The notes under the pieces were generated by a model, which made no database searches, was not told the origin of the DNA, and saw nothing but the letters and a program-made list of their open reading frames with translations. Shown here one piece after another: positions 1 through 42,341 of a stretch of 42,341 nucleotides of DNA. The DNA is taken from IMG/VR virus record IMGVR_UViG_3300027797_000053, positions 1 through 42,341 of that record; one strand, 5' to 3'. This DNA is from a virus. Numbering within the stretch: position 1 is the first letter of the stretch; the number at the start of each line of letters is the position of its first letter. The position numbers and the translations under genes are program-made.

Positions 1-208
1 CCTTTTTGTAAGTTAAAATTAACTTATCTAACTCTTTTTGTCTCTGGTTAACCTCATTAATGTCTTTGTCTAATTGTTCTAATTTATATTTAATTAGTTC
101 ACTATTATCAGTAGTTTGACTATACAATTTTGTTAAAATAAAAACAATCACACAACTAAAAACAATTAGTAAGATTTCTTTATAGTTTTTAATTAAGAAC
201 TCTTTCAT
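1..208 (-). CDS. Small single-pass membrane protein with coiled coil, 3' end outside window (possible i-spanin-like)
   Basis: An open frame starts with ATG at 208 and runs out of the window. The 69 visible residues begin MKEFLIKNYKEILL. A short charged N-terminus is followed by one hydrophobic segment (about residues 11-27, rich in I, L, V and F). A charged, helix-forming stretch comes next, rich in E, K, Q, L and D with heptad-like spacing. The start overlaps the stop of the preceding gene in an ATGA arrangement, so it is translated with that gene. An N-terminal membrane anchor plus an outer coiled coil, downstream of an amidase, is the layout of phage inner-membrane spanins. That function is inference, because many small phage membrane proteins look alike. 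Confidence 0.6.
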   Translation of the reverse strand, partial: MKEFLIKNYKEILLIVFSCVIVFILTKLYSQTTDNSELIKYKLEQLDKDINEVNQRQKELDKLILTYKK

Positions 209-801
209 AATTCTGATAATTTTTTTCTGTCTGCCAAAACTTTACTCCATTTTGACTTAAATTTTTCATAAAATGTTTGTATTTTTTTTAGTGTCTCAAT
301 AAAGTCCTCATCAACTTTTGACATTTCAGAGTTTATATAAACTCCGGTTGATTCACCAATTGAGAAAAAGAAATCCATATCCATTTCGTTTATTTTTCCG
401 GACCACTCAACATTATTGTCATAAACATTCAATTTATTAAATTCGACCAATTCACTAACGTCAGATCTAAATTCATTCATACTGTCCTGAAAAGCTTTCT
501 TATCATCACTTGTCAACTGTAGTTGGGATTTGTCTTTTGAATGTAGTACCATAATCCCCCCCGATATTTTAAATCCCCTGGTTTTGTCGGATTTTGACTG
601 ATCTTTTTTATCGTCATTCATTTCTTTGTCAGAAACTTCCGCGGTCTCATAATTTGTCGGTACTCTATCCATGTCGTCAAGATCTTCGGTTATAATACCA
701 TGTGTTGTTTTAATACGAGTAACCTCCTCATTTAATGATTGGTTAGTCAATAACTTTCTAGAAGCTTTAAGTAAGTCCCTAATTTCATCCTGTCTATTCA
801 T
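205..801 (-). CDS. Hypothetical protein, acidic, 198 residues
   Basis: I do not recognise this protein. The ATG at 801 (MNRQDEIRDLLK) is chosen over an upstream TTG at 807. It overlaps the amidase gene by 8 bases and its own stop overlaps the next gene by 4, so all three are co-translated. The protein has a helical N-terminus, a low-complexity Asp/Lys/Ser stretch around residues 55-75, and a C-terminal half with a beta segment followed by a long amphipathic helix rich in Lys and Phe. No signal peptide or membrane segment is visible, so it is probably cytoplasmic or a virion component. The position next to an endolysin hints at a late gene but does not define its role. Confidence 0.6.
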   Translation of the reverse strand: MNRQDEIRDLLKASRKLLTNQSLNEEVTRIKTTHGIITEDLDDMDRVPTNYETAEVSDKEMNDDKKDQSKSDKTRGFKISGGIMVLHSKDKSQLQLTSDDKKAFQDSMNEFRSDVSELVEFNKLNVYDNNVEWSGKINEMDMDFFFSIGESTGVYINSEMSKVDEDFIETLKKIQTFYEKFKSKWSKVLADRKKLSEL

Positions 802-1390
802 CTTCAATTTTTTTTAAAAACCATTCAAAATTAAAAGCTGGACTCACATCTGTGTTAAATAACTCAAAGTTACTTTTAGTTAAAATACCTTCGTGTCGTT
901 CAGCTCCATTTATTTTTGTGTTGTGTCCAACACATTCGAGTTTTATTGACAATTCTTCTGACAACTTTTTACACAGTAGGACACAAGATTCCATTTGTTC
1001 TGTGGTGTAGGGTTGCCAAAAAATATAATCTCTCCATTTTCTTTCAAAAATGTCCCCATTATAAATATCACCAATCCAATTAATGTATGAGTTTTTAAGT
1101 GGTACTTTTTCTAACCAACCTAGATTTTCTAATGAAATAACCACGGACTCTTTATTTAACTTTTCCAAAGAAAAGAATTTAAGGTATTTTTCCGGACTTA
1201 GTGTTTGGATTACTTTACCATCTCTGGTAATTATAAAGTTTGGTATTTTTGAATATTTTTTATTATTCCTATACTTTAAAGATTGGACATAGTTAATTGA
1301 GTTTCTTCCGGTATGGGTTAATATTATTTTATTTTTTTTGTTATTTACCTCACCCAGATCCGTAGTGTGTATGTCAATTATATCTATCAT
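794..1390 (-). CDS. N-acetylmuramoyl-L-alanine amidase (Amidase_2/PGRP fold), probable endolysin
   Basis: This enzyme would cleave the amide bond between N-acetylmuramic acid and the stem peptide of peptidoglycan. The fold is recognisable from the N-terminal ILTHTG motif (His26), the strand pair around residues 51-62 (FIITRDGKVIQ), the VVISLENLG strand and the CVGHNTKINGAERHEG block (His156, His166). His26, His156 and His166 sit where AmpD-type amidases hold zinc. The third ligand is His rather than the usual Asp or Cys, and Glu164 stands where a catalytic Lys is common in this family. No signal peptide is visible, so export would need a holin or similar. It lies in a tight overlapping cassette with membrane proteins on both sides, as expected of a lysis module. 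Confidence 0.85.
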   Translation of the reverse strand: MIDIIDIHTTDLGEVNNKKNKIILTHTGRNSINYVQSLKYRNNKKYSKIPNFIITRDGKVIQTLSPEKYLKFFSLEKLNKESVVISLENLGWLEKVPLKNSYINWIGDIYNGDIFERKWRDYIFWQPYTTEQMESCVLLCKKLSEELSIKLECVGHNTKINGAERHEGILTKSNFELFNTDVSPAFNFEWFLKKIEDE

Positions 1391-2478
1391 ACACTTTTAG
1401 TGTAGGTTAATCTTTTAATTTGTGGTTCTCCTTTTTCTTCAAAAAATCGTTCTTCATCAAATAACTCCTCACTTTTTACTTCTTTTGGTGACATCTCAAC
1501 TGGGATCTCTATAATTCTTTCAACCTCAATAATTTTCTCCACAATTCGATCTACCGGTACCTCAACAATTCTTTCAACCTCTCTTATTACTTCCACAGGA
1601 ACCTCAACAATTCTTTCAATTATTATTGGATCAACTTGGGGGGTAACTTGGGGGGTAACTTGGGGGGTAACTTCATCTTTTCTTTTTCCTTTAAACGCTT
1701 GGTTTGTGGCAATCACAAGGGTTATGGCTAATGGGTCAAAAACAAATATTAATATTAAAATAAAAAGGTTCACCGTTTTCTTCACGTTCCATCCCATAAG
1801 TTCACTAGCGTACTTTATTACTCCGAGTTCACTTCCGGATAATTCCTGGGATTCCATATTTAATATGTCAACATCAAGTTTTGTTATACTATCATTATAT
1901 CCGTCCACTTTTTTTGATAATTCGTCTCTCCTTGTTTGAGCTTCTTTTAATTGGGATTCAAATGACTTACGATTAGCACTATTAGCTTTTGTGATTACTT
2001 GTCCTGTCTTTTTATCTACTGATTGTGTGGTGGTGTTTGTTGATAAACCGTCTCTTAATTTTGTGATGTCACCATCAAGTATAGTCTTCTCTTTATTTAA
2101 TTCATTTTTTATTTCTTCAAATCTTTTCTTCTTAACCTCAACATTTTTTATTTGTTTTTCACTGATCTCAAGTTTGGTTATGTTCCCCTGGAATCCAGTA
2201 CTTAGTAACCCATAAATCCCTAATGATGTTATTAGTGATAAAGTAACCAAGGCTATGGTTAAGTATATTTTTAAAATACCATATGTTTGTTTCCACTTGT
2301 CGTGTAAATAAGTAGCTATGGCTATTTTGGAGATCTCCAAAAATGACCCCATAATTATTACTGGTGTTGCCACTCCAACGAAAACTATGGACAACCCAAT
2401 AACACTGTAATAAGCTGCGGTCCCGGAGAGTCCAAGAGCACAAAATAATAAAAACCAAGGTAAAAATTTTTCTTTCAT
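1387..2478 (-). CDS. Multi-pass membrane protein with coiled coil and Val-Pro-Glu repeat tail
   Basis: ATG at 2478 (MKEKFLPWFLL) is preferred to an upstream TTG at 2508. Three hydrophobic segments occupy roughly residues 5-95. They are followed by a Lys/Glu/Asp-rich coiled coil (about 100-215) and a fourth membrane segment containing FVFDPLAITLVIATNQ. The C-terminal tail holds three TPQV units and a run of IVEVPVE-type repeats (about residues 290-335). The DPLA-containing last helix recalls membrane proteins seen in T4-like phages, whose function is not known to me. The gene overlaps the amidase start in an ATGA arrangement, so a role in lysis timing, membrane remodelling or superinfection control is possible but is inference. 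The repeat tail resembles that of the protein at 8319-8810. Confidence 0.75.
   Translation of the reverse strand: MKEKFLPWFLLFCALGLSGTAAYYSVIGLSIVFVGVATPVIIMGSFLEISKIAIATYLHDKWKQTYGILKIYLTIALVTLSLITSLGIYGLLSTGFQGNITKLEISEKQIKNVEVKKKRFEEIKNELNKEKTILDGDITKLRDGLSTNTTTQSVDKKTGQVITKANSANRKSFESQLKEAQTRRDELSKKVDGYNDSITKLDVDILNMESQELSGSELGVIKYASELMGWNVKKTVNLFILILIFVFDPLAITLVIATNQAFKGKRKDEVTPQVTPQVTPQVDPIIIERIVEVPVEVIREVERIVEVPVDRIVEKIIEVERIIEIPVEMSPKEVKSEELFDEERFFEEKGEPQIKRLTYTKSV
1633..1668 (-). repeat. Three 12-bp tandem repeats encoding TPQV units
   Basis: The unit aacttggggggt occurs three times in perfect tandem. It encodes Thr-Pro-Gln-Val repeats in the C-terminal tail of the membrane protein. 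The unit is a multiple of three, so copy-number change would keep the frame. Confidence 0.9.
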
Positions 2479-2497
2479 AATACTTAAACTATAGTTA

Positions 2498-2513
2498 ATA
2501 AATACCAAATATA
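2498..2513 (-). promoter_or_regulatory. Candidate promoter of the lysis/membrane cassette (TATTTAT and TATATTTG)
   Basis: On the sense strand TATATTTG (2513-2506) is followed by TATTTAT (2504-2498), 19 bases before the ATG at 2478. TATATTTG fits the Bacteroidetes -7 element TAnnTTTG, but I see no TTTG at the correct distance upstream. TATTTAT recurs before the virion gene clusters. Which of the two is used cannot be decided from sequence. Confidence 0.35.
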
Positions 2514-2555
2514 AATAAAAACCTGTATCGATATTGGTAGAGGTGATCTAGGGTC

Positions 2556-3095
2556 TCATATGTTCACAATGATGTATGTACTTTTTTGTTTTTGTTCTAA
2601 AGTAACTCTTTTTGATTTTTTTTCTTCTTTTCGTGTTTTAATAAATTGACCGTCATTAGAAAAAGCGGATGTTATTATCGTAAAAAAACTACCATCCTTT
2701 GTAATTAAAAATTCCATAAAATTAAATTGTTCCCCATTTTCATTATCTTTTCTTTTTTTAACAAAAATTAATTGGTTGTTTTCTGGTTTTAGTTCTTCAA
2801 AACTTAAATAAATATTATCTAATTTTGTGTCAAAAGTTTTAACAATCATATTGTCTGGTACCGCCAATCTTGGTGGTTGTTCATATTTTGATTTTCTAGT
2901 TTCCAAATATTCATTATATAAATCTACAATTTCATCATAACTCATATTTCCAAATCTTTCCGTTCTTTGGTGGTATGTCGATATCAATTTTATCAACTTA
3001 TTTCCAACAACTCTTGATAATAAAACAACACCATTGTTTTTTTTATTGATAGATTCGTTTAAAATTATTTTTTTAAAAATATTAATTAAATTCAT
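2556..3095 (-). CDS. Hypothetical protein, 179 residues
   Basis: I do not recognise this protein. ATG at 3095 (MNLINIFKKIILNE) is preferred over a GTG at 3131, which would lie inside the terminator hairpin. It has a short amphipathic, Lys/Ile-rich N-terminal helix and a helical segment with RFGNMSYDEIVDLYNEYL. A beta-rich C-terminal half follows (LIFVKKRKD, FMEFLITKDGSFFTII). It ends in a strongly basic stretch around KTRKEEKKSKRVTLEQ, which could bind nucleic acid or an acidic partner, but nothing specific can be claimed. It stands between the terminator at 3111-3136 and the promoter region at 2498-2513, so it is probably transcribed by itself. Confidence 0.6.
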   Translation of the reverse strand: MNLINIFKKIILNESINKKNNGVVLLSRVVGNKLIKLISTYHQRTERFGNMSYDEIVDLYNEYLETRKSKYEQPPRLAVPDNMIVKTFDTKLDNIYLSFEELKPENNQLIFVKKRKDNENGEQFNFMEFLITKDGSFFTIITSAFSNDGQFIKTRKEEKKSKRVTLEQKQKSTYIIVNI

Positions 3096-3099
3096 ACAT

Positions 3100-3106
3100 A
3101 TAAATA
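3100..3106 (-). promoter_or_regulatory. TATTTAT motif before the 2556-3095 gene
   Basis: Sense-strand TATTTAT lies 4 bases before the ATG at 3095. The same heptamer precedes the virion clusters. The distance is very short for a promoter with a leader, so it would imply a leaderless message or a translation-initiation role. Confidence 0.25.
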
Positions 3107-3110
3107 CACA

Positions 3111-3136
3111 AAAAGGTGGGATTTCTCCCACCTTTT
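3111..3136 (-). terminator. Rho-independent terminator at the end of the replication/sigma operon
   Basis: An 11-bp perfect stem (AAAAGGTGGGA / TCCCACCTTTT) encloses a 4-base loop that reads GAAA on the minus strand. The minus-strand transcript continues into U-rich sequence. The stem is bounded by A and T runs on both sides, so it may also act on the plus strand. Confidence 0.85.
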
Positions 3137-3146
3137 AAGTTTTTTC

Positions 3147-3228
3147 AGTGTATGGACTGAGGATTTTAACCCGACACATTAACCGCAGTGTCCCAACGAC
3201 TTACGACCCTAGGTGTAAGCTACCCACT
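3147..3228 (-). ncRNA. Structured RNA region, tRNA-like (degenerate tRNA or unknown structured RNA)
   Basis: This stretch has no open frame and folds into stems when read on the minus strand. CTTAC/GTAAG (3219-3200) closes a loop containing the GG of a D-loop and is preceded by TAG, as in tRNA positions 8-10. GACAC/GTGTC (3192-3173) closes a 10-base loop. GGGTTAAAATCC (3172-3161) resembles a T-arm with loop TTAAAAT. The ends AGTG/CACT pair. A canonical 7-base anticodon loop with a 5-bp stem cannot be built, and the acceptor stem pairs only partly. It could be a decayed tRNA, a divergent tRNA, or another RNA element in the 3' leader of the terminator. I cannot assign an amino acid. Confidence 0.3.
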
Positions 3229-3257
3229 AAAATGATTTAAAAAACCATCTTAATATT

Positions 3258-3491
3258 TTAAAGTTCTGGTAATAATCCAGCGTTTTCAACTATATTCCAA
3301 ACACGTTCCTTGTATCGATCTACGGTATTATCCTCGTCGATATGGGTAACACCACGATCAGTCAACACAGCCAAGAAGGTAATCAATTCACATGACATGT
3401 GATCAATATCATTAATACTCAAAGTATTGTTCTTAACACCACGTTTAAGAACGTCATACTTAACCTCAACTTTTCTACGTAAATCAGACAT
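3258..3491 (-). CDS. Small hypothetical protein, 77 residues
   Basis: ATG at 3491 (MSDLRRKVEVKYDV) is chosen over a TTG at 3497. The small, mostly helical protein has no cysteine pair or membrane segment. Its C-terminal half contains a THIDEDNTVDRYKERVWNIV stretch. I do not recognise the family. It has its own host-type promoter 30-60 bases upstream and is followed by the structured RNA and terminator, so it can be made early and independently of the long operon. Confidence 0.65.
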   Translation of the reverse strand: MSDLRRKVEVKYDVLKRGVKNNTLSINDIDHMSCELITFLAVLTDRGVTHIDEDNTVDRYKERVWNIVENAGLLPEL

Positions 3492-3521
3492 AAACAAAAA
3501 ATTAAATTAATAAATATGAAA

Positions 3522-3553
3522 CAAATATAGTGGTTTTTTTTTAATTGGCCAAA
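3522..3553 (-). promoter_or_regulatory. Bacteroidetes-type promoter (TTTG-N20-TATATTTG)
   Basis: On the minus strand TTTG (3553-3550) is followed after exactly 20 bases by TATATTTG (3529-3522). This matches the known Bacteroidetes housekeeping promoter form, -33 TTTG and -7 TAnnTTTG with 19-21 bases between. The ATG it would serve is at 3491, 30 bases downstream of the -7 element. It sits in the short gap between two genes. Confidence 0.7.
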
Positions 3554-3557
3554 CTTT

Positions 3558-3860
3558 TCAATAAATTCTTCTAAGTTTTTTTAATGTACGATTAATATCT
3601 TCCTTAGTTTGGTACCCCATAACATCATTTGTTATTTTGGTATCGTAACAAAGTTCCCAATTTTCTGGTGTACCTTTAAGGATTGCAACCTCCCAGGTTT
3701 CATCGTCACAATAGGACGCGTATACTGATGGAGACTCATTAAACGTTGGGATCTTGAACCTAACGGCTGATAGTCCGTACCCATTCGGGAAAAATATTTT
3801 ACCGTGTTCTCCATTTCCGATTGGGTGTGGTTCAAATTTAATGTTATCAAACAATGACAT
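3558..3860 (-). CDS. Hypothetical phage protein with NGYGLSAVRF motif, 100 residues
   Basis: This is a compact alpha/beta protein starting MSLFDNIKFEPH, with FFPNGYGLSAVRF around residues 24-36 and a SYCDDETWEVAIL strand pair. An NGYG-S-VR motif is, from memory, recurrent in unassigned phage proteins that carry a following aromatic-rich strand pair; its function is unknown to me. It follows the sigma gene after about 50 bases without an obvious terminator, so it is probably in the same operon. Confidence 0.65.
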   Translation of the reverse strand: MSLFDNIKFEPHPIGNGEHGKIFFPNGYGLSAVRFKIPTFNESPSVYASYCDDETWEVAILKGTPENWELCYDTKITNDVMGYQTKEDINRTLKKLRRIY

Positions 3861-3910
3861 ATACTACTTTTCAGTAAAGATAAAGGTTTTTTTGTAATTT
3901 CCAATTTTTT

Positions 3911-4711
3911 TTACAAATAATCAAATAATTCTGAACTTTCGTTCCTTAATCTCCTCAAAGCTTTATCCTTTATCTGTCTAACCCTTTCTTTTGTCAATCC
4001 AAAATCAGACCCAATGTCCTCTAATGTTCTTGGGGTTCCACTTAATCCGTAATAGTCTTCAACAATTACTCTTTCCCTATCATCTAATATATTAAGGGTT
4101 GACATCATTTTATCTTTTAACTGGGCTTTGGAGTTGAACACTGAATCGGGTGCCTCGGCGTCGTTGTTAACAATTACGTCAATTAATGTATCCCCTTCAC
4201 TGTTTATCGACATATTTAAATCGATAATCGATGGTAAAGATGTAAATCTATCGGCTAATTTTTTACCAGAGTTTTGAACCTCCTTTTTAGCTTTTTGTAG
4301 GTCTTGTACAACATTAACCGGAAGTCTTATCGTTCTAGAGTTATCATTTAATGACTGAATAATACTTTGTTTTACCCACCATACCGCGTATGATATAAAT
4401 CTAAGGTCTTTACTCCAGTCAAAATTCTTAATCGCTTTCATTAAACCTAAATTACCTTCAGCTATTAAATCCTGGAGATCTATTCCTTGATTTTGATATT
4501 TTTTAGCCACCGTAATCACAAATCGTAAATTACCCAATAATAACTCTTCTTCTATTTTGTCCTTTTCAAATTTAGTCGTTTTGTCCATCTTCATTTTTGA
4601 AGCTAGTTCTCTCTCCCTTTCCGGAGTCATGACTCTAAGTTTTCTAATGTCTTTTAAATAATAACATAGTTCTTCCTGATTAATAGGAATCCCAATACCT
4701 TTTTCCCTCAT
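3911..4711 (-). CDS. RNA polymerase sigma-70 family factor, RpoD-like
   Basis: The protein would redirect RNA polymerase to chosen promoters. Region 1.2 is present near the N-terminus (LCYYLKDIRKLRVMTPERE). Regions 2.1-2.4 span about residues 55-132, with NLRFVITVAKKYQNQGIDL, EGNLGLMKAIKNFDW, FISYAVWWVKQSI and RTIRLPVNV. Region 3 (about 135-195) is short and diverged. Region 4 (about 205-260) keeps the helix-turn-helix LEDIGSDFGLTKERVRQI. The spacing and wording match the short primary sigma factors of Bacteroidetes rather than T4 gp55, which suggests capture from a host (inference). At 266 residues it is slightly shorter than the host type. Its ATG overlaps the stop of the upstream gene (ATGA), placing it at the end of the replication operon. 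Confidence 0.93.
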   Translation of the reverse strand: MREKGIGIPINQEELCYYLKDIRKLRVMTPERERELASKMKMDKTTKFEKDKIEEELLLGNLRFVITVAKKYQNQGIDLQDLIAEGNLGLMKAIKNFDWSKDLRFISYAVWWVKQSIIQSLNDNSRTIRLPVNVVQDLQKAKKEVQNSGKKLADRFTSLPSIIDLNMSINSEGDTLIDVIVNNDAEAPDSVFNSKAQLKDKMMSTLNILDDRERVIVEDYYGLSGTPRTLEDIGSDFGLTKERVRQIKDKALRRLRNESSELFDYL

Positions 4712-5223
4712 ATTTGGTTATTGTTTTTTGACTGATTGTTTAGTTTATTTAATTCTTGTTTTGTTAATGAATCCATACCTTGTTCACTTATTTTATCTAG
4801 AATCTCATCAACACTTAATTCCGATTCCATTTTCTCAATCACACCGGTAAAGTCTTTTAAACGTTCTAAAAAATTATCACTCATTATGGATTCATATTCA
4901 TATCTTGGTGGGTCACCATTTTCCAGATCGTTCAAATAATTTTTAATCTTAGGTGATATGTTTGTTCTGAACCCGTTTTCGGCTTTGGTTAAAAAATAAG
5001 TGAAGTCCACTTTTGATTGTTGTCCAAACACCATTAAAATATCCTCTAGTTCTGACAGATATTCAGGATTTGTCTTGAAGTGTATTACAATATATTTGGG
5101 TCCGTAAGTGTACTTAATATTTTTTGAACTTGAAAACCCTAATAACACGTCGGATATTTCTTCAGCTAAGTCTTGTGTATCACACATATAATTGTGTGGG
5201 TACACAAACAGTAAGTGTCTCAT
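4708..5223 (-). CDS. Hypothetical protein with DUF6576-like C-terminal motif, 171 residues
   Basis: The N-terminal two thirds (MRHLLFVYPHNYMCD onward) form an alpha/beta domain that I do not recognise. The C-terminal 30 residues contain EILDKISEQGMDSLTKQEL. That resembles the short helix-turn-helix-like motif found at the C-termini of many Bacteroidetes proteins, including rhomboid-family proteases (DUF6576, from memory). Its presence ties the phage to Bacteroidetes. The gene lies one base downstream of the gp46-like gene and overlaps the sigma gene, so it may act with one of them; nothing else points to a function. Confidence 0.65.
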   Translation of the reverse strand: MRHLLFVYPHNYMCDTQDLAEEISDVLLGFSSSKNIKYTYGPKYIVIHFKTNPEYLSELEDILMVFGQQSKVDFTYFLTKAENGFRTNISPKIKNYLNDLENGDPPRYEYESIMSDNFLERLKDFTGVIEKMESELSVDEILDKISEQGMDSLTKQELNKLNNQSKNNNQI

Positions 5224-5224
5224 A

Positions 5225-7597
5225 TTACATCATTATTTTTGAAACGTTATCAACTTTTTTAATTTTCACTATTGTGTCGGCCCATTGCCCAACCATTGGG
5301 TTGTGGGTTATCACAAATATTTTTTCAAAGTATTCTTTAATTTTAACAAAAAATTCAGAGACCATCTCCAAATTATCGTTAGATATTTTACCAAATACTT
5401 CATCGAACACCAGAATATTTGGTTTTGGTAAACTACAGATCTTACTTAATACAGACCTCAAAGCTAATGAGGCTATTGTTCGTTCATATCCCGAACCAGA
5501 AACCATTAATTTTTCAATTCCGGTACCATTATCGACCATAATAAACTCAACCTCATTTTTATCATTGATTCGTACTTCTAATTTAAAATATGAACTGTCT
5601 TCCATCAGTCTTTGTAGTTCAGAGTTGATCAACGGCATCATGGTTTTCATTATCATTTTTGATAATCCATTCTTACCAAAAGCTTCCAAATACATTTTAT
5701 AAATCTTGTCTTTATCTTCCTCTTCAGATATTTTAACTATAATCTTGGAGTGATTATTGATTTTATCTTCGGAAGATTTTATCTGGTATTCCTTGTTTGT
5801 TATTTCCTGGGTTTTACCTTTCTTATCACCCTCAAGTTGTTCAATTTTAAGATCGGCTTTTATTATTTGTGTATCGATTTGTTGATTTTCTTTTATTTTA
5901 TCCTGTACATCATTCCATCTATTGATCTTATCATTTAATGTTTGGATTTTAAGGTCACAACTCTCGACACTTAACTCGTGTTTTTCCTTGATCAGTTTGT
6001 TTTTTTCATACTCATCGAACTCTTTTTTAAGTTGAGTGTAGGATTTTTCTTTAAATCCAAGGTCTTTCCATTGTTTTGATAACTTATCAACCTTCTTCTC
6101 CCAATCTCCCAATTCATCAATTTTTTTCTTTGTCAACGCAGCTTCCATCAATTTGATCCCACAGTGCTCACATTGGATTCCATCCCCGTACTTCTTAACA
6201 AGTTGTTCAATCTCTTCAACTTTGTTTTGTGCGAGTACGAGTTCACCGTTTGTGGTTTTCATACCATCTTTAATCTCATCATGTTTATCTTCATGATAAA
6301 ACTCTTTTGGTTCCACAACATTCAATTCAGAAATTTTCTTAATGAAGTCATTTTTTTGAGTTTTTAACTGTGATATTTCCTCATCAGTTTTTGTTGGGTT
6401 TAACATACTAATTTCAGTATCTATTGTATGTTTTTTATTCAACATTTCATCACGATATTTTCTACCAGTTGTCAATCTATTTTCGATGTCTAATAATTCT
6501 GAGGACAAAGATAATATTTCGGTTTTTAAGTCGGAAATCTTATTTGAGTTATTTTCAATTTCGGTTTTCAATTCTTCAGTGTTATACACGTTGGACATTT
6601 TGGATTTACTAAACTCTGAATGTATTTCCTTCCCGATCTCTTCCTTTCTTTTCAGAAACTCTAGTCCCATAAATCTTGACAATACCTGTCCCCTAGCGGT
6701 CGGTTTGGATTCTAGTAGTTCTTCCAGGTTAGTCGCTGTCGTCAATATTGTCATTAAAAAATCATCCTTGGACCCAATTGAGTTTTTAATAAACGTTTCA
6801 GTTTCTCTCCTTTGTTCTCCGGTGAAGTTTTGTAATTCTCCATCAGATAACCTTTTAAAGAAGTCTAGATCAGTCTTAACATTCCAATCACCTTTTTTAG
6901 ATAGTTTCCTTTCGATTGTTCTAACAATTAAGTAATCCTCACCATCAATAGTTACCTCACCTTTAACACTCACTTTATCACTATTTGTGAACCTGTTAAA
7001 TATTTCCTCTGCTTTTGTTGTTTTTGTGGTTTCATTAAAAAATAAAAATAACAATAAATCTACTGATAGTACTGTTTTACCACCAAAATTTGGTGGGTCA
7101 GACTCCACGACAACAACACCGTCACATTTATCAAAATCCATGACCTGATTTTCACCGTATGATAGAAAATTTGAGAATTCTATTTTTCGGATGTACCATT
7201 TTTTAAATTGTGTGCTATCAATCTCTTCCTCGGACATTTTATTTTCAACCATCCGGTTAATTGATATAATATCATCAATATATTCATCGTAATTTTTGGA
7301 TTCCAGGAATTTTTTTAATAGATCTAATTGATAATTAACGTCCGTAACGTTTAGTGATACATCAACTGTTTGTTGGGTGTCGTCTTGTACGGATTTAGAT
7401 TTTGTCAATACATTAACATTTGTGGTGTTATATTTTTTTTGAAAATAATGTTTTACTCCCTTTATTTTATCCTGGGTAAAGTTTTCAGGTAAATCTTCCC
7501 ACACAACTTGTATTGTAGGGTTTTCAAATTTTGAGAAATCTAATTCGTTTATCATAATAGTATAGTTAAATAATTTTGGTGGATTAAATAGATCCAT
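5225..7597 (-). CDS. 46: Recombination endonuclease subunit gp46-like (SbcC/Rad50 ATPase)
   Basis: This is the ATPase partner of the gp47 nuclease in double-strand break processing and recombination-dependent replication. After an unusual N-terminal extension of about 135 residues, the ABC half begins at IRKIEFSNFLSYGEN. The Walker A region is PPNFGGKT (residues 168-175). Two coiled-coil arms meet at a zinc hook (Cys476-x-x-Cys479, in IQCEHCGIK). The signature motif is VSGSGYERT (699-707), Walker B is ILVFDEVFG (728-736), and the H-loop is His765. The first Gly of Walker A is replaced by Pro. At 790 residues it is longer than T4 gp46 (about 560), mainly through the extension and arms. ATG at 7597 is used; MINELDF at 7555 is an alternative start. 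Confidence 0.92.
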   Translation of the reverse strand: MDLFNPPKLFNYTIMINELDFSKFENPTIQVVWEDLPENFTQDKIKGVKHYFQKKYNTTNVNVLTKSKSVQDDTQQTVDVSLNVTDVNYQLDLLKKFLESKNYDEYIDDIISINRMVENKMSEEEIDSTQFKKWYIRKIEFSNFLSYGENQVMDFDKCDGVVVVESDPPNFGGKTVLSVDLLLFLFFNETTKTTKAEEIFNRFTNSDKVSVKGEVTIDGEDYLIVRTIERKLSKKGDWNVKTDLDFFKRLSDGELQNFTGEQRRETETFIKNSIGSKDDFLMTILTTATNLEELLESKPTARGQVLSRFMGLEFLKRKEEIGKEIHSEFSKSKMSNVYNTEELKTEIENNSNKISDLKTEILSLSSELLDIENRLTTGRKYRDEMLNKKHTIDTEISMLNPTKTDEEISQLKTQKNDFIKKISELNVVEPKEFYHEDKHDEIKDGMKTTNGELVLAQNKVEEIEQLVKKYGDGIQCEHCGIKLMEAALTKKKIDELGDWEKKVDKLSKQWKDLGFKEKSYTQLKKEFDEYEKNKLIKEKHELSVESCDLKIQTLNDKINRWNDVQDKIKENQQIDTQIIKADLKIEQLEGDKKGKTQEITNKEYQIKSSEDKINNHSKIIVKISEEEDKDKIYKMYLEAFGKNGLSKMIMKTMMPLINSELQRLMEDSSYFKLEVRINDKNEVEFIMVDNGTGIEKLMVSGSGYERTIASLALRSVLSKICSLPKPNILVFDEVFGKISNDNLEMVSEFFVKIKEYFEKIFVITHNPMVGQWADTIVKIKKVDNVSKIMM

Positions 7598-7608
7598 TAA
7601 TGTTTAAG

Positions 7609-7920
7609 TTATGATTCAATTCGAGGTTCGTTTTCATCAACCACTTCAATATCTATAACTTCGTCATTTTTGGGATCATTAAAAATTAAATTGTCTAATT
7701 CAGTATTTAATTTTGTATTTCGGAATATTCCACTATCCTCTAAAACAGTAGATGGTAATTGGACTCCACCAAGATTAGCTGTAATTTCAGGTACATCTAC
7801 GTTTTCTAGTCTTTGTTCAAAAAGTTTATTAATTTGTTTTTTCATCGCGTACTTTTCTTGTTCCAGTTTTTGGTTTCTTTTTTCAATCTTTCTTCTGTGT
7901 TCTTTACTTTTTTTACCCAT
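7609..7920 (-). CDS. Small basic/acidic hypothetical protein, 103 residues
   Basis: The N-terminal 40 residues are strongly basic and helical (MGKKSKEHRRKIEKRNQKLE), and the C-terminal half is acidic (FNDPKNDEVIDIEVVDENE). No domain is recognised. The charge split suggests nucleic-acid binding at one end and protein contact at the other (inference). It lies between the small membrane protein gene and the gp46 gene, with gaps of about 10 bases, in the same operon. Confidence 0.6.
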   Translation of the reverse strand: MGKKSKEHRRKIEKRNQKLEQEKYAMKKQINKLFEQRLENVDVPEITANLGGVQLPSTVLEDSGIFRNTKLNTELDNLIFNDPKNDEVIDIEVVDENEPRIES

Positions 7921-7930
7921 TTTTATTATA

Positions 7931-8317
7931 TTAATCGTTTATTATTTCGTTATTTTCCACTGGTTCATTGTTTTCTTTTACAGGTCTATTTTCTTCAAAC
8001 CACTCAATTACCGAATTTAAAGCCCATACGGACCCAGCTGATAACATCCCATCAAAGAATACATAAAAAATTTCATTATGTCCAATTAAATGTGATATTG
8101 GTGAAAAAAAAGTTAATGATAGGAAGAATCCAACCCAGGTACTAGTACATAACATACACGATATCAGTTCGGATATGAATTTACCTAAAAAATTAAACGG
8201 GGTGTATTCATTATTACCCCAATTATGGATTTTTTGTCTTAACCCATTAAATATTGCTCCATAAACTAATATTGTGGTCATCCCGTAAGCTACTAAAATA
8301 AAAATAATTAATTCCAT
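7931..8317 (-). CDS. Small membrane protein, DUF1360-like
   Basis: Of the 128 residues, three hydrophobic segments stand out, at about 1-22, 45-72 and 80-105. Between them is an SCMLCTSTWVGF motif. A CxxC followed by a Trp in a membrane helix is the hallmark of small DUF1360-type membrane proteins, known from bacilli and phages and without an assigned function. The C-terminal tail is acidic and cytoplasmic by the charge rule. It is one base from the preceding gene and shares the recombination operon, so it is probably early or middle expressed. It is an unlikely holin because of its operon position. Confidence 0.65.
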   Translation of the reverse strand: MELIIFILVAYGMTTILVYGAIFNGLRQKIHNWGNNEYTPFNFLGKFISELISCMLCTSTWVGFFLSLTFFSPISHLIGHNEIFYVFFDGMLSAGSVWALNSVIEWFEENRPVKENNEPVENNEIIND

Positions 8318-8318
8318 A

Positions 8319-8810
8319 TTATATTTTTTGATTTATATTTGATCCCCTAAGATAAACAGCTATTTTTTTACTTGATTCATCTTTAAGATCGTTGTTTATT
8401 TTTTCCAATTCTTCAATTTTATTGTTTTTTTCAATAAGTTCTTTTCTTAATTTTTGTAACGTCTCCTGTAACATTCTATTCTCCTCATTATTGGTTTTAT
8501 TATCTAAAGTTTGTCTAAGTTCATCTAATTCCTTTTCAAATTTTTTGTCACGAATATACTCTATTTTTGTGACAATTTTTTCAACTGGGACTTCTTTTAT
8601 GATTTCCCTTTCAATATATTTAATAACCTCAACCTGTTCCACTCTTTCAGGTTCATCATCACTAAGTAACCCGTATCTTTCGATGTCAAACCCCCTCCTA
8701 AAACACTTCAGAATAAATCCATCAACATCTTCAAGATTATTTAACTGACAAAATTTAGTTATTGTCTCAGTTGTTGATTTGTTAAATATTTTTGAGTACT
8801 TCTGATCCAT
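8319..8810 (-). CDS. Coiled-coil hypothetical protein with Val-Pro repeat
   Basis: An N-terminal helical region of about 50 residues is followed by the repeat EVIKYIEREIIKEVPVEKIV. A long coiled coil runs from about residue 85 to the end (RDKKFEKELDELRQTLD, LRKELIEKNNKIEELEK). The Val-Pro-Val-Glu repeat is similar to the tail of the membrane protein at 1387-2478, so the two might use a common binding surface (inference). The gene overlaps the end of the gp47 gene by 29 bases. Its position between gp47 and gp46 suggests a link to recombination or simply operon packing. Confidence 0.6.
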   Translation of the reverse strand: MDQKYSKIFNKSTTETITKFCQLNNLEDVDGFILKCFRRGFDIERYGLLSDDEPERVEQVEVIKYIEREIIKEVPVEKIVTKIEYIRDKKFEKELDELRQTLDNKTNNEENRMLQETLQKLRKELIEKNNKIEELEKINNDLKDESSKKIAVYLRGSNINQKI

Positions 8811-9561
8811 TTTCCAAATCCTCGTATGAAGTTATTAAAAATTTAAGATGTGGTTTTGGGTTAAATAGATCCACGTAGTCGTATTTCTTTGTTTCTACGT
8901 CATAAACCCCATACCCGTGTCTACCAACACTTTCGCCGATGTTGTTTTGAATTGTGGATCCTATCATGTACCCTTTACCAGTACTAAACTGAAACTCAGC
9001 TCTCTTGTGGATGTCCCCACATAATACCGTCTCCAACCCATCAAATTTTTCAACATCATAAGCTTCCTCACCAAACTCAAATCCTAAATCTGTTTTTAAC
9101 CCAGAGATTGGTCCGTGAAATAATCCAATTTTTGTTCCTTTAGATTCACTAATATCTGGAGGTATGTTTCCCTGGTATTGTGAATATACACACCAACTAA
9201 TGTTGTCGTCATCATAAACACCCCTATCTCGGTAATAAACAATGTTTTTATTATTTAATGAGTTTATTATCGGTGTTAACGCGTCCAGTCTTTCGGTATT
9301 ATTAACCAAAAAGTCGTGATTACCAGGTATGATAATTGTTTTAGTGATAAAAGAACATTCGGTCAATATCCAAGCGACAAACTCAATAAGTTCAGGGGTC
9401 ATTTGGTTTTTAGAATGAACTAAATCTCCGGTAAATATAATACGATCAGGAGACAATTCTCTCCACTCTTCAATGGCTTTTTCCAGTATTGATCGGTAAA
9501 GATCATGGTCTTTATATAATCTGACATGTAAGTCAGAAAAATGTACTATTTTTTTAATCAT
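8782..9561 (-). CDS. 47: Recombination exonuclease subunit gp47-like (SbcD/Mre11)
   Basis: A calcineurin-like metallophosphatase nuclease that would form a complex with the gp46-like ATPase. The metal-binding motifs occur in order: HFSDLH (residues 7-12), FTGDLVHS (43-50), PGNHDF (79-84), LFHGP (near 150) and CGDIHKR (near 185). The ATG at 9561 (MIKKIVHFSDLH) is chosen over a TTG at 9582. It places the first motif at the usual distance from the start and overlaps the previous stop by 8 bases. Length (259) is short relative to T4 gp47 (about 340), mainly in the C-terminal capping domain. Gene order 47 then 46 is as in T4, but two small genes and one coiled-coil gene lie between. Confidence 0.92.
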   Translation of the reverse strand: MIKKIVHFSDLHVRLYKDHDLYRSILEKAIEEWRELSPDRIIFTGDLVHSKNQMTPELIEFVAWILTECSFITKTIIIPGNHDFLVNNTERLDALTPIINSLNNKNIVYYRDRGVYDDDNISWCVYSQYQGNIPPDISESKGTKIGLFHGPISGLKTDLGFEFGEEAYDVEKFDGLETVLCGDIHKRAEFQFSTGKGYMIGSTIQNNIGESVGRHGYGVYDVETKKYDYVDLFNPKPHLKFLITSYEDLENGSEVLKNI

Positions 9562-9784
9562 TTTTAAAATTTTCTTTTTCAAAAGTTATATCAAATGGAT
9601 TTTTTGGTGTTGGTATACTAATTGGTTGTAATTGTGGTACCACAGTTCTTGGATTAGGGAAGAATGGATCATCGTCCTTAACTTCACTCATTTTTTCAAC
9701 GATTGGTGATATTGGGATATGTTTATCCTCTAATCTACCGTATAGATATCCTTCTAACCAAAAATAAAATTCTTTATGTGTCAT
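9554..9784 (-). CDS. Small phage protein, MTHKEFYFWLEGYL type, 76 residues
   Basis: It begins MTHKEFYFWLEGYLYGR, a short aromatic helix of the pattern F-x-WL-x-G that recurs, from memory, in small proteins of many tailed phages with no known role. A Pro-rich middle (PNPRTVVPQLQPISIPTP) and an acidic C-terminus follow. It overlaps the 9781-9927 gene by 4 bases and gp47 by 8 bases, so it is translationally coupled to both. Confidence 0.65.
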   Translation of the reverse strand: MTHKEFYFWLEGYLYGRLEDKHIPISPIVEKMSEVKDDDPFFPNPRTVVPQLQPISIPTPKNPFDITFEKENFKND

Positions 9785-9927
9785 ACTAATTCTCTATTAT
9801 ATAAATTTACCAAAATTAATCTAGCTAATCTAAGTTCCCTAACTCGGTTAAGTCGTAAACCATAAGATTCTGATATAATCTTTAAATGTGGGTAAGCTTC
9901 CGTTATTGTCATTTTTCCAACTTCCAT
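9781..9927 (-). CDS. Very small basic helical protein, 48 residues
   Basis: This 48-residue frame starts with ATG at 9927 (MEVGKMTITEAYPHLK). It ends with TGA at 9783-9781 that overlaps the next ATG (ATGA). It fills the gap between two genes exactly, with two bases left before the upstream stop, which supports it as real. The sequence is rich in Leu and Arg (GLRLNRVRELRLARLIL) and would form one amphipathic basic helix, possibly a small DNA-binding or adaptor protein. No family is recognised. Confidence 0.6.
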   Translation of the reverse strand: MEVGKMTITEAYPHLKIISESYGLRLNRVRELRLARLILVNLYNRELV

Positions 9928-9929
9928 TT

Positions 9930-10151
9930 TTAATCGATAAAAAGTTCAAAATCAACATTTACGTGGTCACAACTAACACACATGTAAGTCGGAAATGGTA
10001 CTATTGTGTCTTCATGACTACCGGTTAGTAATTTAGGTACCTTCTTAATCATTGTCACTTCTTTGAAGAACTTTGACCCACACTTCTCACACTTCACTGT
10101 TTCTTGTTGTTTTAGGTCAATTCTTGGTTTTAATATATCATCCATATCCAT
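9930..10151 (-). CDS. Small zinc-ribbon protein, 73 residues
   Basis: Two cysteine pairs, CEKC (21-24) and CVSC (58-61), 33 residues apart, form a zinc-ribbon pattern. The intervening stretch is basic, then beta-like. Small zinc ribbons of this kind in phage replication operons may bind nucleic acids or RNA polymerase. Here only the metal-binding pattern is seen. Two ATGs, at 10151 and 10145, are possible starts. It is four bases from the upstream gene. Confidence 0.7.
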   Translation of the reverse strand: MDMDDILKPRIDLKQQETVKCEKCGSKFFKEVTMIKKVPKLLTGSHEDTIVPFPTYMCVSCDHVNVDFELFID

Positions 10152-10155
10152 TATT

Positions 10156-10371
10156 TTATTGTTCTATAAACATTATTGTATTATTTATTGGTACTCTTAG
10201 GTGTGGTATGTTTACACCACTTTTAGGGTGTTTTACCATAACTTCGTAGAACCCCTCCGGACAAACCTTAACTGTGGGTGTGTCAAAAATTCTTAGAAGT
10301 TCCTCACTTTCACTCATATCGGAATAAAGTATGACAAACTTTTCCGTGGTATTAAAAACTAATTTATTCAT
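10156..10371 (-). CDS. Small hypothetical protein, 71 residues
   Basis: A beta-rich small protein with FYEVMVKHP and IPHLRVPINNTIMFIE near the end. The PxLRxPIxNTxM pattern looks, from memory, like a recurrent orphan family in T4-like phages, but I cannot give it a function. It lies between small genes in a row and starts 2 bases downstream of the stop of the upstream membrane gene, so it is co-transcribed. Confidence 0.6.
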   Translation of the reverse strand: MNKLVFNTTEKFVILYSDMSESEELLRIFDTPTVKVCPEGFYEVMVKHPKSGVNIPHLRVPINNTIMFIEQ

Positions 10372-10373
10372 AT

Positions 10374-10550
10374 CTATCTAAATTTATTTATTAAAACGAT
10401 TACTATCAGGACCAATAAAACACCAATCCACAATGGGGATGTTACCCACCACCAGGACCAATCAATATGTCCGGTTAATTTTAAAACTAAAAATATTAAG
10501 AATAAAATCATATTTAAACTAATACCTCCGCTTGTTTCGTTATTTGCCAT
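10374..10550 (-). CDS. Small two-helix membrane protein, 58 residues
   Basis: ATG at 10550 gives MANNETSGGISLNMILFLIF. Two hydrophobic helices (about 14-24 and 39-54) flank a conserved-looking hairpin, TGHIDWSWWWVTSPLWI. Small proteins with this WSWWWVxSPLWI hairpin are, from memory, common in tailed phages of aquatic bacteria and usually lack a function label. The gene fills an otherwise empty gap and its stop lies 2 bases before the next ATG. The Trp-rich hairpin would sit at the membrane surface. Confidence 0.7.
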   Translation of the reverse strand: MANNETSGGISLNMILFLIFLVLKLTGHIDWSWWWVTSPLWIGVLLVLIVIVLINKFR

Positions 10551-10584
10551 TTTTACTTTTTTTACTAATTATATTATTTTTTTT

Positions 10585-11439
10585 TCACTTTGTCAACTTT
10601 GACTTAATGTCCATACCCAGGATTAGATCAATAGTTGATTTATCAACACGATATTCAACATATTCACGATTCTCCGTCACTCTGACAATAATACACCCCA
10701 ACAACTTAATGTCTTCATATTTTGACCCCTTTAACATTTTTAATATCAATTTACCATAGAGTGGTAATTGTGTCTTATAGTGACCCAAAGAGTTATTTGG
10801 TAGGTATTCAAAGGGTTTTCTCATTGGTTTGGTGTACCTTTGTGTTAAGAAGTTCTTTTCCTGGTTTGTTTTCCAGTCGGTTATTAAAATTCCAATTTCA
10901 CCCTTAGTACTTATAACTAACCACACCTTATCTGGTTGACCCGTATATCCAAGTTCAGGATCCCCCAGTACTATCTCAGTATCCAGTAGAATACATCCAC
11001 GACTTTTTAGTAACTCTATGTATCTTTGACCAGCGATTATCATTGTGTCACTAACAATTATTTGTTGAGCGTCACAATCAAATATTGGTTGTCTAACTTC
11101 TTTTTTTAGATTAAATTCTTTTAATACATATTCCTCAAGAAAGTAATGAACCCTAGATCCCATATTTGTTGACTTCCTGCCTTTTTCAGCCCACTCATTA
11201 AGTAACCTTTCAGTTTCATCCGGATTACCCCCAGACATTTCATAAGCTTTTTGTTCTGATGGGAATTCATCGTAAAACAATTTCATAACCTTAGATACTG
11301 ATGGGAAATCCGATCTTAACTCACCGTTTAAATCCAACATTGTATACTTATGGTCATCTTCCTCAAAAGACAATTTTAATTCTTTTTGTCTTTCGGATAT
11401 TATACTCCGTATTTCTTCAGCTATTTTTTCTAATTCCAT
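10585..11439 (-). CDS. PD-(D/E)XK family nuclease (RecB/Cas4-like exonuclease)
   Basis: The RecB-type nuclease core is visible. GSRVH (His98) opens the domain, Glu155 lies in LDTEIVLG, and Asp170 in GYTGQPDKVW. Asp188-x-Lys190 lies in ILITDWKTN, and the downstream HYKTQLPLYGKL (Gln224) is the QxxxY-type motif of this family. It would degrade or trim DNA ends, in host DNA breakdown or in recombination. At 284 residues it has no helicase domain. The first 90 residues contain a PSVSKVMKLFYD motif common before such nuclease cores in phages. It is two bases downstream of the primase gene and shares its promoter. Confidence 0.85.
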   Translation of the reverse strand: MELEKIAEEIRSIISERQKELKLSFEEDDHKYTMLDLNGELRSDFPSVSKVMKLFYDEFPSEQKAYEMSGGNPDETERLLNEWAEKGRKSTNMGSRVHYFLEEYVLKEFNLKKEVRQPIFDCDAQQIIVSDTMIIAGQRYIELLKSRGCILLDTEIVLGDPELGYTGQPDKVWLVISTKGEIGILITDWKTNQEKNFLTQRYTKPMRKPFEYLPNNSLGHYKTQLPLYGKLILKMLKGSKYEDIKLLGCIIVRVTENREYVEYRVDKSTIDLILGMDIKSKLTK

Positions 11440-11441
11440 AT

Positions 11442-12344
11442 TTAATCTTTAATTTCAATAAAGTAATCCTGTATGTTACCCCCAAGATCACAAACATCTT
11501 TGTCTTGTGGTAATTTTATTATTTTTATTCTTTCATATAATCTACCACCGTTTAATTGTCTGTAGAGTTTAATCGCGTTATTAAAAGCGTCACCATCTAA
11601 CGCTATTATGATATTACCTTCCGATTTGTCATATAATTTCTCGAACAATACCTCAGACATGTGTTTACCCAACATTGGTATTGAGTTGTCCAGGAAGAAT
11701 CCATCGAAAACTCCCTCAACTAAATAAATGTCTTTTTCCCAATCGATTAACCTCTCGTTGAAAATTATCTTGTCTTTTTCAGCTTCTGGGTTTTTATATT
11801 TAAATTTTGTCTTTGTATCCCAACTTCTAGCTATGTAATAATTTAATTCTCCCTTCTTATCATAGGATGGAACTATTATTCGACCACAATGACTCCCATT
11901 ATCACAAAATCCAATATTATATTTTTCAATAATGTCATCTGTTATCCCTCGACTTTTTAAATAGTTATAAGCTTGTCGTCTGACTGGGTAAATTGGATTT
12001 GATTCACTAAACTTAACATACGATTCTGGTAATACCATTTTTTGGTATTTTTTCTTTACCGGAACAATACTCTCTGGTCTTAAAATACCATATAATTTTT
12101 TATGGGATTTATTCCCATATTTAGAGAATAACTTGTTTAATGATCCGTGAGTGTCTTCACTATCACCACATGACCAACATTTATAAACACCCGTGATGTA
12201 ATTAATTTCAAGGTTGTGTTTATCCCTGTCATCATCACAAACCGGACAATTAAAGGAAATTTGACCTTTATTTTCATAATGTAATCCATAGTCACCTAGA
12301 ACTTCCATCAATAAATCAACTATCGCTTCCTTTTCATCAACCAT
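11442..12344 (-). CDS. DNA primase, DnaG type (zinc finger plus TOPRIM)
   Basis: It would synthesise RNA primers at the replication fork. The zinc finger is FNCPVC (Cys33, Cys36) with CWSCG (Cys56, Cys59). The primase core has GRIIVPSYDKKG, NERLIDWEKDIYLVEGVFDG with the TOPRIM Glu210, and IIIALDGDA with Asp250 and Asp252. The 300-residue length fits a stand-alone primase of the T4 gp61 or DnaG-core kind without a helicase domain, so the helicase is expected elsewhere. It is the first gene of the replication operon, 15 bases downstream of a Bacteroidetes-type -7 element. It is divergent from the plus-strand fibre genes. Confidence 0.9.
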   Translation of the reverse strand: MVDEKEAIVDLLMEVLGDYGLHYENKGQISFNCPVCDDDRDKHNLEINYITGVYKCWSCGDSEDTHGSLNKLFSKYGNKSHKKLYGILRPESIVPVKKKYQKMVLPESYVKFSESNPIYPVRRQAYNYLKSRGITDDIIEKYNIGFCDNGSHCGRIIVPSYDKKGELNYYIARSWDTKTKFKYKNPEAEKDKIIFNERLIDWEKDIYLVEGVFDGFFLDNSIPMLGKHMSEVLFEKLYDKSEGNIIIALDGDAFNNAIKLYRQLNGGRLYERIKIIKLPQDKDVCDLGGNIQDYFIEIKD

Positions 12345-12358
12345 ATTAAAAATTTATA

Positions 12359-12390
12359 CAAAATTATATATTTAATTTCAATAAAACAAA
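12359..12390 (-). promoter_or_regulatory. Bacteroidetes-type promoter of the replication operon (TTTG-N20-TAATTTTG)
   Basis: On the minus strand TTTG (12390-12387) and TAATTTTG (12366-12359) are exactly 20 bases apart, matching -33 TTTG and -7 TAnnTTTG. The primase ATG (12344) is 14 bases downstream. It has the same spacing as the promoter at 3522-3553. Confidence 0.7.
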
Positions 12391-12416
12391 ACTTCACAAG
12401 TTTTTTCTTATTTCTA

Positions 12417-12423
12417 TATTTAT
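12417..12423 (+). promoter_or_regulatory. TATTTAT motif before the plus-strand fibre genes
   Basis: TATTTAT lies 20 bases before the ATG at 12444, within TATATTTATTATAAAC. It is the same heptamer, in sense orientation, as before the minus-strand virion clusters, which supports a strand-specific role. The divergent region of about 100 bases thus holds a host-type promoter one way and this motif the other. Confidence 0.4.
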
Positions 12424-12443
12424 TATAAACACAATTAGTATTA

Positions 12444-12665
12444 ATGCCAACCAATATAACACTATCATCAGTTTCAGGTTTATCTCCTTTTCACATATAC
12501 GTCTGTGACACTGGTTTCACTACTTGTATTTACGTAAACACAGTTAATCCGATTGATATTCCATATCAAATAACGGTACCATCTGTTTTTTCATCACTAT
12601 CAAGTGTTGTTGTCAATGTTAAGGATAGTAATAATTGTTCATTAAATCAAACTGTATTATTATGA
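12444..12665 (+). CDS. Small virion-associated protein, paralogue of the 22250-22549 product
   Basis: 73 residues beginning MPTNITLSSVSGLSPFHIYV. It aligns over its whole length with the N-terminal part of the 99-residue product at 22250-22549. Shared features are GLxP followed by IYxC, a second Cys about 8 residues later, a Pro-x-x-Phe, and an Asn-x-Cys near the end. Both genes immediately precede a large adhesin-like gene. This suggests an adaptor or chaperone for the tip protein (inference). Its stop overlaps the ATG of the next gene (ATGA). Confidence 0.7.
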   Translation: MPTNITLSSVSGLSPFHIYVCDTGFTTCIYVNTVNPIDIPYQITVPSVFSSLSSVVVNVKDSNNCSLNQTVLL

Positions 12666-14524
12666 TGGTGTCTTGTGGTCCATATTGTATTTTTATTCCT
12701 GGTTATCCATATAGTGGTAATTACGTATTTGCCGGTACTCATAACGGGTTTGATTACTTAACTGGTGATACCGTACCAACATACTACATGTATTACTCAA
12801 TCACTGAGACTAGGTGGTGTTTATCAACGGTTTTGGATGGTCCTTGTGTTCAGTTTGGGGTTTCTGGGTCAACGTCAACTTGTCCAGATTTTGACCCTTC
12901 ATATTTTAACGATATGGGTATTTGTTTAACACCGACACCAACACCGACGGTTAATTGTAGTGTTTTGGATTTTGATTCGGTCCTTAATTGTTTTGTTCCG
13001 GTAACACCAACAGTGACACCAACAAACACGTCCACACCTACACCAACACCAACACCCACTGAAACAGATTTATGTGGTGGTTTTGGGTTTAATTTAACTG
13101 TTTTGTCCGTATCACCCACACCAACACCAACACCAACACCAACACCTACGGTAACCCCCGAAATAACAAGACCATGTAATTTTAATGGTCAAGTAATTTT
13201 TAACACACTGGATGAGTTAATGATTTGTCCTAATAGTGGTGAATTTGTTGATTGTTATACTGGTCAAAAATATATATCCTCACAATTGGTCGTATTACCT
13301 AATGGTGATTTACCAACAATTGGTATTGTTTATAAAATGAACGTTAATAGTACGTCGGTATGTGCGACATTTAATGGGTTGGTCGACAATATAAGTGGTG
13401 TCGATGAAATAATCATTGTTTCAGTATTCGGTCCGGTAAATGATGGTAGTTGTTTATCTTGTGTTCCAGATTCTACACCAACACCTACACCTACGGTAAC
13501 ATCTACAATGACCCCAACACCTACAGTTTCATTACCAGTATGTAATGAATACATTGTGTCTAATACTATCCCTTTTGAGTCTTCTTTTGACTATTTAGAC
13601 TGTTATACAAATGAACTCATCACCCAGATGATTGGTCCAAACGGTTCAATAACAATTTGTTCTAAAAAAGAACCTTCTGGTCCTTCTAACATATCTTGGG
13701 ATTTAACTGGTATTAATTGTTACCCAATAACTCCAACACCCACTCCGACACAAACACAAACAAAAACACCTACACCTACTCCGACACAAACACCTACAAT
13801 GACCCCTAGTCAAACACCACCACCGTGTGTGTTTATGATAACGGTTGATACGACTATAACTAACATGTCGACAACAGCTGGGAATAGATTTAAATTACCT
13901 AACACGCCGTATTGGTCCAATGTTACCGTTGAATGGGGTGATGGTAATGTTGAGGTTCTTGGTGGTGGATCACATGTAGCTCACATATACCCTATTGGTG
14001 GGGTTTATCAAATAAAGATGTACGCTAATCCTGGTGGATCTTTAATTGGGTTAAACTTTAGTGCGGGAAGTAACGATGAGATAAAGTTATTAAGTATTGA
14101 TTCTTGGTGTGGTTTCATACCGAGTGAGGATGATAATCTTTATAACGCTATTAACTTAAATCTATTATCGACAGTGGGGGTTCCAAATATTCCTTTGGGT
14201 ATTTCAACTGGGTATCTTGGTTCTGGTGCTTGGAATATATTTGAGGGTACATTAGTAACCAATATTAATAATGTTGGGTCCTGGGACGTTTCTGATCTTA
14301 ACTTAATTTCTTGGGGTAGTGGTGGTGGTCCAATTACTGGTATCAACCTTACACCGTCTAATTATAACTCTTTATTAATTGGGTGGGCTTCTTTGGGGTC
14401 TTCGTTAGAGACCGGTGTTGTGTTTGACGCTGGTACGTCCCAATATAACGCTATCGCGACTTCATCTAGGAATTATTTAATTTTAACTAAAGGGTGGTTA
14501 ATTACCGACGGTGGTATCATATAA
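12662..14524 (+). CDS. Pro-Thr-rich fibre or adhesin with BspA-type C-terminal domain, 620 residues
   Basis: ATG at 12662 overlaps the preceding stop. Short cysteine-containing globular segments alternate with Thr-Pro linkers at about residues 85-95, 115-135, 150-167, 270-288 and 357-387. The C-terminal 230 residues contain VTVEWGDGNVE with HIYP, a PKD/BspA-like strand pattern. They end in YNSLLIGWASLG, GVVFDAGTSQYN and LTKGWLITDGG, the closing pattern of BspA/DUF285-type surface proteins of Bacteroidetes. It is probably a receptor-binding tail fibre or virion adhesin. Unlike all other virion genes here it is on the plus strand, between the primase and resolvase genes, and it ends at a terminator. 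Confidence 0.8.
   Translation: MMVSCGPYCIFIPGYPYSGNYVFAGTHNGFDYLTGDTVPTYYMYYSITETRWCLSTVLDGPCVQFGVSGSTSTCPDFDPSYFNDMGICLTPTPTPTVNCSVLDFDSVLNCFVPVTPTVTPTNTSTPTPTPTPTETDLCGGFGFNLTVLSVSPTPTPTPTPTPTVTPEITRPCNFNGQVIFNTLDELMICPNSGEFVDCYTGQKYISSQLVVLPNGDLPTIGIVYKMNVNSTSVCATFNGLVDNISGVDEIIIVSVFGPVNDGSCLSCVPDSTPTPTPTVTSTMTPTPTVSLPVCNEYIVSNTIPFESSFDYLDCYTNELITQMIGPNGSITICSKKEPSGPSNISWDLTGINCYPITPTPTPTQTQTKTPTPTPTQTPTMTPSQTPPPCVFMITVDTTITNMSTTAGNRFKLPNTPYWSNVTVEWGDGNVEVLGGGSHVAHIYPIGGVYQIKMYANPGGSLIGLNFSAGSNDEIKLLSIDSWCGFIPSEDDNLYNAINLNLLSTVGVPNIPLGISTGYLGSGAWNIFEGTLVTNINNVGSWDVSDLNLISWGSGGGPITGINLTPSNYNSLLIGWASLGSSLETGVVFDAGTSQYNAIATSSRNYLILTKGWLITDGGII
13001..13157 (+). repeat. Thr-Pro-coding hexanucleotide tracts in the plus-strand fibre gene (first cluster)
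   Basis: Two runs (13001-13065 and 13114-13157) of near-perfect ACACCA/ACACCT hexamers encode Thr-Pro. Their length changes would be in frame. Further runs lie at 13473-13527 and 13731-13822. Confidence 0.85.
13473..13527 (+). repeat. Thr-Pro-coding hexanucleotide tract (second cluster)
   Basis: An ACACCT/ACACCA-type run encoding alternating Thr and Pro, interrupted by a Thr-Met-Thr segment. Confidence 0.8.
13731..13822 (+). repeat. Thr-Pro/Thr-Gln-coding tract (third cluster)
   Basis: A degenerate hexamer run encoding Thr-Pro and Thr-Gln repeats directly before the C-terminal BspA-type domain, where it acts as a linker. Confidence 0.8.
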
Positions 14525-14528
14525 AAAA

Positions 14529-14554
14529 AAATATCGTCTAAAAAGACGATATTT
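14529..14554. terminator. Bidirectional terminator between convergent fibre and resolvase genes
   Basis: A perfect 11-bp stem (AAATATCGTCT / AGACGATATTT) with a 4-base AAAA loop lies 5 bases after the plus-strand stop. A and T runs flank it on both sides, so it can end transcripts from either strand. Confidence 0.9.
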
Positions 14555-14606
14555 AAATTTATATGTTATTTAACATATATTTAAATTTATATGTTAATTA
14601 TCATAT
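14551..14606. repeat. Two 28-bp direct tandem repeats, each partly palindromic
   Basis: Copies at 14551-14578 and 14579-14606 share ATTTAAATTTATATGTTA and CATAT, differing at a few inner positions. Each can fold around ATATGTTA/TAACATAT. The repeat fills the space between the terminator and the resolvase stop codon. Confidence 0.75.
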
Positions 14607-14607
14607 A

Positions 14608-15210
14608 TTATTTCCAAATTTCCTTACTTTTCATGTATCCTAATACACAAGTGTAAGCGTCTGTCTGATCAAAGTTTTCTTTCTTTAATGTGTTATTTTT
14701 TGTGTACAACCACTCAATTTGTGGTTCTATTTTAGCGACATGTTCCCAAATTATCATCTTCTTATCGATGTCTTTTGGTAACCCACCAAATAATACAAAC
14801 TTTTTTTTATCATTTTCTTGTACTAATTCCGGGAAAGCAAACTTTCTAGAATTATAGGTTGATATAAATTCAGGTATGATTCCCAATATATTATAAATTT
14901 CTTTAAATATAAAACTATTAAATCTTAATAATGTTTGTATTGTGTATATGTTATTGGAATTCAATAGCGGTTCTTCAATTATAACTTTAACAATACCTAA
15001 ATTTTTATATTCTTTTAATTTTTCAGAAAATATTTCAGATTTAAGTATTAACTCTTTTAGTTTGTCGTCGGGTACCGGTTTTGGTCTCGGAGATACATGG
15101 GTTAATTCTAATAATTCTTGTGATTTAATTTCAAACAACGCCCACCCTATTGTTTTTGTAGAAATATCCAGGCCTAAAACTTTTGGACTATTTTTAATAC
15201 TATTTGACAT
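14608..15210 (-). CDS. RuvC-like Holliday junction resolvase
   Basis: The RNase H-like fold of RuvC-type resolvases is visible. VLGLDISTKTIGWAL contains Asp15, VKVIIEEP contains Glu79/Glu80, and FDQTDAYTCVLGY contains Asp180 and Asp183. Together these give the acidic metal-binding set. The middle has LLRFNSFIFKEI and the short ISTYNSRKF segment seen in phage members. The enzyme would resolve branched replication or recombination intermediates before packaging. Its length (200) is usual for the phage type. It follows the virion cluster, with no replication gene directly beside it, and faces a terminator. Confidence 0.85.
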   Translation of the reverse strand: MSNSIKNSPKVLGLDISTKTIGWALFEIKSQELLELTHVSPRPKPVPDDKLKELILKSEIFSEKLKEYKNLGIVKVIIEEPLLNSNNIYTIQTLLRFNSFIFKEIYNILGIIPEFISTYNSRKFAFPELVQENDKKKFVLFGGLPKDIDKKMIIWEHVAKIEPQIEWLYTKNNTLKKENFDQTDAYTCVLGYMKSKEIWK

Positions 15211-15263
15211 AATGTTCTTTTTAATTTAAAAATAACGTATATTAAAAAAAAATGAATATTTTA

Positions 15264-17867
15264 TTAAAAATCTATTTTAACTAGGTATTGTTGTATACCG
15301 GTTCTTAATGTTGGTGATTGTAGTTTGGACATAACGAGTATGTCTTTATTTTCATCAAGTAAAGCTATTTCGGTTACATACGATTTGGTTCCTGGTGTCC
15401 ATGTTGGGTTTGTGGTATTTTGGAATTCAGTATCATTTAGATTTATCTTATACCTCATCTCATAAATTGTAGCTTGGATATCGGATTCTAGTGACCCATA
15501 AAAATAATATTCATCACCAAAATTTAAATTAGTGGTTGTGGTCCCATTTGGTACCAATTCAATATAGTCATTTAGGTTATAATATGGAGCGGCAGAATAC
15601 AATTCAGGTGTAACAATAAATGTTGTCCCGGTTAGTGAGTTTTCAGTGACATACCCATTGATGAATTGATCTGAAATAGCTGATGTGTAATCAATTATTT
15701 TCCAAAGTGATGAATCCGGTCTTTGGCCTGTTGGTACTAATTGACATATTATTTCAAAGGTGTCAGCGTAATACCCGTTTGGCATGTCACAGTCTGTTGG
15801 ACATATTGTTGTCGTAACTGTTGTATAACTAGTGGTAGTGGTTGTTGTTATTGGGGTGTAACCAGGTTGTGTTAAACACTGAAATTCCCCACCAAATCTA
15901 ATGGCTACGTTTTTGGATGTTTCTGGGGTACATATATTACCTTCGGTTATTTTTGAATAGTAATTACAATGTAATGAATCGGTAAAGTCAACACTATTTG
16001 ACAATCTATACGTAACATATAAAGTTTGGTTGGTCCCAGTAATAATCCCTGTCAAACTTGTCGTTATATCACAGGTATTTGGTGTTATTAACGATATCTG
16101 TGGTGCTGGTAATGTCCAATTTCTATTTGATTTGTACGACATTGAAGCTACCAACTCCTCGTCGTCAATAACCACCATCTTATTGTCTGGGAATACTTTA
16201 CCGACTCTATTTGGTATTCCATCTAAATTAGGGTTAGTATCCCATAAATGGTAATACCTAATCCCCGGTTGATTCATATCTGAGTTTTTCTTTGATTTTA
16301 TATATTGTACCTTAAATAATTCTTTATCGTCGAATCCTGGTGGGTCAACCCAGAAGGTTTCACCAAAACAACATTCAGGGTTTTTATGCCACATTAACCA
16401 AGGAATATGTAGTTTAAAGTTTCTAGCTTGTCCTGTGGTGTCTTGTGGATTTGTTGGGTCGTATGGTTCTAAAGCGAACTTCTCACCGTAAAACAAATCA
16501 ATAGTTTGATTAGTGTAGTGAATGATTGACACACATTTTTGTTCTTCCGGTTTAACCTCAATAATTTCATCAAATGAATTATAGTAAAAAACTTTACTAG
16601 TGTCTGATTGACCTAAACTGGAATTATACCCCAAATACTCTTTTGTACCTACATAATCAATAGATCCAAATTTAGTATAATCTTCAAATGTTGTATAATT
16701 TAATCCAGCTGGATTTTCGGTCCATGGAATATTCATATTCCAAATTTTAACGTCAAATTCATCAATATCACAAACAGTCTCAAAATTAATAGCGTCAGTA
16801 CTCCAATGTGGTCTAGGTGTTACACTGTCATAAATTGTTGTCATGTTTGGTGGGTAAATTATTGTTCTAGCTATACAACCAGGTAATAATCCCAATAAAT
16901 TTGGTGTTGGTCTGTCTAATGTTAATTTATTCCCACACACTCCAACAATTTTATACGTTAGTATTGGGTAACATGAGTTCAATGATACCAAACAACTAAC
17001 TTCCGGTTCTGGTGGACATAGTGGTTTTGGACTTTGTGTGATACATGGTGTTTTTGTTGGGGTTGGTGTTGGTGACGGTGATATACATGGGTAATCGTTT
17101 GTTGAGCTAGGGGTTGGTGTTGGTGTTGGGGTTAATGTTAAACTAGGTGATCCCGATCCACTTCCTGATCCACCACCTAATGTAGATTCGTCACAATATA
17201 TTAATGTGTCGTCGTTTTCAGCCAATAAATACTCATCCAACTCACTCATAATCACACAAGAATCAATTGTTGGTGTTGGGCTTGGGGTTGGTATTGGTAA
17301 ATTAAAACATTCACAGTTATACCCTGATTTTCCATCATAAAAAATTGTGATAATGTCCCCCACACTTGGTTTTTTAACGTTTGTGGTGTTACATCCGGAA
17401 TATATGACATCAATGGTGTCAGACCCGTTTAATTTTGACATATCAACAACATAGTTAGCACTTATAACGTATCGGTCACTGGTTAACGCACTCCAACTAA
17501 TTGTATCAGCGGTTGTATTACCGGTGAAAAACCCCCTTAACGGTGCTCTATTATACACGGAATCAACAACTGAATCCATATATGGTATACCATATGTATT
17601 CCCACTAGTACTGTCAACAAAATATGGGTATTTAACACTATGTTTTGTTGATTGTGGGATCCCCGTACTATTTTGGGTGTTAAATGGTGGTTCTAACACA
17701 TAACTGTTAGGGTAACTATATGTGTCTAATAACTTATCGTAAGATATTTCACTATCACCAATTTGGAAGTATTTTATGTTAAAGCTCCCTTGGGATAGTT
17801 TTTGTCTACCGGTATCGGTTACTCTGGTGTTTACCAAACCACTTGTATTTTTAATTATGTACGCCAT
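15264..17867 (-). CDS. Virion protein with Pro-Thr linkers, probable tail/baseplate appendage, 867 residues
   Basis: The N-terminus MAYIIKNTSGLVNTRVTDTG followed by RQKLSQGSFNIKYFQIGD looks like a virion attachment domain. It is followed by a beta-rich part, a Gly-Ser stretch (GGGSGSGSGSPS), Thr-Pro tracts (about 246-275) and a cysteine-bearing middle. A second low-complexity run of Thr (TTTTTTSYTTVTTT) precedes a final beta-rich domain. No enzymatic motif is seen. It is the last gene of the virion block and is preceded by a TATTTAT motif, so it may form its own late unit. Function as an appendage or adhesin is inferred from composition and position. Confidence 0.7.
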   Translation of the reverse strand: MAYIIKNTSGLVNTRVTDTGRQKLSQGSFNIKYFQIGDSEISYDKLLDTYSYPNSYVLEPPFNTQNSTGIPQSTKHSVKYPYFVDSTSGNTYGIPYMDSVVDSVYNRAPLRGFFTGNTTADTISWSALTSDRYVISANYVVDMSKLNGSDTIDVIYSGCNTTNVKKPSVGDIITIFYDGKSGYNCECFNLPIPTPSPTPTIDSCVIMSELDEYLLAENDDTLIYCDESTLGGGSGSGSGSPSLTLTPTPTPTPSSTNDYPCISPSPTPTPTKTPCITQSPKPLCPPEPEVSCLVSLNSCYPILTYKIVGVCGNKLTLDRPTPNLLGLLPGCIARTIIYPPNMTTIYDSVTPRPHWSTDAINFETVCDIDEFDVKIWNMNIPWTENPAGLNYTTFEDYTKFGSIDYVGTKEYLGYNSSLGQSDTSKVFYYNSFDEIIEVKPEEQKCVSIIHYTNQTIDLFYGEKFALEPYDPTNPQDTTGQARNFKLHIPWLMWHKNPECCFGETFWVDPPGFDDKELFKVQYIKSKKNSDMNQPGIRYYHLWDTNPNLDGIPNRVGKVFPDNKMVVIDDEELVASMSYKSNRNWTLPAPQISLITPNTCDITTSLTGIITGTNQTLYVTYRLSNSVDFTDSLHCNYYSKITEGNICTPETSKNVAIRFGGEFQCLTQPGYTPITTTTTTSYTTVTTTICPTDCDMPNGYYADTFEIICQLVPTGQRPDSSLWKIIDYTSAISDQFINGYVTENSLTGTTFIVTPELYSAAPYYNLNDYIELVPNGTTTTNLNFGDEYYFYGSLESDIQATIYEMRYKINLNDTEFQNTTNPTWTPGTKSYVTEIALLDENKDILVMSKLQSPTLRTGIQQYLVKIDF
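17050..17135 (-). repeat. Thr-Pro-coding hexanucleotide tracts in the 867-residue virion gene
   Basis: Two runs (about 17050-17081 and 17109-17135) of GGTGTT/GGGGTT hexamers on the plus strand, encoding Thr-Pro on the minus strand. Confidence 0.8.
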
Positions 17868-17873
17868 TTACGA

Positions 17874-17880
17874 ATAAATA
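17874..17880 (-). promoter_or_regulatory. TATTTAT motif before the 867-residue virion gene
   Basis: Sense-strand TATTTAT lies 6 bases before the ATG at 17867, in the 14-base gap after the upstream stop. Confidence 0.3.
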
Positions 17881-17881
17881 T

Positions 17882-19837
17882 TTAGAATATTTTTTTAGGT
17901 GGATTATTGACCAAAATTTCACAACAATCACAGTTGCTAACACTAACTTGTCCAATTGATAATGACATACTTAAATTGTTCCCTTTACAGAATCCAATAT
18001 TTGGTGTCAAAATATCGTCGGTGTATGTACCGGTAATAGTGTTGTTCCCAGTCAGTACAAGTGTTGCGGATCTGTTGTATGTCTCCTCAATACCCGTAAA
18101 TAATGGTGGACAACTATTTAAAGCTGGGATTATAGATGATGTTCCATTTATTATTGGTAATTGACCGTAACCATTAACGGTAACCACACAGTCGTAGGTT
18201 GGGGTTGGGTCTACGAATCTCTTCCAATACTTAAAGACACTTTGTTGGTCCAAATCAAACGAAATTGAAGTTCCTACTGGTAATGGGTTGTCTAGTGAAA
18301 TTGTGAATGAATTTGTACTAACATTTAATGATAATGTTAAGTTATAAGTGGTTATGTTTGACGGTGTTAAGATTACCGAACTATTTGATATACTTCCAGT
18401 GGAGTCTTTAACAAATAATAGATAATTCCCCGCTGATAAATTTAAGAACAATGGTGTTAACTGATATGTAACACCCCCGTTTATTGAATATTCGTAAGGT
18501 GGTACCCCAGTACCAACGTTAAACGTTATACTTCCATCATCACCACATACTGGTTGATTTACAGAAGCTTTAAATTTAATTATTGATAATGGGACACAAG
18601 GTCCAACATTAATGATCACTGATGATATGATTGATGTTCCAATAACCACCCACCCAACTGTTGGTGGTGTTACCGGATTTGAGTTGACAAATTGTCCTTG
18701 GAACGGCCCATCAACTACCCAATTCGATGTTATTCCGGTATTCCAGTATAGGTTATAGTCACCACCAATTGATGACCATTCTGGTTGTCCATTTATATAC
18801 CCGATAGGGTATAGTTCTTCCTGGTATATAATATCTTTGACCACATATTCATTTAATGATAGATCAAAATATGATATTGATTGAACATATGTTAAACATA
18901 GATTATCACCAATAAGTGTTGTCGTTGTGGTTATTGGTATTATTGTGGTTGTGGTTGTCACGATTGACTCTAAAACACATGTTGTTTTAACAACAAAATC
19001 ACCGTAATAATCGGTAACTGTCGCTGGGTATTCACCAACATTTAAATTACTTATTACAGTACTAATACTACCGTTTTCCCAATTTATTTGATATGGTGGT
19101 GTACCTCCGGTTATAATCAGTGTTAACATACCATCGAACGATGTTGTTGTTGACGGATCTACCGATAAACATTGAACACCCATTGGGTATATTGTTAAAA
19201 CGTCACATTCGTTACCTCGTTTAAGTGGTATTGGGTTTGGTTTATAATATGTCGTTGTTGTTGTCGTTATTCCTGTTTGTGGTGTTTCACTTGGGGTTGG
19301 GGTTGGGGTCAAAAATGGTGTTAGGGTTGGTGTAGGTGTTGGGGTTGGTGTAACTGAACAAGGATGTGATGACTCACAAATCACACAATGTGAGTATAAA
19401 ACACCATCAAACGACAGTGTGGTAACATCGATGTATTGGACTGGGTCACAACTGTATATTGGTGGGGTTTGATTATCACCAAAGCTGACCATCTCAAAAC
19501 ACCCATTGAATATTTGGTTCGGGTTTGAGGATGATATAGCTTGGTTAATGTAATAGGTTTGTCCTGTTGTGGCTGAACTAAACACCGGTGAAGTACTCAA
19601 TCCCTTGAACGATATTAATTCACCGTTACAGCATCCACTCAAACAGTACGTTTCGTCTGATTTATTTAGTTGGGTGACTAAGATATTGACGGATGGTGAT
19701 GTTACAAATCCGGAACTTAAATAATAAATTAGACTGGGGGTTAAACTAATTACTTTAGTTATACCATTAGCATCAACAAAATTAAATCCATTATAAGTAC
19801 TTGTTCCAGTATTTTGTACCGAATATATATAAGCCAT
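17882..19837 (-). CDS. Virion adhesin-like protein with SprB-type repeats and Pro-Thr linker, 651 residues
   Basis: The N-terminus (MAYIYSVQNTGTSTYNG) is similar in style to the next virion gene. A cysteine-containing domain is followed by a Thr-Pro tract (about 162-184) and Thr runs. At least two SprB-type repeats follow: GGTPPYQINWENG with the NLNVGEYPATVTD ending, and CGDDGSITFNVG with GVPPYEYSINGG and LSAGNYLLFVKDS. The C-terminus is Cys-rich (SNCDCCEI). SprB repeats are known from gliding adhesins of Flavobacteria. Here they probably form stalk domains of a tail appendage. The gene is preceded by TATTTAT. Confidence 0.78.
   Translation of the reverse strand: MAYIYSVQNTGTSTYNGFNFVDANGITKVISLTPSLIYYLSSGFVTSPSVNILVTQLNKSDETYCLSGCCNGELISFKGLSTSPVFSSATTGQTYYINQAISSSNPNQIFNGCFEMVSFGDNQTPPIYSCDPVQYIDVTTLSFDGVLYSHCVICESSHPCSVTPTPTPTPTLTPFLTPTPTPSETPQTGITTTTTTYYKPNPIPLKRGNECDVLTIYPMGVQCLSVDPSTTTSFDGMLTLIITGGTPPYQINWENGSISTVISNLNVGEYPATVTDYYGDFVVKTTCVLESIVTTTTTIIPITTTTTLIGDNLCLTYVQSISYFDLSLNEYVVKDIIYQEELYPIGYINGQPEWSSIGGDYNLYWNTGITSNWVVDGPFQGQFVNSNPVTPPTVGWVVIGTSIISSVIINVGPCVPLSIIKFKASVNQPVCGDDGSITFNVGTGVPPYEYSINGGVTYQLTPLFLNLSAGNYLLFVKDSTGSISNSSVILTPSNITTYNLTLSLNVSTNSFTISLDNPLPVGTSISFDLDQQSVFKYWKRFVDPTPTYDCVVTVNGYGQLPIINGTSSIIPALNSCPPLFTGIEETYNRSATLVLTGNNTITGTYTDDILTPNIGFCKGNNLSMSLSIGQVSVSNCDCCEILVNNPPKKIF
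19291..19354 (-). repeat. Thr-Pro-coding hexanucleotide tract in the 651-residue virion gene
   Basis: A GGGGTT/GGTGTT-type run on the plus strand encodes TPTPTPTPTLTP-like residues on the minus strand, with one interruption. Confidence 0.8.
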
Positions 19838-19850
19838 TTTAGTTTATTAT

Positions 19851-19857
19851 ATAAATA
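19851..19857 (-). promoter_or_regulatory. TATTTAT motif before the 651-residue virion gene
   Basis: Sense-strand TATTTATATAATAAAC begins here. The heptamer is 13 bases before the ATG at 19837. Confidence 0.4.
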
Positions 19858-19866
19858 ATCAATTTT

Positions 19867-20838
19867 TTATTTTTTTAAGTATGATTTCATTACTTCAATG
19901 TATTTTATTGTCGAACTAGTAGGGTCGATATAATCAAAATGTGTAATATCCTCAGACAATTTAAGTAATGGGTCCACATTTATGTAGTCACCTTTAAAAA
20001 ATTTAGTACTTTTTAAATTTTCAGTAACCCCAGCCATATGTAATATGGGTGTTTTTTCGTATTTTTCAATTGTGTCTGTCGCCCATGAAAAATCCAACTT
20101 TTCTGTGACTTTAGTTTCATGATCGTGTAACCATAAGTTCCACAATAATGACCACATTTCAGCTGTCCAAAATTGTATCTGTCCTGGATTGATCGGGAAT
20201 CTTTTTTGATAGTCCATCATTTGGTTATAAAGGGGTGTTGAGTCACAATATATTTTACACCACAGCTCACTGTTTGTATTTTTAATTAGGTATTGTCCTC
20301 CACCAGAATTTTCTTGATTATCTTTAATTACGTTAACATCGACCCCAACAACTTCGGTCATTTCCTCAAGTAATTGGTTTTTATATGTACCAAAATGTTG
20401 GTTTTCATATTTACGACAACAAGCTATAATGTAATCATAACCAATATATCCAATTGTATTCGACATATAAATTATGTCATCGTTAATTAGTGTTTCAAAA
20501 TCTGGTAATTCCCTAAAAATAATGTCCGCGTCATGTAAGAAAAATAACTTACCTCGACTCTCATCTTCTTCAATCCACTTATATAGTAAAAATGGTTTAA
20601 TACTTGGTATATATGATTTTTTTTCTCGATTGTCAATATAAAAATGGACATTTACCCCAATGTCCCTCAATTTTTGACCCTCATCGGATGGTGTGTGGTT
20701 CCCGTTAACCAACCCAAAAATAACATGAATATTTTCCGGTTTAATTCCTTTCTCAATAAAATTATGAACGTATACCTTGGATTGCCAATGAAAATATGGG
20801 ACATCTGGTTGTGCAGTTACAAATAATATATTATCCAT
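19867..20838 (-). CDS. Glycosyltransferase-like protein (GT-A type, DxD)
   Basis: The N-terminus has a Rossmann-like beginning (NILFVTAQPDVPYFHWQ). KPFLLYKWIEEDE is followed by the metal and nucleotide-sugar motif FFLHDADIIF (Asp103-Ala-Asp105). Later come NSGGGQYLIKN (about 177-187), FWTAEMWSLLWNLW (223-236) and PILHMAG (His267), in the order seen in GT-A transferases. It would transfer a sugar from a nucleotide donor; the acceptor is unknown. Its position between two adhesin genes suggests modification of virion fibre proteins, perhaps their Thr/Ser-rich stretches. DNA or host-surface modification cannot be excluded. Confidence 0.75.
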   Translation of the reverse strand: MDNILFVTAQPDVPYFHWQSKVYVHNFIEKGIKPENIHVIFGLVNGNHTPSDEGQKLRDIGVNVHFYIDNREKKSYIPSIKPFLLYKWIEEDESRGKLFFLHDADIIFRELPDFETLINDDIIYMSNTIGYIGYDYIIACCRKYENQHFGTYKNQLLEEMTEVVGVDVNVIKDNQENSGGGQYLIKNTNSELWCKIYCDSTPLYNQMMDYQKRFPINPGQIQFWTAEMWSLLWNLWLHDHETKVTEKLDFSWATDTIEKYEKTPILHMAGVTENLKSTKFFKGDYINVDPLLKLSEDITHFDYIDPTSSTIKYIEVMKSYLKK

Positions 20839-20873
20839 AATAGAAATATATTCTAAAACAAAATAAAGTGAAT

Positions 20874-20984
20874 TTAATATATTTTGTTTAACGTGAATAT
20901 CTCTGAATATATTGAGTTTCCTACGTTATTAGTATTCCATTCTGTGGTAATAACTAGTGTGTTGGATATTGTAGTATCAAAATT
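20874..20984 (-). pseudogene. Startless open frame, possible vestigial C-terminus of a virion protein
   Basis: A 36-codon frame without ATG lies between the fibre gene stop and the glycosyltransferase start. It reads protein-like (TISNTLVITTEWNTNNVG and NSIYSEIFTLNKIY) with a proper stop at 20876-20874. It could be the tail end of a lost or frameshifted fibre domain. The 160-base gap has no other gene. Chance cannot be excluded at this length. Confidence 0.25.
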
Positions 20985-20998
20985 TTAAATTATTTATT

Positions 20999-22231
20999 TT
21001 ATGTAAATTGGCCAGAAAATGTCCAAACACCACCTGTTCTTTTTTCAACCATTAGTGTAGCTCCGGATATGAACATTCTCCAGGATCCGTCAGTGTTTAC
21101 ATCACCAAAATATAAATAACCAGTACTTTGTATATTAACACTTGGTACATATACCATGTCATTTGTTGATCCACTAATTCCAGATCCACCCAATATGACT
21201 GTTCGATCACTACTAATGGTTGAGTTACATGACATGATAAATGATGAATTACCATTTATAACGTTCCCACAACCACCCAAAACGGATGAACAGTTACCGT
21301 TTATTATGTTTTTTACCCCGCCGGTAATTACTGAATAACTACAATTTACGGTATTACAACTACCTCCAACAACTGTTGAATAACTCTCTGTTACGGAATT
21401 TCCCATTCCTAATAATGGACCTCCACCACCAACAACTGATGAGTAGGATCCGGAAACATTGTTTTGGGTTCCTCCACCGACAAATGTAGAAACACATGTT
21501 GATCTATTACCCAAAGCTGGACAACTACCACCACCACCACTAACTACAGATCTAGTACCTGCCGCTGTGTTGTATGATCCACCACCAATTGTTGATCCTC
21601 TACCAGATGATGTGTTGTTGTACCCTCCGGAGATTGATGAGTAATCCGAATCGTTAGTGTTTGATACCCCACCGGAGATCGTCTGACCACCAGACAAAAC
21701 TGGTATAATTGTATTAAATGTCCCCCCAGCTATTGTGTTCCCAAATAAATCCGATGTCGAACTACCTGATGTTATAGTGTTAAATGCCCCCCCAGCTATT
21801 GTGTTCCCATATACATTTGTTGTTGATGTAAGATTCTTAATCATATTTCCACATCCACCTATAATTGACGAGTAGTCGGTTTCTGTTGCATTTCCTCTAC
21901 CCCCGGTAACAACAGAAGCTGTTCCGTTTGTAAAATTATTACTCCCGGACCCAATAAATGATGTTGTACTAAATGATGTGTTATTAAACCCACCACTAAC
22001 AACTGAACAGTTGCCAACCGATGATGACGAAACCCCAATTCTTTGTGATGAATCTGCCCCAGACCCAACTTCATATATTGTACTCCCGGTATAACCCGAT
22101 ATTACTTGTTGGATTGTGGCTTTAAATGAGGATCCCGCTGGGTTTTGTGATATATCCGAAGGATCCACAATGTGTACCCAAGAGTTTATTGGTACTCCTG
22201 AAGCTGGTATTTGGTCGGTTAGAAATGCCAT
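20999..22231 (-). CDS. Tail fibre/adhesin with YadA-type head repeats, 410 residues
   Basis: After an N-terminal virion-type segment (MAFLTDQIPASGVPINSWVH) there are many imperfect repeats of 12-22 residues with the pattern S-x-[VI]-x-GG-x-x-N, for example SVVSGGFNNT, SSISGGYNNTS, STIGGGSYNTA and GNTIAGGTFNTI. These resemble the left-handed beta-roll head repeats of trimeric autotransporter adhesins (YadA/Hep_Hag). The last 60 residues (GYLYFGDVNTDGSWRMF) form a small beta domain of the kind that caps phage fibres. A trimeric fibre is likely. It directly follows the small adaptor-like gene at 22250-22549 and ends before a 160-base gap. Confidence 0.8.
   Translation of the reverse strand: MAFLTDQIPASGVPINSWVHIVDPSDISQNPAGSSFKATIQQVISGYTGSTIYEVGSGADSSQRIGVSSSSVGNCSVVSGGFNNTSFSTTSFIGSGSNNFTNGTASVVTGGRGNATETDYSSIIGGCGNMIKNLTSTTNVYGNTIAGGAFNTITSGSSTSDLFGNTIAGGTFNTIIPVLSGGQTISGGVSNTNDSDYSSISGGYNNTSSGRGSTIGGGSYNTAAGTRSVVSGGGGSCPALGNRSTCVSTFVGGGTQNNVSGSYSSVVGGGGPLLGMGNSVTESYSTVVGGSCNTVNCSYSVITGGVKNIINGNCSSVLGGCGNVINGNSSFIMSCNSTISSDRTVILGGSGISGSTNDMVYVPSVNIQSTGYLYFGDVNTDGSWRMFISGATLMVEKRTGGVWTFSGQFT
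21711..21813 (-). repeat. Near-identical 37-bp DNA repeat inside the YadA-type fibre gene
   Basis: Copies at 21711-21747 and 21777-21813 differ at only a few positions, with a 66-base (22-codon) period, and encode GNTIAGGxFNTI. This points to a recent in-frame duplication. Confidence 0.8.
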
Positions 22232-22242
22232 GTTTTTACTTT

Positions 22243-22249
22243 ATAAATA
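22243..22249 (-). promoter_or_regulatory. TATTTAT motif before the YadA-type fibre gene
   Basis: Sense-strand ATATTTATAAAGTAAA contains the heptamer, 11 bases before the ATG at 22231. It lies between the stop of the small gene and the fibre start. Confidence 0.4.
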
Positions 22250-22549
22250 TTACTGGAAGTCATATTGGTCCCCAGTCATAAAATAAAAATTTGTACCATC
22301 CTGAAATAATTTTTTCGGATCAAAATTTTCACAGTATAAAATATGAAATCTTTCACAACCATTGGTGATTATTTTCAACCCGATAGCTGGTGCTGTGTCA
22401 AACGATGGTGGTAAAATATAACTAACAATTGGTGGTACTGTACTGCCTAAGTTGTCAAGTAATACACAATCATCACCGTAGACATTACAGGCGTATATCT
22501 CATACGTAGGTGTTAATCCGGTTATATTAGTTATAATAACCTGTGTCAT
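22250..22549 (-). CDS. Small virion-associated protein, paralogue of the 12444-12665 product
   Basis: 99 residues starting MTQVIITNITGLTPTYEIYA. The first 70 residues align with the plus-strand 73-residue protein: GLTP, IYAC, a second Cys, PPSF and NGC. It then extends by about 27 residues (NFDPKKLFQDGTNFYFMTGD) that the other lacks. It starts within the TAATG junction of the SprB-repeat gene and is followed by the YadA-type fibre. An adaptor or collar between baseplate and fibre is a reasonable inference. Confidence 0.7.
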   Translation of the reverse strand: MTQVIITNITGLTPTYEIYACNVYGDDCVLLDNLGSTVPPIVSYILPPSFDTAPAIGLKIITNGCERFHILYCENFDPKKLFQDGTNFYFMTGDQYDFQ

Positions 22550-24741
22550 TATGGGATTGTGGTTGTAGTTGTTATTGGTGGTAACCCACAGTCAATACAT
22601 GAAATATCATAAACAATTTTTAAATTAATTATAAAATTAGACCCGTCATATTGGTTAAAAGTGTACGGTTGACATGATTCTTGAATTTCAGTACAGTCGT
22701 TGTATATTATAATTTCATTTTTATTTATATCAAAATCAACATTTCCAACACCTGGGAATTCTTGTAGTGTTTGTCTCACGGTTTCTAAATACACTAACTC
22801 GTTTGGATAATCGGTTATTCCTGATGAGATATAAAATAAGTTTTGAATGGTGTTTTCATCAATTTTAACTTCAACAATAAATTCAGCTGAATTAACAATA
22901 CACCCAAAGTCATTTAATGTTAAATCGTAAAACCCTTCATTATACATCTGTAGTATACCACGTTTACCTAATTGTCCAGTATTTTTAAACACTTTCTCAC
23001 ATACGGTATATGTTTCATATGACGAAAATAATTTAGTCCCTTTTAATGTGACTGATTTCGTCAAAACACACCCATCTGAGTCGGTAACTTGTAGTGAGTA
23101 GGTTCCGTCTGATAAATTATTTATTGATGGGGTTGTTTGCCCACCAGGGGACCAAAGGTAAGTAAATGGTGGTGACCCAGACGTTATAATTGTTGATATT
23201 TGTCCGTCATTTCCGGTAACCGGGTTAAACGGTACCAACGTGAAAAACACATTCTGACTTGGGTCAACATAAAAATTAGTTAACTGTACACAACCTACGG
23301 TGTCCTGAACGTAAGCGGTATATGTACCTGGAGCTAGTCCATTAAATGTGTTTGATACTTGATATGGGTATGTTACCGGACTACTAGTTGGTCCTATAAT
23401 TTGATAGGTGTATGGTATAATACCACCGGTAGTCGCTACTATTTTTACCGAACCATTATTAAGTCCACAAGTAGTTCTAGTTACGACGGTACTAACTCTA
23501 AATTTATCAATGTTTTTAATTTCAATGGTTTCTTTGTATGAACATACACCGTCATTAATTATTAAGGAATATATACCACTTGATAACCCATTGTAGTTGA
23601 ATACCGTACTATCGTTTATATTAAAAACCGTATTTCCTGATGAGTCAATTAACTGGTAAGTGTATGTCCCGGACGGAACACCGGAATTTAATACTACACT
23701 AATCGACCCGTCTAGATTACTACAAAATGAATTTGTAACTGTTATGTTTGTAATACTAAAACTGTTCGTTGTTACTAAATTTGTCGATCCTGAAGTTGTA
23801 CAAAATCCTGAATCCTGTACAAAAATATTGAAAATACCTGGGGATATGTTTGTAAATGTATACGATGTGGCAAATGATATAACATTTTCACCATTTGACC
23901 CCGAATAGAAGAATGGTCCGGTACCGTCTAATAATTGTACGGTTACTTCACCATCACTAGTAAAACAACTCGGCTGGGTTACGGTTATTAATCCGATATT
24001 AACTGGGTCAACCTTTCCAACACCAACAATATTTGTTAATCTACAACCTAAAGAATCTGTAACTGTTACCGGGTAAAATCCTTGTGTTAGTCCTGTTATT
24101 GTGGATCCAGTTTGACCAACACAACTATATGTGTATGGTGGTGTACCTGTCACACCAGTTACATATATTTTTCCATTTGGTGTACTGACACAACTATAAT
24201 CATCGACCACGTACGTACCAAAGTCCATAGTGTTAGATGTGTAGATTAATGTGGTTTCACTCATACCGGAACAACCACCTTCATCACCCACAGATACATA
24301 ATATGTGTCGGCAGATACTGGGTCAAACACCGCGAATGTACCAGCGTTTTTAACATCAATTATGTTTCCAGATATGTCATATAAAGTGTAAGTGTTTGAT
24401 CCGAACACGGATTGGGTGCTGGCTGTTATTGATCCGTTATCGATCCCACATGTCGTCCCACTCGACATTAAATTCACGGTGACCCCACTAGATATGTTAA
24501 AACCAAAAATACTTGGTGGATCTGGTGTCGCGTCTTGTATATAAACAAAATAACTAAATCCGGTTAAACTAGTAGCTGAATAACTTGTTACCCCAACATC
24601 GGTTGGTAGTAACCCGGTACTGGTCGCTTCATATACGGTGAACGTCGGACTGTCACCGGTAATGTCAAAATAAACAGTACCAAGCCCACTATTTGTACAG
24701 TCACCCGTAACTGAAAGGTTATATATCGAAATGAATCCCAT
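22549..24741 (-). CDS. Virion adhesin with about six SprB repeats, 730 residues
   Basis: The N-terminal 90 residues (MGFISIYNLSVTGDCTNSG) are a beta domain. About residues 95-565 contain roughly six SprB-type repeats. Each has a cysteine and NGSI/DGEI-like start, a GTPPYTY or SPPFTYLW turn and a LxxGxYxxxVxDxxGC ending (for example GLTQGFYPVTVTDSLGC and LSDGTYSLQVTDSDGC). The last 165 residues are a separate domain ending in ITTTTTIP. SprB repeats are characteristic of the cell-surface gliding adhesin SprB of Flavobacteria. In a phage virion they probably build a stalk or receptor-binding arm. The gene joins its neighbours through TAATG overlaps on both sides. Confidence 0.85.
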   Translation of the reverse strand: MGFISIYNLSVTGDCTNSGLGTVYFDITGDSPTFTVYEATSTGLLPTDVGVTSYSATSLTGFSYFVYIQDATPDPPSIFGFNISSGVTVNLMSSGTTCGIDNGSITASTQSVFGSNTYTLYDISGNIIDVKNAGTFAVFDPVSADTYYVSVGDEGGCSGMSETTLIYTSNTMDFGTYVVDDYSCVSTPNGKIYVTGVTGTPPYTYSCVGQTGSTITGLTQGFYPVTVTDSLGCRLTNIVGVGKVDPVNIGLITVTQPSCFTSDGEVTVQLLDGTGPFFYSGSNGENVISFATSYTFTNISPGIFNIFVQDSGFCTTSGSTNLVTTNSFSITNITVTNSFCSNLDGSISVVLNSGVPSGTYTYQLIDSSGNTVFNINDSTVFNYNGLSSGIYSLIINDGVCSYKETIEIKNIDKFRVSTVVTRTTCGLNNGSVKIVATTGGIIPYTYQIIGPTSSPVTYPYQVSNTFNGLAPGTYTAYVQDTVGCVQLTNFYVDPSQNVFFTLVPFNPVTGNDGQISTIITSGSPPFTYLWSPGGQTTPSINNLSDGTYSLQVTDSDGCVLTKSVTLKGTKLFSSYETYTVCEKVFKNTGQLGKRGILQMYNEGFYDLTLNDFGCIVNSAEFIVEVKIDENTIQNLFYISSGITDYPNELVYLETVRQTLQEFPGVGNVDFDINKNEIIIYNDCTEIQESCQPYTFNQYDGSNFIINLKIVYDISCIDCGLPPITTTTTIP

Positions 24742-27700
24742 TAGTTATTACATAGTATATTAAAGTTTATCCCGACGTTAATCTCAAGAGTGTCGGTAGG
24801 TCCAATAGGTACACAATTATTATTATAGACTGAGACGGTTTGTTGTTCTTCATCAATAAAATAACTTAACCCGGAGTCATCCAGTTCACTGAGAGCTTCA
24901 CCCAAAGCGGTAACCCATTGTTGGTTCGTTGGGATACTATTTGAGTACGTTAGTCCGTACCCATTATAAAATGGGTATATGTTTAATATAGTCGTACCGA
25001 TTCTAATGTCAACATACCAATTTGTTTCTAATGTCGATAATAGACAATCGTTATTTAAATCAAGTCCGTTATTTGTGACGTAGGTGTTAAGTGTGTCCGA
25101 TAAAACCACACCAAATGATGTAGTTAAACTATTATTATTCCAAGGATATAGACCACATTCAATGAATTGAGTTGGGCAATCATAAACAAATAGTTGTCCG
25201 GTTATTTTACATGAATTACAAGGTACTGGTAATAATTGACATCCAGCTTGTCTCCTCCATACAAATTTTTGTCTGTGGAATATTGAGTTCTCAAGTCTGA
25301 CACCCCCATTCCATATTGTGGTAGCTGGTACCATTTGTTCGACCAATCTTAACCAATAATCACCCAAACCATTGACATAGTCTATCATGGTTCTATAGGT
25401 GAAGTTGTCATTTGGTATATTTATAGATTCTTGGGATTCCAAATATCTCCAATATATTGATTGTAGGGTTGGGTATCCTCCGGTTTTACCATCATTTATA
25501 TACTGTCTATTTCTAACATTTATGGTGTTTTTCCAAAATGTCTGAGCAAATTCAAAAAATGTTTTTTGTTTTGGTTTTGGTATTATTTCGGTCCAATCTA
25601 TCCCACCTCTTTGTGGGTATGGTGTATTCGGATTTGGGTTACAGTATGTCGGTTCAATATAATTCAAACCTTGTTCTGGGATTGGGTAATTATATTTTCT
25701 TGACATAGACCAAACGTCGTAAGTTAATCCTTGAGCTGGATTTAGAAATATGTCAACGTTTTTAACATTTAACACTAAATTTTCATCATAAGCGACGTAA
25801 TAAGCGTTAAAATTACCATCACTCACATTTCTTAGTGGCCCAACATCATTTGACCAACTTTTATTGTTATCAATGGTTTTTTTAAGTCTAAATCCTAAAT
25901 TCATATATGGGAAATCACGATATCTATTTAGATATTCCTCACCATAGTTAAATGGTTGTAGTATTGTTTGGTAATCAGGGTTGGTTCCTGTGAAAACACT
26001 GTTGGTTAAGTCCACTTGTTCTGGCATTCTATGTTGTGGGGTTGACTCAAACCAACCCCCACCTATTTCAAAAAAGAAATTTTCAGAGAACTGTGGGTTT
26101 GATGGGTACCCATCTTCATCAATAGGGTAATCCAGAATGGTTGTATTCACGTCAGATGTGATTAGTGAGGTTGTGAATCCAGTATAATCTACCCCCATTA
26201 TTGAGAATATATCTGTTGTGTCTAGTGTTGGTAACTCCTGGGTATATGTACCACCTGAAATTTTAGCGTATTGTACACCAAATTCATCCATATCAATTTT
26301 TTGATCAGCTAAATAAACATGTTCGTTAAATTCAACCAAAGCTTCTGGAGCTCCAACAAGTCTTAATAAAATTTCTATTGATTTTCTAGTTCCCTTTGAT
26401 TTGAATAGGTAGGCTGAATTTAAAATTAAATTCCTGTAATATTGGTAATTTAATTCGTCAGGTGTCATTCCCCTAGACCATCCGGTAAATTCGTTTGACC
26501 CGGTATTAAAAACCGAGTTCAGTAATTCATCGTTACTTATTGGTGATATATTTGTTCTCCACCCTAGTGTTTGTGCTAAATTTTTTAATAACTGAGATGG
26601 GATATCATTACCAATATTGTAATTTACAGAATTCATATTTGATAAAGCTGATATAAACTTTTTTGTTTCATCAAAACTTCTACCATATATCTGTAATAAT
26701 TTTTCAAATTTTTGATCTGGGGTGTCGAATTCTTTTAACGCTCCAGTAGTCAGAAATCTCGATATTAAGTTTGTTCTGTATTCGTCAAGTAAATTTGAGT
26801 ATTCATTTAACTTTGATAAGTACTCATCAAATCTTCTAGTTTTAATATCTAAGTTCCATGGTCCTTCTTTAGGGAAGGTTAATATTTCATTTGTAATACT
26901 AAATGACCCGTCCTCATTTTCTCTAGGTATAATAAATGTAGCGGTATATTCAGGGACAACCATTCGATTTAGTAAGAATTTTTCTACCTCATCGAAATCC
27001 TCATTAAAAGATTTATTGGTTGTCAATTTATTCGGTCTAATGTTGTATGGATCGGTAATTACCGTATTTCCCGAAAATGGATTACCAAGTACCACAATTG
27101 TCAATTTTGTATCAATTGATGGGTCTATTGGGTTATAATAAATTACGGGGTATTCAACGTCATAAAAATACAGTGAGTATTTTATATAATTTCTAGTAAA
27201 ATTCCTAAGTGGTGACACTTCAATTTCCTTTAACTCAAAATTTCTATCCGAATTTGTGGTAAAATCAATATCAAATGAATTGTACACATTGTTTAAATTA
27301 ATGTCAAATGTCGTTTCATTTTCAATCTGATCGTACGTGATATTGAAAGCACTGTAATCCGTTCCAAAATTTGGTTGTTGACTATATACTTGTATTGCGG
27401 CTGGAAAAAAATTTATAATTTTAGTGACCGAAACTGACATTCTCTTACTTAATGACCCATATAACGTGAAGTTACTAACTTGTGATAAGTCAAAATTCGG
27501 ATAAACTCTAAAATTTTTAGCTAGTATCGTTCTGGAATCTTCAACACTATCTATATTCATAGAGTTTAGTGATACCGGATCTGAGAATGATCCTATTGTG
27601 AATGTTCTATTTTTCTTCTCACTTAACGCGGTGGTAAACTCAAAATTAGCTTGTGTCAATCCACCCCCAGCTACTAACTGAAATCCAACCAGATTGTCCG

Positions 27701-27758
27701 AAAACGAACCTTCTCCGCTTGGTAATTGTGGTGGACAAGTATATTTTTTTATAGCCAT
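24741..27758 (-). CDS. Baseplate protein with P2 gpI-like domain, 1005 residues
   Basis: The middle of the protein (about residues 430-485) has YRNLILNSAYLFKSKGTRKS followed by LLRLVGAPEALVEF. This is the core motif of P2 gpI-type tail proteins, which form part of the baseplate wedge and link it to tail fibres. The N-terminal 400 residues are beta-rich with a long helical segment (YLSKLNEYSNLLDEYRTNLI). The C-terminal 350 residues include a Trp/Tyr-rich region and a cysteine cluster (GCQLLPVPCNSC). It is much larger than gpI (about 180 residues), as expected for a multi-domain baseplate hub-to-fibre connector. Its position before the adhesins agrees. Confidence 0.75.
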   Translation of the reverse strand: MAIKKYTCPPQLPSGEGSFSDNLVGFQLVAGGGLTQANFEFTTALSEKKNRTFTIGSFSDPVSLNSMNIDSVEDSRTILAKNFRVYPNFDLSQVSNFTLYGSLSKRMSVSVTKIINFFPAAIQVYSQQPNFGTDYSAFNITYDQIENETTFDINLNNVYNSFDIDFTTNSDRNFELKEIEVSPLRNFTRNYIKYSLYFYDVEYPVIYYNPIDPSIDTKLTIVVLGNPFSGNTVITDPYNIRPNKLTTNKSFNEDFDEVEKFLLNRMVVPEYTATFIIPRENEDGSFSITNEILTFPKEGPWNLDIKTRRFDEYLSKLNEYSNLLDEYRTNLISRFLTTGALKEFDTPDQKFEKLLQIYGRSFDETKKFISALSNMNSVNYNIGNDIPSQLLKNLAQTLGWRTNISPISNDELLNSVFNTGSNEFTGWSRGMTPDELNYQYYRNLILNSAYLFKSKGTRKSIEILLRLVGAPEALVEFNEHVYLADQKIDMDEFGVQYAKISGGTYTQELPTLDTTDIFSIMGVDYTGFTTSLITSDVNTTILDYPIDEDGYPSNPQFSENFFFEIGGGWFESTPQHRMPEQVDLTNSVFTGTNPDYQTILQPFNYGEEYLNRYRDFPYMNLGFRLKKTIDNNKSWSNDVGPLRNVSDGNFNAYYVAYDENLVLNVKNVDIFLNPAQGLTYDVWSMSRKYNYPIPEQGLNYIEPTYCNPNPNTPYPQRGGIDWTEIIPKPKQKTFFEFAQTFWKNTINVRNRQYINDGKTGGYPTLQSIYWRYLESQESINIPNDNFTYRTMIDYVNGLGDYWLRLVEQMVPATTIWNGGVRLENSIFHRQKFVWRRQAGCQLLPVPCNSCKITGQLFVYDCPTQFIECGLYPWNNNSLTTSFGVVLSDTLNTYVTNNGLDLNNDCLLSTLETNWYVDIRIGTTILNIYPFYNGYGLTYSNSIPTNQQWVTALGEALSELDDSGLSYFIDEEQQTVSVYNNNCVPIGPTDTLEINVGINFNILCNN

Positions 27759-28666
27759 TACGCGATTATGTTAGAAAAACTTTTACTAAAATCAATGTTA
27801 CCGCCTCTATCTTGTCTAACCTCATAAAGTAAGTCATTAAATTGGTCCCTAATTTCGTAAAGGTTGTATTGTTTGTAAATATTATTATTTTTATCGTACA
27901 TTGTGTAAATCCCATCATCAATTGATTTGGTTTGATTACCAAACATAGCGATAGCTAATGTCGAGATATCATGTTCAACAATTTCAATTTCTGTAGTTAT
28001 TGGGTTAAAGAACGTATTTGTAATTATTATGTTTTGATTTGGTTGTCCGATAAAAGGTGTAGCGTTAGGTTTATTTGTTGGTGAGGATGATGGTGATAAG
28101 GTACAGAAAACTAAATTTGTAGTACCCTCAACATATCGATATCTAATTGATTTTTGTGAGGTATTTGTCAAATTTTGATAAACTGGTTCACAATAAAAAG
28201 ATGAGGTAATTATTCTAAAAAAATTTGGGGTTTTTGTCCCGTCAGAATTTAAGTACTCAACTCTAAACCCGACTAATCCTTGATTAATGAACTTATTTCT
28301 ATATTGTGTCGGTACGTTATTTAAATCAATAACCAAACCCTTAACGTTAGGTAAAGATGATAATATACCACAATCGGTTATTGTGGTTCTTATTTCAGCT
28401 GGTCTAATATATAGAGTGTAAATTCCAAGTTTATTAAACACATCAGCTGGTAATTTTAAATTATATAAACCCCCCAATATTTCAACATTAGTGTTCCCAC
28501 CCGTTGAATTATTATGAAAATATGGTCTTAAAATAGTACTAGCGTCTAATTTTTGTAGTATAAAATTGTCAGTATCATCCCTGCTTGGTGTATAATTCAA
28601 TATAATCTCAACGTCATCCGGACTAACGTCCGCACTTCTTATTGTTCCGTAATTACCTGTAGCCAC
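27758..28666 (-). CDS. Putative baseplate or tail structural protein, 302 residues
   Basis: It begins with GTG at 28666 (MATGNYGTIRSADVSPDDVE); no ATG gives a better start. The protein is beta-rich with an NVEILGGLYNLKLPADVFNK stretch and a Ser/Pro linker near residue 195. The C-terminus has YTMYDKNNNIYKQYNLYEIRD. No known domain is recognised. The TAATG overlap with the gpI-like gene argues for joint assembly. GTG with a 36-base upstream gap holding a TATTTAT motif suggests a possible internal transcription start. Confidence 0.65.
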   Translation of the reverse strand: MATGNYGTIRSADVSPDDVEIILNYTPSRDDTDNFILQKLDASTILRPYFHNNSTGGNTNVEILGGLYNLKLPADVFNKLGIYTLYIRPAEIRTTITDCGILSSLPNVKGLVIDLNNVPTQYRNKFINQGLVGFRVEYLNSDGTKTPNFFRIITSSFYCEPVYQNLTNTSQKSIRYRYVEGTTNLVFCTLSPSSSPTNKPNATPFIGQPNQNIIITNTFFNPITTEIEIVEHDISTLAIAMFGNQTKSIDDGIYTMYDKNNNIYKQYNLYEIRDQFNDLLYEVRQDRGGNIDFSKSFSNIIA

Positions 28667-28695
28667 AATTAATTTGTTTTAATTTTAGTTTATTT

Positions 28696-28702
28696 ATAAA
28701 TA
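28696..28702 (-). promoter_or_regulatory. TATTTAT motif before the 302-residue structural gene
   Basis: Sense-strand GTATTTATAAATAAAC lies between the stop of the PKD gene and the GTG at 28666. It is 29 bases from the start and is nearly palindromic. Confidence 0.4.
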
Positions 28703-29878
28703 CTAATTATAGTCATTTTTCACTTTGAAAAACCCATAACCATATTTAACTAGATCACCTAGATTGTCAACCTCTCCCAGTCTTTCAATATATTCCAAAG
28801 CGGTTAACTTACCTCTGTCGACATACACATTTGTTTGTACTTCTGGTTGATCGATAATGTTCAAATAACTTTCATTTTTTGTTATAGCGGACAATATCAT
28901 ATCATTCAATGTTAAACCTGATGATTCTGTGATATATAGTGTTGTCCCATCATCATAATCATAATAATCAATGTCACTTATTGTATAAGCGGTATATGAT
29001 CCAGTTGGGTCTGGTCCCCAGTAGATTCCAACATTACCTGAAGTTCCGGTAACAGGAATACCTAATTTGAATTTACCTCCGTATAAATTATATTTTGGTC
29101 CATATTGGATTAAATCGTTAACAGTTGATTCCGTATACCCAGTAACTAGAAATGGTACTGATATGTAATTACTACTGACAAAATCATTGATGTTTGTGTT
29201 TGAATCCCCGGTAAATATATAATCATAACTTACTGGTGTTCCTGACCAGTTACCACCTGTTGGGGTGAAGGTAGCTGTTCCTTGTGGGTTAAATGGGACA
29301 ATATTAGTGAATGGCACGGTTACGGTTTTTGTCACCGTTGATATCCCCCAGGGTGAGGTAGCTGTCATAACAATCGTATATGTGTCATTTGTCAATGGAT
29401 AAACATGTGTGACGGGGGTTGTCCCACTTATTGGTTGTGAGGTTCCGTCACCCCAATCAATCGTATATGTCACCAATTCTAAAAATTTCTTAAATTCTAA
29501 ATCGGATGTGTTGTAAAATGAGTATGTTGTTGGTGTTGTTGTTGATCCGGAAAATAAAAAGTTCTGGATAACATCTTTCTGTAGTATAGCTCCGTCAAAT
29601 GTGGAATAATAACCAATATCGACAGCTGTTTGTGTGAACAAAATAGGTATTGTTAGACCAGTTAAGAACGAGGTACCCCCAGTATTCCCACTTAAAACAT
29701 ATGACATGTCTAAATAAACACCTGTGGTTCCTGTGGTGTATTCCGTGGTTGACGCTGTAAATAAACAACACGGATCTATGGTGAAAAAAGTATCACTATC
29801 ACCGGTGTAATTTACCGTAGTTATGTCACCTTTAATGTTTTCTGGTGAAATTTTAAAATAATATTTTTGTTCTTCCAT
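28703..29878 (-). CDS. Tail or baseplate protein with PKD-like domain, 391 residues
   Basis: The protein is beta-rich. At about residues 136-190 it contains YTIDWGDGTSQPISG with THVYPLTNDTYTIVMTA and TSPWGISTVTKTVTVP, the PKD-domain pattern WGDG followed by HxY. A preceding region carries CC (IDPCCLF) and glycine/threonine loops. The C-terminal 60 residues are helical (ALEYIERLGEVDNLGDLVKY). PKD domains are common in Bacteroidetes surface proteins and in phage structural proteins, where they bind surfaces or stabilise stalks. It is one base from the upstream gene. Confidence 0.75.
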   Translation of the reverse strand: MEEQKYYFKISPENIKGDITTVNYTGDSDTFFTIDPCCLFTASTTEYTTGTTGVYLDMSYVLSGNTGGTSFLTGLTIPILFTQTAVDIGYYSTFDGAILQKDVIQNFLFSGSTTTPTTYSFYNTSDLEFKKFLELVTYTIDWGDGTSQPISGTTPVTHVYPLTNDTYTIVMTATSPWGISTVTKTVTVPFTNIVPFNPQGTATFTPTGGNWSGTPVSYDYIFTGDSNTNINDFVSSNYISVPFLVTGYTESTVNDLIQYGPKYNLYGGKFKLGIPVTGTSGNVGIYWGPDPTGSYTAYTISDIDYYDYDDGTTLYITESSGLTLNDMILSAITKNESYLNIIDQPEVQTNVYVDRGKLTALEYIERLGEVDNLGDLVKYGYGFFKVKNDYN

Positions 29879-29879
29879 A

Positions 29880-30722
29880 TTATGGGTTTACGTATTCATA
29901 CCATTTAATTTGGTTTATCAATGTACCACATCTAGACCCATTGTCGGTTCTAAAAACTTTATATGTTTTGGAGTCGTAGTCCAAATTGATCTTATAATAA
30001 AAATATTCACCGTTATCAAAATTAAATTTATTTGGTAATATAGAACTTTGGGGTTTGTTAGTCATTCTGATAAAGACTCCTAATCTAGCGTCAAAAAATT
30101 TAGCTGACATATAAAATTCACTAATATCGATATAAGATCTATCACGTAACCAATATATGAAAAACCCCTCTTTATCACCCAAAAAATCTAAAACAAACTG
30201 TGGTCGTTTTATATTAACGTTTGGTTGTAATGGAGTTATTGAAACAGATTCGGTTAATCCTTGCTGTACCGGTATAATTAATGTTAAATATATTTTTTGG
30301 TTTTTTTCATCATTTGTGTCATATAAATCAATTTTAAAAAATGATTTTGTGAATGGTTTTTTAAAATAATAAATTTCCTGTGGTGTAAAATCCTCATAAA
30401 GATAACTAGGACCCCAATCAGATAAGGTTATTGTAGTAGCTGTAATTGGTTGTAGGTCTTTATAAAAATTGAAATTGTAATATATTTGTGTCGTTAATTT
30501 ATTAATAGTGAACAATGGTGTTGATATGACTAAATTCCACTCATCATGACTAAACCTAACGGTTTCAAAATCTTTAGCGACACCAATAACCTCTTTAACC
30601 ATTTCAGTTTCATATTCATCAACACTCTGGTCTCTACCAATAAAGTCCCAATTCATCTCTATTGGGATGTTTATTTGATTATCAATATTATCTCTTAATA
30701 TTTTATATTTATTCACAATCAT
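29880..30722 (-). CDS. Putative baseplate protein, 280 residues
   Basis: The ATG at 30722 (MIVNKYKILRDNIDNQIN) overlaps the preceding stop by 14 bases. It is beta-rich with many aromatic residues (KKPFTKSFFKIDLYD, GFFIYWLRDRSYIDI, FYMSAKFFDARLGV). No recognisable domain. Its place in the middle of the baseplate operon and the composition make a wedge or plate component likely, but the role is inferred from position only. Confidence 0.6.
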   Translation of the reverse strand: MIVNKYKILRDNIDNQINIPIEMNWDFIGRDQSVDEYETEMVKEVIGVAKDFETVRFSHDEWNLVISTPLFTINKLTTQIYYNFNFYKDLQPITATTITLSDWGPSYLYEDFTPQEIYYFKKPFTKSFFKIDLYDTNDEKNQKIYLTLIIPVQQGLTESVSITPLQPNVNIKRPQFVLDFLGDKEGFFIYWLRDRSYIDISEFYMSAKFFDARLGVFIRMTNKPQSSILPNKFNFDNGEYFYYKINLDYDSKTYKVFRTDNGSRCGTLINQIKWYEYVNP

Positions 30723-32454
30723 CGATTATTGGGGTTTGTATTTCATTTATGTTTTCAACATTTATACCTTCAGGTATAACTCTAAATATCGTATTTACAA
30801 ATGGGTAATGTTTTCCGTTTGTAAATGGGTAATCAACACCAATGTTACTCTGATCAATAAATCCATATGGATAAAGGTCTCTCCATCTAAACCCATTTGA
30901 CAAATTAGAGTAGTACGAGTAGTCTGGTAGCCCAACAATGTTTTGACTTAGACTTTCTTCAATGTAATCAGAATATTCCCTAATTGTTATCGGGTTGTGT
31001 GGGTGGTAGTAATATCCAAATTGATTTGTTTGTGGGTTATCGTTTGTTTGATAAAACCAATTATTGTTAAATTTAATTTTATGACAATATCTTGATACTA
31101 ATCTTTCAGTTTGGTCGTAATCATTCCACTCACAAAAATCACCGTCAAGTGTGTCCCCTGAAATCAAGTCAATGTTATAATAAAACGGACCTTCGGATGG
31201 GGTTGTGTCAGAAGTATAAATACCTTCACTTATTGTGGTGTTAGATAGTAAATTAAACGTATCCCACCAAGGACTAGGTTGATTGCTGACCAGTGGCATA
31301 TTAAATTCCCACCCCTGTTTTAAACTTTTTGTCCAACCAAAAAATCCTTTCCATATTGTGGTAAAAAATAATTTACTTATTGGTCTATTTTGATTATCCC
31401 TAATTGGGTTTATGTCAATGTCAACATTAAAAGATAGGGTATACGATTGTGACCCTTCTTTTATTGAACTTCTTTGTTGGTTATTTGGTGTTAAAGTAGC
31501 TATTTCGTCTTTTATGACGTTATTAAATATATTTTGTTCAAACCCTGATTTTACCAACACTGAATCTTTCGAATTTGTCAGTATTTTATGGATTCTAACA
31601 TAATATTTTGAGGTTGTTTCATTTTCATTTGTTTTACTGATCACTCTTTTAAACGTACCGGAGTTGTTTGTTTGAAATGTGGATCCGGTAAATCCTACAT
31701 TTTTAATATTAAAAATATATTCTTCACTCCCATATCCCGAGTCACCCAATTTAACAACTTTGAATATAGTTTCACTATTGTATGGTGTTGGTAATTTAAC
31801 ATATTCACCAACATTTAGTCCGTGTTTTACTGGTGACCTAAATTTAATATACCTACCGTTTAAATCACTACCTAATATTATTAAAAACGGTATACCTTGA
31901 TTAACAATCCATGACCAAGAGGTTGACGTATTATAATCAACTGAATACATTTGTTTTGTGTAATCATTCATAAATGGATAACTAACGTAATGTGTCCAAT
32001 TATACGTTGACGCACTTTTATTTAAAAAATTCAAATGTTGGTTTGGTGAGGTCGTATACCCATTAATATTATTATCGGTTCTAATAAAATCAAATTCTTG
32101 GTATTGTGGGTAACCTTCCCAGGGTACCGTGTTAGGACTTGATGATAGTAACTGAGATGAAGCGTTATTGATAGGGTTTGAATAGTATAAATTGTTCTTA
32201 TATGGTCTATACGTTGTACTACCACTAAATTGGTTTTTAAAAATTACGGTAAACTTTGTTGACGGTCTAAAAATTGTTGAGGTTTGTCTTTCATTATCAT
32301 AAACCGTTTCCAAACTTAATCCAACAACCCTATCAAAATCAACAATTTCTTTAGTGTTTTGTGTTAGAGACACATCAATCTCACCATTCACGTTTGGTGA
32401 TGAAGAGTATCTAAGACTACCTAATATTATATTTGTTGTTGTTTCAACTCCCAT
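30709..32454 (-). CDS. Putative baseplate/tail structural protein, 581 residues
   Basis: It begins MGVETTTNIILGSLRYSSSP and is rich in Asn, Ser, Tyr and Thr throughout, with a long series of beta strands and Pro/Trp-rich turns (SNQPSPWWDTFNLLSN). No catalytic motif, signal peptide or membrane segment is visible. The start lies one base after the stop of the giant gene upstream, and its end overlaps the next gene. I do not recognise the family. A plate or wedge position is inferred from its gp6-gp25 neighbourhood. Confidence 0.6.
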   Translation of the reverse strand: MGVETTTNIILGSLRYSSSPNVNGEIDVSLTQNTKEIVDFDRVVGLSLETVYDNERQTSTIFRPSTKFTVIFKNQFSGSTTYRPYKNNLYYSNPINNASSQLLSSSPNTVPWEGYPQYQEFDFIRTDNNINGYTTSPNQHLNFLNKSASTYNWTHYVSYPFMNDYTKQMYSVDYNTSTSWSWIVNQGIPFLIILGSDLNGRYIKFRSPVKHGLNVGEYVKLPTPYNSETIFKVVKLGDSGYGSEEYIFNIKNVGFTGSTFQTNNSGTFKRVISKTNENETTSKYYVRIHKILTNSKDSVLVKSGFEQNIFNNVIKDEIATLTPNNQQRSSIKEGSQSYTLSFNVDIDINPIRDNQNRPISKLFFTTIWKGFFGWTKSLKQGWEFNMPLVSNQPSPWWDTFNLLSNTTISEGIYTSDTTPSEGPFYYNIDLISGDTLDGDFCEWNDYDQTERLVSRYCHKIKFNNNWFYQTNDNPQTNQFGYYYHPHNPITIREYSDYIEESLSQNIVGLPDYSYYSNLSNGFRWRDLYPYGFIDQSNIGVDYPFTNGKHYPFVNTIFRVIPEGINVENINEIQTPIIDDCE

Positions 32455-32455
32455 T

Positions 32456-35400
32456 TTAATCTATAATATTTACGTATAATTTTATAAACCTATTGATAGC
32501 GGTTTTACCATTTTTCAAACCAAAATAAAAATGATATGGAGCACCCACTATAAATTTATTTTGTAGTGGTGTTCCATTTATTATCGGATTACCAGATGAA
32601 TCTATATTAGTGATAAAACCGTATTTTAAATTTGGTGGTATTGAGGTCATGGTGGATGTTTGGAAATAGTTAAACGGTGAAACGTTATTACTTGTGTCCA
32701 ACGATTGGTATTTTCTTGATGGTAACCTGCTTGACCCCAAAACCCAAGATGTGTCCCAATTATTATATTCATTACCAAAAATAGTGTTATTGTCATTTAA
32801 TGTCCAACGATATAGTGGAACTTCTTGTGTGCTGTTGTATGGTACCAAATCTTGTAGTAACGGTGAAAAATTATAAATTTTAAATCCAGGTGATAAAGCC
32901 CTCCTGTTTTTATACTGATCCTCACTTGTATTATAGAATACACCAAATACCGGTTTATTGAATGAATCGACCCCAACCCAAATAAATTGATCTGGGTAGT
33001 TTGACCCAACAAATGGGTTTACTTGGTATTCTGAATTTATTGACATTGATTGTGCGATATCCCCATCAATCCTAGAACCAGTTCTGGAGAAGTATTGTTG
33101 TACCGAAGCATCATTTGTATTGAATATCTGTTGTAGCCATGTAGAATTTACAAGTCTAGATATAATACCTAACTGTAATATTAATGACGAATCGTTATAC
33201 GACGAACTTGTTAATGTGTCCGACAAGTATTCACCACTAAATTCCGGGTTTGAGCATATATATGATATAAATTCATCCCTTTTACCTAAGTCCATGATGG
33301 TTGTCGGTGTCTTTATCTGTCGATTATTTACTGAATTATCCATTGGACTAGTATTTTGTGACCCAATAAACCCAATAGCTGGGGATATTCTATATGGACT
33401 AGATCGATAAAAGAAACTGTTACTAGCTGTATTATAGTTTATTATCTCTTCACAATATTTGTAGTCTGTAAATTCACCAAATTCATCATATAATGTCAGC
33501 TTATTAAATGTTGGCATGTATAGTGTCCCATTAACCCAGTTATTTTGGAACATATGGGAGAATACTCCTCGACAAGCCGCGTACATGATTCTGAACCTTG
33601 ATTTCCACTCTAAAAATAACTCAATGTCAGAACCAATACTACTAATATATGGTTCATTCAATAAATAATAACACCCATTAATTACTTTATCCTTATCGGC
33701 ACATGTTTCATTTACCGTAAAACCAGTTCCATATCCTTCATAACATGACAGTTCAGTCATACCCTCACATGTTAAACTACCAGCTAATGATTCTGGAATG
33801 CCCGAATCCACCAATATATCATTTGGCTCGTCGGATTGTAACTGGTACTGGAATATTGTGTCACATAATCCCTCATCTGGTATTTTATAATAAATGAATG
33901 AGTTGTTTTCATGTAGTACAAATTTAGTATATGGGTCACCGTTATATCCATCAATATATGGACCTTTACCCTCCAAATTAGTTGAGGTTGGTAACCTATC
34001 ACTTCTCATGACGATACCGAATCTATCGTTAAAATTAATACCCTTAACTGAACTTGTGTTACAATTCCAATAAGTTGTGGAACAAGTTGTTGATGGTATG
34101 TCGTAATAACTAATATAAGATGGGGAACATAAATACCAAAGTGTGTTTGTTTGAGCCTTAAAATTTGAAGTTCCGGATCTTAATCCGTCAGCGATTGGTG
34201 GGTTTGTAGCGTATCCGGAGTTATCACCCACCCAAACTCCATTGTTGTCGGCTTCCTGTGATATATCACCCAAATAAGCACCAGACGACGATAAAAAAGA
34301 TCCACCACCAATATACATAAATTTAGTTGGGTATTGGCTTTCGTCCCAAGCGTCAGCTGTACCCCCACAAACACCGATATCACCAGTAGATAAAACCTCA
34401 GAAGTGACACCCCTATATGGTAATACATTATTTTCAGCGTCAGCGGCAGTCCAATCGATAGAACTAAATCCATCAAGATATGTGTCCGGAATTAATGTGA
34501 ATGGTTGTGTTGTTGGTTGAGCTAATAATGGACCGGATAATTGTGGTAACACATGTCTCATCTCAAGTCCTGAATTTTCAAAATCAAGTGATGAATAATA
34601 ATATGGTAATGTGGATCCTGTGTTGGTATATTGATTGAATAATGTGTTGTCTGGGGTAAATGTGAAGGACTTGTGATATTGACTTCTACCACCATTAGCT
34701 GACGATAAATAGTTCACATTTGTTGGTACGTTGTGTCTAGCTGGGGTGAAATTACTACCTGACGTATATCTTCGTATTGGGTAATTTAGTTTATAATAGC
34801 CAGTTACTGAAACGTTATTTGTTCCTTTACCAAATAATGTCCCTAACTCATATTTAATTAGTTGTCTGTCCGTATATGGATCAACACCTCTAGTTAGTAT
34901 TATAACACCCAGGTTTTGACCGTCAAAATAATTATCCAAGGCTTTTCCTTGTTGTTCTTTATTACCGTTACCACTATATTCGTCATATCTCCATTTAATT
35001 ATGTGGTTTAAGTATTCTTTTGGGAAAAACCCAGAAGTACTCTGATTCGATAAGGATAAATAATTTGACATTGACATACCGGTGATGACTTGGAAATACT
35101 CCATATCTGCCGGGAATCTATAACTACCATCTTGGGTGTTAGCACTTATAGGTACTGTTATTGTTTTATTGGCTGGTTGATTTGGGTCTCCGGGTACATA
35201 AAATCTATTCGCGTAATCAATGTTTACACCGTGAACCCCAGGTGGTAGTGTTGTTCCGGTTATTGATCTACAGTTAAATTCATTATATAGTGTTCCTCCG
35301 GTTGAGTCGGTTAATCCCGTAATTCTGTGAATATCACCAGACATTCTTGGACTTTGGAATGTGACCATCTCCCCTGGTTGGAAAGCGTTGTACATGTTCC

Positions 35401-38194
35401 AATCAACCACAATTACTAGTGGTTGGTCCTCAAAATAATCGCTAGCGTTATTAACATAAGTTCTAATAAAGTTTTTACCGGAAAAAAACTTATCCCTAAG
35501 ATTAAACCTATTCAATTTATTTGGCCAATGTTCTGTAATTGGGTATCCCCATTCCGATGCTGGGTTACCTTTTTTAGTTAAAAAAGCTGTTACTCCCCTA
35601 CGTGGGTTGCCTAGTCTGTCAATACCAGAAAACAACTGGTAGAATTGAGCTGAAGCGTCAAATGAAAATTGTGGATCATCTTGATCAATCTGATTTTGAT
35701 ATGGGTTTCTCGGATTACACCCTAATTCTGGGTTTTGGTAATTATATGAAGCTGTTATATCAGCTAAAAATGAATTATTAGTATCTACAATTCCTTGTCC
35801 TAAATCATCTTCTGGTTCATTTAAGTTAGCTAATAATGGATCACACGGACAAGCGTCACAATCTGGATATGTTAACATTGGTAGTCCAATTCTGTTAAAT
35901 GTGTTCCAATTAACCAATCTAGGTATTATATAGACAATAAAGAAAACCAATAAACCTATATATAGAATCGCAGCTAAAATTTGTGGTATAACAATAAATA
36001 ACGCCGGAAATGAGTATATCGCTGTTCCAATCGCTTGAGCTATTAGGTATCCCAACCATATCGGTATTCCCACCGACACCACCCATTTAAGTACAGGCCA
36101 AGAAACGATGACAAAATGAGCTACAGTTATTAAAACTATGATGGGTAAAGTCAGAACATTTAATAGTAATGAGACCACAAACTCAATGAAATCAAAATTT
36201 CGTTGTAAATCATTTACCGGAAATTTATTATTTTCGGTTTGACATCTCCTATCGGTTATTTCTTTAATACCTAAATGTCTATCCTTATTTTTACCTTTTT
36301 TATATCGATCAATAAATGATGATATTGTATATACTTTATTATAATTAAATTTATAAAACGTATCCTCACAATTAATAGCGATTGTTTTATCCACATAATC
36401 ATCCCAATCTAAACTAAAAGCGTACGATCTAATAAAATCAAAGTAGTTTTTATTACCAAAACTATAAACAATTTGTTGTGGTTGACTAATATCAATAGCT
36501 GTTGGTGTTATTCTGATAAAATCACCGACATTAACTGGTATTGAATTTAAACTTCCTGGGTATATAGTCCATGGTCCTAAGACTGATGGACCTATTTCGA
36601 CAACATATGATTGTACATTTGTTGTTGTGTCACTAACTAATCCCCCCTGTGTGAATGGTCCCCAAACCGTTGATATTGTGTTAGCTGGGGTTGAGAACGT
36701 CACGGGCCCTAGTGAACCACCTGGATATGTTATGGTCGATGGTAATGTTGGGTCTATTGGTGTAATAATAACATTCACAACATTATTATTTGTTAACCCG
36801 GTTATACCAGTGTTCACGTTACCAAAATATGGTGACTGACTTGAAAGTGGGTTAGATTGTATAAATACACTAAATGTTAGTACGTTTGATGTTATTACGG
36901 GTCCTAGTAAGTCACCAGAACCTGATATAGTTAAACTGTCTTCGTAATCTGGTACTGGTATGTTTGAGGTGTATGGTATTAAAGTTGTATTAATTGGGTC
37001 TGAACTAGTATTGTCCCACCCGTATTCTCTAATGTTTGGTACTAAATAATTAGCTCTAAGAAAATTATTGTTATTCCCGGTTTCATTTTGCCATTTAACT
37101 TTAAATCGATACTTGGATTTTGTTGGTATACCAATATTTGGGTCGTTTGATATCACCTGATTACCGAACTCGTCTGTTGTTATATAATCTAAGTTCATTG
37201 GTAAATTAACTAACCAAGTTCCGTTTTCATCAATAATTTTACCGTCGTTTTCTAAAACATATTGTTCAAGTATCGGATCACCAAATTCATCAGCGTTTAT
37301 TGTTTGTCGGATTGATAATATTTGTCCTGGACCTGAAACTAAATCACAAAGATTCCCCATATCTAATTTTGGCACACATCCAGTACTTAAGTAATCATCA
37401 TTCGATGTTGATACAATGGATCCCATGAATATAGCGGTTGGTTCAATTTTCACACTACTTTCGGTTGTCAAATCAAAATCAACTCTGGTTATACCAATTT
37501 GACAAACATCATCCTCCCCCCACAATGGTGAGACCTCAACAATCTTATTTAAAGTTTTTATTTGTGGTAGTTCATTTAAGTCCGTAGATGTTTTAAACGT
37601 TGTACCATTTAATTGTGTTTCTGTAGCTTGTCCAGTTCTGATTAAATCCTGTGGTGACAATGAGAAACAACCCATGTCAGACAAATCAACATCCATAAAT
37701 AATGTTTGACTACCTGTTGGTACACCAAATATCATGTAGTCCCCACTGTCATTTGTTTTAACTGTGAACTTATAATACTTATCGTAAACTTCAATACTTG
37801 TTTGGTCAATTAGTACTTCCTCTTTTGTTGGGAAAGTACCGGTAGCTGAATGTCCTGGGTATGAGGGTTCTTTTGGTAATAGATTATACCTATAACCACT
37901 TTCATTTAATGTTGATAATGATTTGTACGGGTATAATTCCGATATGACGGGATTTAATTCGTCCAAATCTTCTAATGGAATGAATAACGACACTTTAGCG
38001 TTTGGTACCCCGTACCCACCATTAACAAATACTCGACCAACAATAACACCATAGTCTGAACAAATTCTTGTGTATATGTCACTTTGGTTAATCTTTAATG
38101 ATAAGATCTCCAATGTTTCAAAATCTTGTTCTAGTTTAAGATTTATTTGTTTGTCAACACCTACTTGTGTTCGTATTCTATATGATTTAGGCAT
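32456..38194 (-). CDS. Giant virion protein with central multi-helix membrane segment, 1912 residues
   Basis: The N-terminus contains a carboxypeptidase-regulatory-like (peptide-binding type) beta domain: GRVFVNGGYGVPNAKVSLFI and TVKTNDSGDYMIFGVP. A long beta-rich part follows. At about residues 670-770 (nt about 35890-36190) there are three to four strongly hydrophobic helices (VVSLLLNVLTLPIIVLITV, WPVLKWVVSVGIPIWLGYLI, ALFIVIPQILAAILYIGLLV, FFIVYIIP). A cysteine-rich knot then appears (YPDCDACPCDPL, about 35820-35880). The remaining 1100 residues are beta-rich. Its place directly after gp6 suggests a baseplate component. A membrane-spanning segment inside such a protein is unusual and could take part in host-membrane contact during DNA entry (inference). 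Confidence 0.75.
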   Translation of the reverse strand: MPKSYRIRTQVGVDKQINLKLEQDFETLEILSLKINQSDIYTRICSDYGVIVGRVFVNGGYGVPNAKVSLFIPLEDLDELNPVISELYPYKSLSTLNESGYRYNLLPKEPSYPGHSATGTFPTKEEVLIDQTSIEVYDKYYKFTVKTNDSGDYMIFGVPTGSQTLFMDVDLSDMGCFSLSPQDLIRTGQATETQLNGTTFKTSTDLNELPQIKTLNKIVEVSPLWGEDDVCQIGITRVDFDLTTESSVKIEPTAIFMGSIVSTSNDDYLSTGCVPKLDMGNLCDLVSGPGQILSIRQTINADEFGDPILEQYVLENDGKIIDENGTWLVNLPMNLDYITTDEFGNQVISNDPNIGIPTKSKYRFKVKWQNETGNNNNFLRANYLVPNIREYGWDNTSSDPINTTLIPYTSNIPVPDYEDSLTISGSGDLLGPVITSNVLTFSVFIQSNPLSSQSPYFGNVNTGITGLTNNNVVNVIITPIDPTLPSTITYPGGSLGPVTFSTPANTISTVWGPFTQGGLVSDTTTNVQSYVVEIGPSVLGPWTIYPGSLNSIPVNVGDFIRITPTAIDISQPQQIVYSFGNKNYFDFIRSYAFSLDWDDYVDKTIAINCEDTFYKFNYNKVYTISSFIDRYKKGKNKDRHLGIKEITDRRCQTENNKFPVNDLQRNFDFIEFVVSLLLNVLTLPIIVLITVAHFVIVSWPVLKWVVSVGIPIWLGYLIAQAIGTAIYSFPALFIVIPQILAAILYIGLLVFFIVYIIPRLVNWNTFNRIGLPMLTYPDCDACPCDPLLANLNEPEDDLGQGIVDTNNSFLADITASYNYQNPELGCNPRNPYQNQIDQDDPQFSFDASAQFYQLFSGIDRLGNPRRGVTAFLTKKGNPASEWGYPITEHWPNKLNRFNLRDKFFSGKNFIRTYVNNASDYFEDQPLVIVVDWNMYNAFQPGEMVTFQSPRMSGDIHRITGLTDSTGGTLYNEFNCRSITGTTLPPGVHGVNIDYANRFYVPGDPNQPANKTITVPISANTQDGSYRFPADMEYFQVITGMSMSNYLSLSNQSTSGFFPKEYLNHIIKWRYDEYSGNGNKEQQGKALDNYFDGQNLGVIILTRGVDPYTDRQLIKYELGTLFGKGTNNVSVTGYYKLNYPIRRYTSGSNFTPARHNVPTNVNYLSSANGGRSQYHKSFTFTPDNTLFNQYTNTGSTLPYYYSSLDFENSGLEMRHVLPQLSGPLLAQPTTQPFTLIPDTYLDGFSSIDWTAADAENNVLPYRGVTSEVLSTGDIGVCGGTADAWDESQYPTKFMYIGGGSFLSSSGAYLGDISQEADNNGVWVGDNSGYATNPPIADGLRSGTSNFKAQTNTLWYLCSPSYISYYDIPSTTCSTTYWNCNTSSVKGINFNDRFGIVMRSDRLPTSTNLEGKGPYIDGYNGDPYTKFVLHENNSFIYYKIPDEGLCDTIFQYQLQSDEPNDILVDSGIPESLAGSLTCEGMTELSCYEGYGTGFTVNETCADKDKVINGCYYLLNEPYISSIGSDIELFLEWKSRFRIMYAACRGVFSHMFQNNWVNGTLYMPTFNKLTLYDEFGEFTDYKYCEEIINYNTASNSFFYRSSPYRISPAIGFIGSQNTSPMDNSVNNRQIKTPTTIMDLGKRDEFISYICSNPEFSGEYLSDTLTSSSYNDSSLILQLGIISRLVNSTWLQQIFNTNDASVQQYFSRTGSRIDGDIAQSMSINSEYQVNPFVGSNYPDQFIWVGVDSFNKPVFGVFYNTSEDQYKNRRALSPGFKIYNFSPLLQDLVPYNSTQEVPLYRWTLNDNNTIFGNEYNNWDTSWVLGSSRLPSRKYQSLDTSNNVSPFNYFQTSTMTSIPPNLKYGFITNIDSSGNPIINGTPLQNKFIVGAPYHFYFGLKNGKTAINRFIKLYVNIID

Positions 38195-38208
38195 TAAGTC
38201 TTTTTTTG

Positions 38209-38215
38209 ATAAATA
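38209..38215 (-). promoter_or_regulatory. TATTTAT motif before the giant virion gene
   Basis: Sense-strand CTATTTATCAAAA lies 14 bases before the ATG at 38194, within the 71-base gap after gp6. Confidence 0.35.
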
Positions 38216-38224
38216 GTTTATTTC

Positions 38225-38241
38225 CTATTTTCAAAAAATAG
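38225..38241 (-). other. Short AT-rich hairpin after the gp6 gene
   Basis: CTATTTT/AAAATAG, a 7-bp stem with a 3-base loop, lies between the gp6 stop and the TATTTAT motif. It has no U-run after it on the sense strand, so it is not a clear terminator. It may be a processing or attenuation site. Confidence 0.3.
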
Positions 38242-38265
38242 TCTTAAATATAAAAAAATAAATTA

Positions 38266-40104
38266 TCAAGAGAAATTAATGTTCTTAAAATTAAGAACTC
38301 TTACTGAAATATCCTTATTTGGGTATCTTATTTGGTAAATTTGACTTGGTTCAGCGAAGATGGTATCAGCTACTAATTCAATTTGTTTAGTTGATAGGTC
38401 CGAATATCTTTGTGATGTTTGATTGGATGAATATTGACCCCCAACTTTATTGAAGAATCTAATGTCTGAAATACTAATGACTCCGTTCTCACTTTGTATT
38501 AGTCTTCTAATTTCAGATACGTTAATGTTTCTACCCAGTTGTTGGTTTAGTGGACTAAAATATGAACTAATAATATCTATTGTTTTACTAATTAATGCCC
38601 CTTGATTTTGGGTGGAATCCAAAACAACGTCTACCTCAACACCAAGGTCGATTGGACTAGCTGATTCAATGGAGATGTAATCATTTATCATTCTATAGTT
38701 TGATAAATAACTTGATATGTTTGACTTTATTGTGTTTGATATGTTGTCAGTTAAATTACCTTCAGTATCATAAGATAACATTTTTATTTTAATCTTATTA
38801 TTTTCTTCCAATACCGACACTTTAGCTGGAGCACCAAATTGTGATGGCATATTCCTCAATACTGATTCATAGTCATTAATTGTCACCGCTCTATTTTGAG
38901 CAGCGAAGTTAAATGAAACGTACTGTCTAACCTCTTCAACGGTTGGTTGGTTGGATCCACCAATAGCAGCGGTTACGTTATTACATGTTAACGAGTTAAT
39001 GACGGATCTGTTTCTACTTTCCGATGGTCCATTAACTGAGAAAGATACGGTACCTATTTGTGTTATAATGTTTGATCCTAAATTTGTAGCTTGTCCCCCA
39101 CCAACTCTATATTGTATGAATAGTGTAGAGTTTGATTTTAAAGCGGAACCTAATCCAAGATTATTTGAGTATTTATTTAAGTCAAAATAAGCTCCATTTC
39201 TCGTGAATTCACGTAATTGTTCTTCAGCTGAGACGCTACCGCCACCAAATGTCATTTTTAAAAACCCTTCAGGTGTGTACTCACTAATAAATTTTGTGTT
39301 TGTTACTATATACTTACCGACTTTAACTCCGGGTTGATCAGAGACCTTGGTTGGGTCTTCTATGAACACTCTATCCTCAGCTAAAGCTTTCACTTCATAC
39401 CATCTATTGTCTAACCCCAAAAACTCTTGTGGTTGTGGTATGTTATTGTATTGTGTACCATCTTTAAGTAATACACTGGTTACACCTAATACGTTCTTTT
39501 CAGGTAAAAATAACTCAAAGAATGGTATTATATCGTTAGCTGTGATTATTCTTTTAAACACTTTTGTTATACCGTTAACAACAACCTCACGTTTAGTTAT
39601 TGTATAACCTTGTAACACACCATTTGAATCAAAATTGGGTACTTTCAATCTATTTGGGGATCCCTCAGCGTTTACTGGTGATGAAAAATCAATATCGTAT
39701 ACAGTTTCAAATGGTTGTCCAGCTCCACTTACTTGTGATCCTCGTCTTAAAATTCCACAATACCTTAAATCCTCACTATCACCAAAAGCATCAACTGTTA
39801 TTGAGAAATCAACTAAAGCTACGGATGGTCTTTGTCCTGGAATTTTTAAACCATATGTTCTAGCTATATTATAAACAGAAGACTTTTGTTGAGCGTACTG
39901 TAATACTGTTTCCTGAATACTTCTATCAATTTGGAATTGTAGGTTGTCGGTAACAGCGGCGTTTAAATCCAACATTACGGAGAAAACACCAGCGTCGTTG
40001 AAGTTCTGGATTAGATCTGGGTAATATGTCCTAGTAAAATTAATTAGTTCAGTTCTTATTCCTTGGAAATCCCTGGTGGTATACGATATTTTCTTTTCAG
40101 CCAT
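38266..40104 (-). CDS. 6: Baseplate wedge protein, T4 gp6-like (baseplate J family)
   Basis: It begins with the typical gp6 start MAEKKISYTTRDFQGIRTEL and LINFTRTYYPDLIQNFNDAG. Next come NLQFQIDRSIQETVLQYAQ and VYNIARTYGLKIPGQRPS, then the N-terminal wedge domain. The C-terminal third has the baseplate-J-like region with TVEEVRQYVSFNFAAQNRAV, TINDYESVLRNMPSQFGAP and VLEENNKIKIKMLSYD. gp6 forms the ring that joins wedges around the hub. At 612 residues it is close to T4 gp6 (660). It follows gp25 with a one-base gap, the order 25-6 found in T4-like phages of many hosts. Confidence 0.9.
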   Translation of the reverse strand: MAEKKISYTTRDFQGIRTELINFTRTYYPDLIQNFNDAGVFSVMLDLNAAVTDNLQFQIDRSIQETVLQYAQQKSSVYNIARTYGLKIPGQRPSVALVDFSITVDAFGDSEDLRYCGILRRGSQVSGAGQPFETVYDIDFSSPVNAEGSPNRLKVPNFDSNGVLQGYTITKREVVVNGITKVFKRIITANDIIPFFELFLPEKNVLGVTSVLLKDGTQYNNIPQPQEFLGLDNRWYEVKALAEDRVFIEDPTKVSDQPGVKVGKYIVTNTKFISEYTPEGFLKMTFGGGSVSAEEQLREFTRNGAYFDLNKYSNNLGLGSALKSNSTLFIQYRVGGGQATNLGSNIITQIGTVSFSVNGPSESRNRSVINSLTCNNVTAAIGGSNQPTVEEVRQYVSFNFAAQNRAVTINDYESVLRNMPSQFGAPAKVSVLEENNKIKIKMLSYDTEGNLTDNISNTIKSNISSYLSNYRMINDYISIESASPIDLGVEVDVVLDSTQNQGALISKTIDIISSYFSPLNQQLGRNINVSEIRRLIQSENGVISISDIRFFNKVGGQYSSNQTSQRYSDLSTKQIELVADTIFAEPSQIYQIRYPNKDISVRVLNFKNINFS

Positions 40105-40105
40105 G

Positions 40106-40564
40106 TTATATGTTAATAATTACAAAATCACTGCTTTCTAAAGCTTGATTGGTTATTCTATAGTCTATTTTAACTTTAGCGGTGTGTTCTCTATCACCGA
40201 TATTGGTAACTTTAAATTCTCTCTCACCGGAATCTGTAATATAGGTTCCCTTATCCTCCAATCCCATAGACGCGTCAGTTATTTTAATGTTTGTAATTAG
40301 GATACCTGGAATGTATTTCTCAACAGAGTCCCTAATTTCAAATTCAATATCACTAAATGTTGGTCCGTCTAATGGTTCAAATATGTATTCATATAATCTT
40401 GTTCCAAAATCCGGTAAAAAATACCTACTACCCCTTCTAGTTAATAATAAATGTATTAAATTATTTCTAATTTCCTCCTCAAGTGTATCTGAAGCGTCAA
40501 GATATCTCCCAACAAAAGAGTCTCTAAATGGGAAAGTTATACCATATGTTATACCGTTAGACAT
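40106..40564 (-). CDS. 25: Baseplate wedge protein, T4 gp25-like (GPW/gp25 family)
   Basis: The typical gp25 pattern is present: ITFPFRDSFVGRYLDASDTL, then IRNNLIHLLLTRRGSRYFLP, DFGTRLYEYIFEPLD and FEIRDSVEKYIPGI. These include the conserved TRxGxR and P-x-FGTxLxxxxFEP blocks. gp25 belongs to the conserved inner baseplate wedge shared by contractile tails and type VI secretion. 152 residues is the normal size. The gene is the first of the virion block and is preceded by a terminator and two TATTTAT motifs. Confidence 0.93.
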   Translation of the reverse strand: MSNGITYGITFPFRDSFVGRYLDASDTLEEEIRNNLIHLLLTRRGSRYFLPDFGTRLYEYIFEPLDGPTFSDIEFEIRDSVEKYIPGILITNIKITDASMGLEDKGTYITDSGEREFKVTNIGDREHTAKVKIDYRITNQALESSDFVIINI

Positions 40565-40569
40565 ATCTA

Positions 40570-40602
40570 ATAAATATAGTATTGAGATATTTTATATAAA
40601 TA
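40570..40602 (-). promoter_or_regulatory. Two TATTTAT motifs before the gp25-gp6 operon
   Basis: Sense-strand heptamers at 40602-40596 (TATTTATATAAAATA) and 40576-40570 (TATATTTATTAGATA), 31 and 5 bases before the ATG at 40564. They occupy the 45-base gap behind the terminator at 40608-40629, which fits a new transcription start for the virion genes. Confidence 0.4.
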
Positions 40603-40607
40603 AAAAA

Positions 40608-40629
40608 AATCACTGATTTCTCAGTGATT
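40608..40629 (-). terminator. Rho-independent terminator after the ribonucleotide reductase operon
   Basis: On the minus strand a 9-bp stem AATCACTGA/TCAGTGATT with a GAAA loop is followed by a run of eight T. The stop codon of the DUF5522-like gene lies within the stem. The GAAA loop is the same as in the terminator at 3111-3136. Confidence 0.9.
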
Positions 40630-40840
40630 CTTTTAAATTTGTATTTCCCTTTTGGTATATTGGTTCGTATGGACAGTGTTTACATCCCGAACCACAACAT
40701 TTACCTCTTTTTACGTGAAAAGATTCTGTCATAACAATATTACCAAACTTATCCTTATAAAAGTCAGGTTCAGGAGATTTTTTGTTGGTCTCCTGAACAT
40801 ATAACTGTTGTATCCAGTCATTTGAAGCGTTTACTTTCAT
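40610..40840 (-). CDS. DUF5522-like small cysteine-rich protein, 76 residues
   Basis: The protein contains DFYKDKFGNIVMTESFHVKR followed by GKCCGSGCKHCPY. The CCGxGCxHCPY block, preceded by a KxGNxVMTExxHxKRG phrase, is the pattern of DUF5522, a family I recall mainly from Bacteroidetes and some of their phages. Four closely spaced cysteines could bind zinc or an Fe-S cluster. It starts three bases after the ribonucleotide reductase stop, so the two are co-transcribed; a redox or metal link with the reductase is possible but unproven. Confidence 0.75.
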   Translation of the reverse strand: MKVNASNDWIQQLYVQETNKKSPEPDFYKDKFGNIVMTESFHVKRGKCCGSGCKHCPYEPIYQKGNTNLKESLRNQ

Positions 40841-40843
40841 GAC

Positions 40844-42341
40844 TTATACGATTTCACAAGCTCCACCAGCACAAGCGGCTTCACCTCTAAGGTCTGTATT
40901 ATCTTGTAGTTCGACAATTTTGGTTAGGTCTACGTCATTCAATGTCGTCACTAATCTATCAAAATCTTCTTCGGTACAATCTTCAAATGGTGCTTGGATA
41001 TACGTTCCTCCGTTGTAAGGTAAAACGGATAACCCATTGTAGAATTTTCTATTTTTCCACATCCAGTCACCAACTAAACCCCACTCATCATCTTTAATTG
41101 ATATAGTAGCGGAAACATTGTGGGTGTTTTGACCTGTTCTGTGTCCGGTTTTAATCCATTCTTGAGATACTTTTTTAACCCTTTCTAGGATCTGGAATAC
41201 AGATTCGTGTCTTAATATCGACCCTTCAGGTGATTTTTGTGGTATGGTAATTACCGCTGTGTCATGTGGTCTGAAATACTCATCCTCAACCAATTCCGGA
41301 TGGTTTGTAACCAAATAATTGTATATTGATTCGTTTTTACCAACTCTAATTCTTCTTAGGTAGAAGTCATTGTGCCAAGCGTGAATACCGGATGAAGTAC
41401 CTAAAACCAATGACGAAGTACCAGATGGTTTAACAGTAGTTGTTCTAGCTGATTTATTAATACCAATCAACTTAGCCACTCGTTCATTTTCTTGTTTAAC
41501 AGCTTCAGCTGCTAATTTCATATCATAACCTAAAACAACACCGGATCCAATTCCCGTCATACCAACACCAATAAGTGCGTCCTTTTCGGTTGTTCTTTTC
41601 CAAACGTCTCTTAGGTAGTGGAAATCGGTGTACCCAGCTTGTAGTGTACCAATAAAAGCGGCACCCTTAACTCTATTTTCGAAGTCCTCTTGGGATTCAA
41701 TGTCTGAAGCGTTAACCTCACAAAGATTACAAAATTGATAAGGTCTTAGTGCTATTTCACAACATGGGTTTGTTCCCCAATCTTTATCGTTAGATAGGAA
41801 GATTCCTGGTTCACCAGCTCCCGACAATTCAATTCGTTTCCAAAGATCCATAAAATAGTCTTGGGTTACTTTATGTCTAAGTAAAACCGCTGAGTTATTA
41901 GCTCTACCTCTTTGTGGGTTTTGTTCCCACCAGTTACCCGATTTACAAGAAATCATCTCATCGTCGTCAGCTGAAAATAAAGATATTAAAGCGGCTCTTC
42001 TAATTCCACCAGCTAACACCGCGTCAGCGATATGACATACAATATCATGAGTTTCAATTGATGTTAATTTATCACCATCGTTTTTATTTTCCAAAACCTT
42101 TGTGATATTGTGAATACAATCTTTCAATGGTTGTGGTCCTGGGGCTTTACCACCAGATGTCACCAATAACGATCCTTTATGTCTTATGTCCGAAAAATCA
42201 AACACAGGTGTTGATGATTTTGCCCCTAAGTATGATTCAATTAAAACTTTAATTGCGTCAGCCCATCCTTCAATTGAATCCCCAATCAAATACCGTCTAG
42301 TTCTATTAGAATTTGGTTTTTTAATCTCTGGTAATTTATCT
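40844..42341 (-). CDS. nrdJ: Adenosylcobalamin-dependent ribonucleoside-triphosphate reductase (class II), C-terminal part
   Basis: The frame continues past the window end, so the N-terminus is missing. It converts ribonucleotides to deoxyribonucleotides with a B12-derived radical. Visible features are GDSIEGWADAIKVLIESYL, then the DFSDIRHKGSLLVTSGGKAP block. Next come HIADAVLAGGIRRAALISLF and GEPGIFLSNDKDWGTNPCCE, with the N-x-C-x-E active-site triad (NPCCE at about 41770-41756). FCNLCEVN follows, then VKPSGTSSLVLGTSSGIHAW. The C-terminal redox pair is CAGGAC. This arrangement fits the single-chain Lactobacillus-type class II enzyme, with no separate small subunit needed. The residue pattern is intact, so it is probably active. 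Confidence 0.88.
   Translation of the reverse strand, partial: DKLPEIKKPNSNRTRRYLIGDSIEGWADAIKVLIESYLGAKSSTPVFDFSDIRHKGSLLVTSGGKAPGPQPLKDCIHNITKVLENKNDGDKLTSIETHDIVCHIADAVLAGGIRRAALISLFSADDDEMISCKSGNWWEQNPQRGRANNSAVLLRHKVTQDYFMDLWKRIELSGAGEPGIFLSNDKDWGTNPCCEIALRPYQFCNLCEVNASDIESQEDFENRVKGAAFIGTLQAGYTDFHYLRDVWKRTTEKDALIGVGMTGIGSGVVLGYDMKLAAEAVKQENERVAKLIGINKSARTTTVKPSGTSSLVLGTSSGIHAWHNDFYLRRIRVGKNESIYNYLVTNHPELVEDEYFRPHDTAVITIPQKSPEGSILRHESVFQILERVKKVSQEWIKTGHRTGQNTHNVSATISIKDDEWGLVGDWMWKNRKFYNGLSVLPYNGGTYIQAPFEDCTEEDFDRLVTTLNDVDLTKIVELQDNTDLRGEAACAGGACEIV

Follow-up and report, generated by a model that had tools for sequence, protein, structure and literature searches.

What role does a gene built from SprB-type repeats play in the tail region of a phage? 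The window analysed here, a whole IMG/VR record of 42,341 bases that probably represents part of a larger phage genome, contains one open reading frame of 730 residues, complement(22549..24741), which shares the repeat family PF13573 with SprB of Flavobacterium johnsoniae. This raises the question of whether the phage carries a gliding adhesin, borrowed from its host and able to ride the gliding track as a preliminary description had proposed, or a structural part of its own tail. We refer to the gene as the stalk gene, after the role that we consider most probable.

Repeat family, predicted architecture and gene neighbourhood

A Pfam search matched the stalk protein to PF13573 in five stretches (E 2.8e-17, 62.5 bits), above the curated Pfam cut-off of 28 bits, which places it in the family and confirms the SprB repeats described earlier for this gene. 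The match is not due to chance, because 46 of the 47 non-redundant stalk homologues also match PF13573 (E <= 0.001). Searching the window in all six frames, we found four SprB repeats in the stalk gene and two in complement(17882..19837).

The AlphaFold2 (AF2) model of the stalk, built from the 47-member alignment (pLDDT 82), consists of seven beta-sandwich domains followed by a disordered linker, an alpha/beta domain and a disordered tail (Table 1); the arrangement of the domains relative to one another is not reliable in this model (pTM 0.34). Comparison by hhalign showed all seven Ig-like domains to be related to one another, in line with the predicted array. The earlier count of about six repeats was right as to their SprB type and low in number, as the model resolves seven, each within a whole Ig-like domain, and the repeats make up the bulk of the gene only as far as its last ~150 residues, which form the different alpha/beta domain and the threonine-rich tail. 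The neighbouring 1005-residue protein ends in a domain related to this C-terminal one (hhalign probability 95.5, E 1.4e-8), and helices and strands follow in the same order in the models of the two. In domains 2–6 (residues 98–484), two cysteines per domain are invariant across 47 phages; these possibly form disulphides outside the cell, which would not normally be expected of a tail protein that assembles in the cytoplasm.

Among solved structures, the top match in a fold search was the grappling-hook protein GhpA of Aureispira (9flw, 9flp, 9fly; E 1e-18), which like the stalk is a column of tandem Ig-like repeats, although GhpA is a bacterial protein of 5,898 residues that forms a heptameric filament (PMC13319060) and the stalk a phage protein of 730. 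The top viral match, in UniProt/BFVD, was full-length: A0A6J5LD72 from an uncultured Caudovirales phage (31% identity, E 2e-56). This protein is called 'SprB repeat' as a database name only, and our literature search gave no paper on phage SprB-repeat proteins.

Table 1. Features of the stalk gene, its surroundings in the window and the cargo loci of related phages (residues refer to the stalk protein)
Feature	Coordinates	Strand	Basis or content
SprB-repeat stalk protein P0001, 730 aa	22549..24741	-	ORF, Pfam, alignment, AF2
Ig-like domain 1, residues 1-85	24487..24741	-	AF2; hhalign kinship to other domains
Ig-like domain 2, residues 86-167; invariant C98, C157	24241..24486	-	alignment, AF2, hhalign
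Ig-like/SprB domain 3, residues 172-243; invariant C184, C233; PPYTY turn	24013..24228	-	six-frame search, alignment, AF2, hhalign
Ig-like/SprB domain 4, residues 246-324; top PF13573 stretch; invariant C259, C314	23770..24006	-	Pfam, alignment, AF2
Ig-like domain 5, residues 326-410; invariant C340, C400	23512..23766	-	alignment, AF2, hhalign
Ig-like/SprB domain 6, residues 412-495; invariant C425, C484	23257..23508	-	six-frame search, alignment, AF2
Ig-like/SprB domain 7, residues 496-568	23038..23256	-	six-frame search, alignment, AF2
Flexible linker, about residues 569-588; pLDDT <50 over most	22978..23037	-	AF2
C-terminal alpha/beta domain, residues 589-718; kin to C-terminal domain of neighbouring 1005-aa protein	22588..22977	-	hhalign, models
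Threonine-rich tail (ITTTTTIP); attachment point of variable C-terminal modules in relatives	22552..22587	-	sequence, relatives
1005-aa baseplate-module protein, conserved, directly upstream; TAATG stop/start overlap with stalk gene	24741..27758	-	57-92% identical in relatives
99-aa gene directly downstream; TAATG stop/start overlap with stalk gene; TPTPT-linked extensions in some relatives	22250..22549	-	sequence, relatives
Fibre candidate, most variable gene of block	20999..22231	-	nearest-relative comparison
PHROG 4417 protein	19867..20838	-	E 3.5e-72
Second SprB-repeat gene (2 repeats), TPTPT and TTTTT linkers	17882..19837	-	PF13573 E 3.6e-8
TPTPT-linked gene, opposite strand; PKD/DUF285-like C-terminal module matching tips fused to relatives' stalks	12635..14524	+	module comparison
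Cargo gene, G083 (291 kb)	L209:7374-9893		signal peptide, SprB repeats, type-B T9SS sorting domain
Cargo gene, G084 (273 kb)	L210:7470-9917		signal peptide, SprB repeats, type-B T9SS sorting domain
Three short ORFs with signal-peptide-like starts, G082	L211:6700-8440		last one has sorting domain

The stop and start codons of the stalk gene overlap those of its neighbours at both ends. The upstream region contains baseplate wedge genes resembling gp25 and gp6, a run of unassigned structural genes and then the 1005-residue gene, whose module we label 'baseplate' because of the gp6- and gp25-like genes further upstream; the 1005-residue protein itself belongs to no recognised family, has a low-confidence model and gave no significant match in the fold search. 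These upstream genes and an invariant neighbour place the stalk gene in a tail or baseplate module, which supports the stalk-like array proposed there before. In most relatives, the PHROG 4417 gene occupies the same slot, with the fibre gene on one side and the second SprB gene on the other. The gene at 12635–14524 is a lone gene on the plus strand that carries TPTPT linkers. Elsewhere in the window are a phage-encoded sigma-70-type factor with regions 2 and 4 (3911–4711, minus strand) and a candidate lysis enzyme of the Amidase_2 type (794–1390, minus strand).

A Shine-Dalgarno-like motif was found for one of the 29 genes in the window, and Bacteroidetes usually lack Shine-Dalgarno sequences (PMC9723584). 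Three of nine long related contigs encode ribosomal protein bS21, on the strand opposite the stalk block. Because of the few Shine-Dalgarno motifs and the bS21 genes of the relatives, the host phylum is likely Bacteroidota, and the earlier view of a phage infecting this phylum holds as probable. In their traits, the relatives of the window resemble the freshwater bS21 jumbo phages reported from lakes, with genomes of up to 331 kb and Bacteroidetes hosts (Chen 2022, PMC9723584); that paper does not mention SprB.

A constant core with variable tips

At least 576 relatives of the stalk are present in IMG/VR. Non-redundant members, 47 in all, align over residues ~1–720 with 37–86% identity, and no variation in repeat number was seen in this ~720-residue core among the 47 clusters. 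The 1005-residue gene is 57–92% identical among 45 relatives; used as a query it returned 80 loci, 77 of which extend downstream, and in all 77 the stalk gene lies next to it. In the reverse query, made with the stalk, it was found 3–36 bases upstream of the stalk gene at every one of the 80 loci retrieved. Compared with its nearest relative, the stalk shows a dN of 0.08 and a dS of 1.7 in a gap-free alignment, whereas the fibre candidate, 48% identical to its nearest relative over 70% of its length, shows a dN of 0.46 and 310 gap columns. These sequence comparisons indicate that the stalk core evolves as a structural gene, under purifying selection.

The array does not appear to be a recent acquisition. 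For 329 of 329 phage domains the nearest neighbour is the same-numbered domain of another phage, and a host repeat is never the nearest neighbour of any of them (192 repeats from 30 bacterial loci). The phage domains group by position, and therefore the array was fixed in a common ancestor and then inherited; this clustering across phages rules out recent capture from a host, and the earlier suggestion that the phage had taken the array from its host in this way was not borne out. That the array first arose, long ago, from a repeat protein of bacteria is plausible. In annotated phage records, we found no relatives of two neighbouring genes, and for the stalk only a weak match at the level of SprB repeats in one 642-kb phage. 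L096, considered as a phage relative in bacterial genomes, was rejected, as this sole match on a genome contig is a bacterial SprB-repeat protein.

Variation is found beyond the core. While the core is fixed at ~720 residues, 18 of the 47 clusters carry C-terminal extensions of about 100–675 residues, comprising DUF285 repeats, beta-propeller-like modules and others, often behind TPTPT linkers, so that a constant core is combined with a variable distal part. In one pair of loci, L065 and L066, the core proteins are 96% identical and the DNA around the gene 95% identical; L065 stops after ...CVSC, and in L066 an extension of 514 residues (TPTPT linker and DUF285 tip) starts exactly at the stop codon of the core. 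Tip modules of these types are also carried by further genes of the block, 12635..14524 (+) of the window among them, and the window's own stalk ends in the short threonine-rich tail, with no tip. This gain and loss of tips, seen in L065 and L066 and in the shared modules, is the strongest evidence for the SprB-like core as a mount. That repetitive linker DNA promotes the exchange of tips is only an idea. A Hint-like tip suspected by eye in L079 was not confirmed by Pfam. Four loci with extended stalks (L030, L039, L043 and L045) have an extra gene of ~730 residues between the stalk and the 99-residue gene, which by BLAST is not a copy of the stalk.

Ig-like domains are common in phage particles; here, a widespread lineage has locked one array as a stalk. 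The kind of stalk is already known, and what is new is the fixed architecture of an SprB-like stalk together with its swappable tips. A stalk that has gained and lost tips is a clear natural case of how tail tips evolve as modules in uncultured phages of Bacteroidota.

Possible functions of the stalk

With moderate confidence, we interpret the protein as a structural stalk of the tail or baseplate, that is, a conserved column with interchangeable tips. Its seven SprB-type Ig-like domains would form an extended column, ended by the C-terminal alpha/beta domain common to the adjacent baseplate-module protein, and the stalk would keep variable receptor- or matrix-binding tips at a distance from the baseplate. 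The tips would be fused to its C-terminus, often via Thr/Pro linkers, or would possibly be provided by neighbouring genes. From the position of the gene we infer that the protein is present in the virion; its N-terminus would be proximal and its C-terminus distal, with the tips binding the host.

Because the core carries no tip in more than half of the clusters, it is possibly a binder itself. The SprB-type array would then be an adhesin in its own right, binding weakly and at multiple points to envelope polysaccharide or surface polymers of the host or matrix, an explanation that we regard as unlikely. It agrees with the ability of phage Ig-like domains to mediate adhesion (PMC13370021), with the place of F. 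johnsoniae SprB among carbohydrate-binding, T9SS-exported surface adhesins (PMC11205867) and with the many relatives whose core lacks a tip; however, a core under purifying selection, whose repeat number is fixed and in which no domain is hypervariable, is unlike a host-range determinant, and the variation sits in the tips and in the next fibre gene. Another reading, which is rather improbable, makes the protein a decoration or whisker protein with Ig-like domains that sits on the tail, neck or head and serves particle stability or weak general adhesion, instead of a stalk for receptor binding. By sequence profile, its nearest solved chains are indeed the neck-whisker protein gp24 (9occ, E 8e-5) and phage decoration proteins (5lxk, E 0.003), but the gene follows baseplate genes and the C-terminal tips are of adhesin-like types.

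SprB has a signal peptide, a type-B sorting domain and an SprF partner, whereas the stalk is without all three. By inspection, we found no Sec signal peptide in the stalk, the N-terminus of which (MGFISIYNLSVTGDCTNSG) has no hydrophobic signal segment. No type B T9SS sorting domain (TIGR04131) was detected in the stalk protein or the window, and the PorP/SprF partner (TIGR03519) is absent from the window; as a positive control, the bacterial genome G001 gave 42 and 17 matches to the two models, respectively. SprB is also far larger than the 730-residue stalk, which lacks the C-terminal region of SprB that reportedly facilitates secretion and propulsion. Judged by these features, the stalk is a PF13573 protein and not a gliding adhesin of the SprB type. 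Membership of the repeat family is no sign of gliding, because the family is widespread in bacteria: PF13573 occurs in 16 of 80 sampled Bacteroidota genomes, often in many genes, and also in a secreted fucoidanase (PMC7698502). That the phage uses the stalk to ride on or engage the moving SprB or gliding machinery, as suggested before, is not supported and highly improbable: the common repeat family and the proposal that phage receptors of F. columnare are likely part of the gliding machinery, as also proposed for F. johnsoniae (PMC7345892), stand against the missing export features, partner and C-terminal region, and against the observation that gliding swarms carry non-infecting phages by fluid flow, mostly without binding (PMC10434198).

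A second SprB-repeat protein in related phages

The link to gliding adhesins, which fails for the stalk gene, fits another gene, absent from the 42-kb window, that in relatives carries a T9SS sorting domain. The control search for this domain matched three long related phage contigs (G082, G083 and G084). In G083 and G084, a gene of ~815–820 residues located far from the stalk block, which we call the cargo gene, combines a signal peptide (judged by inspection for all cargo genes), SprB repeats, a PKD-like domain and a type-B T9SS sorting domain; a signal peptide and a T9SS sorting domain in one phage gene were seen in relatives only. In G082, three short ORFs occupy the corresponding position. 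The cargo family comprises 43 loci in IMG/VR, and among 20 aligned members the sorting domain (CHU_C) is found in all and SprB repeats in 16.

TIGR04131 was matched above its cut-off by the G083 and G084 genes and in the phage records LR745206 and LR756502. The LR745206 cargo has 732 residues and 48% identity. In LR756502.1 (642-kb phage), the gene at L275:404-5416 encodes 1670 residues with a signal peptide, 13 SprB repeats, a PKD domain and a type-B sorting domain, by sequence the architecture of a small SprB; it is an SprB-type relative of the cargo, with no full-length alignment. LR745206 and LR756502 are presumably the 634- and 642-kb Al-Shayeb genomes, with which they agree in length. 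The phage genomes of these sizes are complete, manually curated and circularised, with Bacteroidetes hosts predicted (Al-Shayeb 2020, PMC7162821).

All viral cargo sequences tested, including that of LR745206, form one clade apart from their bacterial relatives (100/99 support). Cargo and stalk lie on one contig in G083, G094 and G104, which are probably one virus, and also in G084, and thus in at least two distinct relatives (G083, 291 kb; G084, 273 kb). We rule out that the cargo gene came from contaminating host DNA, since it shares contigs with the stalk, belongs to this monophyletic viral family and occurs also in LR745206 and LR756502. Seven pieces of the 160-kb partial contig of G081, the window's nearest relative, were searched and gave no match to the cargo or to the genes beside it.

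On the strength of its domains, the second SprB-repeat protein of the relatives is predicted to be a phage-encoded T9SS cargo of the gliding-adhesin type. T9SS cargo encoded by phages has a precedent in cryophages (Bellas 2020, PMC7468147), but there the sorting domains are of type A and sit on variable genes of the enzyme and PA14 kinds, whereas the cargo of the relatives is of type B, has SprB repeats and makes up a single conserved family among viruses. This type A case is the sole precedent that we found (PMC7468147), and no type B phage cargo with SprB repeats was found in the literature searched.

The existence of a conserved viral family of predicted T9SS cargo, of type B and with SprB repeats, would mean that phages place proteins resembling gliding adhesins on the surface of their hosts. 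This finding matters more than the stalk, and allows a direct test of phage control over host adhesion, motility or superinfection. Tentatively, large Bacteroidota phages might combine an SprB-like stalk with exchangeable tips in the virion and a T9SS-exported SprB-repeat protein on the host surface. There, the latter could travel on the gliding track or jam it, make cells stick together or prevent superinfection. The cargo genes of L209, L210 and L211 adjoin genes for an FKBP-type isomerase and a GMP reductase. At these three loci, many small phage proteins start with a motif like MKxxITESDIxRI, which is possibly a common processing or packaging signal.
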